A DNA stretch of 64,000 bases from Halopiger goleimassiliensis. Its GTDB lineage: Archaea > Halobacteriota > Halobacteria > Halobacteriales > Natrialbaceae. The notes under the pieces are model-generated. The model was not told where the DNA came from. It searched no databases and was given only the letters and a program-made list of their open reading frames with translations. The stretch lies in the NCBI RefSeq assembly GCF_000455345.1, contig NZ_HG315691.1:692217-756216 (forward strand). The letters are read 5' to 3'. Each line of letters begins with the position of its first letter. The first letter of the stretch is position 1. Below, in pieces: positions 1 to 64,000 of the stretch. A program made the position numbers and the translations under genes.

Positions 1-210
1 GCCGAGAAACATAGATGTGCTAAAAAATATGGTGTAAGACACCCCCGTCGGAGAGAAGAATCACATCGATATTCACATTTCGGCGGCGACTCGAGGGCTG
101 TCAGGCACCGCTCTCGCCTCGATCGAACGTCGTAGGTCGAGAACGCCGATCGAACGTCGACGTCTCATCCCACTTCTCGTCGGCTCGAGTGGCCGCCGAC
201 GCGCTGCCGC
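1..210. other. Left-edge non-coding stretch
   Basis: The first ~100 bases are clearly AT-richer than the rest of the window and hold no convincing ORF; the next ~100 bases contain two copies of GATCGAACGTCG. It lies downstream of the minus-strand AMMECR1 gene, so it may be its 3' region plus intergenic sequence. Nothing further can be supported. Confidence 0.4.
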
Positions 211-810
211 TCAGACTTCTTCGATGCTGCCGTCGGCTTCGCGCTCGCGGAAGACCTGTCCTTCGAACAGCGTGACGACGACGTCGTCGTCCTGCCAGGA
301 ACCCGGATTCAGTTTCGCCTTCCGGCAGGTGCGATCGAGGTACTCGCGTTCGCTCCAGCCGTTCTCGACGGGGACGGTGGGGTAGAGCCACCCTCCTTCG
401 CCGCCGTCGATGGCGACCCCGTGGGTGCCGATCTCGAGGTCGGAGAGCGGATCGTCCGTGAGGAGGACGTTCCTGACGGTACAGACCGAGACGGTGAGAT
501 TCGGGAGCTCCGAGGGACGCACTTCGGAGCCACAGGAGTCCTCGCTCGCGGCTTCGATCGCCGCGTCGACGATGACGTGCCCGAGTTGCTCACCCGATCG
601 GTAGCCGCCCGCACACCCCCGCAGGCTTCCCCGGCCGCGGGTCGACTCGAGGCGGACGAACGCGCCCGTTCGCTCGTAGAACGCCTCGCGCATACTGCCC
701 GGTTGTTCACGTTGCCCGTGTTCCACGTAAGATTCGACGGCTTCGCGCGCGAGTTCGACCGCGCGTGCGCCGTCTTCGTAGGAGAGGTCGACGCCCTGTC
801 GCTGGGACAT
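211..810 (-). CDS. AMMECR1 domain protein
   Basis: A ~199-residue member of the AMMECR1 family, a conserved archaeal/eukaryotic protein of unresolved biochemical role. The hallmark LRGC motif appears as SLRGCAGGY in the N-terminal half, followed by the second sub-domain with LSDLEIGTHGV and GGWLYPTVPVENGW; the length fits the family. The start was set at the Met of MSQRQGVDLSY because the open frame upstream (MVWFEPRN) does not look like family sequence. It is transcribed away from the RNase P RNA gene. Family assignment is firm; function is unknown. Confidence 0.88.
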   Translation of the reverse strand: MSQRQGVDLSYEDGARAVELAREAVESYVEHGQREQPGSMREAFYERTGAFVRLESTRGRGSLRGCAGGYRSGEQLGHVIVDAAIEAASEDSCGSEVRPSELPNLTVSVCTVRNVLLTDDPLSDLEIGTHGVAIDGGEGGWLYPTVPVENGWSEREYLDRTCRKAKLNPGSWQDDDVVVTLFEGQVFREREADGSIEEV

Positions 811-914
811 ACACCTGTACATGGGGGTTGTGCTCCTAAAACGCTTCCATTCGTTTCGAGGCTCGAACCACACCACGACCGAGGGACTTATTCGCCGAGA
901 ACTCCTACGTGAAT

Positions 915-1404
915 CGGGAGAGAGAGCCCGGCTGCCGCGATGGCCGCGCCGGCAACGGCGCGGTCACCTAACGTGGTCCCTCTCGAAGAGATGCACCACG
1001 CCCAAACGTTGGGCACCTCGAAGAGGTGGCCAACGCCCGCGAGGAAAGTCCCCCCACCTGTTCGGGCAGGTGACCGGACGCAAGTCCGGAGCGGGAGACC
1101 GCTGGCTCTGGAACAGAAACGACACGTCTCGGCCCGACCGATGATGCGCGCGAACCCGACCGAGAGGAAGGGGAGTAAACCCGCCGAGGACGTGTGGTCG
1201 ACGTCCGCGGTTCGAAACCGCGAGTGACGCTCGGCGTCGCTGACCACACACAGACGGCCGAGGATCGATGGAACGGCGAACCCTCACCGGTGCAAGTCCG
1301 CGCCGTGGTAGCCCGAACGCCCCGCGACCCTCACGGGTCGCGGACGGCGCGGACGCTCAGCCGAATGCCGGGACGAACAGAAGGGGGCTTACTCCTCTCA
1401 CCCG
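915..1404 (+). ncRNA. rnpB: RNase P RNA (archaeal type)
   Basis: Catalytic RNA of ribonuclease P, which matures tRNA 5' ends. Universal elements are readable: the conserved 5' block GAGGAAAGTCC (about 1038), an ACAGAAA segment (about 1114) and the 3' block ACAGAAGGGGGCTTACT (1378-1394) that would close P4. The 5' CGGGAGAGAG near 915 can pair with CTCTCACCCG near 1395-1404 to form P1, which sets the ends to within a few bases. A short T-run follows (CCCGTTTTC) as a plausible terminator. The 3' end touches the tail of the convergent membrane-protein gene. Ends are approximate. Confidence 0.9.
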
Positions 1405-2234
1405 TTTTCACGCTCTCGAGCCGCTGCTATCGCTTCTTCCGTCCGTCTCGAGGCGTTCGGACGCGTTCGATACCAGCCCACCCATCCCACGGCGACGAGG
1501 CCGGTCGGCACGAGAGTAGCGACCACGAGGGCGGGGACGTGTCGCCGGAACGGATGAGCGACCGGTTCCGACGCGAGCGTCGCGACGGCGACGACGGCGA
1601 TCACGGTCGTCCCGGTCGCCACGAGCAACCCGTTCTCGTAGGAGGCCGACCACGACGGCAGCCATCCCTCGCCTCGCCGGGCAGCGGGGACGACCGTCGC
1701 GAGCGCAGCCCCTGTCGCCCCCGTCAGCAGCGCGACGGCAAAGTCGGTCGTCAGCGCGACCTGTCCCGCCCCGAGCGCAGCGACCGCGAGGGGAGCGATC
1801 CCGAGCGTCGCCGCCATGACGGGGCCGCCGTTCGTCAGGGCGTACGCGACCGGTGCGACCAGCATGTAGAGGACGGCAGCGGCGATCGCCAGTGCCCGGA
1901 TCTCGTCGTGGACGATGACCGCGATCCAGGTCGCCGGCACGGTTTCTTTGAGGACGACGCCGGACGTCACGAGTCCGAGCAGGACTACGACCGATCCCAT
2001 CGCGACGGCCGTCTGGCGTGGGTCTCGCCCCAACAGCGGCGAATCGAGACGGGAGGTATGGTCCCTCGAGCGGCTTTTACGGCCCGTCGCTGTCGGGTCT
2101 CTTGTTTCCGTCTCGACGTGGTCGTCGGCTCCGTGAGGATCGTCCGTTTCGAACTCGGCAACTGCGCTGGAGTCTCGAGCAGTTGCGTCGGTGTCGGATT
2201 CCTCGAGGGCGGTACCGCTCTCGTCGTCGCTCAC
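1398..2234 (-). CDS. Multi-spanning membrane protein, unknown function
   Basis: A 278-residue protein with a hydrophilic, acidic N-terminal third (~70 residues) followed by about six hydrophobic segments (for example VAMGSVVVLLGLVTSGVVL and GLLVATGTTVIAVVAVATL). No family motif was recognised. Its start codon overlaps the stop of the upstream Tat-exported protein by 4 bases, so the two are probably co-transcribed and translationally coupled. The 3' end meets the RNase P RNA gene tail to tail. Confidence 0.75.
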   Translation of the reverse strand: MSDDESGTALEESDTDATARDSSAVAEFETDDPHGADDHVETETRDPTATGRKSRSRDHTSRLDSPLLGRDPRQTAVAMGSVVVLLGLVTSGVVLKETVPATWIAVIVHDEIRALAIAAAVLYMLVAPVAYALTNGGPVMAATLGIAPLAVAALGAGQVALTTDFAVALLTGATGAALATVVPAARRGEGWLPSWSASYENGLLVATGTTVIAVVAVATLASEPVAHPFRRHVPALVVATLVPTGLVAVGWVGWYRTRPNASRRTEEAIAAARERENG

Positions 2235-2854
2235 GGCCGGATCACCGTTACGAGTCCATCGTGGTCGGGACTGCTCTCGTTCTCGAATCGAAGTTCGTTC
2301 GGGGAGACCGCCCAGCCGACGTCGGCGTACTTCGCGCCGATCAGTTCCTGCGTGCGCTCGTAGGAGGCGATTCCGTGTTTCGGTGCCGCTGGCGTATCCT
2401 GGTGTGCTTGCATCGAGACGTAACCGTCGAACTCCCAGCAGCGGACGTGGTGACGGCCGAAGCCGCCGTAGTACGTCTGTGCCGCCGTCTCGTGCTGGCG
2501 TTCGTACGTTTCGCTCCTGACGTCGTACGCGAACCGGGCGTACTCCTCGAAGGTCGTGAGCCAGCCGTCCGACCGCAACACGTCGACGACGTCCTCGAGC
2601 GTCCGATCGCTATCGTGGAGGTCGAACACGACGTTGATCGGGGACGTCGGCGTGAAGCCGTCGCTGCTCGGCCGGTACTGCCAGAGCGCGAACGGCGTCT
2701 GGCTCTCCGACGAGACGGTCTCGGTCGGTTCGATCCCTGCGGGCGGATCGACGCCCGGTTCGGCCTCCGGATCGGGTAACGCGGACAGCCCACCGACGGT
2801 CGCGAGGCCGACCGCACCCAGTTTGGTCAGAAATCGTCTCCGTCCTCCCACCAT
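2231..2854 (-). CDS. Tat-exported protein, unknown function
   Basis: A 207-residue protein beginning with a twin-arginine signal (GGRRRFLTKLGAVGLATVGGL), so it should be exported folded. The mature part has a mixed alpha/beta look with several Trp and His residues, including FGRHHVRCWEF. There is no lipobox Cys after the hydrophobic core. First gene of a two-gene minus-strand unit with the membrane protein that overlaps its stop codon. I do not recognise the family. Confidence 0.75.
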   Translation of the reverse strand: MVGGRRRFLTKLGAVGLATVGGLSALPDPEAEPGVDPPAGIEPTETVSSESQTPFALWQYRPSSDGFTPTSPINVVFDLHDSDRTLEDVVDVLRSDGWLTTFEEYARFAYDVRSETYERQHETAAQTYYGGFGRHHVRCWEFDGYVSMQAHQDTPAAPKHGIASYERTQELIGAKYADVGWAVSPNELRFENESSPDHDGLVTVIRP

Positions 2855-2972
2855 TGGCGGGAGCCACTCGGCGATGTTATTTATAATTGACTAGTTCTAA
2901 TTGGAACTTATCTATTTGGGACGATTATCGGGCGACGGATCCGGAGTACGGCGAACGACGGATGCCGTCCGC

Positions 2973-3863
2973 TTAGTCGAAGTGCGCCACCACCCGCGGG
3001 ACGCAGCCGACCCCGGGTTTCGCGTACTCGCAGTGGCCCTCGACCGACGCGGTGACGTCGACGTCGGCGTAGTTGTCGGGCGTCGAACTCTCGTCGTCGA
3101 ACCAGCCGCCGGAACAGTCCGCGCCGCCACAACCGAGACCGCTCGAGAGCGACTGCAGGTCGTAGCCGTAACAGACGTTGTCGTCGTTCTCCGAGTGGTA
3201 GTTGTACACCGCCTCCGCGCCGGCTTCGATCCCGTACGCGAACTCGCCGTCCCGGCAGACCGCGTCGTCGTCCGCCGCCGTCCCGAGTAGCGCCACCGTC
3301 TCCAGGGTTGCGTCGTCCAGCGCGGGCAGCGTCTCGAGACAGACCCGACCGCCCAGCGAGTGACCGACCAGCCGCACGGTCGTCCCCTCGAGGTCGATCC
3401 GATCCGCCTCGAGCCAGGCGGCCAGCCGCCGTCCGGCCGTCTCGCTTTCGCCTTCCGCACGCCAGTAGTTGGGGGTGTCAGCCTCCCAGGAGGCCGCCAG
3501 CACCGGCGCGTCGTAGCCCTCGTCCGCGAGCGCCCGCTCGAGGGTGTGGGCCTGATCGGTGCTGGTCTCGAGGCCCAGCCAGCCGTGGACGAAGATCACC
3601 ACCTCGTCGCTATCCTCGACGGCGTCGGCGTTCACCGCCGTCGGATTGCCCGTCGTGAGATCGATCTCGGGGTACTCCGCGGGGGCCTCGAGCCAGTCGT
3701 CACAGCCCGTGAACCCCGTCGCGGACGCCGAATCGGTCGTCGCGCCGAGACCCGCGACGCCGGCGCTCGCTCCCGCGACCGATCCGAGCAGGCGGCGTCT
3801 ACCGACTCGAGTCGGGTCCGCCTCGTCGCCATCACCGTCCGTTCGTGCGTTCCGTTCGCTCAC
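2973..3863 (-). CDS. Tat-exported alpha/beta hydrolase
   Basis: A ~296-residue alpha/beta-hydrolase-fold protein. The oxyanion-region motif VIFVHGWLG and the nucleophile elbow GHSLGG are present, consistent with an esterase or lipase; the substrate cannot be predicted. A twin-arginine signal (GRRRLLGSVAGASAG) lies near the N-terminus. The start is placed at a GTG (VSERNARTDG) because the longer open frame overlaps the neighbouring gene and has an unlikely leader. The mature protein has several Cys (CGGADC, CVP), which is unusual for haloarchaeal proteins and may indicate extracellular disulfides. Confidence 0.8.
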   Translation of the reverse strand: MSERNARTDGDGDEADPTRVGRRRLLGSVAGASAGVAGLGATTDSASATGFTGCDDWLEAPAEYPEIDLTTGNPTAVNADAVEDSDEVVIFVHGWLGLETSTDQAHTLERALADEGYDAPVLAASWEADTPNYWRAEGESETAGRRLAAWLEADRIDLEGTTVRLVGHSLGGRVCLETLPALDDATLETVALLGTAADDDAVCRDGEFAYGIEAGAEAVYNYHSENDDNVCYGYDLQSLSSGLGCGGADCSGGWFDDESSTPDNYADVDVTASVEGHCEYAKPGVGCVPRVVAHFD

Positions 3864-3915
3864 GGTTCGAGTGCGGACTCGAGGGGAGTAGGCTCCCGGC
3901 AGGCAGCTTCCGGTG

Positions 3916-5121
3916 CTACGAGAGCACGAGCAACTCCGCGGTGTCGTCACCCTCGAACCGGCCGACGTCCGTCGTCACGAACAGTTTCCCGTCGGCCGCA
4001 GTCACGTAGTTGACGTCGCCCGTCTCCTCGCGTTCGAACCGCTGTTCTCCGATGCGAAGCGAGCGGATTCCGTAGCCGCCGCCGACGTCGAGCGCCCGGA
4101 GTCGATCCCCGCCGACGTACACCGTATCACCGACGAGTATCGGCGGGTTCCGGGACGTGTGTCCGATATCCGCACGCCAGCGTTCGTCCCCGTCGTTCGC
4201 GTCGAGCGCGTACAGCGTCGACCCTGAACGGGCCAGCAGGCTCCGATGACCGACTGCGAGCCCGTCGTTTCCGAACGCACTGAGTTCCGTTCGCCACTCG
4301 CGTTCCCCGCTGATATCGAAGTAGGTGATCGATCCGTCGTCCCCCGCAACCGCGACGCCGTGGCCGCGTCGACGGTCGTCCGAGGTGAGGACGATCGGCG
4401 CACTCGAGATGCCCGCTTCGATCGTCCGTCGCCACTCGACCCGGCCTTCCCAGCGACTGATGCGGTGCAGTTCGCCACCTCTGGTCGCGACGAACAGCCA
4501 GTCGGCGTACTTCGCGAGCGCGTAGCGTGCGATTCCCAGCAGTTCCTGTTCCCACAACTCGTCGCCGCTGTCAGCGTCGAGTGCGTAGGCTGCGTTGCCG
4601 GCGGCCACGTAGACGCGGCCGTCGTCGGTGTCGGTGACGACCGGTGAACTCCGGCTGATAGGGTAGTCGAGTTGGACCGACCAGTCGACCTCGCCTGACT
4701 CGAGGTCGCGGGCCGTCAGTACCTCGCGTTCGGGGACGTAGACCGTTCCGCCGAACACCGTTGGCGCGCCGTTGTAGGAGTAGACGTCGTTCTCGGGATC
4801 GATCGACCAGCGCCGGTCTCTCGTCTCCCTGTCGAACGCGACGACGTCGAGACCGGTGTTCACGACGACCGTGTCGTCGGTCACGATCGGTTCACCCATC
4901 GCCGTGGCCGACTCGAGGTCGACGCGCCACTCGACGTCCGGTTCGTCCCGCGGCGCGACGCCGTCGGGGATCGCTCTCGAGTTTCGCCGGTCGGCACCGA
5001 CGGTCGACCACGCGTAGTCGTCGTCCGTTCCCGGTTCGTCGGTACGACTACCGAGACAGTCGGCGACCGCCGCGGTACTCGCGGCTCCGACCCCGAGGAG
5101 GACGTTCCGTCTAGAGGGCAT
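3916..5121 (-). CDS. PQQ-like beta-propeller Tat lipoprotein
   Basis: A 401-residue protein with a Tat-like signal ending in a lipobox (SRRNVLLGVGAASTAAVADC; the Cys would carry the lipid). The rest consists of repeated blades of the PQQ-binding-like type, recognisable as GDTVYVGG, YALDADSGDELW and LYALDANDGDERW units. Such proteins act outside the membrane as scaffolds or assembly factors; a bound quinone cofactor is not implied. It may be first in the run of exported proteins continuing to about 1.4 kb. Confidence 0.85.
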   Translation of the reverse strand: MPSRRNVLLGVGAASTAAVADCLGSRTDEPGTDDDYAWSTVGADRRNSRAIPDGVAPRDEPDVEWRVDLESATAMGEPIVTDDTVVVNTGLDVVAFDRETRDRRWSIDPENDVYSYNGAPTVFGGTVYVPEREVLTARDLESGEVDWSVQLDYPISRSSPVVTDTDDGRVYVAAGNAAYALDADSGDELWEQELLGIARYALAKYADWLFVATRGGELHRISRWEGRVEWRRTIEAGISSAPIVLTSDDRRRGHGVAVAGDDGSITYFDISGEREWRTELSAFGNDGLAVGHRSLLARSGSTLYALDANDGDERWRADIGHTSRNPPILVGDTVYVGGDRLRALDVGGGYGIRSLRIGEQRFEREETGDVNYVTAADGKLFVTTDVGRFEGDDTAELLVLS

Positions 5122-5299
5122 TCGGATCGAATTATCGACGCATCGAAGTGAATTTTGTGGTTCGGCCCTCGCGTCGAAATTTTCGACCCGAGCGTGCGTC
5201 CGACCACGGCGACCTCGAGCACCGTCCCGCTGTTCACGGCTACGCCGTTCGTTTCCCGTGGCGCTACCGTGTCACGCTTTGCTCGTCGTCGTTGTGTTC

Positions 5300-5511
5300 G
5301 CAAAAACGTCCTGGCGGAGTCCAACGCGAGCGAAAGTGAGCGTTGGGCACGCAACGTCTTCGACGTTGCGGAGATTTGAACAGGTGAGAGACAGTCCTGC
5401 TCACCTCGCTTCGCTCGGTTGCGCGGGCTGCGACTCTCGTGTTCAAATCTCCGAGAGTTTCTCTGCAGCACGGACTCCTCGCTTCGCTCGTCGTATTGTG
5501 CTGCAGAGAAA
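5300..5511. repeat. Cluster of tRNA-3'-end copies and palindromes
   Basis: A non-coding patch beside tRNA-Arg(GCG) made of partial copies of that tRNA. A 16-base direct copy of the acceptor end plus flank (5304-5319) matches 5509-5524. A T-arm copy at 5369-5382 is matched by an inverted copy at 5440-5453. A perfect 14-base inverted repeat (5458-5471 against 5498-5511) abuts the tRNA 3' end, and a short hairpin sits at 5351-5369. GCTTCGCTCG motifs occur in the loops. This looks like debris from repeated integration at the tRNA, or a tRNA-derived palindromic element. Confidence 0.75.
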
Positions 5512-5584
5512 CGTCCTGGCGGAGATTTGAACTCCGGTCCCTGGCTCCGCAAGCCAAGAGGATAGTCCACTACCCTACCAGGAC
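5512..5584 (-). tRNA. tRNA-Arg (anticodon GCG)
   Basis: Acceptor strands GTCCTGG and CCAGGAC pair perfectly. The anticodon stem TTGGC/GCCAG encloses the loop TTGCGGA, giving anticodon GCG (Arg, CGC codons). The T-arm GGAGTTCAAATCTCC has a perfect 5-bp stem. A discriminator G follows; CCA is not encoded and no intron is visible. The gene lies divergently upstream of the rpa2 promoter region, and its 3' end is the apparent integration target described for the adjoining repeats. Confidence 0.95.
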
Positions 5585-5720
5585 TCATCTACCCGTAGCC
5601 GGGTGAGTATTAAAGCCCTTTCGAAAGCCACCCACCGGGACCGCGCCGGCCCGGATTTCCGGTCAGTTCGGTTATCGATCCCCTTCGTTTCCACTCGAGC
5701 GGCGATTCACTCGGCCGAGA

Positions 5721-5730
5721 GTTTATATAC
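5721..5730 (+). promoter_or_regulatory. TATA-like box upstream of rpa2 leader
   Basis: GTTTATATAC is a strong haloarchaeal TATA-like element. Its centre lies about 26 nt before the ATG at 5752, so it would start a leaderless message for the small ORF there, or a long leader for rpa2. A second weaker box, CGCTTATG (about 5853-5860), lies about 30 nt before the rpa2 ATG, so two promoters are possible. Confidence 0.5.
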
Positions 5731-5751
5731 TGAGGGGCGGCCAGCGAGGGT

Positions 5752-5886
5752 ATGCTGTCGGAGGTGGCGTCGGGTGCGACCGACGTCGAAATTTCCACGC
5801 GGAAACGGGGTCAAAGTACACGCGAACGCGGGTGCGCACGCCGAATGGACAACGCTTATGCGCGGCGTATGCATGCACGACTATAG
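5752..5886 (+). CDS. Candidate 44-codon leader ORF of rpa2
   Basis: An open frame of 44 codons beginning MLSEVASGATDVEISTRKRG and ending in TAG one base before the rpa2 ATG (5888). A TATA-like box sits at the correct distance for a leaderless start. The product is basic (Arg/Lys rich), unlike the acidic haloarchaeal norm, and third-position GC bias is weaker than in neighbouring genes. It may therefore be a regulatory leader peptide or only chance sequence in a leader. The abutting stop/start would allow translational coupling. Confidence 0.25.
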   Translation: MLSEVASGATDVEISTRKRGQSTRERGCARRMDNAYARRMHARL

Positions 5887-5887
5887 A

Positions 5888-7345
5888 ATGAGCGACATCG
5901 AGGGCGTTTACGAGGATCTCGAGGCCGACGTCTCTCTCGAGGAGTTTCGCGAGGCCGTCGAGGCGAAAGTCGAGCAGATGGGGGGACTCGCGGACGAGGA
6001 GACGGCGGCGATGCTCGTCGCTCACGAGATCGGCGAGAGTGAGGTCGGCGGCGTCGCCGACATCGAACCCGGGATGGAGGAGGCGAAGTTCGTCGCGAAG
6101 GTGATCTCGATCGGCGAGATGCGAACGTTCGAACGCGACGGCGAGGACGAGGACGGCCGCGTCGTCAACGTCGAGGTCGCCGACGAGACCGGCTCCGTTC
6201 GCGCTGCCTTCTGGGACGACCACGCCGAGGCCGCTATCGAGGAACTCGAGGAGGGCCAGGTGCTCCGGATCGCCGGCCGCCCGAAGGAGGGGTTCTCGGG
6301 CGTCGAAGTGAGCGTCGACGACGTCGAACCGGACGAGGACACCGAGATCGACGTCACGGTCTCGGACACCCACCGCGTCGAGGACCTCTCGCTCGGCCTC
6401 TCGAACGTCAACCTCGTCGGACAGGTGCTCGACACCGGCAGCGTCCGCACCTTCGACCGGGACGACGGCTCCGAAGGTCGGGTCTCGAACCTCGCGCTGG
6501 GCGACCAGACCGGCCGCGTCCGAGTGACGCTGTGGGACGAACAGGCGGACCTGGCCGAGGAGCTCGAGGTCGGTACGACCGTCGAGGTCGTCGACGGTTA
6601 CGTCAAGGAACGCGACGGCGACCTCGAACTTCACGTCGGCAACCGCGGCACCGTCGAGGAGGTCGACGAGGAGGTCGAGTACGTCCCCGAGAGCACGCCG
6701 ATCGAGGAGGTCGAGATCGGCCAGACGGTCGACATCGCGGGCGTCGTTCGCTCGGCGGACCCGAAGCGGACCTTCGACCGCGACGACGGCTCCGAGGGGC
6801 AGGTCCGTAACATCCGCGTGCAGGACGCCACCGACGACATCCGGGTCGCGCTGTGGGGCGAGAAGGCCGACATCGACGTCGGCCCCGGCGACGAACTCGC
6901 GCTGGGCGACGTCGAGATCCAGGACGGCTGGCAGGACGACCTCGAGGCCTCCGCTGGCTGGCAGTCGACGATCACCGTCCTCGAGTCCGACTCCGAGGGC
7001 GCTGCGGGCGAGGACGGCGACGCCGTCGAGGAGAACACCGGATTGTCGGCGTTCGCCGACGAGGACGACGGGACGGACGCGTCGGATGGAGCGGCCGACG
7101 CCGGGTCCGCCGCGGCCGATTCGACGGCGGACGCGGGTGCTGCCGATCCCGGGTCGGACGAACCGGCAGACGGCGAGGAGATCGAGTTCACCGGCGTCGT
7201 CGTGCAGGCGGGCGATCCGGTCGTGCTGGACGACGGCGAAACGACGATGAGCGTCGCGACGGAAGCCGACGTGGGTCTCGGCGAGGAGGTAACCGCCCGA
7301 GGGGTCGTCCGCGACGGCCGTCTCGAGGCCAACGACGTGTTCTGA
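5888..7345 (+). CDS. rpa2: Replication protein A, multi-OB ssDNA-binding protein
   Basis: Single-stranded DNA-binding protein of replication and repair, 485 residues from the chosen ATG. A helical N-terminus (~1-55) is followed by three OB folds (about 60-150, 165-255 and 275-370), each carrying a variant of RTF(D/E)RD(D)G..G.V and a (A/T)(F/L)WD/G signature. An acidic Ala/Asp-rich linker and a short C-terminal OB-like strand set follow. The start was chosen at MSDIEGVYEDL because upstream in-frame sequence lacks family character. It lies before the histone and deacetylase genes, an order seen in other haloarchaea, where the multi-OB paralogue is called Rpa2. Confidence 0.88.
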   Translation: MSDIEGVYEDLEADVSLEEFREAVEAKVEQMGGLADEETAAMLVAHEIGESEVGGVADIEPGMEEAKFVAKVISIGEMRTFERDGEDEDGRVVNVEVADETGSVRAAFWDDHAEAAIEELEEGQVLRIAGRPKEGFSGVEVSVDDVEPDEDTEIDVTVSDTHRVEDLSLGLSNVNLVGQVLDTGSVRTFDRDDGSEGRVSNLALGDQTGRVRVTLWDEQADLAEELEVGTTVEVVDGYVKERDGDLELHVGNRGTVEEVDEEVEYVPESTPIEEVEIGQTVDIAGVVRSADPKRTFDRDDGSEGQVRNIRVQDATDDIRVALWGEKADIDVGPGDELALGDVEIQDGWQDDLEASAGWQSTITVLESDSEGAAGEDGDAVEENTGLSAFADEDDGTDASDGAADAGSAAADSTADAGAADPGSDEPADGEEIEFTGVVVQAGDPVVLDDGETTMSVATEADVGLGEEVTARGVVRDGRLEANDVF

Positions 7346-7411
7346 CGCCGCGAGGGACCTCCTCGAGCGCCTAGGAAAAGCGTTAAGGGTGTTAGCTTCG
7401 CCTATGATGAT

Positions 7412-7843
7412 ATGAACGTCGAACTCCCGTTCGCCCCGGTAGACACGATTATCCGCCGGAACGCGGATGGGCTCCGGGTGAGCGCCGATGCGTCGAAGGA
7501 ACTCGCGACGCGGATCCAGGAACACGGGAGCGAGCTGGCCGTCGACGCGGCCGAACGGGCGACGGCGGACGGGCGCAAGACGCTGATGGCCGAGGACTTC
7601 GGCGTCGAACAGGTCGTCGACAAGGACGACCTCGAACTCCCCGTCGCACCGGTCGATCGGATCGCCCGACTCGAGATCGACGACCGGTACCGCGTCTCGA
7701 TGGACGCACGGATCGCCCTGGCCGACATCCTCGAGGATTACGCCGACAACGTGGCGAGGGCGGCGGCGATTCTCGCTCGACACGCCGATCGTCGGACGAT
7801 CACCGACGACGACATCGAGACGTACTTCTCGCTGTTCGAGTGA
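7412..7843 (+). CDS. hstA: Archaeal doublet histone
   Basis: A 143-residue protein made of two histone folds in tandem, the haloarchaeal form. Fold 1 runs from about residue 1 to 68 (LPFAPVDTIIRRNADGLRVS) and fold 2 from about 73 to 143 (LPVAPVDRIARLEI, ending TDDDIETYFSLFE). It forms histone-like dimers within one chain; in haloarchaea it behaves as a low-abundance global regulator more than a chromatin packer (literature knowledge). A TATA-like CGTTAAGG at 7381-7388 lies about 27 nt before the ATG, suggesting a leaderless message. The deacetylase gene starts one base after its stop. Confidence 0.93.
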   Translation: MNVELPFAPVDTIIRRNADGLRVSADASKELATRIQEHGSELAVDAAERATADGRKTLMAEDFGVEQVVDKDDLELPVAPVDRIARLEIDDRYRVSMDARIALADILEDYADNVARAAAILARHADRRTITDDDIETYFSLFE

Positions 7844-7844
7844 G

Positions 7845-8870
7845 ATGCAGTTTGGCTACAGCGAGGTCTGTCTCGAACACGATCCCGGGCCTCGTCATCC
7901 GGAGGCACCGGACCGACTGCGGGCGATCCGGGAGCGGCTGAAGACGAAACACGGCGTCGAGTACGTCGAGGCCGATCCGGTCGGGATCGACGAGATCGCG
8001 AGCGTTCACGACCGCGAGTACGTCGAATCGGTCGAGGAGTTCTGTGCGGAGGGTGGCGGCAACTGGGACCCCGACACGGTCGCCGTCGAGGAGACCTGGG
8101 ACGCCATCCGACAGAGCGCAGGGCTGGCGTGCTGGTCCATCCAGACCGCACTCGAGGGGGCGACGGGGCGGAAGACGCCGTTTTCGATCGGGCGACCGCC
8201 GGGTCACCACGCCGTCGAGGACGACGCCATGGGCTTTTGCTTCGCCAACAACGTCGCTGTAGCCGCACAACAGGCCCTCGAGGCCGAGACGACCGGCGTC
8301 GATCGGGTCGCGATCGTCGACTGGGACGTCCACCACGGCAACGGCACACAGGACATCTTCTACGACCGCGGTGACGTCTTCTTCGTCTCGTTACACGAAC
8401 AGGGGCTGTATCCGGGAACCGGGAGCGTCGACGAGACGGGGACCGGCGAGGGTGAGGGAACGACGATGAACCTCCCGATGCCGGCCGGAACCGGTGATCC
8501 GGCGTATCTCGCGGCCGTCGAGGGACCGATCACCGCCGCGCTCACCGAGTACGATCCGGACCTGTTGATCGTCAGCGCGGGCTTCGACGCCCATCGTCAC
8601 GATCCCATCTCGCGCATCCGCCTCTCGACGGAGGCCTACGCCCTGATGACGGATCGGCTGCGGTCGCTGACCGACGACATCGACGCCGCGCTGGCGTTCG
8701 TCCTCGAGGGCGGCTACGGCCTCGACGTGCTCGCCGACAGCGTCGCCATCGTCCACGAGACCTTCGACGGGCGCGAACCGATCGAACCCGACGACGAGGA
8801 GATGGAGAGTCGCTCGAGGGGGGTCCTCGAAGACGTCCTCGAGGAACACGACTTAGACGTCGACCTGTAA
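7845..8870 (+). CDS. hdaI: Histone-deacetylase family protein
   Basis: A 341-residue zinc-dependent deacetylase of the HDAC/AcuC/acetylpolyamine superfamily. Catalytic landmarks are the general-base region GRPPGHHA, zinc ligands in DWDVHHGNGTQ and GFDAH, and the C-terminal LEGGYGLDVL. Length fits class II-like archaeal members. It follows the histone gene with a one-base gap, so the two are almost certainly one operon. Haloarchaeal histones lack the basic tails of eukaryotic histones, so the true substrate (another protein or an acetylpolyamine) is open. Confidence 0.92.
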   Translation: MQFGYSEVCLEHDPGPRHPEAPDRLRAIRERLKTKHGVEYVEADPVGIDEIASVHDREYVESVEEFCAEGGGNWDPDTVAVEETWDAIRQSAGLACWSIQTALEGATGRKTPFSIGRPPGHHAVEDDAMGFCFANNVAVAAQQALEAETTGVDRVAIVDWDVHHGNGTQDIFYDRGDVFFVSLHEQGLYPGTGSVDETGTGEGEGTTMNLPMPAGTGDPAYLAAVEGPITAALTEYDPDLLIVSAGFDAHRHDPISRIRLSTEAYALMTDRLRSLTDDIDAALAFVLEGGYGLDVLADSVAIVHETFDGREPIEPDDEEMESRSRGVLEDVLEEHDLDVDL

Positions 8871-8883
8871 CGTCACTCCCCGC

Positions 8884-9489
8884 TCACTCCCAGGGGTGGG
8901 TACCGCCCCGGCTCGGCCACAGCGGGTACCAGTACTCTTTCTCGCGTTCGATCTCGAGTTCGCCGTCCAGGGCCGCCTCGAGTTTGAACTCCGTGCTCGA
9001 GTCGCGTTCGCGGCCGTCGCGGGGTGCGAAGGGATAGTAAGCACCGCGGCGGAACGAGTAGATCCAGTAGGCGGGGCCGTCTCGGCCGTGGTAGGCGAAC
9101 ACCGCGGCGAGCAGCCGCGAGCCGTAACCGTGTTCGATGAACGTGTCGGCGGCGAAGTGGAGGCTGGTGATCAGGTCCTCGGGATCGCTGTCCTCGAGGA
9201 CGACCCAGTGGTAGCCGTGGTCGTCCTCGGTGAGGCGGAAGTCGGTGCCCGTGTCCTGCTGGCCGGCCTCGAGGATCGCCTCCACGTCGTCGACGGCCTC
9301 CTGGAACGTGTGGGAGTCGACGCCGGAGAAACAGAGCGCGCCGACGTCGGCCGACTCGTAGCCGAGGTCGGCCTCCATCGTCAGGTAGGCGGTGCTCATC
9401 CCGAAGAGGTCGTCGGGGTCGGCGTCGCGTTTGGCGTCGGCTTCGGCGCGCAGGCCGAGGGCGGCCCGAAGTCCGTCCAGCAGTCCCAT
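8884..9489 (-). CDS. pspAB: PspA-associated protein PspAB
   Basis: A 201-residue cytosolic protein whose C-terminal half carries the family pattern (GYGSRLLAAVFAY, then FRRGAYYPFAP, then EYWYPLW), with the typical MGLLDGL N-terminus. PspAB genes are usually found near HtpX and PspAA in archaeal phage-shock-like envelope-stress loci. Here it stands alone, convergent with the deacetylase gene, and no htpX or pspA is in view. Molecular role unknown; family assignment comes from remembered motif similarity. Confidence 0.72.
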   Translation of the reverse strand: MGLLDGLRAALGLRAEADAKRDADPDDLFGMSTAYLTMEADLGYESADVGALCFSGVDSHTFQEAVDDVEAILEAGQQDTGTDFRLTEDDHGYHWVVLEDSDPEDLITSLHFAADTFIEHGYGSRLLAAVFAYHGRDGPAYWIYSFRRGAYYPFAPRDGRERDSSTEFKLEAALDGELEIEREKEYWYPLWPSRGGTHPWE

Positions 9490-9711
9490 AGGCGAGTGAA
9501 CGGGGGCGAGCCCTTAGAATCCACCTGTTGTGTTCGAGCACACCTCGTCGGCGACACGGGTCGCGACGACGCCCAGTCGCCACCCCCGTCAACGCCCGAA
9601 ACGACGGTACGAACACGTCAGCGATCCTGACGGGCGCACCCGTTATACCCCTCGAGCACCTACAGTAGTCGAATAGCCCGCCGACCGTTGCAGTTCACCC
9701 CTGATGCACCC

Positions 9712-10377
9712 ATGAACACAACAGCATCACCGAAAGCACCGCTTCCCGTCCCGACGACTGACCACCTCGAGGAGCGCTCGCGCCGCGCCCGCATCGAACC
9801 GATGTCGGTGCTCCCGCTGGGCGACGGCCTCTACGAGATCGAGTCCGCCAGCGACAACACTTACCTCGTCGACCTCGAGGCCGGCCGCTGTACCTGCCCC
9901 GATCACGTCTTCCGCGACGCGCGCTGCAAGCACGTTCGCCGGGTGGCGATCGAGATCACCGAGGGCCGGACCCCGCCGCCGGGCGAAATCGCCGTCCCCT
10001 GCCACGACTGCGGCGAACCGGTTTTCGTGGACGAAGACGCGCCCGAACCGATCTACTGCGAGGCGCACGCGATCGCCCCCGGCGACACCGTCCGCGACCG
10101 CGAGACGGGCGATCGCCTCACCGTCGTCGACGTCTCGGATCTGCGAGCCGACGCGGTCACCATCCGCGAGGCCGACTGTACCGTCGCCGACTACGGCACC
10201 AACGAGAACTACGACTCGGACGTGCCCGTCGTCGGCGCGGTCTACCCGCACGCCAACGTGAAACGCAACGGCGTCGTCCCCCGATCGTTGAAGGTCTACA
10301 CCTTCCCGCGGACGCGACTCGAGAAAGCGCCCGCTCGTCGCAACGAACCCCCGGAGACCCCTCTCCGATCCCGGTAG
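9712..10377 (+). CDS. SWIM zinc-finger protein
   Basis: A ~221-residue protein with a SWIM-type zinc finger (CTCPDHVFRDARCKH, the C-x-C-xn-C-x-H pattern) at about residues 60-75. A second Cys pair (CHDCGEPVF) and CEAH may bind another zinc. SWIM domains mediate DNA or protein binding; no enzymatic domain is present. The start is ATG at 9712; a TTG at 9688 is an alternative, since a TATA-like GTTATAC near 9651 is ~34 nt before it. C-terminal residues 150-220 are unfamiliar. Confidence 0.8.
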   Translation: MNTTASPKAPLPVPTTDHLEERSRRARIEPMSVLPLGDGLYEIESASDNTYLVDLEAGRCTCPDHVFRDARCKHVRRVAIEITEGRTPPPGEIAVPCHDCGEPVFVDEDAPEPIYCEAHAIAPGDTVRDRETGDRLTVVDVSDLRADAVTIREADCTVADYGTNENYDSDVPVVGAVYPHANVKRNGVVPRSLKVYTFPRTRLEKAPARRNEPPETPLRSR

Positions 10378-10660
10378 GGCCGAGCGACTGTACCGACTCC
10401 GAACGGTCGACGAGCCATCGAAACCGGCCGATCTCTTGTCTCATGGTATCTTATCACGTGGTATGGGCGACGGGATCGACTACGGCGCGCTCGAGCGCGA
10501 GGTCGCCCACGAACCGCTGTTCGACGCGATCGTTCCCGACGGGGTGATCGATGTCGCGGAACTCGTGGAGGAAACCCGATCGATCCGCTCGGCGTCGGGA
10601 ATTCCCGGGTGTCGGGATCGCGCAGCAACACACTTGTGTTCGCGAATGAAACGCTCGGCT

Positions 10661-11107
10661 ATGGCAATACTTGCTGCGATCGACGAGACGGAGCGATCGA
10701 AACGGGTCGTCGACGTCGGCTACGACCTCGCGACGACGTACGACGTACCCCTCGTCGCGCTCCACGTCGTCCCGGACGCGGAGTACCTGTCGCACAAGGA
10801 GAGCGTCGAGAGCATCCCCGGCATGGGGGACTTCTCGCTGGATCAGCAGGCCGACAGCGCGAAACGGTTCGTCCGGCGGTTCGTCATGGAGACGCTCGGG
10901 GAGAATCCCTCACGGCTCGAGCCACGCGGTCGCGTCGGCGACGTCACGGACCAGATTCTGGCGGAAGCCGACGCGCTCGAGCCGGACTACCTCGTCATCG
11001 GCGGCCGTCACCGGTCGCCGGCCGGAAAGGCGGTCTTCGGAAGCGTCGCCCAGCAACTCCTGTTGAACGCCGACTGTCCCGTCGTGGCGAACATCGTCGA
11101 CGAGTAG
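10661..11107 (+). CDS. Universal stress protein (UspA family)
   Basis: A ~148-residue UspA-fold protein. It begins at the family's usual first strand (MAILAAIDETERSK) and ends with the nucleotide-binding consensus region GGRHRSPAGKAVFGSVAQQ, followed by LNADCPVVANI. The G-x2-G-x9-G(S/T)-type motif suggests ATP binding. An ATG 15 bases earlier (10646) is an alternative start. The same frame stays open upstream to 10463 with fairly coding-like sequence (MGDGIDYGALEREV), so an N-terminal extension, or a separate gene fused by frame, cannot be excluded. Confidence 0.82.
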   Translation: MAILAAIDETERSKRVVDVGYDLATTYDVPLVALHVVPDAEYLSHKESVESIPGMGDFSLDQQADSAKRFVRRFVMETLGENPSRLEPRGRVGDVTDQILAEADALEPDYLVIGGRHRSPAGKAVFGSVAQQLLLNADCPVVANIVDE

Positions 11108-11112
11108 GGCCG

Positions 11113-11637
11113 TTACTCGAGCAGTTCGGCCGCTTCCTCGAGTTCCATCGTGCCCTGTTTGACCGCGTTCAGGACGCGCAGGATCTCCTCGTCCGGGCCG
11201 TCGTCGATGCCCTCCTCGTCCACGTCCTCGAGGGTGACCTTCTCGCTCTCGCCGACGAACTCGGGGAAGTCGATCCCCTCGGCGATGGCCGTCTCCTTCT
11301 TGACGCGGTAGTTGCCGCCGTCGGTCACGTGCAGGTCGGCGGGGTGGAAGAAGTACCAGTCCTCGCGGTCGAAGCGGACGCCGATGCGGGGCTTCGCGCC
11401 GAAGTTCTGCGCGAAGTAGGTGAGGGCTTCGACCTCTTCGCCGGTGAGGTAGATCGGGTCGCCGGCGCTCGATTTCGCCTCGATCGCGTAGAAGAGTTCG
11501 CCGTCGCCGGCGAGCACGTCGGGCAGTTCCCGGTCGGTCGCAGAGCCGCTGGCGGGCGCGCGCATCACCGCGAAGCCGGCCTCGTCGAGCGCGTTGACGA
11601 GTTCCCGTTCGCGGCGGTCGCCCTTCGCCTGAGACAT
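11113..11637 (-). CDS. hjc: Holliday junction resolvase Hjc
   Basis: A 174-residue archaeal Holliday-junction endonuclease that cuts four-way DNA junctions in recombination. The PD-(D/E)xK nuclease core is visible: an early Glu in [17 protein letters not shown] (Asp), then IEAKSS (E-x-K). A C-terminal acidic extension of ~50 residues ([15 protein letters not shown]) goes beyond the compact thermophilic enzymes, as is usual in haloarchaea. Convergent with the UspA gene five bases away. Confidence 0.9.
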
Positions 11638-11731
11638 ACCACTCTCTCACGTGCGGCCGCTAATAAAGGGACGGACCCAGACTCGGTGAGGACTCGAGGA
11701 CGGCTAACGGACGGGGAGGCGGTTCGGCCCC

Positions 11732-12547
11732 TCAGAACCCGATCGCGGAGAGGACGTCGACCAGTGCGCCCGTGGTCTCGGGTTCGACGCCCTCGAGGTC
11801 GTACTCCACGGCGAGATAGAGCAGGCCGAACTGGATGGCGTTGAAGACCGCGTGGGCGGCGGCCGGGACGAGGAGATTGTCGGTTTTCGCGTAGACGTAG
11901 CCGAAGACGAGCGACCCGCCGAAGACGATACTCAGCGAGACGAGGGTCGCCAGCGGACTCTCGGCGTAGAGGAGGTAGGTCGGCAGGTGGATGGTCGCGA
12001 AGATCAGGCTCGCACCGACTACGGCCTGCATCCGAGAAAACGCCGCGTACAGCCGTTTCTGGACGATGTTCCGGAAGAGGAACTCCTCGGCGGGTGCGTT
12101 GAACAGGAAGACGATCGCGAGCATCACGAGGATCATCGTCTGGTCGTTGCCGACGAAGTCGATCACCTGGCTCTCCGCCGACGGGAGTTCCAGGAGCGTG
12201 ATCGTGACGTTGACGCCGAGGTAAAACAGGATGCTCAGGACGATCCCCGCGAGGACGTAGCGCCAGTCGCGCGAGGTCGGCACGCGCAGATCGACGAACG
12301 ACCAGTCGCGATCGGTCGCGGCAATGTAGATTCCGCCCGCGAGGACGAACCCGAGGAAGTTCAGGACGAAAAACAGCGTTCGAAGCGGTATCGACGTCTC
12401 GCCCGGTGCGTCGAGCAGTCCGGGCTCGAGCAACAGTGCGGGGGCCGTCGTCAGCTCTGCGACCAGGATACCGAAGATGGCGAGCCCGATGGCGACGAGA
12501 AACGTCCGCACCGGACTCTCGGACGGGGACCGCGTATCGACGTCCAT
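11732..12547 (-). CDS. CPBP intramembrane metalloprotease (CAAX family)
   Basis: A ~271-residue membrane protein with about eight hydrophobic segments. The family's three catalytic motifs are intact: EEFLFR (E-E-x3-R), FATIH (F-x3-H) and HAVFN (H-x3-N). Members are intramembrane proteases or prenyl-endopeptidase relatives; in archaea some mature small peptides, but the substrate here is unknown. The start was moved to MDVDTRSPSE because the longer frame begins in implausible Arg-rich sequence. Confidence 0.88.
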   Translation of the reverse strand: MDVDTRSPSESPVRTFLVAIGLAIFGILVAELTTAPALLLEPGLLDAPGETSIPLRTLFFVLNFLGFVLAGGIYIAATDRDWSFVDLRVPTSRDWRYVLAGIVLSILFYLGVNVTITLLELPSAESQVIDFVGNDQTMILVMLAIVFLFNAPAEEFLFRNIVQKRLYAAFSRMQAVVGASLIFATIHLPTYLLYAESPLATLVSLSIVFGGSLVFGYVYAKTDNLLVPAAAHAVFNAIQFGLLYLAVEYDLEGVEPETTGALVDVLSAIGF

Positions 12548-12677
12548 GGTTCGCCGTACGGACAGGATCGCCTTTTGCGTTCCTGTCGCGGAAGCCGGGC
12601 GGGCGACGGCCGCCGGTACCGGGGTCACGGATCGAAACGTTCCCTCCGACCGACGCGGGGACGGTCGGGTCGGAGTC

Positions 12678-15600
12678 TCAGTCGGCCGTCTCTGCGGTCT
12701 CCGTCCCGAACAGCTGGGTGAGCAGCCGCTGCTGGGCGATTCGCAGGTGACGGTTGACCGTCGGCTGCGAGACGTCGAGCATCGTGGCGACGTCCTCGCC
12801 GGTGCTCTCGCGGGGCCACTCGAAGAAGCCGGCGAAGTACGCCGTCCGCAACACCTCGAGTTGCCGGTCGGTGAGGTCGTCGAACAGCGACGAGACGAGT
12901 TCCCGACGGGTGTGCATGGCCCGTTCGACGTGACGTCGGCGTCGCAACTCGACGGTGCCGTACTCCTCGGTAACGGTGTCGACGAACTCGCGAACGTCGG
13001 TCCCGACCGGCACGTCGGCCACGACGACGGTCTCGGTGCCGTCGGCCCGAATCTGACGAGGGCTGGCCCCGTGACGAACCAGCTGGGCGGCGAGGAGGTC
13101 GCCCGTCACGTGGGCCTCGAACCGGCAAACTCCATCGTCGTCGCTGATCAGCCGGTACTCCGACACCGAGACGAGGTCCTCGAGGACGCCCTCGACGGCC
13201 TCGGGCGCTACCCCTTGCGTCTCGAAGAAGACGACCGACTGTTCGCTCGACTGGGTCCCCAGCCCCTCGTAGACGACCTCGGCGTCGGTTCGGTCGGCGA
13301 TCCGCGAGAGGACGTCGCCCCCGCCGGTGACCGACAGCGTGAGTTCGATCACGGTCTCGGCCTGCAGCGCCTCCCGGGTCTTCGTCGCCGTGATCGCGTT
13401 CGCAATGGCCTCGCCGAGTTCGCCGAAGACGGTCCGCTCGAGGTCGGTGAAGGCGTCGGGCTCGGTCGCGTAGACGGTCAACACGCCGTAGGTGTACTCC
13501 TCGACGGCCAGCGGAACGCTGACGACCGACTGGAAGCCGGCATCGAGAGCCTCCCGCCGCCAGGGCTCGCTCTGGAGGTCCGCGACGACGTTTTCGACGA
13601 CCGTCGCCTCGCCCGTCCGGGCGGTGCGGGACGCCGGCTCACCCGACGTCGCCGGTTCGAGCGAGACCCGATCCAGGTACGCCGCGTCGGTACCGGCCCA
13701 GGCCTGGGGTTCGAGGCGGTCGTCGTCGGCCGACCCGATCCAGGCGAACGCGACGCGGTCGTCCTCGAGCAACCGCTCGGGGACGGTGCGTTCGATCTCC
13801 GCGCGGCTGGTCGCGCCGACCAGCGACTGGTTGATTCGCCTGATCGTCTCGTTGACGGCGATCTGTCGACGGAGACGACGGTTCTGCGACTCGAGTTCGG
13901 CGTCGCGTTCCCGGAGGCTGGCCTCGCTCTCGAGGCGATCGAACGCGGCTTCGGCCGTCGCCACGAGGGTCTCGATCAGCCGTCGGGCGTCGCCGTCGAT
14001 GGGTTCGGATTCGGCGGCCACAGTGACGACGCCGTGGTCGCCGACAGGCGCGACGACGGCCCGCTCGACCTTCGGGCCGAACACCTGCGAGCGATCGAAC
14101 GCCGTCGGATCGTCGACGACCGTCTGCGCGCCGGCCACGAACGCGTTCCAGAGGACGGAGTCGCCGGCACCGGCCGCCACCGCCGGCGTCCCGCTCGAGA
14201 GCGCCTCGAAGCCGTCGGTGTGGGCGATCGGCTCGAGCCGGTTGTGTTCGTCCTCGAGCTGATAGAGCGCGACCCCCGAGGCCTCGAGGACGTCGTCGGC
14301 GGCCTCGACGACCACGTCAGCGACCTCCGCGGCGCTCTCCGTAGCGAGCAACCCGCGGGCGGCCTCGTGCAGCGACTCGAGGGCCAGTTCCCGCTCCTTC
14401 TGCGGAGTGATGTCCTGGAGTGCGCCCTGGTACTTGACGAGTTCGCCGTCCTCGTACACCGGCGCGCCGAAGCCGCGAACCCACCGCGTCTCGTCCGGCG
14501 ACGGCTGCAGTCGCGCCTCGAGTTCGTAGTTCGTCTCTCCGGCGATGGCGTCCGCGAGCGTGCGTCGCACCTTCGGTCTGTCGTCGGGGTGGTACCGTTC
14601 GATCGCCGCCTCGAGGTCCGGCTCCATCTCCGGCGAGAAGCCGTGCAGCCGGTACTGCTCTTTCGTCCAGGTCGGGGTGGGCGGATCCGTCCGCAGGTCG
14701 AGTTCCCAGCCGCCGATGCTCGCGAGGTCCTCGACGCGCTCGAGCAACGCCCGGGTCTGCTGGAGTTCGCGCTCGCGCTCTTTCTGTTCGGTGACGTCCT
14801 TGACCGTCCCGCGATATTTGACGAGGTCGCCGTCCTCGAAGATGGGCTCGCTGCGGGCCCGTACCCATCGGACGTCGCCCTCGTCGGACTGGATCCTCGC
14901 CTCGTACTCGTAGCCTCGCTGTTCGTCGATCGCCGTGCGGATCTGCTCGCGGACGAACGCGCGATCTTCGGGATGGTAACAGTCGATCGTCGTCTCGAGG
15001 TCGGGATCGACGTCCGGCGAGAGGTAGTGGAGCCGGTAGAGTTCGTCCGTCCAGTCCGCTAGCCGGGGCTCCGTGCGCGTGTCGAGTTCCCAGCCGCCGA
15101 CCCCGGCCATCCGCTGGACGCGTTTGAGCAGGTCCGTCGTTCGCTCGAGGTCCCGTTCCCGGCGTTTCAGGTCGGTGACGTCGTGGACCGCCCCCTGATA
15201 CTTGATCAGCTCGGCGTCGTTCGGTGCCGGGGTGCCGACGACGCGACGCCCGTCGTCAGTCTCGAAGATCGGCTCGCTGAACGCCCGGACCCACCTGGTC
15301 TCTCCCGGTCGCGGTTGCATCCGCGCTTCCAGTTCGTAGCCAGTTCCGTTCTCGAGCGACTCCTGGATCGTCTCACGGACGAACGCGCGGTCGTCGGGGT
15401 GGTAACAGTCGACGATGGTATCGAGGTCCGGCTCGACCTCCGTCGGGAGCCCGTGCATGCGGTAGAGTTCGTCCGTCCACTCCGCCGTCGGTGGATCGGT
15501 CCGCACGTCGAGCTCCCAGCCGCCGATCCGCGCCATCTCCTGGACCCGTTCGAGCAGGTTTCGGGTTCGCTCGAGTTCACGTTCGCGCTCTTTGCGATCG

Positions 15601-18600
15601 GTGATGTCGCGGACGACGCCCGCCGTGCCGGCGAACTCGCCGTCGTCCGATGGAAGCAAGGCGACGTGGATCTCGGCGTCGATGCGGTCACCGTCGGCAG
15701 TCTCGAGCGTGGCTTCGACGGTGCCGTAGGGATCCCCCTCTCGACGCAGTTCGCGGACGAGTTCCTGCGAACGTTCGAAATCCGCCGGTGGTAGCACCTC
15801 CGAGACGTTCGTCCCGATGACCTCCGCTGGTTCGTAGCCCAGAAGCGACTCGACGGCGTCGTTGACGAACCGAAACTCCCCGGACGGATCGAGCGTGTAG
15901 ACCGGGTCGCCGATCGCCTGGATGATCGTCTCGTAGCGCTCGAGTTCGCGTTCGCGACGCTTGCGGTCGGTGATGTCCTGAAACGACCCCTGGAGTTTGA
16001 CGACTTCGCCGTCCTCCCGGACGGGTTCGCCGATCGTCCGCACCCACCGTCGTTCGCCGTCGGCCGTCCGAATGCGGAGTTCGTGATCGTACGGTTCGCC
16101 GCCCTCGATCGCCCGTTCGACCGCGCGCTCGACGATCGGCCGGTCCTCGGGGTGGTAGAACTCGAGTGCGCGGTCGAGGTCGAGGTCGGCGGACGACTCG
16201 AGCCCGTGGATCCGGGCGACTTCCTCGGTCCAGGTGACGTCGTACGGCGCTTCCCGAACGTCCAGTTCCCAGGCCCCCACGCTGGCCAGTTGCTGGGACT
16301 GCTCGAGCATCCGCGTCGTCCGTTCGAGTTCCCGCTCGTACCGTTTCCGGTCGGAGATGTCCCGTCCGATGCCCACCTCGACCGGGTTGCCCTCGGGATC
16401 TTCGACCCGGGAGGCGACGAACTCGTAGGGGATCCGCTCGCCGTCTTTCGTCCGATACGGGGCCTCGACGCGCGTATCGCCCGTCTCGAACGTCTCCTCG
16501 ATCGAGTCGCGGATGATCTCACGGCCCTCCTCGCCGAAGAACTCGAGGGCGTCCATCTCGGTGACCTCGTCGTCGGTGTACCCCGTTACTTCGGTGACCG
16601 TCTCGTTCCACCGCAGCAGGCCCCCGTCGGCGTCGAGCACGTAGAACACGTCGTCGATGGCGTCGAGCATCTCGTCGGTGAACTCCCTGTAGCGCTCGAG
16701 TTCCCGCTCCTTTGCCACCCGGTCGGAGACGTCGCGGCCGACGCCGGCGACGACCGGATTCCCGTCCGGATCCTCGAGCCGTGAGGCGACGAACTCGTAA
16801 GGGACGCGCTCGCCGTCGTGCCGACGTACCGAGACCTCGACGCGGGAGCTACCGGTCTCGAAGGCGCGGTCGATCGCCGCCGTGATCTCGTCCCTGTCGT
16901 CGTCGACGAAGAACTCGACCGGGTCCATCTCTGCGATCTCCTCGTGGGAGTAGCCCGACGCGGCCGCGACGGTTTCGTTCCACCGTATCAGATCGCCGTC
17001 GGCGTCGATGACGTAGAACGCGTCGTCGATGGCGTCGAGCATGCCGTCGGTGAACTCCTTGTACTCCTGGAGGCGTCGTTCGCGCTCGCGTAACGCCCGT
17101 TCGGCCTCTTTTCGTTCGGTGATCTCTTCGAGCGCGCCCATCATCCCGACGACCTCCCCGTCAGGGCCGTGGATCGGTGCTTTCGAGAGGCTGACCTCGA
17201 TCAGCGACCCGTCTTTCGTCTGCCGCTGGAGTTCGACGCCGGTGACGGTCTCGCCGGCCCGCAGTCGATCGAGGTAGCGTTCGTACTCGTCCTCGTTCCC
17301 CTCTGGAATCGTCGGCAACGGTTCGCCGAGCACCTCCTCCTCGCTCCACCCGAAGATACGTTCGGCACCGGGATTCCACAGTTGCACCCGGTCCTCGAGG
17401 TCGACCGCGATCAGGGCCGCCGGCGACGCCTGGATGACCGCGTCGAGCCACTCGTTGGTCTCCTCGAGTTCGCGTTCGTGCTCCTTCCGGTCGGTGACGT
17501 CCTCCTGGAACCCGACGTAGTTCGTCACCTCGCCGTCGTCGTCCCCGATCGGCGCGACGCTGACCCGGTTCCAGAACTCGGTGCCGTCGGCGCGGTAGTT
17601 GCGCAACTCGACGGTCGTCGGCTCCTCGGTTTCGATCGCCTCGCGCAGTTCCTCGACCCGGTCGGGGTCGGTCGCCTCACCCTGCAGGAACCGACAGTTT
17701 CGCCCCCGACACTCCGACTCCGCGTAGCCCGTGATCTCCTCGAACGACGCGTTGGCGTAGACGATCGGGTTGTCCGGCCGGTCCGGGTCGGTGATCGTCA
17801 CTCCGACCGGTGCCTCCTCGAGCGCACGGTCCTTGAGTCGGAGGCGTCGTTCGTACTCCCGGCGGTCGTAGACGTGGCTCACCCACCGGGTCACGAGGTC
17901 GACGAACGTCCGTTCGGGACCGGAGAACGCCGACCGCGGCTCGCGGTCGACGAAACAGACCGTCCCGTACAGCTCGCCGTCGACCTCGATCCGGCCGCCC
18001 ACGTAACAGCCGATCCCCGCGTCCTCGTAGCCCGGGTGGTCCGCGTAGCCCTGTTCGGGGGCGTTGTACAGCGTCAGGATGTCCTCGGCGTCGATCGCGT
18101 CCCGACAGTACGTCCGCTCGAGGTCGGTCTCCAGCCCCTCCTCGACGAGGTCACCGACGGCGCGTTCGACCTCGTAGTCGCCGCGCTCCTCGTCGATCCG
18201 GGCGACGAACCCGCTCTCGACGCCGAGACGCTCGCAGCCCAGCTCGAGCAGCCGCCTGATCTTCGCCTCGCTGCTCGCGTCGGTGTCGGACGTGATCTCG
18301 TGGACGGCACGCCGGTACCGTTCGCTCTCGGCCAGCTGTCGCGTGCGGTCGACCATCGTCGACGTCAACTCGTCGACCGCCGCGGCCAGGTCGCCCACCT
18401 CGTCGGATCGATCCACGTCGACGTCCCAGTCGTCGATCCCGTCGGGGTTCGTGGCGTCGACGTCGCCGAACCGCTCGACGACGGTCTCGACGTCGTCGGT
18501 GAGTCGCTGGAGGGCGCTGCGGTCGTCGTCGCTGCTGACCGCGAGGCCCACGAACAGGGGGGCGATCGGAAACCCCTCGCCGGGGAGTCCTGCCCGTATC

Positions 18601-18719
18601 GCGACCAGCACGACCAGTACGGCGACGGCCGCGAGCAGCCACCCGCGACCGGAGTGCCCGGATCGGGTGGCGGCCGGACGGTCCCGTCGCGACCGGGATC
18701 GACGCGGACTGTAACGCAT
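12678..18719 (-). CDS. Giant membrane-anchored LOV/PAS/GAF sensor with HTH_10 output
   Basis: A ~2,013-residue one-component sensor-regulator. One or two hydrophobic segments (about 26-42 and 50-61) anchor it; a HAMP-like linker and a GAF domain (~138-285) follow. Next is a LOV-type PAS (~292-412) with GRNCRFLQG: Cys342 plus Asn374, Asn384 and Gln405 match the flavin-adduct and flavin-contact residues of blue-light receptors. Eight more PAS domains follow, four being close PAS_3 repeats (GGWELD or GAWELD, then YHP(D/E)D). Two GAF domains, a Bat-associated domain and a C-terminal HTH_10 (LTDRQLEVLRTAYFAGFFEWPR) end it. No kinase domain is present. Start MRYSPRRS chosen over an upstream in-frame Met. 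Confidence 0.9.
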   Translation of the reverse strand: MRYSPRRSRSRRDRPAATRSGHSGRGWLLAAVAVLVVLVAIRAGLPGEGFPIAPLFVGLAVSSDDDRSALQRLTDDVETVVERFGDVDATNPDGIDDWDVDVDRSDEVGDLAAAVDELTSTMVDRTRQLAESERYRRAVHEITSDTDASSEAKIRRLLELGCERLGVESGFVARIDEERGDYEVERAVGDLVEEGLETDLERTYCRDAIDAEDILTLYNAPEQGYADHPGYEDAGIGCYVGGRIEVDGELYGTVCFVDREPRSAFSGPERTFVDLVTRWVSHVYDRREYERRLRLKDRALEEAPVGVTITDPDRPDNPIVYANASFEEITGYAESECRGRNCRFLQGEATDPDRVEELREAIETEEPTTVELRNYRADGTEFWNRVSVAPIGDDDGEVTNYVGFQEDVTDRKEHERELEETNEWLDAVIQASPAALIAVDLEDRVQLWNPGAERIFGWSEEEVLGEPLPTIPEGNEDEYERYLDRLRAGETVTGVELQRQTKDGSLIEVSLSKAPIHGPDGEVVGMMGALEEITERKEAERALRERERRLQEYKEFTDGMLDAIDDAFYVIDADGDLIRWNETVAAASGYSHEEIAEMDPVEFFVDDDRDEITAAIDRAFETGSSRVEVSVRRHDGERVPYEFVASRLEDPDGNPVVAGVGRDVSDRVAKERELERYREFTDEMLDAIDDVFYVLDADGGLLRWNETVTEVTGYTDDEVTEMDALEFFGEEGREIIRDSIEETFETGDTRVEAPYRTKDGERIPYEFVASRVEDPEGNPVEVGIGRDISDRKRYERELERTTRMLEQSQQLASVGAWELDVREAPYDVTWTEEVARIHGLESSADLDLDRALEFYHPEDRPIVERAVERAIEGGEPYDHELRIRTADGERRWVRTIGEPVREDGEVVKLQGSFQDITDRKRRERELERYETIIQAIGDPVYTLDPSGEFRFVNDAVESLLGYEPAEVIGTNVSEVLPPADFERSQELVRELRREGDPYGTVEATLETADGDRIDAEIHVALLPSDDGEFAGTAGVVRDITDRKERERELERTRNLLERVQEMARIGGWELDVRTDPPTAEWTDELYRMHGLPTEVEPDLDTIVDCYHPDDRAFVRETIQESLENGTGYELEARMQPRPGETRWVRAFSEPIFETDDGRRVVGTPAPNDAELIKYQGAVHDVTDLKRRERDLERTTDLLKRVQRMAGVGGWELDTRTEPRLADWTDELYRLHYLSPDVDPDLETTIDCYHPEDRAFVREQIRTAIDEQRGYEYEARIQSDEGDVRWVRARSEPIFEDGDLVKYRGTVKDVTEQKERERELQQTRALLERVEDLASIGGWELDLRTDPPTPTWTKEQYRLHGFSPEMEPDLEAAIERYHPDDRPKVRRTLADAIAGETNYELEARLQPSPDETRWVRGFGAPVYEDGELVKYQGALQDITPQKERELALESLHEAARGLLATESAAEVADVVVEAADDVLEASGVALYQLEDEHNRLEPIAHTDGFEALSSGTPAVAAGAGDSVLWNAFVAGAQTVVDDPTAFDRSQVFGPKVERAVVAPVGDHGVVTVAAESEPIDGDARRLIETLVATAEAAFDRLESEASLRERDAELESQNRRLRRQIAVNETIRRINQSLVGATSRAEIERTVPERLLEDDRVAFAWIGSADDDRLEPQAWAGTDAAYLDRVSLEPATSGEPASRTARTGEATVVENVVADLQSEPWRREALDAGFQSVVSVPLAVEEYTYGVLTVYATEPDAFTDLERTVFGELGEAIANAITATKTREALQAETVIELTLSVTGGGDVLSRIADRTDAEVVYEGLGTQSSEQSVVFFETQGVAPEAVEGVLEDLVSVSEYRLISDDDGVCRFEAHVTGDLLAAQLVRHGASPRQIRADGTETVVVADVPVGTDVREFVDTVTEEYGTVELRRRRHVERAMHTRRELVSSLFDDLTDRQLEVLRTAYFAGFFEWPRESTGEDVATMLDVSQPTVNRHLRIAQQRLLTQLFGTETAETAD

Positions 18720-18947
18720 ATTCCGTATACGTCCCTCGCCGGAATAATTCGTTTGGGAAACGGAGGGAAGAAAACCCGTCAAATTCAGCGACTATTGGGC
18801 GTAATTCGAACGATACGGTTCCGTCGGGTCGTTCGCGGGGAGAGCGGCCCCGTCGTGGCCGGGGGCTATACACGTAGCGTCCAATCCATCTCGGGTAAAC
18901 GCATATAGCGGACAGGGGGATACCCGCGGTCGGCGTTTACTCATTCG

Positions 18948-19205
18948 ATGTCAGGAACTACGCTGGACTACCACCGCGACTCTCCCAGTCTCCGCGTCGT
19001 CGACGCGATCGCTACCACGACCGACACCGATCCGCTCGAACTCGAGCCGCTGTACAACGTCGTCGACCCCGAGGCGCTCGACCGACTCTTCCGGGCCGAC
19101 GCGGACGTGACCGCGAGCGTCCGCTTCGAGTACGACGGCCACACGGTCGAGGTCCGCAGCGACGATACCGTCGTGGTCGATGGAGTCGTCCATGACGGTG
19201 CGTAA
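18948..19205 (+). CDS. HalOD1 output-domain protein
   Basis: An 85-residue protein that is essentially one HalOD1 domain, a haloarchaeal signalling output module of unknown biochemical activity. Family features are SLRVVDAIA near the start, LEPLYNVVDPEALDRLF in the middle and VEVRSDDTVVV at the end. It is divergent from the giant sensor gene and directly upstream of the pseudo-receiver-PAS gene, so all three probably belong to one sensory locus. Confidence 0.85.
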   Translation: MSGTTLDYHRDSPSLRVVDAIATTTDTDPLELEPLYNVVDPEALDRLFRADADVTASVRFEYDGHTVEVRSDDTVVVDGVVHDGA

Positions 19206-19274
19206 GCGGACGGCGACGCCTCCGGTCGTCGCGATACTCCGCTCGACCGTCCGGTCTCCCCGCCTCACCCACCG

Positions 19275-20021
19275 ATGACCGTTCCATCGATCGACGGAGC
19301 CGTGCCCAAACCCAAGACGGGCCAGTCGACGCTCACCGTCCTCGTGGTCGCCGACGAGGACCGGACGGCCCTCGAGTCGGCGCTGGCCGACGCCGATTCG
19401 CTGTCGACTCGCTCGAGCGACCGCCTCCTCGCGGAGGGACGCGACTTCGCGGACGTCGACTGTCTGGTCTGCCGACTCCCGATCGCCGATCACGACGCCC
19501 GTGCGGTCGTCGAACGCGTTCGCTCGCGGCGTGTGGGACTGCCGATCGTCCTCGTCCCGTCGACCGACGACGCCGCGGCGGTTCGCGCCGAGGTGTCCTC
19601 GTTCCGCTGGGTCGACGTCGTCGCCTCGCCCGACGACGGGCAACTCCAGCGGCGGGTCACCAGACTCGTCGAACGGCGGCGGCTCTCGGCGCTCTCGAAG
19701 CGATCGCTGGCCGGGATCGAACTCGCCGGCGACGCCATCGGCATCGTCGACCCCGCGGACCGACTCGAGTTCGCCAACCGGTCGTTCGCGGTGCTGTTCG
19801 GCACCGATCGCGAGACGCTGGTCGGCCGCCCCTGGCAGGACCTGTTCGTCCCCGAGACGGTCGACCGCCTCGAGGCGGCGGCGATCCCGACCGTCGCCGA
19901 CGGCTGGCGGTGGTCCGGTACCTGTACCGCCCGCCGCCACGACGGCGATACCTTCACCGCCCGCGTCGCACTCGACGGCCTCGAGGACGGCAGTCTCGTC
20001 TTCGTCGTCGACGAACCCTAG
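19275..20021 (+). CDS. Pseudo-receiver plus PAS domain protein
   Basis: A 248-residue protein with an N-terminal receiver-like domain (~18-125; LTVLVVADEDRTALESAL) and a C-terminal PAS domain (~145-245; IGIVDPADRLEFANRSFAVLF). In the receiver the segment VDCLVCRLP aligns with the usual D-x-R-(M/L)-P phosphorylation site, but the acceptor Asp is replaced by Val; the early acidic pair (ADEDR) remains. It therefore probably does not take phosphate in the usual way and may work as a ligand- or protein-sensing scaffold. No output domain is fused; the adjacent HalOD1 protein could supply it. Confidence 0.8.
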   Translation: MTVPSIDGAVPKPKTGQSTLTVLVVADEDRTALESALADADSLSTRSSDRLLAEGRDFADVDCLVCRLPIADHDARAVVERVRSRRVGLPIVLVPSTDDAAAVRAEVSSFRWVDVVASPDDGQLQRRVTRLVERRRLSALSKRSLAGIELAGDAIGIVDPADRLEFANRSFAVLFGTDRETLVGRPWQDLFVPETVDRLEAAAIPTVADGWRWSGTCTARRHDGDTFTARVALDGLEDGSLVFVVDEP

Positions 20022-20710
20022 AACAACGCGCCCGACCACTGGAGAATTGCGGCGAGGCCGCCCAGCGCGGCCACGCCGGCGACGGCGCGGACCACCCACG
20101 GCTGCCAGCGTTCCCGACGCGACCGGAGCCGAACCGTCGGACTTCGTTTGACCTGTTTTAACCCGTCCTCGGATCGATACGTGAACACGACCCGGAGCGG
20201 ATACGTCCCGGCGGGCGCGTCCGGCCGGGTGTTGAGTTCGAGCAGGTAGGCCGGCCCGTCCTGCCAACTGCCCTCGAGCGGGCGGCGCTCGAGGCCGGAT
20301 TCGTCGCTGCCGGGCGTCGCGCGGAACACCGACGACTCGACGTCTCCCACGTCGTCGGACGAGGCCGTCGCGTTGCGCCGAACCAGGCCGGGGTCCTCGA
20401 GGTCCAGCGGCGACTCGTCGTCGTAGAAGACGCTGAGGTCCGTCTCCTCGAGGTCCCCGACGCCGGCGACGAAGATTCCGAGTTCGATCCGGTCGCCGGG
20501 ATCGACCCGCGACCGCGAGAGGAACGCGTGAAACTCGATCCCGTCGATCGGTTCCGTTCCCGAGACGTTGATCCCGACCTCGAGCGGCCCGTCGTCGAGT
20601 CGGGAGTGCTCGAGCAACGGGCCGACCGGGACGCCGCTCTCGACCGGCGTGCCGTCCTCGAGTAGGTCGCCGTCTGCGGTCGATTCCTCCGCCGGTGTCC
20701 CCCCGCTCAT
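20018..20710 (-). CDS. C-terminally anchored extracellular-type protein, unknown
   Basis: A 230-residue protein starting MSGGTPAEESTADG, with Asp/Glu-rich beta-strand sequence (GDRIELGIFVAGVGDLEETDLSVF and related), a basic stretch (RLRSRRERWQPW) and one C-terminal membrane segment (VRAVAGVAALGGLAAILQW). This resembles immunoglobulin-like haloarchaeal proteins with a C-terminal anchor, but no signal peptide is visible, so topology is uncertain. The frame is open much further upstream, but only as an antisense shadow of the antiporter gene. Confidence 0.7.
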   Translation of the reverse strand: MSGGTPAEESTADGDLLEDGTPVESGVPVGPLLEHSRLDDGPLEVGINVSGTEPIDGIEFHAFLSRSRVDPGDRIELGIFVAGVGDLEETDLSVFYDDESPLDLEDPGLVRRNATASSDDVGDVESSVFRATPGSDESGLERRPLEGSWQDGPAYLLELNTRPDAPAGTYPLRVVFTYRSEDGLKQVKRSPTVRLRSRRERWQPWVVRAVAGVAALGGLAAILQWSGALF

Positions 20711-20808
20711 TGGGTAGGACTCACGGTCGGCGTAGTTCAGCGTGTCGGCCGATTCGGGCCGCGGACGCGTCTCGCGGCTGGCCCGCACGGGTCGCCGGCC
20801 CGAACCGA

Positions 20809-21411
20809 TCACTCGTCCGGCTCCACGGCCACGTGCGGTTCGTGGCGGTCCGACTCGATCGTTCCGGCCACCAGTTCGCCGTACTCCTTCGCGGAGAGGA
20901 CGCCGTCGTTGTACTGGTAGGCCCACGCGGCGTCGACCTCCGCGGCACCGTAGGACGACGGTGCCGCGTCCAGGATCGTGATCCCGAGGGCCACCGCCTC
21001 GTAGCCGGAGTCGAGCAACGCCGCGAACGCGCCGGCGATCGGCCCGACGTCGTGGACGTTCCCTTCCTCGTAGACGTTCGTGTTGACGTACTCGATCGTC
21101 AGCACGTCCCGCTCGTACTCGACCGACTCGACCTCGAGCGAGTAGTCCTCGATGGCCGCCGCGAACTCCGCCTCGTCGGTGATCGTCCGACTCGCCAGTT
21201 CCTCGATGCCCGCCTCGAGCACGTCCGTCCGCTCCTGCACGGGGAGTTCCGGAGTCAGGTCGGCGATGGGCCACTCCAGGTTGGGCGGCAGTTCCTCGCC
21301 GACGTCCCGGGTACAGCCGCTCAACAGCGCGAGACCCCCGAGAGCGCTCCAGCGAAGCATCCGGCGGCGTGACGGCGTCCGTCGAGACCCGTCGTCGGAC
21401 TGCGGGGACAT
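20809..21411 (-). CDS. Tat-dependent lipoprotein, unknown function
   Basis: A 200-residue secreted lipoprotein. The signal is SRRRMLRWSALGGLALLSGC, with twin arginines, a hydrophobic core and a lipobox Cys. The mature part is about 165 residues, acidic and alpha/beta in appearance (for example ERTDVLEAGIEELASRTITDE and ALGITILDAAP). Start chosen at MSPQSDDGSRR, immediately before the twin-arginine motif. Divergent from the antiporter and upstream of the C-anchored protein on the same strand; the two may act together at the cell surface. Confidence 0.75.
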   Translation of the reverse strand: MSPQSDDGSRRTPSRRRMLRWSALGGLALLSGCTRDVGEELPPNLEWPIADLTPELPVQERTDVLEAGIEELASRTITDEAEFAAAIEDYSLEVESVEYERDVLTIEYVNTNVYEEGNVHDVGPIAGAFAALLDSGYEAVALGITILDAAPSSYGAAEVDAAWAYQYNDGVLSAKEYGELVAGTIESDRHEPHVAVEPDE

Positions 21412-21506
21412 ACGACGGGCTAGCGCCGCGGCCGGCATAGGGGTTGATTTTGCAGACGCTTGCATCGCACTCAAGGCCGGCGTCGGCGCTAGCTTCGACC
21501 CCATCG

Positions 21507-22763
21507 ATGGCGCTCGAGTTGTACGACGTCCTGTTGGTCCTGTTCGGAATCGTTCTCTTCGCCGTGGCCGTCTTGCCCCGGTTCGTCGCGGATCGGGCGA
21601 TCTCGCTCCCGATGTTCTTCGTGAGCGTCGGCATCCTGGCGTTTGGCCTGCCGATCGGCCTCCCTACGCTGGATCCGCTCGAACAGGGCCACCTGACCGA
21701 ACGGCTCGCGGAGATCGGCGTCATCGTCGCGCTGATGGGCGTCGGATTGAAACTCGATCGCGTTCCCGGGCTGCGAGCCTGGGCGTCGACCTGGCGGCTG
21801 CTCGCGATCACGATGCCGCTGTCGATCGCCGGGGCGGCCCTGCTGGGCTGGGCGTACGTGGGGCTGTTCGTCCCGACAGCGGTGCTGCTGGGGGCCTGTA
21901 TCGCGCCGACCGATCCGGTGCTGGCCTCGGAGGTGCAGGTGAAAGATCCCGGCGAGGGCATCGAAGCCGAAGACGACCCCGAGAGCGACGGCTGGGCGAA
22001 CGAGGTCCGGTTCGCGCTCTCCTCGGAGGCGGGGCTCAACGACGGCCTCGCGTTTCCGTTTACGAACCTCGCGATCGCCATCGCGCTCGTCGGCGTCGCG
22101 CCCGGCAACTGGATCGGCGAGTGGCTCCTGATCGACGTCGGCTACCGGATCGCCGTCGGTACGCTTTTCGGACTCGTCCTCGGGCGGGTGACGGCCTGGG
22201 CTGTCTTCCTGACGAACCCTGGGACCCAGATCGCCCGCTCCGTCCAGGGACTCGAGGCGATCGCTGGCACGCTGTTCGTCTACGGCCTCACCGAACTCGC
22301 GGGCGGCTACGGCTTCATCGCGGTCTTCGTCGCCGCGGTCGCGATCCGGGATTACGAACGCTCCCACGACTACAACGAGTCGCTCCACGAGATCAGCGAA
22401 CTGGCCGAGCAGACGATGATGGCGGTCATCATGGTCTTTTTCGGCGGCGCGATCGCGGGCGGCCTGCTCTCGGCGTTGACTCTCGAGGCGCTGGTCGCCG
22501 CGGTGGCCATCGTCTTCGTCGTCCGCCCCGCCGCCGGCATCGCCGGCCTGCTCGGATTCGACAGGGAGTGGAGCGATCGGGGAGCGATCGCCTTCTTCGG
22601 CATCCGGGGCATCGGCTCCTTTTACTACCTCGCCCACGGGCTGAACGAGGGCGCGTTCGCGGAGGCCGACCTGCTGTGGGCGATCGTCGGCGCGGTGGTC
22701 GTCATCTCGATCGTCGTCCACGGGGTGACGGCCACGCCCGTCATCGACCGCGTCTCGGGCTGA
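21507..22763 (+). CDS. CPA1-type cation/proton antiporter
   Basis: A 418-residue membrane protein with about 12 hydrophobic segments, of the NhaP-like CPA1 family that exchanges Na+ (or K+) for protons. Conserved family features include the ACIAPTDPVLASEV segment (the Thr-Asp-Pro motif of the unwound helix), ALSSEAGLNDGLAFPF (the Asn-Asp type ion-binding site) and FFGIRGIGSFYYL. No long C-terminal regulatory domain. Start at MALELYDVLL because the upstream extension is not hydrophobic. Expected role is Na+ extrusion and pH homeostasis. Confidence 0.9.
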   Translation: MALELYDVLLVLFGIVLFAVAVLPRFVADRAISLPMFFVSVGILAFGLPIGLPTLDPLEQGHLTERLAEIGVIVALMGVGLKLDRVPGLRAWASTWRLLAITMPLSIAGAALLGWAYVGLFVPTAVLLGACIAPTDPVLASEVQVKDPGEGIEAEDDPESDGWANEVRFALSSEAGLNDGLAFPFTNLAIAIALVGVAPGNWIGEWLLIDVGYRIAVGTLFGLVLGRVTAWAVFLTNPGTQIARSVQGLEAIAGTLFVYGLTELAGGYGFIAVFVAAVAIRDYERSHDYNESLHEISELAEQTMMAVIMVFFGGAIAGGLLSALTLEALVAAVAIVFVVRPAAGIAGLLGFDREWSDRGAIAFFGIRGIGSFYYLAHGLNEGAFAEADLLWAIVGAVVVISIVVHGVTATPVIDRVSG

Positions 22764-22818
22764 GGCGCGGCTCGAGCGCCCGTCGCCGCCCCCTCCGCGT
22801 CGACCCCGTTCGCTCCGT

Positions 22819-24108
22819 CTACGTCCCGTGGTCCCAGGAGTCCATGTACTCGCGCTGGGTGTCGGTCAGCGAGTCGAACTCGACGCCCTCGGCCTCGAGT
22901 TTGATCTCGGCGATTTCCTTGTCGAGTTCGTCGGGCACGTCGTGGACGCCCGCCTCGTAGGCCTCACCGTTCTCGACCAGTTCGCGCACGCAGACGGCCT
23001 GGATCCCGAACGACTGGTCCATCACCTCGACGGGGTGGCCCAGCGAGACGGGCGCGGCTAGGTTGACCAGCCGACCTTCGGCGATGACGTTCAGCCGGCG
23101 GCCGTCCTCGAGTTCGTAGGCCTCGACGCCGTCGCGGGCCTCGTAGCGGTCGACCGCGAGGTCGTCGAGCGCGTCCAGATCGATCTCGATGTCGAAGTGG
23201 CCCGCGTTCGCCAGCAGGACGCCGTCCTGCATCTTCTCGAAGTGCTCCTCGACGATGACGTCGCGGTTGCCGGTCGTCGTCAGGAAGACGTCGCCGACCG
23301 CGGCGGCCTCGTCCATCGGCATGACCTCGTAGCCCTCCATGTGGGCCTCGAGGGCGCGGCGGGGCTCGACTTCGGTGACGATGACGTTGGCGTTCTGGCC
23401 CGCGGCCTTCTTCGCGACGCCCTTGCCGCAGTAGCCGTAGCCCGCGACGACCACGTTCTTCCCGGCCCACGAGAGGTTCGTGGTCATCGCGATCGACGCG
23501 AGGGACGATTCGCCCGTGCCGTGGACGTTGTCGAACAGCCGCTTCATGGGGGTGTCGTTCACGGCGAAGACGGGGTACTCTAAGGCCCCGTCGTCGTCCA
23601 TCGCGCGCAGGCGGTGGACGCCCGTGGTCGTCTCCTCCGCGCCGCCGACGATGCCGTCGATCAGTTCGGGGTACTCCTCGTGGATCGCGGCGACCAGATC
23701 CATCCCGTCGTCGACGGTGATCGTCGGCTCGTGGCCGATGACGGCCTCGATGGCGGCGTAGTACTCCTCGTCGTCGACGCCGCGTTTCGCGTAGCTGGTA
23801 ATCGACTCGTGGGCGTCCAGCGCCGCCGAGACGTCGTCGTGAGTCGACAGCGGGTTACAGCCCGTGACGGCGACGTCGGCCCCGCCTTCCGCGAGCGTCT
23901 CGACGAGGATCGCCGTCTTGGCTTCGACGTGCATCGCCATCGCGATGCGCTCGCCCTCGAAAGGCTGCTCGTCGACGAACTCCTCGCGGACGTGCTCGAG
24001 AATGGGCATGTGCTGGGCGGCCCAGTCCATCTTGCGACGCCCCTCCTCGCGAGCGGCGTCCGGGTCGTCCAGCTGTTCGGTGATCGTCGGATACCTGGCG
24101 TCGGTCAT
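22819..24108 (-). CDS. ahcY: Adenosylhomocysteinase
   Basis: NAD-dependent hydrolase that splits S-adenosylhomocysteine to adenosine and homocysteine, keeping methylation running. About 429 residues. The Rossmann motif [16 protein letters not shown], the VHGTGESS substrate segment, ATLTT-like [10 protein letters not shown] and [10 protein letters not shown] are all recognisable. Start [13 protein letters not shown] is supported by family length. A purine-nucleoside-type amidohydrolase lies ~1.4 kb upstream on the same strand, consistent with S-adenosylhomocysteine/adenosine salvage. Confidence 0.95.
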
Positions 24109-24340
24109 AGCTCGATAGAGAGCCACCGACGCAAAAACGCTACCGAAGCGTCCCGATGAGGGACGCCCGTGATACCCCGGACGTGCGGTCGCGGGGTATC
24201 GATCGATTGCTGCTCGGGGTGAGCTACCGGACCGGATCGTCCGGCAGTGTGTGTCCACGAACGCCGGCGACGGCACGTGCCTCTGACATCGTCCACTCGG
24301 TTCCGTCGTCCGACGTCACTCGGTCGTGGATGAGCAGGTG

Positions 24341-25282
<942 letters not shown>

Positions 25283-25521
25283 CCGGTCGTGACGTTCACG
25301 TTTCGGTGAATAAACCCGGCCGGCGGTTTGGAACGGTTTGCTGTTCTCGAAACCAGACGAGAGAAAGTTAAACTGTTCAAAAACCTCTCTGAGGGTTTAG
25401 TGCCGTTCACGAAATCCGATACGAACGGCCGTTCGGGCACCGCCGAGCGCCAGTCTGACCGGGTCGGTGATCAATCTTCCTCGATCGACCCGTTTTCGGG
25501 AATCTGCCTGGAGCCGCCGTC

Positions 25522-26814
25522 TCAACCCTCGACGCGGCCGACGAGGGCCTTCCCCGCCTCGAGCGCCCGTTCCCGGATCGCTCGCTCGTCGAGCGTCAGG
25601 ACTTCGCGGTCGCGCATGAGTACCTGCCCGTCGCAGACGGTGTGGCGGACGTCAGCGGCCGCGGCGGCGTACGCGAGGTGGCTCACGAGGTCGTGCCGGG
25701 GCGTCAGGTGGGAGGTCTCGAGGTCGATCACCGCGAGGTCGGCGGGCGCGCCCGCCTCGAGGCGACCGGTCTCGAGGCCGATGGCGTCGGCGCTGTCCGC
25801 GGTCAGCATCTCCGCTACCGCTTCGGCCGGCACCGCCGACGCGTCCGCGGCGGCGAGTTTGCCGAGCATGGCCGCGTCGCGGGCCTCGTCGAGCATCGAG
25901 AGGTCGTTGTTCGAGGCCGCGCCGTCGGTACCGAGGCCGACGGTGACGCCCGCCTCGCGCATGCGCTGGACGGGTGCCATTCCGCTGGCGAGTTTCATGT
26001 TCGAGGCCGGGCAGTGGATCACGCCCGTGCCCGCCTCCGCGAGCAGTTCGGTCTCGCGCTCGTCGACGTGGACGCCGTGGGCCACGAAGTCCTCGGGTTC
26101 GAGCATGCCGCGTTCGGCGGCGTATTCGAGGGGGCGCACGCCCCGGTCCTCGACGATCGGCGTCACCTCGTCCTCGGTCTCGTTGGCGTGGTAGTGGATC
26201 GGCACGCCGATTTCGCGGGCCCGCGGGACGAACTCCTCGAGGTACTCCGTGCCGACCGTGGTCAGCGAGTGGGGCATGAAGGCCGTGGAGATGCGGCCGT
26301 CGGCCGCGCCGTCGTACTCCGCGGCGATCTCGAGGCTGGTTTCCATGTCTGCGCGCGCCTCCTCGTCGTCCTTGACGACGGTGACGACGCCGTGACCGAG
26401 GCGAGCGCGCAGGCCCGCCTCTTCGACCGCGGCGGCGATCTCGGGGACGTGGAAGTACATGTCCGCGAAGGCCGTCGTCCCCGACTTGATCATCTCGACC
26501 AGCCCCAGTTCCGTGCCGACGCGAACGTCTTCGGCGGTCAGTTCTGCCTCGGCGGGCCAGATGTCCTCCTGCAGCCACGCGTCCAGCGGCTTGTCGTCGG
26601 CGTAGCCGCGCAACAGCGTCATCGCGACGTGACAGTGACCGTTGACGAAGCCGGGCGTCACGAGCGCGTCGCTCGCGTCCAGCGTCTCGTCGCCTGCGAG
26701 GTCGGCCCCGATCTCGAGGATCTCGCCGCGCTCCTGATCGATCAGTACGTCCGCACGCGTCACCGACGCGTCGGGCAACAGGACGTGCCCGCCGGTGACC
26801 GAGAGCGTCGTCAT
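25522..26814 (-). CDS. Amidohydrolase: adenosine-type / SAH deaminase family
   Basis: A 430-residue metal-dependent amidohydrolase of the MtaD/DadD/TrzN group. Metal ligands are NGHCHVAM (H-x-H), the His of HYHANETEDE, HGVHVDE and the Asp of GLGTDGAASNNDLSML. Archaeal relatives deaminate 5'-deoxyadenosine, methylthioadenosine or S-adenosylhomocysteine; which substrate applies cannot be read from sequence. Its closeness to ahcY supports a role in clearing SAM by-products. A chlorohydrolase/guanine-deaminase-like activity is a less likely alternative. Confidence 0.87.
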   Translation of the reverse strand: MTTLSVTGGHVLLPDASVTRADVLIDQERGEILEIGADLAGDETLDASDALVTPGFVNGHCHVAMTLLRGYADDKPLDAWLQEDIWPAEAELTAEDVRVGTELGLVEMIKSGTTAFADMYFHVPEIAAAVEEAGLRARLGHGVVTVVKDDEEARADMETSLEIAAEYDGAADGRISTAFMPHSLTTVGTEYLEEFVPRAREIGVPIHYHANETEDEVTPIVEDRGVRPLEYAAERGMLEPEDFVAHGVHVDERETELLAEAGTGVIHCPASNMKLASGMAPVQRMREAGVTVGLGTDGAASNNDLSMLDEARDAAMLGKLAAADASAVPAEAVAEMLTADSADAIGLETGRLEAGAPADLAVIDLETSHLTPRHDLVSHLAYAAAAADVRHTVCDGQVLMRDREVLTLDERAIRERALEAGKALVGRVEG

Positions 26815-27056
26815 CGCCGGGAGGTTCTCCCGCGAGCGCCTTATACTGTCGATCCCGACCGGACGTTGTGTCCGTCGACGGCGTTCCCGCCGCGAGCACC
26901 CCCTCGTTTCGCCTGGAACACCGCGCTCGTGTCCGGCGATTTCGATTCCGAACAGCGCCGGGGCGAGTGGCGTCTCGAGCGTCGGTCACCGCCCGTCGCT
27001 CGAGCGCGATGGCAGTAGTCGGCGGATTTATCCCTCGTTTCGCCGAAGTATCGGCC

Positions 27057-28121
27057 ATGACTGGAGCCGAGGACGGCGACCGGACGGGAGCGGACGATCC
27101 TGACCCGGATCGTCCCCGCGAGGTCCCCGCGGACGACGGGGCCGACGAGTTCGGCCGCGATCACCAGCCCGTCGACGAGACGTCGTCCCGAGCGGACGAA
27201 TCGACCGCCGACCGCCGCATTACGGTCGACCTCGACGAGTCGGCGTCGGAGCCGCCGGAGCGGGATCCCGACCGGGACCCGGTCGCGACGGGGCCGGATC
27301 CGGGTCCGAACGCCGACCGGAACTGGACGGTCCTGCTGGTCGCGCTCTCGCTGACGGCGCTCGCCACGGCGGGCGTGATCGCCGTCACGGCGGACGGGTT
27401 CGATCCCGTCGCCGGCGCGGGACTGCTCGGCGTCGGCTTTCTCGCACTGGCTGGCCTCACCTGGCAGTCGGAGTCGCGCCTCGTCGCGACCCTCTCGGCG
27501 GGCTGGGCGGAACACAGACGCTACACCCTGTTCGCGACCGGGCTGTTCGCGGTCGGCATCGGGATCGGTGCCCTCCTGCTGTTCGCGGGCGTCGACCTGC
27601 TCGAGATGATCGCCGAACTGTTCGCCGAGGAGTTCGAGGACCTGCTCCCCGCGGAGGGCTCCGGCGAGATCCAGATTACGGCGACGTGGTTCGTCGTGAA
27701 CAACAGTCAGCCGTTCTTCCTCTCGATCGTCGGCGCGCTCTCGCTCGGCCTGCTGACGGCGTTCGTCATGGTCTTCAACGGCATCATCGTCGGAAACCTC
27801 GGTGCCGCCGTCGCCGGTGACGTCGGCGTCGACTTCATCATCGTCGGCCTGGTTCCACACGGGGTCTTCGAACTGGCCGCGCTGTTTATCGCCTCCGGGG
27901 TCGGGTTCCGGCTCATCTATCGGTTCGGCGAACGTCTCCTCGGCAGTCGCGACGCGTTCGTCACGAAACCGTACCTCGCCCGAACGGTCGCCCTCGTCGC
28001 GTTCGCCTGGCTGTTGCTCGTGCTCGCGGCCTTCGTCGAGGCGTACGTCACGTCGACGCTCCTCGAGATACTCTACTCCGATCCGGGGGTCGGGTCCGAG
28101 GGCCTGACCCGGATCCCGTAG
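27057..28121 (+). CDS. SpoIIM-like (stage II sporulation M family) membrane protein
   Basis: A ~354-residue membrane protein. A long acidic, disordered N-terminus (~100 residues) precedes two hydrophobic segments, then a SpoIIM/DUF95 domain (~150-345) with the typical NNSQPFFLSIVGALSLGL loop and GLVPHGVFELAALFIASG motif. In spore formers SpoIIM belongs to an engulfment complex; archaeal members are conserved but unassigned and may remodel membranes. Start set at MTGAEDGDRTG, where the acidic composition begins. Confidence 0.85.
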   Translation: MTGAEDGDRTGADDPDPDRPREVPADDGADEFGRDHQPVDETSSRADESTADRRITVDLDESASEPPERDPDRDPVATGPDPGPNADRNWTVLLVALSLTALATAGVIAVTADGFDPVAGAGLLGVGFLALAGLTWQSESRLVATLSAGWAEHRRYTLFATGLFAVGIGIGALLLFAGVDLLEMIAELFAEEFEDLLPAEGSGEIQITATWFVVNNSQPFFLSIVGALSLGLLTAFVMVFNGIIVGNLGAAVAGDVGVDFIIVGLVPHGVFELAALFIASGVGFRLIYRFGERLLGSRDAFVTKPYLARTVALVAFAWLLLVLAAFVEAYVTSTLLEILYSDPGVGSEGLTRIP

Positions 28122-28201
28122 CACCGGCGGTCGGTCTCGAAGCGGTACCAGTTCGCAGGAATCGACGGGCGGTTTTTGTCGGTACGGTGTAAGATCGACG
28201 T

Positions 28202-28705
28202 ATGACGTTCGTCGTTCCCTTCGACGGCTCCGACCTCGCCGAAGCCGCGCTCGTCCGCGCGGCGGAGTTCAGTGACGCACTCGAGGAGCCGGTGCTGGCG
28301 GTGAGCGTGATTCCCGAGGGAAACGCCGAGTACGCGCGGGAACGGGGCTGGATCGGCCCGGAGGAGGCGTACGACCTCGAGGCGGTCGTGGCGACGCTCC
28401 ACCGGCAGGTGACGGACCTCCACCCGGCCGCGAACTTCAGGCACGCCCTCGTCGACCGGTACGCGCCGTCGGGAACGATCTCGAAGCGGATCCGCCAGCT
28501 GGCGCGGGAGGTCGACGCCTCGATGGTCGTCGTCGGCAGCGAGAACGCGGGACGAGTCGTCAACGCGATGGCGACGGTCGGCACGAGCGTGGCCGCGGAC
28601 GAGGCCTACGACGTCGTGATCGTTCGCCACCGTCGCCCCTCGAAGATCGCTTCCGTGCGGGGGGACGAGGCGTCGTATCCGTCGGGGTTTCGGAGGGACG
28701 ATTGA
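28202..28705 (+). CDS. Universal stress protein (UspA family)
   Basis: A 167-residue Usp domain protein starting at the first core strand ([17 protein letters not shown]) with a later [21 protein letters not shown] region. The usual G-x2-G-x9-GS phosphate loop is altered (GSENAGR, then VGTS), so ATP binding is uncertain. A ~25-residue basic/acidic tail follows the domain. It is the second Usp in the window and shares little beyond the fold with the one at 10.7 kb. Confidence 0.85.
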
Positions 28706-28780
28706 TCGTTCGAGCGACCGAACCACGCGCTCGAGCGGGCCACCGCAACGGGTTTTGGACTCGCCGTACGAGCCACGCGT

Positions 28781-29341
28781 ATGCGACTGTTCGTCAGCGT
28801 CGACCTGCCCGACGAGATGGCGTCGGCGGTCGCCGACCTGCAGGCGGAGTTCGCGGACGCGAGCGGCCTCAACGTCACCGATCCCGAACAGGCCCACGTC
28901 ACCCTGAAGTTCCTCGGCGACGTGGACGAGGACCGCGTCCCCGCCCTCGAGCGCGAACTGGCGGCCGCCGTCGACGACGCGGGGGTCGACCCCTTCACGG
29001 TGCGCTACGGGGGACTCGGGGTCTTCCCGAGCCTCGAGTACATCAGCGTCGTCTGGTTCGGCGTCGAGGAGGGCGGCGAGCGACTGACGCGCCTCCACGA
29101 GGCCGTCGAGGAGCGGACGACGGCGATGGGGTTCGACCCGGAGGACCACGACTTTACGCCCCACGTCACGCTCGCGCGGATGGAACACGCCGGCGGCAAG
29201 GACCTCGTCCAGGACCTCGTCCGGGAGCGCGATCCGACCGTCGGCGAGACGACCGTCGAGGAGATCCGACTGACCGAGAGCACGCTGACCGACGACGGGC
29301 CGGTGTATTCGACGGTTGCCTCGTTCCCGCTCGCGGAGTAA
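28781..29341 (+). CDS. thpR: RNA 2',3'-cyclic phosphodiesterase (2H family)
   Basis: A 186-residue 2H phosphoesterase (LigT/ThpR type) that opens 2',3'-cyclic phosphates on RNA ends. Both catalytic HxT motifs are present: HVTLKF at about residue 44 and HVTLAR near 129. Length and the RLFVSVDLP start match the family. In archaea the gene often lies near tRNA-processing functions; here it precedes the ribosomal rpl39e operon and may be independently expressed. Confidence 0.92.
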
Positions 29342-29463
29342 CTTGTGTCGCCGGGTTCGACGGTACCTCCGACGAACTGGCGCTATGTGGCCCGTTCGAC
29401 GGCTCGAGCGGCCGCGTTCGCGCGGCGGAGCGGCGGCAGACCGGCGTCCACCAGATGGACAAG

Positions 29464-29471
29464 ATTTTAAG
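29464..29471 (+). promoter_or_regulatory. TATA box of the rpl39e-rpl31e-eif6 operon
   Basis: ATTTTAAG lies about 29 nt before the rpl39e ATG, the spacing expected for a leaderless haloarchaeal transcript. The following genes have 2-base gaps, so this is probably the main promoter for all three. Confidence 0.65.
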
Positions 29472-29496
29472 CCAGCGTGGGCTACGTTCGGCTACT

Positions 29497-29649
29497 ATGG
29501 GTAAGAAATCGAAGGGCAAGAAAAAGCGCCTCGCCAAACTCGACAAGCAGAACAGCCGCGTTCCGACGTGGGTCATGCTCAAGACGGACATGGAAACGAC
29601 GCGGAACCCGAAGCGACGCAACTGGCGACGTAGCGACACCGACGAGTAA
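29497..29649 (+). CDS. rpl39e: Large-subunit ribosomal protein eL39
   Basis: A 50-residue basic ribosomal protein ([20 protein letters not shown], then [11 protein letters not shown]) that lines the peptide exit tunnel in archaea and eukaryotes. The full family length is present. First gene of a tightly packed translation operon; rpl31e starts 2 bases after its stop. It is one of the few strongly basic proteins in the window, as expected. Confidence 0.96.
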
Positions 29650-29651
29650 TC

Positions 29652-29930
29652 ATGAGTGCAAGCGACTTCGAAGAACGCGTCGTAACGGTCCCGCTGCGGG
29701 ACGTCAAGAAGGGAGCGAACCACGAGGCCGCGGATCTGGCGATGCGACTGGTCCGCGAACACCTCGCGAAACACTTCGCGGTCGACGAGGACGCGGTCCG
29801 CCTCGACCCCTCGATCAACGAAGCGGTCTGGTCGAACGGCCGGTCCAACCCGCCGCGCAAACTGCGCGTGCGAGCGGCCCGCTTCGACGAAGAGGGTGAG
29901 GCCGTCGTCGAGGCCGAGGTCGCCGACTAA
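29652..29930 (+). CDS. rpl31e: Large-subunit ribosomal protein eL31
   Basis: A 92-residue ribosomal protein near the exit-tunnel mouth of the large subunit. Family pattern: [31 protein letters not shown], then [16 protein letters not shown]. Short spacing to rpl39e upstream and eif6 downstream (2 bases each) indicates one operon; the C-terminus is acidic (haloarchaeal adaptation). Confidence 0.96.
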
Positions 29931-29932
29931 AC

Positions 29933-30598
29933 TTGCAACGTCTCGCCTTCGCCGGGTCGGCCTACGTCGGCGTCTTCGCGACGGCGACCGACTCGAGCGT
30001 GCTCGTTCGTCCCGACGTCGACGACGACGTGGTCGCCGACCTGGAAGCGGAACTCGACGCGTCCGCGATCCAGACGACCGTCGGTGGCTCCTCGACGGTC
30101 GGCGCGTTAGCGACGGGCAACGAGAACGGACTGCTCGTCAGTTCCCGGGTCCTCGAGTACGAACGCGACCGGCTCGAGGAAGCCCTCGACGTCCCCGTCA
30201 CGGAGCTTCCGGGGAAGATCAACGCCGCCGGCAACGTCGTGCTGGCCAACGACTACGGCGCGTACGTCCACCCCGACCTCCCCCGGGAGACGGTTCGACT
30301 CGTCGCGGACGCCCTCGAGGTGCCGGTCGAACGCGGCGACCTCGCGGGCGTCCGGACCGTCGGGACGGCTGCCGTCGCGACGAACGAGGGGGTGCTCTGT
30401 CACCCGAAGGCGACCGACGAGGAACTGGATTTCCTCGAGGAGGCGCTCGACGTCCGGGCCGACGTCGGCACGGTCAACTACGGCGCGCCGCTGGTCGGCT
30501 CGGGACTGATCGCGAACGCGGGCGGCTACGTCGTCGGCGAGGACACCACCGGTCCCGAACTCGGCCGGATCGAAGACGCACTGGGCTACATCGACTGA
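29933..30598 (+). CDS. eif6: Translation initiation factor aIF6
   Basis: A 221-residue anti-association factor that binds the large subunit near eL24/uL14 and blocks premature joining. The pseudo-fivefold repeat is visible as recurring glycine-rich units ([40 protein letters not shown]). The initiation codon is TTG (29933-29935), 2 bases after the rpl31e stop; no ATG lies near, and the family start ([13 protein letters not shown]) agrees. TTG initiation may keep synthesis below the ribosomal proteins. Confidence 0.95.
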
Positions 30599-30712
30599 CT
30601 CGCGGCGACTCGAGCACTCTTCCGCCGGCTGCCGATCGTGGCGACCGTCTGGTGGCCGATCGCCGGTGTCGCCACCGGCAACTACATTTACTCGAGACCG
30701 AGTACACACTCT

Positions 30713-31027
30713 ATGGCTTGGCAGGATCTGATCTTCTTGGTCGGGAGTTTGCTCACGGTGGTCGTCCTCGTTCCCGCCGCTCGAGACGTCGAGGCGCGGA
30801 TTCCGCTCGTAACGAGTCTCCCGAAGATGGCCCTCGGCGCGGTGTACGCGGTCACCTTCGCCTCGTTGGGGATGTACCTCGCGGCGGTCGGACTGGTCGC
30901 GACCGGCGTCATGTGGTGGCTGATCGCGGCCTTCCGGTCGCCGAACGGTCTGTCGTTTCGACTGCGTCGTTCCCGGAAGACGACCGTCGAGGGTCCCCAC
31001 CAGTCGTTCGGCGGTACCGACGATTGA
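30713..31027 (+). CDS. Small membrane protein, unknown function
   Basis: A 104-residue protein with three hydrophobic segments (LIFLVGSLLTVVVLVP, MALGAVYAVTFASLGMYLAAV and GLVATGVMWWLIAAF) and a basic C-terminal tail (FRLRRSRKTT). Resembles widespread haloarchaeal small membrane proteins without assigned role. It is the first gene of the accessory block separating eif6 from rpl18a. A TATA-like ACATTTACT precedes it by about 30 nt. Confidence 0.7.
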   Translation: MAWQDLIFLVGSLLTVVVLVPAARDVEARIPLVTSLPKMALGAVYAVTFASLGMYLAAVGLVATGVMWWLIAAFRSPNGLSFRLRRSRKTTVEGPHQSFGGTDD

Positions 31028-31219
31028 TACGAGATGCTGGACGCCAGTTTGGACGCGACCGCTGTCCGTCCCGAAAGCACACCGGTAACTCGCAGACCGT
31101 ATACCGCGGTTTCTCCTTAGAACTCGTTCTCTCACTGATCGTTTGCTGCACGACCGAGTCGTCGCCGATACGTCTCGAGAACGCTCGTTCTGTAGTTCGG
31201 TATAGCACGACCTCCCTCA

Positions 31220-31258
31220 ACTTATATCAGGACACACTCCGTATCGTCGGATATGAGT
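31220..31258. promoter_or_regulatory. TATA box and imperfect inverted repeat at the 31.25 kb module
   Basis: ACTTATATC (31220-31228) contains the TATA-like box, 26 nt before the ATG. It is mirrored, with one mismatch, by GATATGAGT (31250-31258), which contains the start codon. A DNA-binding product of the first gene could cover both promoter and initiation site, giving autoregulation (inference). Confidence 0.45.
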
Positions 31259-31795
31259 GACCAACCGTCGGACGACGAAGCCGGACTGGCGGAGCGACAG
31301 ACGACTGGCCAGGACCGCGTGCGGATGGTCGCTCGACAGCTCGCCGAACCCCGAACGGCGAACTGGATCGCGTCGGAGGCCGACTGGTCGCACGAGCCGA
31401 CGAAACGAGTTCTCGAGCGACTCGTCGACGACGGTGTGCTTCGTCGTGACGAAAGCGGGGCGCACACGACGTACTATCCGGATTATCGACGACAGGCGAT
31501 CGCGGAAGCGACGCGGCTTCGGGACAGCGGGCACTCGGTCGAGGATCTGACCGATCGAGTCGCAGAGATGAAAGCCGACATCCGGGAGTGGAAGGCCGAG
31601 TTCGACGTCGACTCACCCAACCAGCTCCGGGCGACGATCGCCGATGACGAGCTCGATCCCGAGGCCGAAGCTCGACGCCGAGAAATCGCCCGCGAATGGG
31701 AACGCCTCGAGCACCGGATCGAGATCGTCGGCTTCACGATCCGCGAGTGGGATTTCCTCGCGCCGGACGCGAACGGCGTAGCGGTCAACGGGTGA
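31253..31795 (+). CDS. Winged-helix protein, first gene of pair A
   Basis: A 180-residue protein with an N-terminal winged-helix DNA-binding domain (~20-80; ARQLAEPRTANWIASEADWSHEPTKRVLERLVDDG) and an alpha-helical C-terminal half (IAEATRLRDSGHSVEDLTDRV, then WERLEHRIEIVGFTIREWDFL). It probably starts leaderless. The partner begins 3 bases after its stop. The same two-gene arrangement with similar domain layout recurs at 54.2 kb. Likely role is repressor/antitoxin-like control of its own operon; this is inference, and I know no experimentally described homologue. Confidence 0.75.
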   Translation: MSDQPSDDEAGLAERQTTGQDRVRMVARQLAEPRTANWIASEADWSHEPTKRVLERLVDDGVLRRDESGAHTTYYPDYRRQAIAEATRLRDSGHSVEDLTDRVAEMKADIREWKAEFDVDSPNQLRATIADDELDPEAEARRREIAREWERLEHRIEIVGFTIREWDFLAPDANGVAVNG

Positions 31796-31798
31796 TGG

Positions 31799-32248
31799 AT
31801 GTCGGTTCCACATCCCGGAGGCGACCCGAACGCGCAACTGTACGAACAGCTCAAACGGGACGTCCTCGAGCGGGCTCCGCAGGTCGAGTTGGTCGAGTAC
31901 GTTCCGAACGAAATCGAAGCGAGGTCGCTCCGGGCAACCGTCGATCCACACCGGCTCGACCCACCGACTGGTCCCGAATCGCCCGAACTCACTGTGAAGT
32001 GGTATCGACAGACGCCCCGCGATTGGTTCCACGTCGACTACAGCGATCCGAACACCGGCTTCCACGCAGGCTGGCACCAGGACGAGGACCACCCCGACCT
32101 CGGCTACGCACACGTTCAGGTCGCCGTCGGCGACGAAACGGATCGTCGAGGCGTCGAGTTCGATCACGAAACGCCTTCCCTCGTGCTCTGGGAGATCGTC
32201 GAGTCGCTGTTCGAGGAGGTTCTTCCGACGTACACTGAGCCGGCGTAG
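31799..32248 (+). CDS. Small Trp/His-rich partner protein of pair A
   Basis: A 149-residue acidic protein. Its core (ARSLRATVDPHR, ELTVKWYRQ, FHVDYSD, GWHQDEDHPDLGYAHVQV) aligns by eye with the product at 54.72 kb (PRALEATLDSRR, RLDVRWFTT, FHYVET, CHWDRHPNAHDARFHFH). Conserved Trp, His and Asp could form an active or metal site. The size, the coupling to a winged-helix gene and the duplication recall toxin-antitoxin modules of the TumE kind, but that assignment is tentative. Confidence 0.72.
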   Translation: MSVPHPGGDPNAQLYEQLKRDVLERAPQVELVEYVPNEIEARSLRATVDPHRLDPPTGPESPELTVKWYRQTPRDWFHVDYSDPNTGFHAGWHQDEDHPDLGYAHVQVAVGDETDRRGVEFDHETPSLVLWEIVESLFEEVLPTYTEPA

Positions 32249-32272
32249 CCAGCCGTTCTTCCGTCCGCACCG

Positions 32273-32584
32273 TTATCGCCGCTCGAACTCGTGTAACACG
32301 ACCTCGCTATCGTCGTCCCACGCGAAGTTCTCGTGGGCGCGCTCGAGCAACCGGCGGTAAGCCTCGAGGTCGTCCATTCCCTCCGCCTGGGCGTCCTCGT
32401 CGGTGAGGTCCCCCAGCGTTCGTTCGGTGACGTCGGTCACCTCGAACGTCGTCCCGTCGATGGTGAACGTGTCGCCCTCCGCGGCGTACTGGTGGCCGCG
32501 GTGGATCTGTGTGACCTCGCCCTCGAGGGCGTCCCGTTGCATCCGGTCGTTCGGGAGCAACTCGCCGGGTTCGATTTCGCTCAT
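32273..32584 (-). CDS. ASCH-domain-like protein
   Basis: A 103-residue acidic protein with features of the ASCH fold: an initial strand near GELLPNDRMQRDALEG, TIDGTTFEVTDVTERTLGDLTDEDA in the middle and FAWDDDSEVVLHEFERR at the end. ASCH domains resemble PUA and are thought to bind RNA, some hydrolysing modified nucleosides. Convergent with pair A. The family call rests on pattern recognition only. Confidence 0.62.
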   Translation of the reverse strand: MSEIEPGELLPNDRMQRDALEGEVTQIHRGHQYAAEGDTFTIDGTTFEVTDVTERTLGDLTDEDAQAEGMDDLEAYRRLLERAHENFAWDDDSEVVLHEFERR

Positions 32585-32653
32585 AGCTGTGAGTACGGCG
32601 TCGCGGCTAAAGCCGTTTGTCGTGTGGTCCCGGCGTCCAGTGGTCGGTCCGTC

Positions 32654-33706
32654 TCACTCGAACGCGATCCGTTCGGTTTCCGGGTCGATCGTCACGGTCC
32701 CGCCGATCGGAACGGGGACGATAGGGTTCGTGTGACCGAAGTCGACGCCGAGGACGATCGGTGCGCTCTCGTTGTATCGCGTGACGACGTCGAGGATCGC
32801 CTCGTGGATTCGCTCCCGGTAGGCCTCGCGCTCCTCGCGCGACCGGTCGACGCGGTGCGAGCGGGCTTTGACCCGGCCGACGAGGACGCCGGCGAACCGT
32901 TCGAGCAACCCTCGTTCGCCCATCGCCAACAGCTTCCGACGAACGACAGGGGGCTCGGGCAACTCTTCCGACGTCTCGAGCAGCAACACCGTCCCCTCGA
33001 GTGCCTCGGGCGACGGCGCGTACCGATCCGTGGTCAACTGGAGAGCGGTGACCTCGAAGCTGCCGCCCCAGGTTCGCCCCTCGACGGGCTCGTCCCCGCC
33101 GTGCCACGACCAGCCCGGGTTCTCCTCCATCTCCGGCGATCGCTCGAGGTTGTCGGGATCTGCCCACTCGAGGTCCTGGTCCGTGAATTCGGATGCGGGA
33201 TCGATGGGGCCGATCGAGTCCTCGAACAGTGCCGATCGAATGCTGGACGCCAGGTAGTCGGGGAACGCCCCCGGAAACGCGAACTCGGTGAGCACGTTCC
33301 CGCCGTAGTACGAGACGATGCCGTGGTTCCAGAGGAACTGCGCGAGGTTCGTGTTGTCGCTGGTGCCGTAGAATCGAGTGGGGTTCTCCCGGAGGACGTC
33401 CCCGTCCAGGTGCTTGAGGATCCGGAGCTGATCGTTGCCGCCGATCGTCGCGATCACGCCGCGAATATCGGGATCCGCGAACGCGCGTTCGACGTCCTGC
33501 GCTCGCTGTTCGGGGTGTTCTGAGAGTGTCTCGTGGTCCATCGTTGCCGTCGGGTATTCGACCGGTTCGAGGTCGAATACCGACCGGATTCGCTCGAGAC
33601 CACGCTCGTAGACGTGCGGGAAGGCCGCCGCAAGACCGGAGGAAGGTGCGACGATTGCGACCTTATCTCCGGGCTCGAGCGGCGGTGGCGTGACGAAATC
33701 GACCAT
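32654..33706 (-). CDS. S66-family peptidase (LD-carboxypeptidase-like)
   Basis: A 350-residue serine peptidase homologue. The nucleophile segment FYGTSDNTNL, the N-terminal VAIVAPSSGLAAAFPHVYERG and the C-terminal VLGVDFGHTNPIVPVPIGG (with the catalytic His) follow the S66 pattern. Bacterial relatives trim murein tetrapeptides or cleave microcin C-type peptides; haloarchaea have no murein, so a detoxification or peptide-processing role is more likely. Length agrees with family. Confidence 0.85.
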   Translation of the reverse strand: MVDFVTPPPLEPGDKVAIVAPSSGLAAAFPHVYERGLERIRSVFDLEPVEYPTATMDHETLSEHPEQRAQDVERAFADPDIRGVIATIGGNDQLRILKHLDGDVLRENPTRFYGTSDNTNLAQFLWNHGIVSYYGGNVLTEFAFPGAFPDYLASSIRSALFEDSIGPIDPASEFTDQDLEWADPDNLERSPEMEENPGWSWHGGDEPVEGRTWGGSFEVTALQLTTDRYAPSPEALEGTVLLLETSEELPEPPVVRRKLLAMGERGLLERFAGVLVGRVKARSHRVDRSREEREAYRERIHEAILDVVTRYNESAPIVLGVDFGHTNPIVPVPIGGTVTIDPETERIAFE

Positions 33707-33850
33707 GTCGATCGTTTCTGACTTGTCGGTCCGTCTTCAAGGTACGTGTGGTGTGTGGACGTCGAGCACTGTTCGGACAGCGGGCGACTCCGGACGCGCG
33801 CCTTCCGACGGAAGGGAAGATTCTTCCGACTGCCTGCCGGAGTGAGTGAC

Positions 33851-34024
33851 ATGAGCCAGTTTACGGTTACCGGTCGGTTCAAGACCCGCGACGGCTTCGC
33901 GGAGTTCGAGAAGACGATCGACGCCGAGAACGAAGACGTCGCCCGTGAACACGCCTACGCCCAGCTCGGGAGCCAGCACGGGCTCAAGCGGACGCAGATC
34001 GAACTCGAGGAGGTAACCCAATGA
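33851..34024 (+). CDS. rpl18a: Ribosomal protein eL20/L18Ae (LX)
   Basis: A 57-residue ribosomal protein of the L18Ae/LX type (FTVTGRFKTRDGFAEFEKTIDAENEDVAREHAYAQLGSQHGLKR). The ATG is preceded by a GGAGTGAGTGA stretch that could act as a ribosome-binding site. Its last codons overlap the prefoldin start by 4 bases, so the two are translationally coupled. In many haloarchaea it lies close to eif6; here 3.2 kb of accessory genes intervene. Confidence 0.93.
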   Translation: MSQFTVTGRFKTRDGFAEFEKTIDAENEDVAREHAYAQLGSQHGLKRTQIELEEVTQ

Positions 34025-34470
34025 GCCAGCAACAGCTCCAGCAGCTCTCCCAGGAACTCCAGGAGATTCAACAGCAAATCGAAGCCCTCCAGACGAACGT
34101 CGAGGCCGTCCAGGAGGAAAAATCGGAGGTCGACGAGGCGATCGATGCCCTCGAGACCCTCGAGACGGACTCGACGGTGCAGGTCCCGATCGGCGGGGGT
34201 GCCTACCTCCGGGCGACGATCGAGGACATCGACGAAGTGATCGTCGATCTCGGTGCGGACTACGCCGCCGAACTCGAGGAGGACGACGCCGTCTCTGCCC
34301 TCGAGAACAAGAAAGCGCACCTCGACGACCGGATCGACGAACTCAACGCGGAGATCGCCGAACTCGAGACCGAGAGCGAGGAACTCGAGCAACAGGCCCA
34401 GCAACTCCAGCAGCAGGCGATGCAACAGCAGCTTCAGGGAATGGGTGGCCAGGGGCAGGACGACCAGTAA
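34021..34470 (+). CDS. pfdA: Prefoldin alpha subunit
   Basis: A 149-residue co-chaperone subunit that delivers unfolded proteins to the thermosome. It has N- and C-terminal coiled coils (LQQLSQELQEIQQQIEALQTN; LEQQAQQLQQQAMQQQLQ) around a beta-hairpin core (VQVPIGGGAYLRATI), as in the alpha class. The Gln-rich C-terminus is longer than in thermophiles. Overlaps rpl18a by 4 bases and precedes ftsY by 9 bases: a protein-synthesis and targeting operon. Confidence 0.95.
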   Translation: MSQQQLQQLSQELQEIQQQIEALQTNVEAVQEEKSEVDEAIDALETLETDSTVQVPIGGGAYLRATIEDIDEVIVDLGADYAAELEEDDAVSALENKKAHLDDRIDELNAEIAELETESEELEQQAQQLQQQAMQQQLQGMGGQGQDDQ

Positions 34471-34479
34471 CGCCGACCC

Positions 34480-35814
34480 ATGTTCGACAACCTGAAGGAG
34501 AAACTGGGGAGCTTCCGCAAGGACGCCGAGGAGGCGGCCGAGGAGAACGTCGAAGAAGTCGACGAGGACGAACTCGACGAGGAGGAGCTGGCGGACGCCG
34601 ACCTCGAGGCCGACGCCGAGGCCGCGGAAGCCCCCGATACTACCCCCGAACCGGGAGCCGACGCCGAGGCGGAACCCCGGGCCGAACCCGAGGCTGCCGC
34701 CGCGACCGATACGGCGGAGGCCCGGACGGGAACCGAGACCGAGCCGGCGACGGCCGCCGACGCGACGGTGGCCGACGACGAACACGCAGAACCCGACGCG
34801 ACGGCCGAACCGTCGGCGACGGCTGACGCCACAGCGGCCGACGCCGAGGCGGATCTCGAGTCCGAGCCCGAACCGGCGGAGGAAGACGACGAGGAAGACG
34901 GAGACGAGAGCGGGAACAACTCCACCGGCTTCGGCCGCAAGGCCAAGTCCCTCGTCAAGGGCAAGTTCGTCATCGAGGAGGAAGACCTCGAAGATCCGCT
35001 CTACGAACTCGAGATGGCGCTGCTCTCGAGCGACGTCGAGATGAACGTCGCCCAGGAGATCCTCGACACCATCCGGGACGAACTGGTCGGCGAGACCCGG
35101 ACCTTCACGACCTCGACGGGCGAGGTCGTCGAGGACGCCCTTCGCGAGGCGATCCACGACGTGATCAGCGTCGGCCAGTTCGACTTCGACCAGCGGATCG
35201 CCGACGCGGAGAAACCGGTCACCATCGTCTTCACCGGCGTCAACGGCGTCGGGAAGACGACCTCGATCGCCAAGCTGAGCCGCTACTTCGAACAGCGGGG
35301 CTACTCGACGGTGATGGCCAACGGCGACACCTACCGCGCCGGCGCGAACGAACAGATCGAGGAACACGCCGACGCGCTCGACACGAAGCTCATCACCCAC
35401 GAACAGGGCGGCGACCCCGCCGCAGTCCTGTACGACGGCGTCGAGTACGCCGAGGCCAACGACGTCGATATCGTTCTCGGCGACACCGCCGGTCGGCTCC
35501 ACACCAACGAGGGCCTGATGGACCAGCTCGAGAAGATCGACCGCGTCGTCGACCCCGACCTGACGCTGTTCGTCGACGAGGCGGTGGCGGGCCAGGACGC
35601 CGTCAACCGCGCCCGCGAGTTCAACGAGGCCGCGGAGATCGACGGCGCGATCCTGACGAAGGCCGACGCCGACTCCAACGGCGGCGCGGCGATCTCGATC
35701 GCCCACGTCACCGGGAAGCCGATCCTGTTCCTCGGCGTCGGGCAGGGGTACGACGACCTCGAGCGGTTCGATCCCGACGAGATGGTGGATCGACTGCTCG
35801 AGGACGACTCCTGA
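34480..35814 (+). CDS. ftsY: Signal recognition particle receptor FtsY
   Basis: A 444-residue SRP GTPase that docks ribosome-nascent-chain-SRP complexes at the membrane. A ~140-residue highly acidic, Ala/Glu-rich N-terminal domain (haloarchaeal style) precedes the N domain, then the G domain with G1 GVNGVGKTTSIAKL, GDTYRAGANEQ, DTAGRLHTN and TKADADSNGG. The C-terminal LGVGQGYDDLERFDP matches the family. Its partner Ffh is encoded at 55.3 kb. Confidence 0.96.
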   Translation: MFDNLKEKLGSFRKDAEEAAEENVEEVDEDELDEEELADADLEADAEAAEAPDTTPEPGADAEAEPRAEPEAAAATDTAEARTGTETEPATAADATVADDEHAEPDATAEPSATADATAADAEADLESEPEPAEEDDEEDGDESGNNSTGFGRKAKSLVKGKFVIEEEDLEDPLYELEMALLSSDVEMNVAQEILDTIRDELVGETRTFTTSTGEVVEDALREAIHDVISVGQFDFDQRIADAEKPVTIVFTGVNGVGKTTSIAKLSRYFEQRGYSTVMANGDTYRAGANEQIEEHADALDTKLITHEQGGDPAAVLYDGVEYAEANDVDIVLGDTAGRLHTNEGLMDQLEKIDRVVDPDLTLFVDEAVAGQDAVNRAREFNEAAEIDGAILTKADADSNGGAAISIAHVTGKPILFLGVGQGYDDLERFDPDEMVDRLLEDDS

Positions 35815-35862
35815 CGGGCGTCGACGCTGCGGGGGTCGTCGACCGATCGCTTTTTGCCTCTC

Positions 35863-36771
35863 TTACTCGGTTACGTGGTGGGCGAACACGTCCGCGAGCG
35901 TGTTCGATTCGGTCTCGAAATCGACGACGTCGACGCCGTGGTCGTCGAGGGTCGTCAACACTGGCGTTCGTCCCGCCGAATCGGTGAGGGAGACCTCGAG
36001 TGTCTCCTCGTTTGCGGACGCCGCGTCGACGGCCGGAAGCGCGCGAACTGCCTCGAGTGCGGTCGACGGCGGCGGTGCGGTTACCCTCACGGTGAGCCTG
36101 GTTGCGTCACCGGTGCCGGCTCGAAGCTCCTCGAGCGGTCCCTCGGCGACGAGTCGGCCGTCGTCGACGATCGCGACGTCGTCACAGACGGCCTCGACCT
36201 GCGGCAGGACGTGACTCGAGAAGACGACGGTCGCGCCGCGCTCGCGTTCCGTCCGCACGATCTCCCGGAGCCGGGTGACGCCGTTCGGATCGAGTCCGGC
36301 GGACGGTTCGTCGAGCACGAGGAGGTCGGGATCGCCGACCAGCGCCATGGCGAGCCCCAGTCGCTGGGTCATGCCGGTCGAGTACTCCGCGGCGGGCCGG
36401 GAGGCGGCGTCCGCGAGGCCGACCCGTTCGAGGAGCGCCGCCGGGTCGTCGTCGGCGTCGTGCATCTCGATCGTAAACGCGAGGTGTTCTTCACCGGTGA
36501 GGTGCGGATACGCTGCGAATCCGTCGGGTAACACGCCCGTTCGGCGACGGATCTCGACCGCGTCCGTTCGCGGATCGAGTCCGAGTACCGTCGCCGTCCC
36601 CGCGTCCGGGCGGACGAAGTCCAGCAGCAGGTCGATCAGCGTCGACTTTCCGGCTCCGTTCGGTCCGAGGAGACCGAAGACGGTGCCCGAGTCGACCGTG
36701 AGCGAGACCGAGTCGATCGCAGTCGTCGAGCCGTACCGTTTGGTCAGGTCCGTGGTGGTGAGTGCGGTCAT
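35863..36771 (-). CDS. ABC transporter ATP-binding protein
   Basis: A 302-residue ABC ATPase. Walker A GPNGAGKST, signature YSTGMTQRL (a non-canonical LSGGQ variant typical of drug/NatA-type exporters), Walker B LLVLDEPSAGLDP and the H-loop FSSHVL are intact. An ~80-residue C-terminal domain follows, as in CcmA/NatA-like exporters. Its start overlaps the stop of the first permease gene by 4 bases; with the two permeases it forms one exporter operon of unknown substrate. Confidence 0.92.
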   Translation of the reverse strand: MTALTTTDLTKRYGSTTAIDSVSLTVDSGTVFGLLGPNGAGKSTLIDLLLDFVRPDAGTATVLGLDPRTDAVEIRRRTGVLPDGFAAYPHLTGEEHLAFTIEMHDADDDPAALLERVGLADAASRPAAEYSTGMTQRLGLAMALVGDPDLLVLDEPSAGLDPNGVTRLREIVRTERERGATVVFSSHVLPQVEAVCDDVAIVDDGRLVAEGPLEELRAGTGDATRLTVRVTAPPPSTALEAVRALPAVDAASANEETLEVSLTDSAGRTPVLTTLDDHGVDVVDFETESNTLADVFAHHVTE

Positions 36772-37658
36772 CTGTGTAGGTCCGTTCGTTCGAACGCGAC
36801 GGTCGCGACGAGTACGGCGGCGAGGAACCATCCGATCAGCAACGAGGTCGCCCCCCACGTGGTCAGCACGACGGGGACTTGGTCCGGGATCGACGCCCAG
36901 GCCTCGAACGGCGTCGTCTGTCCGGGGCCGAGTGCCGCGTCGACGCGGGCCGTCGCCTCGAGGGCCGGATCGCCGCCGGTGACGAGGATCGCGTAGCCCG
37001 TCGTCGGTTCGAGCGCCCGCATCCGTGGCGCGTCGAGGGCCGGAACGCCGGCGACGAGCGCGTTCCAACCGATCGGGGACAGGAGCACGTACGTCGCGAC
37101 GGCCCCGACGACGGTCCGTCGCTTCGTTGCGAACAGCGCCGAGAGTGCGGTACCGATGGCGATGAACAGCCAGCCATAGAGGATCGTCACGAGGACGAAC
37201 CGCCAGTACGTGGTGGCGGGGACGACCCCGAACCGGGCGTAGGCGGCGATCGCAGCGACGCTCAATCCGACGCCGATCGCCGCCGCGAGTGCCAACGCCC
37301 GGCCGAGGAGCGTCCCAGCGACCAGCGCCCGGCGCGAACAGGGGGTCGTCAGCGTCGTCCGAACGCGACCGGTCAGCCGCTCGTCGACGATCGCGCTCGA
37401 GCCAAGCAGCAACCCGAGCAGGGGGACGACGAGCGAAACGGAGAAGACGAGCCAGGTCGGACTCGCGAGGTGCAACACGACGATCGACTCCTCGGGAACC
37501 GTCCGAGAACGGTGAAAGTACGCGCCGGAGAACGCTTCCGGGGACGCCATCGCCACGATCACGAGAGGAGCGACGACGAGGGCAGCGACGAGGACGGCGA
37601 AGGCTCTCGAGCGGCGCACGCGTCTGGCTTCTGTCGTGGCGAGCGTGGATATCGACAT
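36768..37658 (-). CDS. ABC-2 type permease
   Basis: A 296-residue membrane protein with about six hydrophobic segments, of the ABC-2 (NosY-like) permease type. A family mark is GSSAIVDERLTGRVRTTLTTPCSRRALVAGTLLGRAL, the cytoplasmic coupling loop. A sister permease lies one base upstream, sharing the same loop (EERETGRLRVLLTMPCSRRELYEAKLLGRS), so the two arose by duplication and probably form a heterodimer. Confidence 0.88.
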   Translation of the reverse strand: MSISTLATTEARRVRRSRAFAVLVAALVVAPLVIVAMASPEAFSGAYFHRSRTVPEESIVVLHLASPTWLVFSVSLVVPLLGLLLGSSAIVDERLTGRVRTTLTTPCSRRALVAGTLLGRALALAAAIGVGLSVAAIAAYARFGVVPATTYWRFVLVTILYGWLFIAIGTALSALFATKRRTVVGAVATYVLLSPIGWNALVAGVPALDAPRMRALEPTTGYAILVTGGDPALEATARVDAALGPGQTTPFEAWASIPDQVPVVLTTWGATSLLIGWFLAAVLVATVAFERTDLHR

Positions 37659-37659
37659 G

Positions 37660-38505
37660 TCACGAAAGGTCGGGTCTGGTGAGCCACCACCGGCCGATCA
37701 CCGCCGGGACGACCGTCCAGCCGAGCAGGACGGCCACGAGAAACCAGTCGGTCAGGTATACGGGCACCGGGGCCGCCGTCACGAAGTCGGTTGCGCCCCC
37801 TTCGACCGCTCCCGGCATCCCGACGTGGGGACTGCTGTTGGTCAACAGGGCCGCCGCCGCAAAGAGCGGATCGAGAACGACGAGCCCGTACGGGAGCGCC
37901 GAGCGGAGGACGGTGATCGGATAGGCGACTAGCATCCCCGCGTACACGGCGAAGAACGCCGCGACGGCCCGGTTCGTCGTCGACGCGGCTGCCGAAATCG
38001 CGACGCCGATGCTGACGCAGGCGAGGCCGAGCAGGCATGCCGCCGCGACGACGTAGCCGTATCCGCCCGCGACGGTGCCGGTGGTGGCCACGAGTGCGAG
38101 ACCGACCGCACCCAGCGTGCCGACGAGCGGCCCGAGAAACGTCACCGACCGGCCGAGCAGTTTCGCCTCGTACAGTTCCCGTCTCGAGCACGGCATCGTG
38201 AGCAGCACGCGAAGCCGGCCCGTCTCGCGTTCCTCGGCGATGGCGCTGTGGCTGTGAACGAACGCGACGAGCGGTACCAGGACAAGTGCCGAGACGAACG
38301 TGCGAACTACGGCCTCGAACGTCGCACCTGCCGGGGCGAACAGGACGAACAGAATCGGGTGGACGTCGACCGATCCGACGGACTGTGGCGGCGACGCTCG
38401 GACGACCGCAACGACCAGCAACGCCGTGACGACGAGCCAGCAGGTCCACGCCCATCTCGAGCGGGAAAATCGATGAATCTCTCGCCGGACGGTCGGCGTT
38501 CGCAT
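37660..38505 (-). CDS. ABC-2 type permease, first gene of exporter operon
   Basis: A 281-residue multi-spanning protein, paralogous to the next permease. It begins with a cytosolic amphipathic stretch (TVRREIHRFSRSRWAWTCW) followed by about six membrane segments; the coupling loop contains EERETGRLRVLLTMPCSRREL. First gene of the three-gene operon; a TATA-like stretch lies just upstream around 38515-38525. Substrate cannot be predicted. Confidence 0.88.
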   Translation of the reverse strand: MRTPTVRREIHRFSRSRWAWTCWLVVTALLVVAVVRASPPQSVGSVDVHPILFVLFAPAGATFEAVVRTFVSALVLVPLVAFVHSHSAIAEERETGRLRVLLTMPCSRRELYEAKLLGRSVTFLGPLVGTLGAVGLALVATTGTVAGGYGYVVAAACLLGLACVSIGVAISAAASTTNRAVAAFFAVYAGMLVAYPITVLRSALPYGLVVLDPLFAAAALLTNSSPHVGMPGAVEGGATDFVTAAPVPVYLTDWFLVAVLLGWTVVPAVIGRWWLTRPDLS

Positions 38506-38547
38506 CGCCTTGTCACTATATTGGTTGAGGCGTATATCTTACGGTCA

Positions 38548-39453
38548 TTACCACGTAGTGACGGACGGTTTATCGAGAACCCACGCGTAGGTCCCTTCGT
38601 GGGTTCGGTCCCAATAGCGGGTGACCGATCCGTAGTAGGAGATGTCAACCGATGCGGTGTGGTCAGCGTAGTGCGTCCCGGAACCAGGCATCGGGAAGTC
38701 GGTGTTGTAGTACTCCGCTTCGCCGTCGGCCTCAATGCTGCCATCACCCACGTTCCCGGCGGTGTCGCTTTCGTCGTCGACGTGCCAGGTCGTCGCGAAG
38801 ATATCGTAGTCCGGGAAGTTACACTCCGCACCGTCTACGGACCACGTCGAGAAGAAGTGATCGTGGTATTCGCTGTACTGCATCTGTGGGTTCGGAACGT
38901 GGTGTTCCCAATTGACGTTGAGTTGTGACCTGGCTAGGTCACCACAGAACTGCGAGGCTGTGACCAGTTGGAGACCGCTCCAGGTATCGTCAGCCGTCGT
39001 AACGTCTTCGTTCGAGGTGACAGCGTCCGTCGCATTTTCGTCGAGCGTTTCCACCTCGAGGGTTGCTTCGGCTTCCTTCTTGAGGTCGGTGACTGACGGG
39101 AGTTCTTCGCTGTCGTGTCTGCGAGGCCCGTCCGACCGATCCGCGCCACCGTCGCGTTCGTACTCCTCAAGCAGATCGCTCTTCAGGGTCACGTTGTATT
39201 GTTGTAGTGGTGCGTCTGCCGGCGTCGTTACTGAGACTGATTCCCGAACGAGCCACCGGTTCGATCGATCTTCGATCGTTAGCGATGCGCGGTCGACGAA
39301 CTCGTACTCGTCTACGTCAACGGTGAACGTGACTCGATTATCGCTCGAGGCACTACCGGGACTTGAGAACGCTCCGAGTGTACCAATGCCAACGACTGTA
39401 CCGCCAACCGATTGTATTACACTTCGTCTGGAAAGTGGTTTTTCTCGAACCAT
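38548..39453 (-). CDS. Tat-exported protein, unknown function
   Basis: A ~301-residue protein with a twin-arginine signal (LSRRSVIQSVGGTVVGIG). The mature part has an Ig-like beta region (VTFTVDVDEYEFVDRASLTIEDRSN), a helical Glu-rich middle and an aromatic- and His-rich C-terminal domain (NWEHHVPNPQMQYSEYHDHFFSTW) with a few Cys. The ATG at 39453 was preferred over a TTG at 39465. Codon use is less GC-biased than in flanking genes and the surrounding non-coding DNA is AT-rich, suggesting lateral acquisition. Confidence 0.72.
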   Translation of the reverse strand: MVREKPLSRRSVIQSVGGTVVGIGTLGAFSSPGSASSDNRVTFTVDVDEYEFVDRASLTIEDRSNRWLVRESVSVTTPADAPLQQYNVTLKSDLLEEYERDGGADRSDGPRRHDSEELPSVTDLKKEAEATLEVETLDENATDAVTSNEDVTTADDTWSGLQLVTASQFCGDLARSQLNVNWEHHVPNPQMQYSEYHDHFFSTWSVDGAECNFPDYDIFATTWHVDDESDTAGNVGDGSIEADGEAEYYNTDFPMPGSGTHYADHTASVDISYYGSVTRYWDRTHEGTYAWVLDKPSVTTW

Positions 39454-39601
39454 CGCAGCCTTCAATACATAGGTATTGGAAATAATGACATTCCCTGTAG
39501 AATAGACACCGGCTGTCGTCGCGACAGCATGCGGCGGCGGAAAGCAAACTCCAGGGCGGGTAAGTCGGTGACGAAAAACTGAGTCGAGACTGTGGCGTGA
39601 C

Positions 39602-40381
39602 TTATCCTTCTTCAGTGAGTGTAGGAACGGGCCGTGCGGCTGTCCGCTGCCGGTCTAACATTCCCATTGCCCACTCTCTGAATTCGGGGGAGTCACCCCG
39701 AACGAGTACCCGTGCGATGCCATCGTCGTAACCGACGATCAGCACCGAACGATCCGTCATGATCAGGCCATGCGAATGTGTGCTGTCGGTAACGTACACG
39801 CGGACGTCGTTTGCCTTGAACTCGGCGTAGAGGCCGTGGCCCGACATACTGCGCAGCGTGTCGGCGACATCGACTGCGAGGATCGTTTCGGTGAGTGAAT
39901 CGTTCTCGATCGCTGTCCCGAACACTTCGGCGATCATCGGGGATAATACGGGGACCACCGCTCGGACGTTCGTCGACGCCGAAACCGTCTCACAGGCAGT
40001 TGACAGCGGTTCGCGTTCGGCGTTTGAATCGGTACTAACCACGGTGGCGTCTTCGAGTGCGGCGATGGGGATGTCAACCGTATCGGAGGACACGCATTCG
40101 AAGAACGTCACCAGCCGAGATGCGGTATCGACGTCACGGATGACGTCGAGTAGATCCGGGAGAAACACGCGGGTTGCCGGCGCAAGACGGTACATTCGGC
40201 CGTCCGTGACGACCCACCCGCTCGCTTCGAGGTCATTGAGGTTGCGGACGATCGTTCGACGATGGACGTCGTACGCCTCCGCGAGTTCGTCCGCCGTTGT
40301 CGGTTCGGCAGACAGTCGCTCGAGAAGTTGTACTTTGTTCGGCGATCGAACGAGCGAGCCGAGGGTCTCGAGGCCGTCCAT
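39602..40381 (-). CDS. HTH transcriptional regulator (FilR1-like C-terminal domain)
   Basis: A ~259-residue regulator. An N-terminal winged helix (~5-65; RSPNKVQLLERLSAEPTTADELAEAYDVHRRTIVRNLNDLEASGW) is followed by a ~180-residue sensor-like domain resembling the methanogenesis-regulator FilR1 C-terminal family common in haloarchaea (VSASTNVRAVVPVLSPMIAEVF). A TATA-like ATTATTTATGG centred ~28 nt before the ATG at 40381 favours this start over a GTG 12 bases upstream. A perfect inverted repeat sits between TATA box and start. Ligand unknown. Confidence 0.82.
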   Translation of the reverse strand: MDGLETLGSLVRSPNKVQLLERLSAEPTTADELAEAYDVHRRTIVRNLNDLEASGWVVTDGRMYRLAPATRVFLPDLLDVIRDVDTASRLVTFFECVSSDTVDIPIAALEDATVVSTDSNAEREPLSTACETVSASTNVRAVVPVLSPMIAEVFGTAIENDSLTETILAVDVADTLRSMSGHGLYAEFKANDVRVYVTDSTHSHGLIMTDRSVLIVGYDDGIARVLVRGDSPEFREWAMGMLDRQRTAARPVPTLTEEG

Positions 40382-40383
40382 GC

Positions 40384-40403
40384 GAAATTCCACTACGAAT
40401 TTC
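40384..40403. promoter_or_regulatory. Perfect inverted repeat, probable autoregulatory operator
   Basis: GAAATTC-N6-GAATTTC (40384-40390 and 40397-40403) lies between the TATA-like box (about 40404-40414) and the start codon of the HTH regulator. Binding there would block transcription initiation, so self-repression is the simplest reading. Confidence 0.6.
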
Positions 40404-40414
40404 CATAAATAATT

Positions 40415-40781
40415 TCCTCAAGTGGGGGCCGATCGGCCGTGACGCGATAACCGTCGGTCAATGCGCGTCGTCATTGACGTTCACGAGCAGTGGCGCACTC
40501 GCGGTGCGTTTTTTCGGGAATACTTGCCGTGACCCGTGACGGGACATCCGAAGCTCTCGACGAAACCGCTTCGTCTGACCGCCTATCCGGCAGTTTCCGT
40601 TCGCGGGTGTCCAAACCGCCACATCTTCAGGCAACACTTACCGCATAGAGGGACCGCCGTCACGTTTCGCCCCATCGCGCGGACGTATAGTTCGGGGTCG
40701 TGATTGCCGGGATACGATGGGTATTGACGGCACGTCTACGGTCGCGTCCCCGGCCCGGCGCGACGGCCGGCGGTGGTACGC
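40415..40781. other. Intergenic region upstream of nirA
   Basis: About 370 bases between divergent genes with no supported coding sequence. A T-run (GCGTTTTTTCGGG near 40505) could end transcripts from the left. TATA-like GTATAGTT near 40685 could belong to the nirA message. The right-hand part is GC-rich and open in several frames only because of composition. Confidence 0.5.
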
Positions 40782-42467
40782 ATGAATACGGTCGAACAGC
40801 ACAAACAGGAGAAACACCCCCTCGACGTCGTCGAGGACGTCTACGCGTACGCCGAGGAAGGCCTGACCTTCGAGGAGATCGAGGACCGCGCCGGCGGCGG
40901 CGAGTGGGAGCGCCTGAAGTGGGCCGGCATGTACGCCCAGAAGCAGGCGGGCTACTTCATGATCCGGACCAAGGTCCCGGGCGGGAAACTCACGCCCGAG
41001 CAGGCCGAGGTCATCGGCGAGTGCGCCGCCGACTACGCCACCGCCCCCGAGGAGTACGGCGGCGCGGAACAGAACGAGCTCTGGGGCGACGCCTACCTCG
41101 ACATCACGACCCGCCAGGACATCCAGAAACACTGGATCCGCGTCGAGGACGTCCCGGAGATGTGGGAGCGCTACGACGAGGTCGGCCTGACGACGATCCA
41201 GGGCTGTGGCGACTCCGCCCGGAACGTGCTGGGTTGCCCCGCCGCCGGGCTCGACGACCACGAGTGTTTCAACGCCCAGCCGGTCATCGACGCCGTCTCG
41301 GATTACTTCACGAACAACCGCGAGTACGCCAACCTCCCGCGGAAGTTCAAGATGACCATCACCGGCTGTGCCCACGACTGCGCGCAGTCCCAGATCAACG
41401 ACGTCGGGCTCGTCCCCGCGAGGAAGGAGATCGACGGCGAGTACTACTACGGCTTCCACGCCCGCGTCGGCGGCGGCCTCTCGGACGGCCCGCGCATGGC
41501 CTCCGAACTCGACGTCTTCGTCCCGCCGGAGGACGCCGTCGAGTTCTGCCGCGCCGTCGCCCAGACGTTCAAGGAGATCGGCGACCGCAACAACCGCGGC
41601 GTCTGCCGGATGCGCTACCTCGTCGAGCAGCTGGGTCCCGAGAAATTCGAGGAGGCGATCCGCGACCGCTGTCAGGTCGATCTCCCCGCGGGCGGCGAGA
41701 ACCTGACCGTCGGCTACCAGGGCGACCACGTCGGCGTCCACGACCAGAAGCAGGACGGGCTCAAATACGTCGGCTTCAACGTGATCGCCGGCCGCATGGG
41801 CGGCGACGAGTTCGCCGAGGCGGCCCGCGCCGCCAAGAAGTACGGCACCGAGGACGCCTCGATCCGCCTCGCGACGGACCAGAACTTCCTCATCACCCAC
41901 ATCCCCGAGGAGAACGTCGACGACCTCCTCGCGGAGCCGTTCGCCCAGGAGTACAGCCCCGATCCGGGGCCGTTCTCCCGCGGTGCGGTCGGCTGTACGG
42001 GCAACGAGTTCTGTAACTACGCGATCATCGAGACCAAAAAGCGCACCAAGCGCTGGGCCCGCGAACTCGACGAGCGTATCGACGTCCCCGACGACATCGA
42101 GGCCATCCGGATGCACATGTCCGGCTGTTCCGCGTCCTGCGCCCAGCCCCAGATCGCGGACATCGGCTTCCGCGGCGAGACCGTCAAGCTGGACGACGAA
42201 GACGGATCGGACATCGTCGAGGGGATGGACTTCGGGCTCGGCGGCTCGCTCGGTGCCGACAACGAGTTCTTAGACTGGGTGGAAAACGCCGTGCCCGCCC
42301 AGTCCGTGATCCCGGCCCTCGAGCAACTGTTCGAGGCCTACAGCGACGAGCGCGAGGACGGCGAGCGGTTCTACGAGTGGACCCGCCGCGTCGACAACGA
42401 GCGACTCCGGCGGATCATGCAAGGCGCTGACGCGCCGGTTGCGCGAGGTGTCGCCCATGGGGATTGA
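40782..42467 (+). CDS. nirA: Siroheme nitrite/sulfite reductase (NirA-like)
   Basis: A ~561-residue siroheme/[4Fe-4S] reductase of the assimilatory ferredoxin nitrite/sulfite reductase family. The C-terminal cluster-siroheme ligands are GCTGNEFC (C-x5-C) and GCSASC (C-x3-C); the N-terminal repeat has QGCGDSARNVLGCPAAG and TGCAHDCAQSQINDVG. TGNEFC-type sequence favours nitrite over sulfite, not decisively. The ATG at 40782 was preferred to a GTG 9 bases earlier. It overlaps the F420-oxidoreductase-like gene by 11 bases, suggesting that protein supplies electrons. Confidence 0.88.
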   Translation: MNTVEQHKQEKHPLDVVEDVYAYAEEGLTFEEIEDRAGGGEWERLKWAGMYAQKQAGYFMIRTKVPGGKLTPEQAEVIGECAADYATAPEEYGGAEQNELWGDAYLDITTRQDIQKHWIRVEDVPEMWERYDEVGLTTIQGCGDSARNVLGCPAAGLDDHECFNAQPVIDAVSDYFTNNREYANLPRKFKMTITGCAHDCAQSQINDVGLVPARKEIDGEYYYGFHARVGGGLSDGPRMASELDVFVPPEDAVEFCRAVAQTFKEIGDRNNRGVCRMRYLVEQLGPEKFEEAIRDRCQVDLPAGGENLTVGYQGDHVGVHDQKQDGLKYVGFNVIAGRMGGDEFAEAARAAKKYGTEDASIRLATDQNFLITHIPEENVDDLLAEPFAQEYSPDPGPFSRGAVGCTGNEFCNYAIIETKKRTKRWARELDERIDVPDDIEAIRMHMSGCSASCAQPQIADIGFRGETVKLDDEDGSDIVEGMDFGLGGSLGADNEFLDWVENAVPAQSVIPALEQLFEAYSDEREDGERFYEWTRRVDNERLRRIMQGADAPVARGVAHGD

Positions 42468-44214
42468 TAGCGTGGCCGAACGTAGTGAGGCCTCGGACGA
42501 ATCGAGCGGCAAAGCCGCGAGCCGCGAGGGCGAGCGAAGCGAGTCCTCGGATGGAGCGAGTAGCGCGGAGCGAAGCTCCGCGGACCGTTCGAGCGGGCGA
42601 AGTCCGCGAGAAGACGGCGAAGCCGCGAGCCGCAAGGACGAACGGCCCTTCCCGGGGGTTCCCGAATCGCGGACGGACGACGAGGAGACCGTCCAGTACC
42701 TCGAGCCGAACGGTTTCGCGTCCCGGTCGCACGAGGAAACCGCACCGACTCGTGACGGCGCAATCGCGACCGACGAGAACAGCGAGTCCTGCTCGCTCGA
42801 CGACTGCACCTGCGGTGAGACGGCGGTCGACTCCGAAGCGGGGACTCCGCAGGTCGCCACCGACGGTGCGGGTGCCGCAAACGTCGACGAGAAGGGCGAA
42901 CTCGGCGACCTCGAGTTCACCGAGCCCGCCGAGGGCGTCAGTCAGGACGTCTACGACGACGCACCCGATACTCGCGTCGGCGTCCCGGAGGGGGTCGACC
43001 TCGAGACGCCCGACTACTCCATCCGGTCGGAGATGAACGACATCGAGACGCCGGACGAGAAGACCTGGTTCATGGAACTCGACGAGGCGGTGATCCGGGA
43101 GGGTCGCTGTATCCAGTGTGGAACCTGCGTCGCCGCCTGTCCCTCGGACTCCATCGGCGTCGGCGCGGACGACCTGCCCAAGCTGGTGAAGATGTGCACC
43201 GGCTGTTCGCTGTGCTGGGACTTCTGTCCCCGCGGCGGGATGCGCTACGAGCGCCAGTGGGTGGTTACCGGCGGCGAGGACAACGTCACGGGCGCTGGCG
43301 ACCCGATCACGGAGTTCTCCGCGAAGGTCGAGGACGACTGGACCGACCAGGCCCAGGACGGCGGCGTCGTCACCGGCATCCTCGCGACGCTGCTCGAGGA
43401 GGGCGAGATCGACGGCGCGCTGATCGCGACCGAAAGCGACGAGGAGCCCTGGAAGGCCGAGAGCTTCCTCGCGACCACCGAGGAAGAACTCATCGAGAAC
43501 GCGGGTACCGTCTACAACCAGACCCTCGCGCTCGGCAACCTCGACCTGAAACAGTGGGAGCACAAGCTCCCGGACGAGGACTGGGAGGACCTCTCGCTGG
43601 CGCTCGTCGGTACCCCCTGTGAGATCGAGGGCATCCGCGCCCTGCAGAACTTCGACTGGGATTACCAGGCCCAAAACGAGGGCATCAGCGCGGTCGAGTA
43701 CACGATCTCGCTGATGTGTACGAAGAACTTCAACTACTACAGCCTCATGGGCGAGCAACTCGAGGAGCAACGCGGTATCTCGCCCGACGAGATCGGCAAG
43801 ATGGACGTCCTCCACGGCAAGATGATGGTCTACGACCACGACGGCGAGATGATCCTCGAAGAGGACGTCGAGAACTTCCACGACGCCGCCTTGAAGGGCT
43901 GTGACGAGTGTGCCGACTTCACCGGCTTCTGTTCGGATATCACGGTCGGCTCCGTCGGCTCCTCCGACGAGTACTCGAGCGTCATCATTCGCACCGAGCA
44001 GGGGATGAACGCCTGGGAATTGACCGAGCCGAACCTCGACTACCACGACTTAGAGGACCGTTCGGCCATCGGCAAGCTTCAGGGCTGGGACAAGAAGAAG
44101 GCCTTCGAGAGCCTCGAGCGGCCGTTCGACCCCGACGCGCCACGGTTCATCGACTACACGGATCACGCCGAGAACTACGGCACGGCGCTGAACCCCCACG
44201 ATCAGGCGCACTGA
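42457..44214 (+). CDS. FrhB/FpoF-like F420 oxidoreductase with two [4Fe-4S] clusters
   Basis: A ~585-residue protein. The first ~190 residues are low-complexity acidic/Ser-rich, containing repeat-encoded sequence and a CSLDDCTCG patch. Then comes a di-cluster ferredoxin domain (CIQCGTCVAACPSD, CTGCSLCWDFCP) and the F420 hydrogenase/dehydrogenase beta-subunit fold (TPCEIEGIRALQNF; CTKNFNYYSLM; CDECADFTGFCSDITVGSVGS). Relatives bind FAD and F420 and pass electrons through Fe-S clusters. Translational overlap with nirA points to a two-subunit F420H2-dependent reductase (inference). ATG 42457 chosen over an in-frame TTG upstream. Confidence 0.85.
   Translation: MGIDSVAERSEASDESSGKAASREGERSESSDGASSAERSSADRSSGRSPREDGEAASRKDERPFPGVPESRTDDEETVQYLEPNGFASRSHEETAPTRDGAIATDENSESCSLDDCTCGETAVDSEAGTPQVATDGAGAANVDEKGELGDLEFTEPAEGVSQDVYDDAPDTRVGVPEGVDLETPDYSIRSEMNDIETPDEKTWFMELDEAVIREGRCIQCGTCVAACPSDSIGVGADDLPKLVKMCTGCSLCWDFCPRGGMRYERQWVVTGGEDNVTGAGDPITEFSAKVEDDWTDQAQDGGVVTGILATLLEEGEIDGALIATESDEEPWKAESFLATTEEELIENAGTVYNQTLALGNLDLKQWEHKLPDEDWEDLSLALVGTPCEIEGIRALQNFDWDYQAQNEGISAVEYTISLMCTKNFNYYSLMGEQLEEQRGISPDEIGKMDVLHGKMMVYDHDGEMILEEDVENFHDAALKGCDECADFTGFCSDITVGSVGSSDEYSSVIIRTEQGMNAWELTEPNLDYHDLEDRSAIGKLQGWDKKKAFESLERPFDPDAPRFIDYTDHAENYGTALNPHDQAH
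42480..42655 (+). repeat. GAGCGAAGCGAG-type repetitive sequence inside a coding region
   Basis: Tandem degenerate copies of short motifs (GAGCGAAGCGAG, CGGCGAAGCCGCGAG, GCGGAGCGAAGCTCCGCG) form small palindromes. The same CGAAGCGAG core occurs in the non-coding palindromes near 5.4 kb. Here they stay in frame and encode a Ser/Glu/Arg-rich linker near the N-terminus of the FrhB-like protein. Confidence 0.7.
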
Positions 44215-44316
44215 CGTGGTGCTCGGCGGGCAGTCCGTTCGGGTCGTCTTCTCGGGGGTCGGGCGGATCGGCGATCACCAATCCCCGGATCGGCGTCGTC
44301 ACCGCGACGAAGCCGA

Positions 44317-44823
44317 TCACGTGAAGAGCCGGACCGAGCCGACGACCACCCAGACGATGAGCACGTAGTTCACCACCGTCGACGTGAACGCGTAGAACGC
44401 CGCTCGCGAGACCGGATAGCCGGCGATTCCGGCCGGAATCATGATGAAACTCCCGACGTACGGCACCAGATTCGTGACGACGATTCCGGCCCCGCTGTAG
44501 CGGTGAAAGAGCCGTTCGGCGCGATCCAACTGCTCGTCGGAGACGGTGACGCGAGGGATCGATCGCACCGCGTCGACTCCGTAGACCGCAGCCACCCAGT
44601 AGATCAGCAGTTGTCCGCAGGCGTATCCGACCGACGCCACGAGAATGCCGAGTACGATCGTGCGACGCGACGCCGAAATAGCGACGAGATAGCCGGGGAG
44701 AAAGACCGACGTGGGAAACAACTTGCCGATGATCGCGCCCTTGACGACGAACAGCACGAACAGCGCGGGCAACCCGAACGAAAGCAGGAACGAGTATCCG
44801 GCGTCGACGACCGTTTCGATCAT
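44317..44823 (-). CDS. DedA/VTT-domain membrane protein
   Basis: A 168-residue membrane protein with 4-5 hydrophobic segments, resembling the DedA/SNARE-associated (VTT) family: an early re-entrant-like FVVKGAIIGKLFPTSVFLPGYL, then FHRYSGAGIVVTNLVPYVGSFIMIPAGIAGYPVSRAAFYAF. DedA proteins are linked to lipid flipping and envelope homeostasis. Shorter than typical (~200). Convergent with the F420 gene. Confidence 0.72.
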   Translation of the reverse strand: MIETVVDAGYSFLLSFGLPALFVLFVVKGAIIGKLFPTSVFLPGYLVAISASRRTIVLGILVASVGYACGQLLIYWVAAVYGVDAVRSIPRVTVSDEQLDRAERLFHRYSGAGIVVTNLVPYVGSFIMIPAGIAGYPVSRAAFYAFTSTVVNYVLIVWVVVGSVRLFT

Positions 44824-45164
44824 GCCACGTCTGTTACTCGTTTTCTGTCGGCAGATCGTATCCCTGTTTCGTTTTCGACACCTTCCCGTCTGAAGAAGAT
44901 TCTACGGCCAGTAGTCGGCGAAGTCGAGGTGGTTTCGATACTGTCGCCGTCGATCGCGGCGTCAGCGTCGATCACAGCGTCGGTTTCGAACGCAGCGTCG
45001 AAGCCGCCTCGTGTACCCGCTCGATTTCGACAGGCGCGGGTTCCACGACTACACGAACTACGCCGAGCATGACGACACCCTGTTGCACTCACCGGGGAAA
45101 CAGGAACTCGTTCCGTCCACGTTCTCAGCACGGTTCCGGTCGTCGCTAACTCGGTACTGCTCGC
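44824..45164. other. Non-coding stretch with possible gene remnant
   Basis: No supported gene. GCGTC-rich repetition occurs at ~44950-45000. A short frame from a GTG at 45011 reads YPLDFDRRGFHDYTNYAEHD; it looks more protein-like than its surroundings but runs into the first dispersed repeat without a sensible end, so it may be the remnant of a gene. Confidence 0.35.
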
Positions 45165-45212
45165 TCTTTAAGTGGTTCTGGTCACAAAGTGAAGATACGA
45201 CGGGAAATCGTC
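45165..45212 (+). repeat. Dispersed ~48-base repeat, copy 1
   Basis: Copy 1 of a motif built as CTTTAAGTG, then TCTGGTCACAA, then GTGAAGATACGACGGG, ending in a hairpin (ACGA-N7-TCGT). The TTTAAG core looks like a TATA box, so each copy may be a promoter with a conserved initial transcribed region. A T-run (CGTTTTCG) follows at ~45222. Confidence 0.65.
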
Positions 45213-45354
45213 ATTCTCCGCGTTTTCGAGTTCGTAACGATTGCTACCTCCAGCGCCGGTTCTCGATACCGCCGTCGACGATAGAATCTCGAGCGGGTCG
45301 ACTGTGTCTGGGCCGTTGACTGTCCGACCGATCCGCGTGAGCACAACCGCTCCT

Positions 45355-45402
45355 CCTTTAAGTGCCTCTGGTCACAAGGTAGAGCTATGACGGGAAGTCG
45401 CC
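45355..45402 (+). repeat. Dispersed ~48-base repeat, copy 2
   Basis: Copy 2, 190 bases after copy 1, with CTTTAAGTG and CTCTGGTCACAAGGT conserved and the terminal part GACGGGAAGTC forming a shorter hairpin. CCGTTTTTCG follows immediately and could terminate a very short RNA. Confidence 0.65.
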
Positions 45403-45503
45403 GTTTTTCGTACTCTCGATCCGCAGTCGCTACCGTCGGCGTTCACGATCGCTCGCCTTCAGTCTCGGATTCCCTCCGTCCGTACTGACGAGGACTCGAC
45501 GGT

Positions 45504-45558
45504 CCTTTAAGTGTCTCTGGTCACAAGGTGAAGATACGACGGACGAACGTCGTTCTAC
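45504..45558 (+). repeat. Dispersed ~48-base repeat, copy 3
   Basis: Copy 3, 149 bases after copy 2, with CTTTAAGTG, TCTCTGGTCACAAGGT and GAAGATACGACGG conserved. Its hairpin is longer (ACGACG-N6-CGTCGT): the arm bases differ from copy 1 yet pairing is kept, which favours a structured RNA over chance. GTTCGTTTTCG follows at ~45601. About 200 bases remain to cspA. Confidence 0.65.
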
Positions 45559-45716
45559 GGTACTCACCGTTCGCTAGCCGGCGGTCTCGAGCCGGCCGTT
45601 GTTCGTTTTCGATCACGTCCTCGAGCATTCGGGATAGACGAGCCCCCACAATGGTCCGTTCCATGACCGTCCGCGACGACTGACCGGTTCGATCGTGGTA
45701 CCACGACTCTCGGAAC

Positions 45717-45724
45717 CCTTATCC
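45717..45724 (+). promoter_or_regulatory. TATA-like box of cspA
   Basis: CCCTTATC lies about 30 nt before the cspA ATG at 45751, consistent with a leaderless or very short-leader transcript. Confidence 0.5.
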
Positions 45725-45750
45725 CCGTACCGAGCCTACGTCTGTTTGTA

Positions 45751-45945
45751 ATGGCAAACGGTAAGGTTGACTTCTTCAACCACACTGGCGGCTACGGTTT
45801 CATTTCGACGGACGACGCGGACGATGACGTGTTCTTCCACATGGAAGACGTCGGCGGTCCGGACCTCGAAGAAGGCGAAGAGATCGAATTCGACATCGAA
45901 CAGGCCCCCAAGGGCCCCCGCGCGACGAACGTCGTCCGCAACTAA
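45751..45945 (+). CDS. cspA: Cold-shock protein (CspA family)
   Basis: A 64-residue single cold-shock domain protein that binds single-stranded nucleic acid as an RNA chaperone. RNP-1-like GGYGFIST and RNP-2-like VFFHMED are intact; GKVDFFN replaces the usual GxVKWFN. Full family length. The haloarchaeal version is highly acidic. It lies downstream of the three dispersed repeats with its own TATA-like box, so a link with them is possible but unproven. Confidence 0.95.
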   Translation: MANGKVDFFNHTGGYGFISTDDADDDVFFHMEDVGGPDLEEGEEIEFDIEQAPKGPRATNVVRN

Positions 45946-46119
45946 CTCCGTCCCGCGGCCGTCGGTTCCGACGGTCCGTACGGAACGCGTTTTTTGAGCG
46001 ATCACGTACTCGAGAGCGGTCGCGCTCGAGTCGCAGTCACCCCTCCTCTCGAGTATCCTCCTCGAGACCGCCGTGGATTCAGCGGACTTATCCCGACGCG
46101 AGCGAACGCTCGGACTGCT

Positions 46120-46710
46120 ATGGACGACGCGTCGGACCAGCGCGTTCGCGTCGCGGAGCCCTCGGACGCCGGGGCCATCCGCGACATCTACGCGCCATTC
46201 TGTGAGTCGTCGGCGGTCACGTTCGAGGAGACGCCGCCGACGGAAGCCGAACTGGTCGAGCGCATCGAGTCGACGCTCGAGACCTATCCGTGGCTCGTCT
46301 GCGAGCGCGAGGGGGAGGTCGTCGGCTACGCGTACGCGAGCAAACTCCGCAAGCGCCGCGCCTACCAGTGGGTCGTCGAACTGTCGGTCTACGTCGCCGC
46401 GGACGCTCGCGGGACCGGCGTCGGTCGGGTCCTTTACGAGTCACTGTTCGACGTGCTCGAGCGACAGGGCGTTTGCGACGCCTACGCGGTGACGACGCTG
46501 CCGAACCCGGCGACGGTCGCCTTCCACGAACGGCTGGGGTTCGACCGGGTCGTCGACTTCCCCGCGATGGGCTACACGGAAGGCGACTGGCACGACGTGG
46601 CCTGGTGGCGTCGCTCGATCCACGAGAAGGCCGACGATCCGGAGCCGATCACGCCGTTTTCCGAACTCGAGTTGGTCGACGTCGACGCCGTCGCTCGATC
46701 GGACGAGTAG
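46120..46710 (+). CDS. GNAT acetyltransferase (phosphinothricin-acetyltransferase-like)
   Basis: A 196-residue N-acetyltransferase. Pat-type signatures are SSAVTFEETPPTEAE near the N-terminus, GYAYASKLRKRRAYQWVVELSVYV, the acetyl-CoA loop ADARGTGVGRVL, and FHERLGF. Relatives acetylate methionine sulfoximine or phosphinothricin. A stretch of its 3' coding end is repeated downstream at 46.8 kb. Start MDDASDQRVRV chosen by family alignment. Confidence 0.88.
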   Translation: MDDASDQRVRVAEPSDAGAIRDIYAPFCESSAVTFEETPPTEAELVERIESTLETYPWLVCEREGEVVGYAYASKLRKRRAYQWVVELSVYVAADARGTGVGRVLYESLFDVLERQGVCDAYAVTTLPNPATVAFHERLGFDRVVDFPAMGYTEGDWHDVAWWRRSIHEKADDPEPITPFSELELVDVDAVARSDE

Positions 46711-46812
46711 GGTCGCTGGTCACCGGTGCTGACCGAACTCGCTTCGCAGCCTCCCTGCCGCGGTTTGGCCAGCGCGCCGTCGAACCACTCGGTCTCGAGC
46801 CACGCGAGCCGA

Positions 46813-46850
46813 CCGACGATCCGGAGCCGATCACACCGTTTCGGCAGCTC
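46813..46850 (+). pseudogene. Duplicated 3'-end fragment of the GNAT gene
   Basis: 46813-46841 repeats 46631-46659 with one mismatch in 29 bases; in the same reading phase it codes DDPEPITPFRQL against DDPEPITPFSEL in the intact gene. Only the C-terminal segment survives, so this is a leftover of a second copy or of a recombination event. Confidence 0.6.
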
Positions 46851-47006
46851 GTGACGAGTCCGAGTTTTCGTCGGAACGTTACGTCGCAGCGGGGAGGATC
46901 GAGCAGTCGCCACTCCAATCGTGGCTGTGGCAATACCATCAGCGGTTTCGCGAAATTGATTGAACAACTGTTAAATGCGGCAATTAGACAACTACCAGTG
47001 AGATCG

Positions 47007-48818
47007 ATGACGGGGGAACGAAACACGTCCGACTCCGTCGATCCGCCCGAACGAACTCGGGACGACGAGTCGGGGAGCGGGATCGACGACGTCGAGGTCC
47101 ACGCGACGGCGCTGGAGAGGGCCGAACAGCACGTCGAAGCCGCCGACGAGCACGGCGCAGCCGGTCGGTTCGACGCCGAAGACCAGCACCTCGCGGAACT
47201 GGCGTTGTTGGCGTCCGAAACCGACGATCCCGACGTCCGGACGGCCTACGCTCGAGCACTGGTAAACGCGACCGATTACGAAAACCGCGACGGAATCTAC
47301 GATCTCGAGACGGATTGCCGTCGGCTCGAGGAGAACCGATCGACGCTGGAACGGTTTTACGAGGACTACCCGGAGAAATCCATCGCCAGACGACTCGCAC
47401 ACGCCGACAGGCACCTCGCAGTTGCGAGAGCGAAGCTCGAAGCCTTCGAGGAAGCCCGACGGCGACGAACGGCGATACGGAACCTGTACGACGAGCACGG
47501 AGGTGACGAGACGATCGCCGAACACCTCGCGGCAGCCCTCGCCGGCGAGGCGAAAGAGCACGCACGCCACAGCGACGACGAGGGTCCCTGCGCAATGACC
47601 GAGCGGAACCGACGGCGAGTCGAGGCGCTCTACGACGACCATGCGACCGACGGCGTCGCCAGCGCGCTCGCGTCGCTGTATTCGGACAAGACGGTGTCGG
47701 CGAAGACGCTGGACGAAAAGCAACGGTGGCTCGACCGGCTGGATGCTCTCTACGAGGATCATCCGACCGACGACGTCGCTGGACACCTGGCCTGGGCCCG
47801 CTCCGTACGGACGGGCGCGATCACGCGCGCTCGTCTCGAGGCCGTCGAAACCGAGACCGAACGCCTGGAACGACTGTACGAAAATCGTTCGACCGATGCC
47901 GTCGCCGCCGGGGTGGCGCGGGCGCTCGACGACGTGCTGGACTGTCAGTTAGCGCGTGACGACCGAACGGCCGCAGGCGGGACGATCGACCGACTCAGGG
48001 AGTACTACGAGTCCCATCGGGACGAGTCCGAGGTACAGGAAGCGCTCGCCCGATCGCTCCACAAACTCGCGGAGGCGTACGCGAACGCGGGCTCGCTCGA
48101 CGCAGCCGAGAACGTACTCGAGGATCTAGAGAGGCTCTTCGATCGCCACCCGGACACGAAGTGGGTGTGGGGGAACTACGCGAACGCTTGCCTTGCGGTC
48201 GGACACGCACACGTCGAAGCCCGCAATCTCGGTCGCGCGCGGGAACTCATGGAGCGCGATGCCGTCCTCGAGTGGCACGACGACGAGGAGTACGAGGAAC
48301 TGCTGGGGATGGTCCGGCAAACGGAGACGGTCTCCGATCCGGATGGCGTTTTACTCCCGGTTTCCCCGATCCTGGTGTCGTTCTATCTGTCCTTCCTGAT
48401 CATGTACGTCCCGAGGTACGTAGGCGGGATCGACCCACCCTTCAACGGCGGGATAGACGTCGTCGACCCGTTGCGACTGCTCAGCGATTCCACGACGGCC
48501 GTCGGTGGCGTTCGGACCGTCGAGTTGGCCGCTCTCATCGTGATCGGCGTGAGCGTAAGCTTCGCGATACGGTGGCTGGTTCCCGAATACGGTATCACCC
48601 TCTCGTTCGGGAAGGTGGGGACGTGGTTCAAACGCAAGAGTAGCCACGACCCCATCACCATATACGCGATAATCGGGGGATTCGTCGGTTGCCTGTACAG
48701 CCAGCCCTCGGAACTCCCGCCGCTGGCAGCAACGATGCTTCTCATGCCGGTCATTGCGCTCGGGACGGTCGTACTCGTTCGAGCGCTGGCGGTGGCGAAC
48801 GTCGCCGAGCGACGGTAG
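47007..48818 (+). CDS. TPR-like helical repeat protein with C-terminal membrane domain
   Basis: A ~603-residue protein. Residues ~30-440 are helical repeats (recurring LYDEH, LYEDHPTDD(V), LYENRSTDAVA units followed by LA.AL) resembling tetratricopeptide or Sel1-like scaffolds. Residues ~450-600 hold four hydrophobic segments (SPILVSFYLSFLIMYV; LAALIVIGVSVSFAI; IYAIIGGFVGCL; MLLMPVIALGTVVLV). Probably a membrane-anchored cytosolic interaction platform. Start at MTGERNTSD, since upstream open frame overlaps the GNAT gene. Function unknown. Confidence 0.78.
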   Translation: MTGERNTSDSVDPPERTRDDESGSGIDDVEVHATALERAEQHVEAADEHGAAGRFDAEDQHLAELALLASETDDPDVRTAYARALVNATDYENRDGIYDLETDCRRLEENRSTLERFYEDYPEKSIARRLAHADRHLAVARAKLEAFEEARRRRTAIRNLYDEHGGDETIAEHLAAALAGEAKEHARHSDDEGPCAMTERNRRRVEALYDDHATDGVASALASLYSDKTVSAKTLDEKQRWLDRLDALYEDHPTDDVAGHLAWARSVRTGAITRARLEAVETETERLERLYENRSTDAVAAGVARALDDVLDCQLARDDRTAAGGTIDRLREYYESHRDESEVQEALARSLHKLAEAYANAGSLDAAENVLEDLERLFDRHPDTKWVWGNYANACLAVGHAHVEARNLGRARELMERDAVLEWHDDEEYEELLGMVRQTETVSDPDGVLLPVSPILVSFYLSFLIMYVPRYVGGIDPPFNGGIDVVDPLRLLSDSTTAVGGVRTVELAALIVIGVSVSFAIRWLVPEYGITLSFGKVGTWFKRKSSHDPITIYAIIGGFVGCLYSQPSELPPLAATMLLMPVIALGTVVLVRALAVANVAERR

Positions 48819-48905
48819 GCACACCGGCCCCGGCTCGGACGTGCCGCCGTCGATGCTGTCGGTCAATCGAAGTCGCTTAGTGTCCTCCCCGCCGCCGTTT
48901 CGGGC

Positions 48906-49574
48906 ATGGAGCCGTCGAACTACGGCACGTATCTCGTCACCCAGGCGTCCCTCTCGGAGGGGCGCTCGACGACGCACGTCGTCGAGGCGGCGATCGAGGG
49001 TGGCGTCGACGTCGTACAGCTTCGTGAGAAGGACACCGACGCCCGCCATCGGTACGAACTCGGCCGCGAGCTACGCGAGCTGACCGCCGAGGCGGGCGTC
49101 GATCTGATCGTCAACGATCGGGTCGACATCGCGGAGGCGATCGACGCCGACGGCGTCCACCTCGGGCAGTCGGACCTCCCGGTGGCCGTCGCTCGAGACC
49201 TGCTCGGTCCCGAGGCCGTCGTCGGCTGTTCGGCCTCGACGGTCGAGGAGGCCGTGGCGGCCGAGTCCGCGGGCGCGGACTACCTGGGCGTCGGGGCCGT
49301 CTACGGGACGACCTCGAAGGACGTCGAGGCGGACAAGAACGGCCTCGGTACGGACCGGTTCGCCGAAATCGCCGACGCGGTCTCGATCCCGGTCGTCGGT
49401 ATCGGCGGGATCACGGCCGACAACGCCGGTCCCGTCGTCGAGGCGGGGGCGGCGGGCGTCGCGGTCATCTCCGCGATCACCGCCGCCGAGGATCCGCGGG
49501 CGGCGACCGAGGCGCTCGCCACTGCGGTCGAAACGGCGAAAGGGGACGGGGCCGAAGGGGAGAGCCATGACTGA
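48906..49574 (+). CDS. thiE: Thiamine-phosphate synthase
   Basis: Joins hydroxymethylpyrimidine diphosphate and thiazole phosphate to thiamine phosphate. A TIM-barrel protein of 222 residues with motifs VVQLREKD, VNDRVDIAEAIDADGVHLGQSDLP, GVGAVYGTTSKDVE and VVGIGGITADN. Its last codons overlap thiM by 8 bases, an operon with translational coupling. No TPP riboswitch-like conserved elements (CUGAGA) were seen upstream. Confidence 0.95.
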   Translation: MEPSNYGTYLVTQASLSEGRSTTHVVEAAIEGGVDVVQLREKDTDARHRYELGRELRELTAEAGVDLIVNDRVDIAEAIDADGVHLGQSDLPVAVARDLLGPEAVVGCSASTVEEAVAAESAGADYLGVGAVYGTTSKDVEADKNGLGTDRFAEIADAVSIPVVGIGGITADNAGPVVEAGAAGVAVISAITAAEDPRAATEALATAVETAKGDGAEGESHD

Positions 49575-50406
49575 TCCAGCGACGATCGACGCCTCCGGCG
49601 ACGCGCTCGCGGAATCGCTCGCGGCGCTGGCCGAGACGGAACCGCTCGTCCAGGCGCTGACCAACGCGGTGACGATCAACGACGTCGCGAACGTCATCCT
49701 CCACTGGGACGCGCTCCCGGTGATGGCGGACACGCCCGGCGACGCCGGCGAGATGGCCGACCTCGCGAACGCCGTGTTGCTCAACATGGGCCAGGTCGCC
49801 GAGAACCGCGTCGAGGCGATGGTCGAAGCCGGGGAGCGGGCCAACGAACGGGGCGTCCCGGTCGTGTTCGACCCCGTCGGCGTCGGCTCGACGCCGACCC
49901 GCGAGTCGCTGGCCGAACGGCTCCTCTCGGAGCTCGAGTTCGCCGCCATCAAGGGTAACTACGGCGAGATCAGTGCCCTGGCGGGCGTCGAGGCCGACGT
50001 AAAGGGCGTCGAATCAGTCGGCGAGTACGACGAGATCGAGGCGACGGCACAGTCGGTCGCGGAGTCGACCGGTGCCGTCGTCGTGGCCTCGGGCGTCGAC
50101 GACGTGGTCGCGACCGCCGACGGCGCGGTCCGCCTCGAGGCCGGCCACGAGATGCTCGGCGAGGTCGTCGGTACCGGCTGCATGCTCGGGGCGACGGTCG
50201 CGGCCTTCTGCGGCGCGCTCGAGGACGACCCCGCGGCGGCGCTGCTGGGGACGCTCGCGTTCGGCGTCGCCGGCGAGCGCGCGGCCGCGATGGATCACCG
50301 CGGACCGGGCAGCTACCGGACGAACTTCCGCGACGCCGTCGCCGGCCTCACCCCCGAAGTCGCGCGCGACCTCGCGCTCGAGGAGCGGGTCCGCCGGGTC
50401 GAGTGA
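49567..50406 (+). CDS. thiM: Hydroxyethylthiazole kinase
   Basis: A 279-residue ribokinase-like enzyme that phosphorylates 4-methyl-5-hydroxyethylthiazole in thiamine salvage. Family segments: PLVQALTNAVTINDVANVIL, DALPVMAD, FDPVGVGSTPTR, IKGNYGEISALAG and the C-terminal GTGCMLGATVAAFCG with the catalytic Cys region. Overlaps thiE, supplying its thiazole-phosphate substrate. Confidence 0.95.
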   Translation: MTDPATIDASGDALAESLAALAETEPLVQALTNAVTINDVANVILHWDALPVMADTPGDAGEMADLANAVLLNMGQVAENRVEAMVEAGERANERGVPVVFDPVGVGSTPTRESLAERLLSELEFAAIKGNYGEISALAGVEADVKGVESVGEYDEIEATAQSVAESTGAVVVASGVDDVVATADGAVRLEAGHEMLGEVVGTGCMLGATVAAFCGALEDDPAAALLGTLAFGVAGERAAAMDHRGPGSYRTNFRDAVAGLTPEVARDLALEERVRRVE

Positions 50407-50452
50407 TCGGCGACTCGCGGCGGCCCGCGACGGCTGTCGACGGGTCTGGCGC

Positions 50453-50653
50453 TCACTCGTCGAGCAGCCACACGAGGCCGAGGACGGCGGCACCGAACAG
50501 CACGAGGGTGAGCAGCAGTTCCGAGACGACGCGCAGGTTGTCCGGGCCGGCACCGACGCTCACGAATCCCGCGGCGATGACGACGATCGCGGCGACGAGC
50601 AGTTGGTTCGTGGCTTTCCGACTCGAGAGCCACGCGTCGATCGAATCGGCCAT
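50453..50653 (-). CDS. Small two-segment membrane protein
   Basis: A 66-residue protein with a short polar start (MADSIDAWLSSRKATN) and two hydrophobic helices (QLLVAAIVVIAAGFVSVGA; ELLLTLVLFGAAVLGLVWLL). Haloarchaea carry many such proteins without function. Convergent with thiM. Coding support comes from composition and the clear helix-loop-helix layout. Confidence 0.6.
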   Translation of the reverse strand: MADSIDAWLSSRKATNQLLVAAIVVIAAGFVSVGAGPDNLRVVSELLLTLVLFGAAVLGLVWLLDE

Positions 50654-50708
50654 CGGTTCTCACGTGTTACGTCCGTGACGTAACGGTTTCGAAGCTCGAG
50701 CGTGCCGA

Positions 50709-52148
50709 TCACTCGCCTACGTCCCGCCAGTCGGGAGCCGTCGAGAACTCGCGGTCGGCGGCCTCGTCGAACGCTTTCAGCACGATCTCGTTCAGCGCCG
50801 GGTGGACGTGGACCGTCTCGGCTACGTCCTCGACGGTCCCGTCGGCGCGCTCCATCGCGAGGACGACCTCGTGGATCAGTGTCGCGGCGTCGGGGCCGAC
50901 GACGTGACAGCCCAGGAGCTCGCCGTCGGGAGCCGCGAGCACCTTGACGAACGCCCCCTCGGCCTCGAGGAGCAGTCCCTTCGGCGCGGCGTCGTAGCCC
51001 ACGAGCGTGGCCTCGTACTCGCGACCCGCGTCCTCGAGGTCGCTCGCCGTGTGGCCGACGCTGGCTACCTGCGGGCTGGTGAAGACGGCGTGGGGCATGG
51101 CGGTGTAGTCGACCTCGCGGCCGGCATCGTCGAGAACGTTGGCCGAGACGACCTCCGCCTCGTAGTCGGCGGCGTGTTTGAACGGCTGTTCGCCGACCAC
51201 GTCCCCCAGCGCCCAGACGTTCTCGGCGGTCGTTGCGAGCGTCGCGTCGGTCTCGAGGTGTCCTTTGTCGTCGGCCTCGATCCCCGTCTCCTCGAGGTCC
51301 AGCGTATCGGTGTTCGGCCGGCGGCCAGCCGCCACGAGCAGTTCCTCGGCCTCGAGGTCGACCGTCTCCCCGTCGTCGGCCGTCGGGGCCGCCGTGACCG
51401 CGATCCCCCCGTCGCTCGCGGCGACCTCGCCGGCCTCGTAGCCGGTGTAGAGGTCGCATCGGCGCTCGAAGGCGTCGGTGACGGCCTCGCTCACGTCGTC
51501 GTCCTCGCCCGGGAGGAGCCGGTCGCTGCGGCCGACGATCGAGACGTCCGTACCGAGGGCGGCGAAGAAGTAGCCCAGTTCGACACCGATGTAGCCGCCG
51601 CCGACGACGACCAGGTCGTCGGGTCGCTCCTCGAGGAAGAGCGCGTCGTCGCTCGTCAGGAAATCGGCGTCCTCGAGGCCGTCGATCGGCGGGGTCGTCG
51701 GCCGGGAGCCGACGGCGATCACGACGTGCTCGCCGCGGATCTCCTCCGGGTTCTCGGTCCCCGCGCCGTCGGTCGGGTCGATCTCGAGGGTGCGGTCGTC
51801 GACGAACCGCCCCTCGCCGCGGTAGAGAGTGACGTTCTCGCTGTCTTCGAGGTTTCGTTCCTGCCTGGCGGCCTTCCGGTAGACGAGGTCGTGGATCGAC
51901 GCGGTGATCGTACCGTAATCGACGCCCTCGAGTGTCGCCTCGAGACCGAACCGCTCGGCACGGCCGATCGCGTCGGCCACGTCGGCCCGGTGCAGCAGGG
52001 CCTTGGAGGGAACACAGCCCCGGGTGATACAGGCCCCGCCGAGCGGGCCGGGTTCGACGACGGCCGCCTCGAGGCCGCGCTCGGCCGCGGCCGTCGCGAC
52101 CTGGCTGCCGGAGCCGCCGCCGATCACGACGACGTCGTACTCGGTCAT
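50709..52148 (-). CDS. Pyridine nucleotide-disulfide oxidoreductase (dihydrolipoyl dehydrogenase-like)
   Basis: A 479-residue FAD-dependent class I disulfide reductase. FAD motif VVIGGGSGSQVA, redox-active pair GGACITRGCVPSKALL (C-x4-C), NAD(P) motif VVVGGGYIGVELG, second FAD motif NVWALGDV and C-terminal HVHPALNEIV (catalytic His-Pro...Glu) are complete. It stands alone, without oxo-acid dehydrogenase E1/E2 genes, so substrates such as mycothiol-like or gamma-glutamylcysteine disulfides are as possible as lipoamide. Confidence 0.88.
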   Translation of the reverse strand: MTEYDVVVIGGGSGSQVATAAAERGLEAAVVEPGPLGGACITRGCVPSKALLHRADVADAIGRAERFGLEATLEGVDYGTITASIHDLVYRKAARQERNLEDSENVTLYRGEGRFVDDRTLEIDPTDGAGTENPEEIRGEHVVIAVGSRPTTPPIDGLEDADFLTSDDALFLEERPDDLVVVGGGYIGVELGYFFAALGTDVSIVGRSDRLLPGEDDDVSEAVTDAFERRCDLYTGYEAGEVAASDGGIAVTAAPTADDGETVDLEAEELLVAAGRRPNTDTLDLEETGIEADDKGHLETDATLATTAENVWALGDVVGEQPFKHAADYEAEVVSANVLDDAGREVDYTAMPHAVFTSPQVASVGHTASDLEDAGREYEATLVGYDAAPKGLLLEAEGAFVKVLAAPDGELLGCHVVGPDAATLIHEVVLAMERADGTVEDVAETVHVHPALNEIVLKAFDEAADREFSTAPDWRDVGE

Positions 52149-52197
52149 ACGCGCGACGACCACGGACGGCCGCCTAAAAGCGATCCCTGCGAGTCGG

Positions 52198-53364
52198 TTA
52201 CGACCGACTGGGGGGCTCGTGGCGTCGCCGTTCGCCCTCGCTCCCGTCGGCGTCTCCGCCGGAGTCGTCGGCGACGGCGTCCACTCCGGAACCCTCGAGA
52301 CCGCCGTCGCCGTCGCGGACGTTCCAGTGGAGACCGACGCCGACGGTGTCGTCGACGAACGGGACCCGCGACGTGTCACTGTCGGCGTCGACGCGATCCG
52401 GCGGTGGGACCGTAATCGACTCGCCGTCGACGACGAGTCGTACGTCGGTCGCCGTCGGCAACCGTTCCTGCAGTTCCGTCACGGTCGCGACGGGGTCGCC
52501 GGCGGTATCCGTCGGACCGGAATCCTCGTCGTCGACGGGAACGCCGCCGATTACGGGTTCGATCGAGACGTCCTCGCTCCGGTTCGAGAGTACGGCGTTG
52601 ACGGCCGCGCCGACGAGGATGACGAGGCCGCTGACGTAGAGCCAGGACATCAAGACGATGATCCCGGCGAGCAGGCTGTTCTCGGCGTTGGTCGAACTGT
52701 AGGCGACGTAGAGCCGAAACAGCGATTCGGCGGCCACGAGACCGATCGCGGTGACGGCCACGCCCGGAACCGTCTCGACGACGGCCATATCGTCCTCGTC
52801 CGGGAAGAGGTAGTACATCGGGACGATCGCGACCGCGACGGCGAGCACGAGCACGAGTCGCTGGACGATCCAGCCGACGGTGCCGCCGGGGCCGGAGAGG
52901 CCGCCGGGGGTAAACACTTCGATGGCGGCGACGGCGGCGACGACGGCCGTCACCGTGGCGAGTACGACGAGCCCGTCGCGCAACTGGTCGACCATCGTGT
53001 TCTCGGCCTGGGTCTCGTAGATGTCCGAGAACGCCATATCGAGACTCCGGAAGATGCGCAACGCCCCCCAGGCCAGCGCGACCAGTCCGATGGCCGAGGC
53101 TCCGGCCGAGGCCGACTCCAGTTCCGCGACCAGTACGTCCGCCGCGCCGGGGGTCAGCGCCGCGCGGGTGATCGACACCAGCGCCTCCTCGAGTCCCTGG
53201 GTGCCGGCACTGCCGAGGATCGCGAGCAAAAACAGCAACAGCGGCAACAGCGAGAGGAAGGCGTTGTAGGCGATGCTGCCGGCCATGAAGGTGACGCGTT
53301 CGACCTTCAGTTCGTGGACGAGCGCCCGCAGCACCTCCTCGACGCGGTCCCGCCGAACGTTCAT
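52198..53364 (-). CDS. YihY/BrkB family membrane protein
   Basis: A 388-residue protein with about six membrane segments of the YihY/virulence-factor-BrkB family (formerly misnamed RNase BN). Family features: MAGSIAYNAFLSLLPLLLFLLAILG, ALRIFRSLDMAFSDIYE, MYYLFPDEDD and SLLAGIIVLMSWLYVSGLVILVGAAVNAVL. An acidic soluble tail (~110 residues) with a RLVVDGESITVPPPDRV segment is haloarchaea-specific. Function not established. Confidence 0.9.
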   Translation of the reverse strand: MNVRRDRVEEVLRALVHELKVERVTFMAGSIAYNAFLSLLPLLLFLLAILGSAGTQGLEEALVSITRAALTPGAADVLVAELESASAGASAIGLVALAWGALRIFRSLDMAFSDIYETQAENTMVDQLRDGLVVLATVTAVVAAVAAIEVFTPGGLSGPGGTVGWIVQRLVLVLAVAVAIVPMYYLFPDEDDMAVVETVPGVAVTAIGLVAAESLFRLYVAYSSTNAENSLLAGIIVLMSWLYVSGLVILVGAAVNAVLSNRSEDVSIEPVIGGVPVDDEDSGPTDTAGDPVATVTELQERLPTATDVRLVVDGESITVPPPDRVDADSDTSRVPFVDDTVGVGLHWNVRDGDGGLEGSGVDAVADDSGGDADGSEGERRRHEPPSRS

Positions 53365-53432
53365 AATTTCCGATAGCCGATACGCTCACATAATCGCACC
53401 GGAACGCCGCGTTCTGCGAGCACCGAGAGACC

Positions 53433-53675
53433 CTACAGCCAGTCGTCGCCCGGATCGTCGTCGGTCGCCTCGAGGTAGGAGTCGACGGCCTCCGCGAGAT
53501 TCTCGATCGCTTCCTCGGGACTCTGTCCCTGGCTCGAGACCTGCGTCTCGAGGTCGTCGGCGATGTGTAGACCGTGTTCGTTGACGCGCATGCGGACGTC
53601 GGCGTCGGCCAGCGGTTCGTAGTCGGCCGGATCGACGTCCAGATCCGCGAGGTCGAGCACGTCGTCGGAGCTCAT
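53433..53675 (-). CDS. HicB-like small protein
   Basis: An 80-residue acidic protein whose core (RMRVNEHGLHIADDLETQVSSQGQSPEEAIENLAEAVDSYLE) matches the partial RNase-H-like fold of HicB antitoxins. No HicA toxin gene lies beside it and it lacks a DNA-binding tail, so it is either an orphan antitoxin or a domesticated regulator. Confidence 0.72.
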   Translation of the reverse strand: MSSDDVLDLADLDVDPADYEPLADADVRMRVNEHGLHIADDLETQVSSQGQSPEEAIENLAEAVDSYLEATDDDPGDDWL

Positions 53676-53755
53676 AGCCGACGATTGGCGACGTCGGCAG
53701 AAATACGCACCGACGTGGCTCGAGGGTCGGGTCGCGTTCGCCGTCTTTCGGTCAC

Positions 53756-54049
53756 CTATCCGATCAGCTTCTCGTGGAACGACGGCACGAGGTCGAACGC
53801 CGCCGCGGCGAAGGCGAGTCCGAGGCCGACGGTGGCTCCGCCGACGACGTACTCGAACCCCGTCGACCCCTCGAGCAGGCTCGTCGCGCCGGCATAGAGG
53901 AAGACGAGCGCGAACCCGAGCAAGGCAAGGGTCGCGAGCACGTCCAACAGCGCGTCCTTGACCGCAGCGTGGACGACGGTGTACAGTTCCTCGCTGGACA
54001 CGCCGACGGGTTCGCCGCCGTCGGGCTCGAGGTCGGCATCGGAGGGCAT
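53756..54049 (-). CDS. Small membrane protein, unknown function
   Basis: A 97-residue protein with an acidic N-terminus (~30 residues) and two hydrophobic helices (LLDVLATLALLGFALVFLYAG; YVVGGATVGLGLAFAAAAFDL). No family recognised. Its promoter region faces the second winged-helix pair, divergently transcribed across ~120 bases. Confidence 0.6.
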   Translation of the reverse strand: MPSDADLEPDGGEPVGVSSEELYTVVHAAVKDALLDVLATLALLGFALVFLYAGATSLLEGSTGFEYVVGGATVGLGLAFAAAAFDLVPSFHEKLIG

Positions 54050-54123
54050 ACGTGGTCGTATCCCTCCGCCAATGATAAGGCTGTTGTCATCTGTACCGGG
54101 GCCAGCCGACGACGATCAAATAT

Positions 54124-54154
54124 CTGCGAGTACAAACACATATTATTCTCGCAG
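54124..54154. promoter_or_regulatory. Inverted repeat bracketing the TATA box of pair B
   Basis: CTGCGAG (54124-54130) and CTCGCAG (54148-54154) are perfect inverted arms around a TATA-like CATATTATT (54139-54147), itself centred ~26 nt before the GTG start of the winged-helix gene. A dimeric protein bound here would cover the promoter, so autoregulation is likely (inference). Confidence 0.6.
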
Positions 54155-54168
54155 TCGTAGGACGAGGC

Positions 54169-54717
54169 GTGACCGAGTTCGATCCCGTCCCCGATCGGGA
54201 GGCCATCGACGCGGTCCGGGAGCGGTGGCGAGAGGGGGCGGATACGTTCGATCGCGTTTACGAAACCGCCCTGGGAATCACGGAGCCGACGAGTTACGAC
54301 GAGATCGCGCGGATCGCCGACTGTTCTCCCAATGCGGCGAGGAAACACCTGGATCGACTCGCCGACATGGGCATCGTCCGTGCCCATCGTGACGTCCAGC
54401 CCTTCCGGTACGAACGCAACGACGGCTACCTCGAGTGGCAGGAAGCGAGTCGTATCGCCGAGGAACGGACCGTCGACGAGATCGTCGACCGCGTCGCGAC
54501 GCTCGAAGCCGAACGCGAGGCGTTCCGCGATCGGTTCGGCGCGTCCGATCCGTCGGCGGTGTCCGCCTTCGACCCCGACGACGCTGGCGACGACCACGAC
54601 TCGGTCCACGAACGGATGGAACTGCTCGGCGACTGGCGAGCGATCGAGCGGGAGATTCGCCTCTACGACCTCGCCCGCCGGATCGCACAGAACGACGGCC
54701 ACCTCGTTCCGGTGTAG
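54169..54717 (+). CDS. Winged-helix protein, first gene of pair B
   Basis: A 182-residue protein starting with GTG (leaderless by TATA spacing). An N-terminal winged helix (~25-85; TALGITEPTSYDEIARIADCSPNAARKHLDRLADMG) is followed by YERNDGYLEWQEASRI and a long helical region (VDEIVDRVATLEAEREAFRDRFG) ending WRAIEREIRLYDLARRI. The layout is that of the first protein of pair A, with ~25% identity by eye at best. The partner starts 4 bases after its stop. Confidence 0.75.
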   Translation: MTEFDPVPDREAIDAVRERWREGADTFDRVYETALGITEPTSYDEIARIADCSPNAARKHLDRLADMGIVRAHRDVQPFRYERNDGYLEWQEASRIAEERTVDEIVDRVATLEAEREAFRDRFGASDPSAVSAFDPDDAGDDHDSVHERMELLGDWRAIEREIRLYDLARRIAQNDGHLVPV

Positions 54718-54721
54718 GCCG

Positions 54722-55159
54722 ATGTCCGAAGGACCCGCCGACGAGGGGCCGTCGACCGGACCACCCGATCGACGGACGCTTCGCGCACTCGAGCGCCGTC
54801 TCGCGGCCGAGCCGCTCGTCGATCGAACGACGTTCGAACCGAGCGGTGACGATCCCCGCGCCCTCGAGGCGACGCTCGATTCCCGTCGCTATCCGCCTAC
54901 GGTCGAGTCCGCGCGGCTCGACGTTCGCTGGTTTACGACCGGCGATTTCACGTTTCACTACGTCGAAACCGCCGAGCACGAGCGGTGGGAGTGTCACTGG
55001 GATCGCCATCCGAACGCCCACGACGCTCGCTTCCACTTCCACGAACCGCCCACCGCCGAGACGGTTACCGACCTCGAGTTGCCGTCGCTCCATCCGATCG
55101 ACGTCGTCTCGACGGTCCTCGCGGCGATCGAAACCAGGATCGAGGACAGCTGGTCGTAG
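54722..55159 (+). CDS. Small Trp/His-rich partner protein of pair B
   Basis: A 145-residue protein homologous by motif to the partner of pair A: LEATLDSRRYPP, RLDVRWFTTGDFTFHYVE, WECHWDRHPNAHDARFHFHEPP, then LPSLHPIDVVSTVLAAIE. Clustered His/Asp/Trp suggest a catalytic or metal site. It resembles a family found next to HTH genes (TumE-like toxins are one possibility), but the link is uncertain. Ffh begins ~115 bases downstream under its own promoter. Confidence 0.72.
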   Translation: MSEGPADEGPSTGPPDRRTLRALERRLAAEPLVDRTTFEPSGDDPRALEATLDSRRYPPTVESARLDVRWFTTGDFTFHYVETAEHERWECHWDRHPNAHDARFHFHEPPTAETVTDLELPSLHPIDVVSTVLAAIETRIEDSWS

Positions 55160-55273
55160 CTCGAGGGGCGAGTACGCGACCGCAGTCCGCCCCGGTTCGT
55201 CGGTCGCAACCCTGAGTACGACCTGTCGGTCGTAGAAAAAGCCTTTAACGCCGTCGCCCCGTACTCCGAGCAA

Positions 55274-56659
55274 ATGGTACTCGACGATCTCGGCAGTTCG
55301 CTCCGGGGCACGCTCGACAAGCTCCGTGGCAAGTCCCGGATCAGCGAGGAAGACGTCGAGGAGATCGTCAAGGAGATCCAGCGCTCGCTGATCTCCGCCG
55401 ACGTCGACATCACGCTGGTCCAGGAGCTCTCGGACAACATCAAAGAACGCGCACTCGAGGAGGAACCCCCCGCGGGCACCCCCGCGCGGGACTTCGTCCT
55501 TCGTATCGTCTACGAGGAACTGGTCGATCTCATCGGCGACTCGACCGAACTTCCCCTCGAGGAACAGACCATCCTCCTGGCGGGCCTGCAGGGGTCCGGG
55601 AAGACGACCTCCGCCGCGAAGATGGCCTGGTGGTTCTCCACGAAGGGGCTACGCCCTGCGGTCATCCAGACGGACACCTTCCGGCCCGGCGCGTACGACC
55701 AGGCCAAGGAGATGGCCGAGCGCGCCGAGGTCGACTTCTACGGTAATCCCGACGCCGAGGATCCGGTGCAGATCGCCCGCCAGGGCCTCGAGGAGACCAG
55801 CGAGGCCGACGTCCACATCGTGGACACGGCGGGTCGCCACGCGCTCGAGGACGACCTGATCGACGAGATCGAGCAGATCGAGGGCGTCGTCGACCCCGAC
55901 ACCTCGCTGCTCGTGCTCGACGCGGCGATCGGGCAGGGAGCCAAGGAGCAGGCCCAGCAGTTCGACGAGTCGATCGGCATCGACGGCGTCGTCATCACGA
56001 AGTTAGACGGGACCGCGAAGGGTGGCGGCGCGCTGACCGCCGTGGACCAGACCGACTCGTCGATCGCCTTCCTCGGGACCGGCGAGGAGGTCCAGGACGT
56101 CGAGCGGTTCGAACCCGACGGCTTCATCTCCCGACTGCTCGGGATGGGCGACCTCGCCCAGCTCGCAGAGCGCGTCGAGCGCGCGATGCAGGAGACGGAC
56201 ATCGAGGAAGAGGACTGGGACCCCGAGGACATGTTGCAGGGCAACTTCACCCTGAACGACATGCAAAAGCAGATGGAGGCGATGAACAACATGGGGCCGC
56301 TCGACCAGGTGATGGACATGATCCCCGGCTTCGGCAGCGGGATCAAAGACCAGTTGCCCGACGACGCGATGGACGTCACCCAGGACCGGATGCGACGGTT
56401 CCAGGTCATCATGGACTCGATGACCGACGCGGAGAAGGAGTACCCCAAGGCCATCGGGCAGAGCCAGATCGAGCGCATCGCCCGCGGGTCGGGTACCAGC
56501 GAGGACGACGTCCGCGAACTCTTAGACCAGTACAAGATGATGGAGCGGACGATCAAGCAGTTCCAGAACATGGGCTCCGAGCAGGAGATGCAGCGCATGA
56601 TGAAACAGATGGAACAGCAAGGCGGCGGTGGCGGTATGGGCGGGATGGGGCCGTTCTGA
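55274..56659 (+). CDS. ffh: Signal recognition particle protein SRP54
   Basis: A 461-residue SRP GTPase that binds 7S RNA and signal sequences. N domain (~1-95), G domain with [35 protein letters not shown] and [11 protein letters not shown], and a Met-rich M domain ending [18 protein letters not shown]-like GCCTTTAACG lies ~30 nt before the ATG. Partner of FtsY at 34.5 kb. The 7S RNA gene was not seen in this window. Confidence 0.97.
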
Positions 56660-56810
56660 AGTCGCCTGGCGTTTTCTCCCTGTAGCGGTGTCGGACGCGG
56701 CTTTCACGGTTCTGCTCGCGGGTATCGTTCGATCCTTTCTGGACCCATCGCCAACTGTAACCGGGACAGAAGATATTCGTTCGACCGACCCAAAATTCTG
56801 GGACGATCGT

Positions 56811-57464
56811 ATGGATAACAATCGCCGGGGTGTGACGAGACGTCGCGTACTACTGGGCAGCGTGCCGGTACTACTGCCGACGACTGGTTGTTTGGGATCG
56901 CTCGACGCCGACGACAGCGACGATACTGGTGGCGGTGACACGCAGTTCGAAGACGTTGCCGTACTGGGTACTGCTGAGCCGTATTCGATAGCGGCGACCC
57001 CCGAACGTGAATACGAGTATTTGGAAGACGACGAGGCGGTTCGCATCGAGTACGATGACTCGTCCGAGAGAACGATGTCGTTCGACGAGTGGGGGCGGCG
57101 TCGAGCGACAGCAGCCGCTGCCGACGAAATGCGGTCGTTACTGTCCGATGAGGGCCTAGCAGATGCGGGGGCCTCGATGGGCGTAATAGAACGGGACGAT
57201 ATCGATGAAAGCCGAACGAGTCGAGACCCGGATCCGTCGCTGTTCGACCGAGAAGTGGATATCGGGGTCACCGTCGCTATTGATTACCAGTACGGGGGCG
57301 AAGAGCTGGTGAGAGAACCCGAAACCGATTTCGACACGTTAGTCGAGAGTATTCCGCCTTATATTGAGGTGACGATGCTGTTTGAAGAGCGAAATTATAC
57401 GGCAGACGTCCCTATCCTGTGTTGGAAACACTACGCAGATCGAACGGAACTGGACGATGTTTGA
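56811..57464 (+). CDS. Tat-dependent lipoprotein, unknown function
   Basis: A 217-residue protein with a Tat-type lipoprotein signal (RRRVLLGSVPVLLPTTGC). The mature part is acidic; central residues EYEYLEDDEAVRIEYDDSSERTM and C-terminal VGVTVAIDYQY-like strands suggest a beta domain. No family recognised. AT content is higher than in Ffh upstream, and together with the next lipoprotein gene it sits in a patch that also contains a truncated gene end. Confidence 0.68.
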   Translation: MDNNRRGVTRRRVLLGSVPVLLPTTGCLGSLDADDSDDTGGGDTQFEDVAVLGTAEPYSIAATPEREYEYLEDDEAVRIEYDDSSERTMSFDEWGRRRATAAAADEMRSLLSDEGLADAGASMGVIERDDIDESRTSRDPDPSLFDREVDIGVTVAIDYQYGGEELVREPETDFDTLVESIPPYIEVTMLFEERNYTADVPILCWKHYADRTELDDV

Positions 57465-57539
57465 TGCGACGAGACGGGGCTGGGGCCCCGAGCGCATTCG
57501 AATCGCCGTTCCAACTGATAGCAATTGCAGACGTTTTCC

Positions 57540-57600
57540 CTACTACGATTCGGCTTCCGACGGCAACTCGTCGATCAACACGACCGCGTCGCCCTCGAGG
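57540..57600 (-). pseudogene. Orphan 3' end of a CBS-MaoC-like gene
   Basis: 57556-57599 matches 58397-58440, the 3' end of the intact CBS-MaoC gene, at 41 of 44 bases. Read on the minus strand it gives LEGDAVVLIDELPSEAES and its own stop, against LEGDAVVLIDEVPSDVDD in the intact gene. No further homology extends upstream, so this is a broken paralogue left when intervening DNA arrived. Confidence 0.65.
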
Positions 57601-57664
57601 ACGCACGACCTCGGTTCGATGTCACATTGCCTCTCTCGACGTCGTCCCGTCTCTACATATCAGT

Positions 57665-58144
57665 TCACTCGGCTACTGTGATCGGATTTGCCACTATTGA
57701 TTCGTCACACTCTCGAGTGTACTCGTCAGCGTCGATCGTTTCCCAGACGGGTATTCCGTGGCCATCTGAATCGATCCGATAGGCTATCTGCATCGCGTAC
57801 TCGCCCAGTTCTTCCTCCGACTCGATCGTTACCCACTCCGAATGGGTATCCATACGCAGGTGGACGCGGAATTGACCCGGTTCGTCGGGCCACTGCCGTG
57901 GAATCCATTTCACTTGATCCCGTCCGTCTTCCCCGCGACCGTCGATAGTATACGACTTAGAGAGGATTTCCTCGTCCTCGTATTCGACACGGACGTGAAC
58001 AGTATGCGGCCGAGTGTCTCCGTTCACGATCTCGATACAGCCGAGAAGAGGGTGGTCAGTAGAAAGAACGGAGGAGACACACCCGGAAAGCAGGCTGGCA
58101 AGCAAAGGCGTCGTCGCCTGGAGGGTCGTTCGACGGGAGCGCAT
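57665..58144 (-). CDS. Lipoprotein, unknown function
   Basis: A 159-residue protein starting MRSRRTTLQATTPLLASLLSGC, a signal with a lipobox Cys and an RR pair. The mature part (GCIEIVNGDTRPHTVHVRVEYEDEEILSKSY, then WPDEPGQFRVHLRM) looks like an Ig-like beta-sandwich similar in style to other haloarchaeal lipoproteins. It lies between the intact CBS-MaoC gene and the orphan copy of that gene's tail, suggesting insertion. Confidence 0.68.
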   Translation of the reverse strand: MRSRRTTLQATTPLLASLLSGCVSSVLSTDHPLLGCIEIVNGDTRPHTVHVRVEYEDEEILSKSYTIDGRGEDGRDQVKWIPRQWPDEPGQFRVHLRMDTHSEWVTIESEEELGEYAMQIAYRIDSDGHGIPVWETIDADEYTRECDESIVANPITVAE

Positions 58145-58200
58145 AATTTTTCTCTTGGATGGACGGGAATAAAATTTGACTACTTGATGGCGCTGTTCCG

Positions 58201-58374
58201 ATGAGAGTTGCGAACGGGAACGAAATGACTCGTGAGCGAGTGGCCCGTGAGCGATGTGCTGACACCTGGTTCCACGAGAAAACACTGCTTCAGCGGGTCA
58301 CCCGCTTTCCAGCACGACTCCCGGACAGTTGCTATGAAGCGGCCGTGCATATTCCCGTGGACGAGTCTCTGTAA
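58201..58374 (+). CDS. Doubtful 57-codon ORF
   Basis: An ATG-initiated frame (MRVANGNEMTRERVARERCADT, ending AVHIPVDESL and TAA) in the gap between two minus-strand genes. No promoter or family was recognised; codon bias is modest. It could be a gene remnant in an otherwise rearranged patch. Confidence 0.2.
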   Translation: MRVANGNEMTRERVARERCADTWFHEKTLLQRVTRFPARLPDSCYEAAVHIPVDESL

Positions 58375-58383
58375 CGTCCAACA

Positions 58384-59298
58384 CTAGTCGTCGACGTCCG
58401 ACGGTACCTCGTCGATCAACACCACCGCGTCGCCCTCGAGCACGACCGTCTCGTTCTCGTCGGAGACGGTCGTGTCGATCCGGTACCTCGAGCCGCCGAG
58501 GTCCTCTGAGACCTCGCAGACGGCGGTCACGCGGTCGCCGATCGACAGTGGCGCGAGGAAGCTACTCTCCTGGGAGAGGTAGATCGTCAGCCCCGGCAGG
58601 CGGGCCAGGGCTGCGCTGACGATGCCGTTTGCCAGCACGCCGTGGACGATCCGCTCGCCGAAGCGGGTTTCGGCGGCGTAGGCGTCATCCAGGTGGACGC
58701 GGTTGGTGTCGCCGGTGACCTCGGCGAACGCCTCGACGTCGTCGCTCGAGATGGTTTTCGTGAAGCGGGCCACGTCGCCCACCGAGACGGTCGACTCGTC
58801 CTCGCCGCGGTACTCGAACGCCCAGTCGTCGCGCTCGTACTGGGTGTCGGTCCGGACCCGTCGGCGGGGCCGCTCGGCCGCCGCCCGCTGCTGGCGGTGG
58901 ACCAGGTGGGGGACGTAGTACGACAGCTCCGAGGTCGTGACGATGCCCACGAGCTCTCCGGGGTCGCCTGCAGTCTCGTCGACGACCGGCAGGTGTTCGC
59001 GGCCGTCCTCGCGCAGCGCCGTGGCCGCCTCGACGATGGAGGCGTCGGACGTGATCGTCTCGAGCGGCGTCGACATGGCCTCGGCGAGGGAAATCGAGCC
59101 GAAGTCCTCGCGGTGACAGAGCCGGGTCGCAATGTCGCCCTCCGTGACGATGCCTACGGGGGTGTCGTCCTCGGTGACGACGACGGAACTGACGCCCTCG
59201 TCGCGCAGCAGGCGGGCCGCGTCGGTCGCGCTCGCGTCCGTCTCGGCCGTCACCACGTCGCTGACCATGATCTCGGCGACGGGGATGGTGTCGTGCAT
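58384..59298 (-). CDS. CBS-domain pair fused to MaoC-like hot-dog domain
   Basis: A 304-residue fusion. Residues 1-125 are two CBS motifs (VAEIMVSDVVTAETDASATDAARLLRDEGVSSVVV; STPLETITSDASIVEAATALRE), a module that senses adenylates. Residues ~165-300 are a MaoC-like hydratase domain with FTKTISSDDVEAFAEVTGDTNRVHLDD and FGERIVHGVLANGI (the hydratase Asp/His motif D-x4-H-x(D/E)). It may be an (R)-enoyl-CoA hydratase allosterically controlled by nucleotide. A truncated paralogous tail lies 800 bases away. Confidence 0.87.
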   Translation of the reverse strand: MHDTIPVAEIMVSDVVTAETDASATDAARLLRDEGVSSVVVTEDDTPVGIVTEGDIATRLCHREDFGSISLAEAMSTPLETITSDASIVEAATALREDGREHLPVVDETAGDPGELVGIVTTSELSYYVPHLVHRQQRAAAERPRRRVRTDTQYERDDWAFEYRGEDESTVSVGDVARFTKTISSDDVEAFAEVTGDTNRVHLDDAYAAETRFGERIVHGVLANGIVSAALARLPGLTIYLSQESSFLAPLSIGDRVTAVCEVSEDLGGSRYRIDTTVSDENETVVLEGDAVVLIDEVPSDVDD

Positions 59299-59420
59299 GT
59301 CGACGGCTCTACGCGGTGGCGCTATATCGTTCCTTGGCCGTTGCTCACGACCTGCCTCGAGCGGAGTCGGACGTGCTATTGCGTCGAGAACGGCGGTTCG
59401 TAGCGGTACCGGCTCGAGCG

Positions 59421-59834
59421 CTACGCGTCGACCGGCTGGCCGTCCTCGGTTGGCGGCGCGATGTGGTCGATATAGCCCTCGACGCTCGGATCGTCGACGC
59501 GGACGCGGACGGTGATCTCGCCGAGTTCGTCCGGTTCGCCGACGGAGAAGTTGACCCGGCCCTCGAACGCGGCCTGTTTCTTCAGGGCGAAGGCGAAGGC
59601 GTCGCCCTCGCGATTCGAAAAGAACTCGCCGCGGGCGGTGTCGAGGATCTCCTGGCGGTACAGCAGGTCCGAGAAGTGCTCCATCGAGTGGGTCTCGCCG
59701 CGGATCTCGCCGAAACTCTCCTCGAGGTCGGCGTTCGGGAAGATATTGGTGATCGCGTCGGCGACCCGGCTGGTCACCTCGGTGTCGTAGACCGGGGCCG
59801 TGATCTCGACGTCGACGCGGTAGATCTCGCTCAT
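59421..59834 (-). CDS. UPF0201 RNA-binding-like protein
   Basis: A 137-residue protein of the archaeal UPF0201 family (YRVDVEITAPVYDTEVTSRVADAITNIFPNADLEE; REGDAFAFALKKQAAFEGRVNFS), an uncharacterised alpha/beta group sometimes annotated as RNA-binding. Its start overlaps the stop of the UPF0200 kinase-like gene by 4 bases; the two are conserved neighbours in euryarchaea, implying a shared pathway. Confidence 0.83.
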   Translation of the reverse strand: MSEIYRVDVEITAPVYDTEVTSRVADAITNIFPNADLEESFGEIRGETHSMEHFSDLLYRQEILDTARGEFFSNREGDAFAFALKKQAAFEGRVNFSVGEPDELGEITVRVRVDDPSVEGYIDHIAPPTEDGQPVDA

Positions 59835-60439
59835 CGTCGGGCCTCCGTGGCTTCGTCGGGTCGCTCGAGCGCTTCGTCGCCCTCGCTGGCGGCCGGCCCC
59901 TCGCGGATGATCGCCCGAATCCGGTCGTGGAACGCCTCGAGCGTGTCGGTGTTCTCGACGACGACGTCGGCCCGGGCCATCGCGTCGTCCATCCCGAAGC
60001 CGCGCTCGCGCTCGTCCCGGGCCGCGAGGGGTTCGCCGCCGTCGTCCGCGCCGGCGTCCCGGCCGCGGGCCTCGATCCGCTCGGCGCGGACCTCGAACGG
60101 GGCCTCGATGCTGACGAGGGTGAAGTTCTCGTCGAAGCGTCGCTCGAAGGCGTCGACCTCGACGTCCGAGCGAATGCCGTCGACGAGGACGACGTCGTGG
60201 TCCTCGAGGCGGTCCTCGATCATCGGGAGCGACCGCTCGGCGATCGCCGCTGGGCCGTGTTCGTCGCGTAGCGCCTGTGCGACCTTGCCGTGATCCTTCG
60301 CCGGGTCCAGCCCGCGGTCGGCCGTCTCCTGGCGGACGACGTCGCCCATCGTGACCACGGGGATCCCTTCCTCGCGCGCGACGGTGGCGGCCTCGCCCTT
60401 CCCGCTGCCGGGCAGTCCCACCGTTCCGATGACGTGCAT
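59831..60439 (-). CDS. UPF0200 P-loop kinase-like protein
   Basis: A 202-residue P-loop NTPase related to dephospho-CoA and nucleoside-monophosphate kinases. Walker A VGLPGSGKGEAA, DVVRQE and VVLVDGIRSDVEV (Walker B-like Asp) are present, followed by RAERIEARGRDA (lid-like). The substrate is unproven; archaeal dephospho-CoA kinase is a different family, so no specific reaction is assigned. First gene of a pair with UPF0201. Confidence 0.85.
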   Translation of the reverse strand: MHVIGTVGLPGSGKGEAATVAREEGIPVVTMGDVVRQETADRGLDPAKDHGKVAQALRDEHGPAAIAERSLPMIEDRLEDHDVVLVDGIRSDVEVDAFERRFDENFTLVSIEAPFEVRAERIEARGRDAGADDGGEPLAARDERERGFGMDDAMARADVVVENTDTLEAFHDRIRAIIREGPAASEGDEALERPDEATEARR

Positions 60440-60662
60440 CGCCGGCTAGTACCGGTGACGGGCGCTTAAGGACTGTGCCTTGCCTCGGTCGGTGGTCTGT
60501 CTACTCGAGAAACGCGTGCTGTAGTGATCGTTGCGAACACTACGAAAGCCCCTGTCAGTCCCTCCCCGTGTCGCGAGGTCGGTCTGCAATCGCGAGGGGA
60601 AGAAAGCGGTCGATGATAGCGTATCCAGTGCCAGATTCGTGCTCGAGAGCCCGCTCGAGCGT
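60440..60662. other. Gap between the PIN and UPF0200 genes
   Basis: About 220 bases with no supported gene. A TATA-like GCGCTTAAGG near 60465 lies about 30 nt before the UPF0200 start on the minus strand and may be its promoter. Nothing else stands out. Confidence 0.4.
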
Positions 60663-61205
60663 TCAGTTCTCTGTCGACTCGGAAAGCAGGCGTTGGAGGA
60701 ACGCTCGACCTTCGACGACCTGCGTTCTGTCGTCGACACCGACTGCGGTCAACACGTCTTCGATCGCTCGGTGGGCGACTCGGTCGCTCACCAGCACGGT
60801 AACGTGTCTCGGTTCGTTGCTGGCGTACTGGTACGCGAGCCCGGCGAGAACGGTATCCGTTTTTTCGATCTGGTCTTCTGTGACGTCGTCCGCGGACAGT
60901 TGCTGCATTCGATGCCGCGTTTTATCCACGACCGTCGAAACCCGGGGGATGGAAAAGTCGATCGTCGCCGACTCGAGCCATCCGGCCTCTCGTGCGTGCT
61001 CGAGCCGATCGCGCTGATAGCCGTAGTCGTCCGGACTCTCCCCGAGTTCTTCGGCGACCCGTTGTGGGACGCGGACGGTGATATTTCGACGGCGAACGAA
61101 CCGTTCGAACGCCTGGCACTTCTCGTTCGTCGGCCCTCCCATCGCGAACAGCACACTGCTATCGATCACGATGGTGCTATCGGGCGGACTCTCCGCCGCC
61201 GACAT
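60663..61205 (-). CDS. PIN-domain ribonuclease-like protein
   Basis: A 180-residue PIN-domain protein. Acidic residues expected for metal binding are present: Asp15 in VIDSSVLFAMGG, Glu in RVAEELGE, Asp in EKTDTVLAGLA and Asp in LVSDRVAH. PIN proteins of VapC type cleave RNA and are kept in check by a partner. Its start overlaps the stop of the upstream HTH gene by one base (TAATG), so the two are translationally coupled. Longer than classical VapC (~135), as in many archaeal PIN proteins. Confidence 0.83.
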   Translation of the reverse strand: MSAAESPPDSTIVIDSSVLFAMGGPTNEKCQAFERFVRRRNITVRVPQRVAEELGESPDDYGYQRDRLEHAREAGWLESATIDFSIPRVSTVVDKTRHRMQQLSADDVTEDQIEKTDTVLAGLAYQYASNEPRHVTVLVSDRVAHRAIEDVLTAVGVDDRTQVVEGRAFLQRLLSESTEN

Positions 61206-61771
61206 TACTCCGATCGCTCCAGATGCGGGTCGTCTTCGGCTACGTCTTCGATGACGTCCTGCAGTGCGGTGAAGACGGTCATGCCTTCGACTGGATGGAC
61301 GCCCAGCCTGTTCGCTGCCGTTCGCTGGGTGAGTTCCCCGTTTCGTATTCGACGCGCGTAGTGAAGTGCCCCAGCCAGCTTGGCGATTCCCTGTCGATCG
61401 ACGAAGACGCGGAGGTCCTCGTCCTCGAGTTGCCGACCGATCGCCTCGACGAGCGTCGGTGACGCGGTGACGGTTCCCTGGTCGGTTTCGATCTCGAGGT
61501 GAATCGGCGTCGCGGTGACGGTCGCCGGTGACTCCTCGTCGTGACGGGTGAGCACGCCCATCTCCTCGAGCTGGCCCACGTACTTGTACGTCGTCGAGTG
61601 GGGCATCTCGAGGTCCTCCTTGATCGCCTCGATTTCGACCGGTCCGTGCTGGAGCACGTAGCTGTACAGTCGAGCCAGCTGCGGGGAGTTCAGCAGCTGA
61701 GCGTACGTGAGTAGATCGTTGACTGGCCCTTCGGGATCCCGCGGCGACGCCAGATGATCGTCGACCGACAT
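61205..61771 (-). CDS. Winged-helix regulator coupled to PIN gene
   Basis: A 188-residue protein with a winged-helix domain (~20-75; LNSPQLARLYSYVLQHGPVEIEAIKEDLEMPHSTTYKYVGQLEEMGVL), a beta-rich middle (PATVTATPIHLEIETDQGTVTASPTLVEAIG) and a helical C-terminus with a second HTH-like stretch (GELTQRTAANRLGVHPVEGMTVF). A perfect inverted repeat spans its TATA box, so it is probably the repressor/antitoxin partner of the PIN protein. Confidence 0.8.
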   Translation of the reverse strand: MSVDDHLASPRDPEGPVNDLLTYAQLLNSPQLARLYSYVLQHGPVEIEAIKEDLEMPHSTTYKYVGQLEEMGVLTRHDEESPATVTATPIHLEIETDQGTVTASPTLVEAIGRQLEDEDLRVFVDRQGIAKLAGALHYARRIRNGELTQRTAANRLGVHPVEGMTVFTALQDVIEDVAEDDPHLERSE

Positions 61772-61774
61772 TCG

Positions 61775-61800
61775 AATACACGTTCTATGTATCGTGTATT
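61775..61800. promoter_or_regulatory. Perfect 8-bp inverted repeat, probable operator of HTH-PIN unit
   Basis: AATACACG-N10-CGTGTATT begins 4 nt upstream of the HTH start codon. Its distal arm overlaps a TATA-like CTTAATA (61797-61803, minus strand), ~29 nt before the start. A dimer of the HTH protein would block both TATA box and initiation site. Confidence 0.7.
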
Positions 61801-61863
61801 AAGCTTTCTCCCGGAGTTCTCGGCCCCCTCGAGACTTTAGGGCTCGAGGTGGACGCGGATCGC

Positions 61864-62004
61864 ATGCGCCTGTCCACGACGGTGATCCTCGTCGCCGTTC
61901 TCCTGATCGTGCTCCCCATTCCGGTCCTGCCGCCGTTCGTGGGGTCGACGATCGGGATCGGGCTGTTGTTGCTCGGCCTGTTCCTGCGGTTCATGGACCT
62001 GTGA
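61864..62004 (+). CDS. 46-residue membrane protein
   Basis: A short gene (MRLSTTVILVAVLLIVLPIP ... LRFMDL) encoding almost nothing but two hydrophobic helices with a Pro-rich turn (PIPVLPPFVG) and a Gly hinge. The strong GC3 bias and clean hydrophobic pattern support coding. Small proteins of this style are widespread in haloarchaea; function unknown. Confidence 0.6.
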   Translation: MRLSTTVILVAVLLIVLPIPVLPPFVGSTIGIGLLLLGLFLRFMDL

Positions 62005-62075
62005 GTCTACGTGGGGACGTGGGCGATATGTGGACTCACAGCCCGCCGTGTCGGTTCCACAGCGGGGAATCCACA

Positions 62076-62086
62076 CCGCTTAAGCC
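62076..62086 (+). promoter_or_regulatory. TATA-like box of tRNA-Arg(TCT)
   Basis: CCGCTTAAGCC is centred about 29 nt before the tRNA 5' end, the spacing expected for TBP/TFB-dependent initiation. Confidence 0.6.
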
Positions 62087-62110
62087 GTTCGGTCGGTGAG
62101 AAGAACTCGA

Positions 62111-62186
62111 GGGCACGTAGCTCAGTCCGGATTAGAGCGTCGGACTTCTAATCCGACGGTCGTGGGTTCAAATCCCATCGTGCCCG
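62111..62186 (+). tRNA. tRNA-Arg (anticodon TCT)
   Basis: Acceptor GGGCACG pairs with CGTGCCC; the anticodon arm TCGGA-CTTCTAA-TCCGA gives anticodon TCT (Arg, AGA codons). The T-arm GTGGGTTCAAATCCCAT is canonical; discriminator G; no encoded CCA and no intron. Its 3' end is duplicated downstream, marking it as an integration site. Confidence 0.96.
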
Positions 62187-62289
62187 TGCAACGAGTCGCG
62201 GAGTGACGAGTGAACCGGCACGTGGGATTTGAAGTAGACGGCGGCGAGCGATAGCGAGCCGACGGCGTAGTTCAAATCCCATCGTGCCC
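62166..62289 (+). repeat. Duplicated tRNA-Arg(TCT) 3' end (att-like sites)
   Basis: A 20-base direct repeat covering the T-loop to acceptor end occurs at 62166-62185 (inside the tRNA) and again at 62270-62289. Between them an inverted partial copy lies at 62217-62233 (GGCACGTGGGATTTGAA) and a palindromic GGCGAGCG/CGAGCC stretch. This is the footprint expected from tyrosine-recombinase elements that target tRNA genes; GC content falls sharply to the right. Confidence 0.75.
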
Positions 62290-62886
62290 CCTCAGAACCG
62301 TTTTCAGAGACGCTATTTCGAATCGTGCTACCATCTCGAGGGTAGCCTAGGACGCCGACCGACTCGAGGAGCGCCTGGTCAACCTCGGTGAAATCGTTAC
62401 CGAGCAGGGCCGCGGCTTCGCGATCGCGCCCCGGTACCGCTGCCTGGAGTAGTGGCAACACTATCGTTCTGGCTTATTTCACTATTTTGTGGTTGCGTTT
62501 TCCAGAATACCGGGGATCCTGGCGGGTGCGGTCGGGGCCGATACTCGATAACGCTGCGTTCGGCCCCAGCCGCACTCATCCCGGAATCCGATCCGACGGG
62601 TCAAATTCCGGGTTAGTGGGTAAGGCCAAAGCTCCAAATCAACTGCCCGCCTTCGTACCGCTGCCATTCGATTGCGTGGATTCTACCTTTATATCGGAAC
62701 ACTAAGATAATGTGAAATGAAACATAATGGCAAGAGAACGTGAGAGGTGTGGTACTACAGACAGGTGGGAGAGAACTTCGGCTAAGGCCAAACACACAAA
62801 TTAACGGCTACGCCACTGTGCTGTTGACAATAGCTACGATAATATTTTCCATCATTCAGTAGTGCGTCCCATCTCTGGTAGTGTAT
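62290..62886. other. AT-richer intergenic stretch with gene fragment
   Basis: No intact gene. 62351-62452 reads in one frame as DADRLEERLVNLGEIVTEQG followed by RGFAIAPRYRCLE and a stop, with strong GC3 bias: the tail of a lost gene, family unknown. An inverted repeat CCCGGAAT/ATTCCGGG occurs at 62580-62587 and 62605-62612. Two TAAGGCCAAA motifs lie at 62621 and 62783. The right half is markedly AT-rich. Confidence 0.5.
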
Positions 62887-63123
62887 CTACTCATTGGTGC
62901 GTTCGGCTTGTAGAATGAGCTTGCCACGCTCAGTAAGCGAGTACACCTTCCGCCGGTCTTGCTCTTCGACCTCGACATAGCCGGCCTCTTCCAGTTCCTG
63001 TAGGTGTTCATACACTGTAGGTCCTTGTCTACCGAGGTCCTTGGCGAGTGCGTAGCCGTGGCGGGGCTCTTCATCAAGTAGAGTGAGTATCCTACGCTTC
63101 GCGTCCGTCAGCGTTAGCCCCAT
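62887..63123 (-). CDS. PadR-like winged-helix repressor
   Basis: A 78-residue protein that is just a winged helix with PadR-type wing (LTDAKRRILTLLDEEPRHGYALAKDLGRQGPTVYEHLQELEEAGYVEVEE), lacking the usual C-terminal dimerisation domain. A minus-strand TATA-like CGCTTATC lies about 29 nt before its start. It is divergent from the methyltransferase-like gene, with a palindromic operator between them, so it probably represses both. Codon use is less GC-biased than in the rest of the window. Confidence 0.82.
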   Translation of the reverse strand: MGLTLTDAKRRILTLLDEEPRHGYALAKDLGRQGPTVYEHLQELEEAGYVEVEEQDRRKVYSLTERGKLILQAERTNE

Positions 63124-63158
63124 CTTGTCTTGGGGTTTGCATGGGTCGTTGATAAGCG

Positions 63159-63182
63159 ATGCATACCCGAATGTCTATGCAT
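63159..63182. promoter_or_regulatory. Palindromic operator between padR-like and methyltransferase-like genes
   Basis: ATGCATA-N10-TATGCAT is a perfect 7-bp inverted repeat. The right arm doubles as the likely TATA box for the rightward gene (about 29 nt before ATG 63209); the left arm adjoins the leftward TATA-like element. Probable binding site of the PadR-like protein. Confidence 0.6.
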
Positions 63183-63208
63183 AGGTGACCGACTACTTAT
63201 TAGTGAAG

Positions 63209-63934
63209 ATGGTGCAACAGTCAAGTACCCAAAGTGGGAAACGAGAGATCAATCAGATGTACCTCGTTGATCTCGGACGGGTGGTGTCGAACGCCGACAT
63301 CCAAGAAGATGTCCTAAACGCGACAGAGGGGATCTGGAGTGCTATCTACGATCGCATGGACCCGACCGAGACATTGTGGGTCGTCGCGCCGAACGCGTAC
63401 CGAGACGGCCGGATGTGGCCTGTTGCAATGGCGGTAGCTGATTACGCCAGAGAAGAATCAGGGCTCTCCCTGAAGAACACGATAACAGTCCACCGGTGGG
63501 AGGACCGTGGCGGCGATATGGAATCAGCATATGATGAAATTCTGTTCTTCGTAAAAGACAAACGGAAGTATCAGTTCTACAAGGACGATATTCGGGTGGC
63601 ACACGTATACGAAGGGAACGAATGGGGAGGCGAACGTGAGGAAGGTAACAGCGCCTACCACGACACTAAGGTTCGCCGATACAATCCAGACGGCAAGGAC
63701 CCGGGCAACGTCTGGCTAGATGAAGACCGCACGCAGACAGATAACCAAGAGGTCGACGAGGTAGAGACAATACCACTTCGCGAGGCGCTCCGCCGGTGTA
63801 TTCTCGTGGGCTCCGATGAAGGCGAAACCATCTATACACTCTGGACAGATGATATTGAAGGTGTTTTCTCCGAGGAGGAACGCGTTGCTGAACCACTTGA
63901 TGCGACCGCGCTACGTGAAGAGGTGAACGAATAG
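63209..63934 (+). CDS. DNA-methyltransferase-like protein lacking catalytic motifs
   Basis: A ~241-residue protein. Segments resemble the beta-class N4/N6 DNA methyltransferase scaffold: ETLWVVAPNAYRDGRMWPVAMAVADYAREESG, then NTITVHRWEDR, YDEILFFVKDKRKYQFYKDDIRVAHVY, KDPGNVW and PLREALRRCILVGSDEGETIY. The positions where DPPY and D-P-F-x-G-x-G should stand read MYLVDLGRV and YTLWTDD, so S-adenosylmethionine binding and catalysis are probably lost. ATG 63209 fits the TATA spacing; a GTG at 63185 is the alternative. The next gene starts at once (TAGATG). Function unknown; defence-related role is inference. Confidence 0.6.
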   Translation: MVQQSSTQSGKREINQMYLVDLGRVVSNADIQEDVLNATEGIWSAIYDRMDPTETLWVVAPNAYRDGRMWPVAMAVADYAREESGLSLKNTITVHRWEDRGGDMESAYDEILFFVKDKRKYQFYKDDIRVAHVYEGNEWGGEREEGNSAYHDTKVRRYNPDGKDPGNVWLDEDRTQTDNQEVDEVETIPLREALRRCILVGSDEGETIYTLWTDDIEGVFSEEERVAEPLDATALREEVNE

Positions 63935-64000
63935 ATGGTTGACCTTGACGCAATCGACGACCTCGAAATTCACTGGAGTACGAGCGAAGAGATGACCGAG
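63935..64000 (+). CDS. Start of a further gene, cut by the window edge
   Basis: Immediately after the methyltransferase-like stop codon an ATG opens MVDLDAIDDLEIHWSTSEEM and runs off the window after 22 codons. Zero-base spacing indicates the same operon. Too short to assign. Confidence 0.55.
   Translation, partial: MVDLDAIDDLEIHWSTSEEMTE

Follow-up and report, generated by a model that had tools for sequence, protein, structure and literature searches.

The right edge of the 64-kb stretch of DNA analysed here (C2:692217-756216 of a 3.9-Mb haloarchaeal genome, G000; hereafter the window) cuts through an operon, and only the first half of a four-gene cassette, P-A-B-C, lies inside it. Reading the region 60 kb further to the right revealed the full gene order beyond the tRNA-Arg gene, i.e., P on the minus strand, followed by A on the plus strand, B, and C (Table 1). 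An earlier note on this DNA had described a divergent pair formed by a PadR-like gene and a methyltransferase (MTase)-like gene, and this arrangement was recovered with the palindrome CTATGCATAG in between at 63175-63184. Its statement that another gene directly follows the MTase-like gene was likewise correct, since gene B starts at the base right after the stop of gene A (TAGATG), and the remainder of the operon that it expected to the right was found there as genes B and C, the latter starting 160 bp past gene B. An in-frame GTG further upstream, at 63185, would make gene A 249 aa. The reported drop in GC content and change in codon bias are both measurable: GC falls from ~0.60-0.70 to 0.50-0.55 from ~62500 onward, and GC3 amounts to 0.55-0.65 for the cassette genes as opposed to 0.8-0.9 for the host genes on either side. 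Host-like sequence, with a GC3 of ~0.9, returns with an AAT/C45-type gene (PF03417) at L004:6661. Two small paralogous CPxC...CGC zinc-finger-like ORFs of ~55-60 aa (L004:4359-4526 and 6320-6502) are located between the cassette and this gene.

Table 1. Features at the right end of the window and just beyond it. Coordinates are positions in the window unless a contig is named.
Feature	Position	Strand	Evidence or remark
tRNA-Arg(TCT), host gene, left edge of the insertion	62111..62186	+	Rfam matches tRNA only
tRNA trailer, strong hairpin, ancestral, outside the inserted element	62187..62290	+	Fold z=-4.9; present at the G130 empty site
DUF7845 gene remnant, last ~47 codons	62334..62455	+	66% over 47 aa, E=1.7e-10
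Gene P, 78-aa PadR-like winged-helix (wHTH) protein, proposed R-M controller	62887..63123	-	PF03551 E=1.9e-13; conserved in 14 loci
Candidate operator TCTATGCATAGG (consensus CCTATGCATAGG), P-A gap	63174..63185	.	Recurrence across loci
Gene A, putative non-catalytic beta-class MTase paralogue, 240 aa	63212..63934	+	GTG start; PF01555 E=9.9e-10
Gene B, first 22 codons inside the window	63935..64000	+	Whole gene 260 aa, L004:1852-2634
Gene C, 292 aa, putative REase, beyond the window	C2:757094-757972		Follows gene B

In the relative G130 the tRNA-Arg gene and its trailer are followed by the AAT gene ~170 bp on, which represents an empty site at the position where the source genome carries ~6.4 kb. 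The insertion is thus absent at the orthologous tRNA of a relative, as would be expected of a tRNA-targeted integrative element, and, judged from this comparison, the insertion at tRNA-Arg(TCT) is real. Nor is the gene order the same in all relatives, as an ancestral locus would have it, since G130 has an empty site and G047 and G373 carry different cargo there. The stretch from tRNA-Arg(TCT) to the AAT/C45 gene (L004:210-6600 in the source genome) is an insertion hot spot: besides the cassette of the source genome, it hosts a cluster resembling cytochrome-biogenesis genes in G373 (L103) and other genes in G047 (L102), and it measures ~0.8 kb in G116.

The tRNA 3' end, GTTCAAATCCCATCGTGCCC, is indeed repeated exactly over 20 bases, as had been noticed previously, at 62166-62185 and 62270-62289, with a spacing of 104 bp, and no such repeat arose in 100 shuffles. 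The second copy forms the 3' arm of the trailer hairpin, the 5' arm being its complement, and the tRNA itself is the only Rfam match in this region. The two copies had been interpreted as att sites of an integrated element. However, both are already present at the empty site of G130 and, consequently, the repeat predates the insertion and does not represent its att sites. An unbiased census of the source genome, for which all 42 tRNA genes were located with Rfam, leads to the same rejection. Copies of a tRNA's own tail (a match of at least 15 out of 18 positions to its 3' end, at most 250 bp downstream) occur at 22 of the 42 tRNA genes (9 perfect) versus 11 of 1714 mismatched tRNA/flank pairings, whereas a control genome from within the phylum has them at 1 out of 24 tRNAs. 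Mostly they lie ~80-165 bp downstream (one at +217), and the usual layout is tRNA, hairpin 1, and hairpin 2, with the tail copy as 3' arm and its complement as 5' arm of the latter (e.g., C1:831916-831990, C1:2103673-2103747, and C2:660259-660331; L159, L155, and L164). Other genera and families of haloarchaea have own-tail copies too, and our literature search found no description of this feature. They may be scars of serial integration, a mini-element, or an RNA structure of the trailer. This genome-wide feature explains the 20-base repeat, the first clue at this locus, separately from the cassette.

The earlier proposal, i.e., that the window ends with the left end of a tRNA-integrated element possessing an integrase and using the 20-base repeats as att sites, is, given these findings on the repeat, very unlikely. 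Neither a tyrosine integrase gene nor a third, distal copy of the repeat, both of which had been expected, was found within 60 kb to the right, the nearest PF00589 gene on the contig being ~480 kb away (C2:273211), and most other cassettes are situated away from tRNAs. On the other hand, the distance to a tRNA is at most 1 kb for four of the 14 cassettes, where ~0.4 would be expected (rough Poisson P ~6e-4), the DUF7845 remnant is common to a second tRNA-borne island in the source genome, and the cassette of Halorubrum laminariae stands next to a duplicated 240-bp unit from the tail of tRNA-Leu. A tRNA-linked vehicle, other than the one first drawn, is plausible, and a tRNA-proximal insertion by an element since stripped of its integrase is possible. 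With respect to the second island, the DNA at 62334-62654 matches C2:257878-258205 at 78%, and an intact DUF7845 paralogue (PF25227, E=1e-104) is found at C2:256 kb near tRNA-Pro. This island (L007:4087-8283, C2:256086-260282), ~2.4 kb from tRNA-Pro(CGG) (L007:1605-1678), comprises the DUF7845 gene and then an AT-rich gene for an AAA_15 ATPase, which is AriA-like (PADLOC E=5e-27) and stands next to a 192-aa partner with no family match, i.e., a PARIS-like defence pair whose left flank is shared with the cassette locus. Near the copy that has a broken A plus B (L055), there is likewise a DUF7845-like protein (25% identity). The duplicated unit of Halorubrum laminariae (L040:5023-5604) consists of the tRNA-Leu 3' half and trailer (92%) just before the cassette, and it looks as if integration happened there more than once.

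Gene A was detected in 15 and gene C in 14 of 394 haloarchaeal genomes, and A co-occurs with C in all carrier genomes but one. The intact P-A-B-C cassette is present in 13 of the 394 genomes, with one extra locus in Halorubrum laminariae (L040), i.e., 14 loci in total, and its carriers span at least five families, with Halopiger djelfimassiliensis and Halorubrum tebenquichense among them; the exceptions are a genome with A (containing a stop) and B but no C (G186) and one with a decayed copy (G365). The distances between loci correlate across the four genes (Mantel r 0.74-0.93, reached by 0 of 2000 permutations; r=0.91 for A-B and r=0.93 for A-C). Furthermore, the gene tree mixes host families: the f7 copy clusters with f1 copies of the Natrialbaceae type, one f1 copy (L054) is placed among those of f2, f8, and f4, and two Halorubrum types are far apart. 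The concordant distances and this mixing of host families indicate that one cassette has spread horizontally. Together, the empty site in G130 and the patchy, tree-incongruent distribution bear out the original suggestion that this DNA is foreign. In Haloquadratum walsbyi C23, one of the 13, the cassette resides on plasmid PL100, which is readily lost in culture (PMC3119063), and this runs counter to the prediction of a strongly addictive restriction-modification (R-M) system. Homologues of A outside the haloarchaea were not convincingly found in the whole phylum (G534 being a weak generic match), no relatives of A or C were present among viral contigs, and the phages searched held generic methylases only.

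Gene B (PF01555, E=1.3e-48) contains TSPPYW (motif IV) followed by DPFFGSGTT (motif I), and both SPPY and DPF.GSGTT are present in all 15 B orthologues. With these motifs intact, as in the stand-alone MTase of a Type II R-M system, it is, by its sequence, an intact beta-class amino-methyltransferase. Relatives of known structure are TTHA0409, MboIIA, CcrM, and an N4-cytosine enzyme from rotifers, and its nearest plasmid relatives include M.Pac25I (31% identity). SPPY is typical of m4C enzymes, yet it is not decisive, and m6A enzymes are included among the nearest solved relatives of B. The methylated base is probably N4-cytosine, as SPPY suggests.

Gene A also exceeds the gathering score for PF01555 and matches gene B in a profile-profile comparison (probability 93.7%, E=1.9e-7). 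The [DNS]PP[YFW] motif IV and the GSG-type SAM loop (motif I, GxG), however, are absent in all 14 orthologues, so that the description of a dead methyltransferase, lacking DPPY and the SAM loop, holds across the family, and gene A, while still a PF01555 homologue, does not belong with the active beta-class amino-methyltransferases. The missing catalytic motifs could be taken to mean that A is a decaying duplicate of B, but this is hardly credible. Purifying selection on A is strong and close to that on B and C: its dN/dS is 0.07-0.18 (where dS is measurable), compared to 0.05-0.08 for B and 0.04-0.06 for C. It also possesses a conserved block of its own (YEGNEWGG...SAYHD...RYN..GKDPGNVW), kept in loci that are only ~55% identical, and its frame is open in all 14 intact cassettes. 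A decaying pseudogene is rejected by such dN/dS values of ~0.1.

A always precedes B, and in nearly all loci its stop overlaps or abuts the start of B (TGATG, TAGATG, TAAATG, or an overlap of a few bases), as would be expected for equimolar partners. The fact that A lacks the motifs in all copies and is nevertheless under selection, coupled to B, and co-occurring with C suggests a heterodimeric methylase, in which B would flip the base and methylate it, and A would supply DNA recognition and the dimer interface. Translational coupling and analogy suggest such a heterodimer of an active and a dead subunit, which we regard as reasonably likely. Alternatively, A could be a free-standing DNA reader that acts, e.g., as a repressor or in sensing unmethylated sites and happens to be co-translated with B, which would itself work alone as a homodimer. 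It is true that B has every motif that single-chain beta-class enzymes need and that A is more divergent among loci than B (46-91% vs. 61-97% identity). Still, the stop-start coupling, the shared ancestry, and the near-constant association of A, B, and C point to a complex, and the role of regulator is already filled by P; a free-standing reader seems, therefore, unlikely. A fused A-B chain (TAG read as Q) gave an AlphaFold model with a pLDDT of 48.8, and the fold matches of this model (RsrI, MboIIA, and TTHA0409) are assignable to neither A nor B.

Gene C, annotated as "hypothetical protein" on the Haloquadratum plasmid, has no family match in Pfam, NCBIfam, or PADLOC, and no sequence relative of it was found in the PDB. 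All 14 intact loci link it to the MTase and preserve the motif ERIDF-x(13-14)-[ML]D[VI]KGGEGQSIGH, with a D-x(13-14)-DxK core of the PD-(D/E)XK kind. Its AlphaFold model is of moderate quality (pLDDT 72), and the fold matches are weak, none reaching E<=0.001, although the top ones (YaeQ, Hjc, AvaII, and RecU-type proteins) are all PD-(D/E)XK folds. With the motif kept, but with no family match and weak fold matches, C is a probable PD-(D/E)XK-type nuclease. One could also envisage that A and B modify DNA while C is no restriction nuclease, the cassette being an epigenetic or other defence module. The lack of family matches and PDB relatives and the weakness of the fold matches fit this idea, whereas the ID-x(13-14)-DxK motif in 14 out of 14 loci, the top-ranking fold matches that include PD-(D/E)XK proteins, and the methylase next door do not, and we consider it distinctly unlikely. 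C would be the cognate PD-(D/E)XK endonuclease of the proposed A-B methylase.

The assignment of P to the PadR family, made previously for a PadR-like repressor, stood up: its score against PF03551 (50.7 bits) is above the gathering score of 27. The best matches of P are PadR/TrmB wHTH models, with no XRE model among the matches listed, and P does not show the XRE/HTH_3 fold of C-protein regulators. The palindrome CCTATGCATAGG or a close variant (at most three mismatches) occurs in the P-A gap of all 14 loci and in the B-C gap of 13, in the source genome as a second copy upstream of gene C (L004:2736-2747), a distribution that fits control by P. In most loci it ends ~26 bp before the start of A, where an archaeal TATA/BRE would sit, while in the P and C promoters it lies ~18 bp upstream of a TATA-like TTAT box. 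P may thus bind the palindrome and, where this overlaps the promoter of A, repress the methylase (A-B), and it possibly activates or tunes P and C, the palindrome being upstream of their TATA-like boxes. The outcome would be methylase first and nuclease later, as with bacterial C proteins. Whether P represses or activates is read here from promoter geometry, and we put forward this promoter logic tentatively, at somewhat less than even odds.

Across the 14 loci the conserved unit consists of P, A, B, and C only, and no helicase/ATPase, S subunit, or PglX-like gene belongs to it, which rules out Type I, Type III, and BREX systems. Taken together, P-A-B-C would represent a mobile haloarchaeal Type II R-M cassette with a heterodimer of an active and a dead MTase, a cognate nuclease, and control by P, to which we assign a probability of roughly 0.7 based on sequence comparisons; that it is an R-M system as such is highly probable. 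The suspicion that the first operon of the inserted DNA is of a defence type and employs a non-catalytic MTase fold is supported by the neighbouring genes B and C and by the motif-less A. To call the system unrecognised was too strong, since with genes B and C it is most probably a Type II R-M system, a known class, but the apparently obligate dead MTase partner is new. In our literature search, which did not extend to REBASE, no prokaryotic pair of a dead and an active beta-class MTase was found. The more specific reading, in which an active beta-class subunit is bound in an obligate heterodimer to a permanently dead one, the dead subunit sets the sequence specificity, and the pair is an independent DNA counterpart of METTL3-METTL14, has in our view a slightly better than even chance. 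If true, the pairing of an active and a dead MTase, familiar mainly from the m6A writers of eukaryotes, would have evolved in a mobile defence cassette of prokaryotes as well. With two proteins of 240-260 aa, the cassette offers a small system for testing the role of a dead methylase subunit, and it adds an unannotated candidate family of restriction nucleases as well as an R-M regulator from archaea whose candidate operator has been mapped.

The cassette shares with Type II R-M systems that have an m4C beta-class MTase a separate MTase (SPPY ... DPFxGSGTT), a separate putative PD-(D/E)XK REase, mobility, and a patchy distribution. It differs in that the active MTase is co-translated with an additional, apparently obligate dead paralogue, that the regulator is a PadR-like wHTH protein rather than an XRE C protein, and that gene C, within the libraries used, resembles no known REase in sequence. 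The MT-A70 heterodimers METTL3-METTL14 and MTA1-MTA9 likewise combine an active and a non-catalytic MTase fold, a pairing we infer for the cassette, and in MTA1c the catalytic site of MTA9 is dispensable (PMC9174199). The cassette, in contrast, would be an archaeal DNA R-M system of the PF01555 type with SPPY, and neither A nor B has an MT-A70 domain match in Pfam, so that the likeness is one of working only. In EcoP15I (Type III), DNA recognition falls to one Mod subunit and methylation to the other (PMC4490356), the same division of labour as proposed for A and B, although Mod2 consists of two identical chains whereas the cassette encodes its two chains in separate genes, one of them being permanently dead, and is without a helicase Res subunit. 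The precedents of EcoP15I and MTA1c make a division of labour between A and B reasonable. Finally, C-protein-controlled R-M systems also have a small HTH gene beside the R-M genes and a repeated palindrome before the promoter of their own gene or the methylase and before that of the nuclease, but in the cassette a PadR-like wHTH protein would act on archaeal promoters, a regulatory action that we infer.
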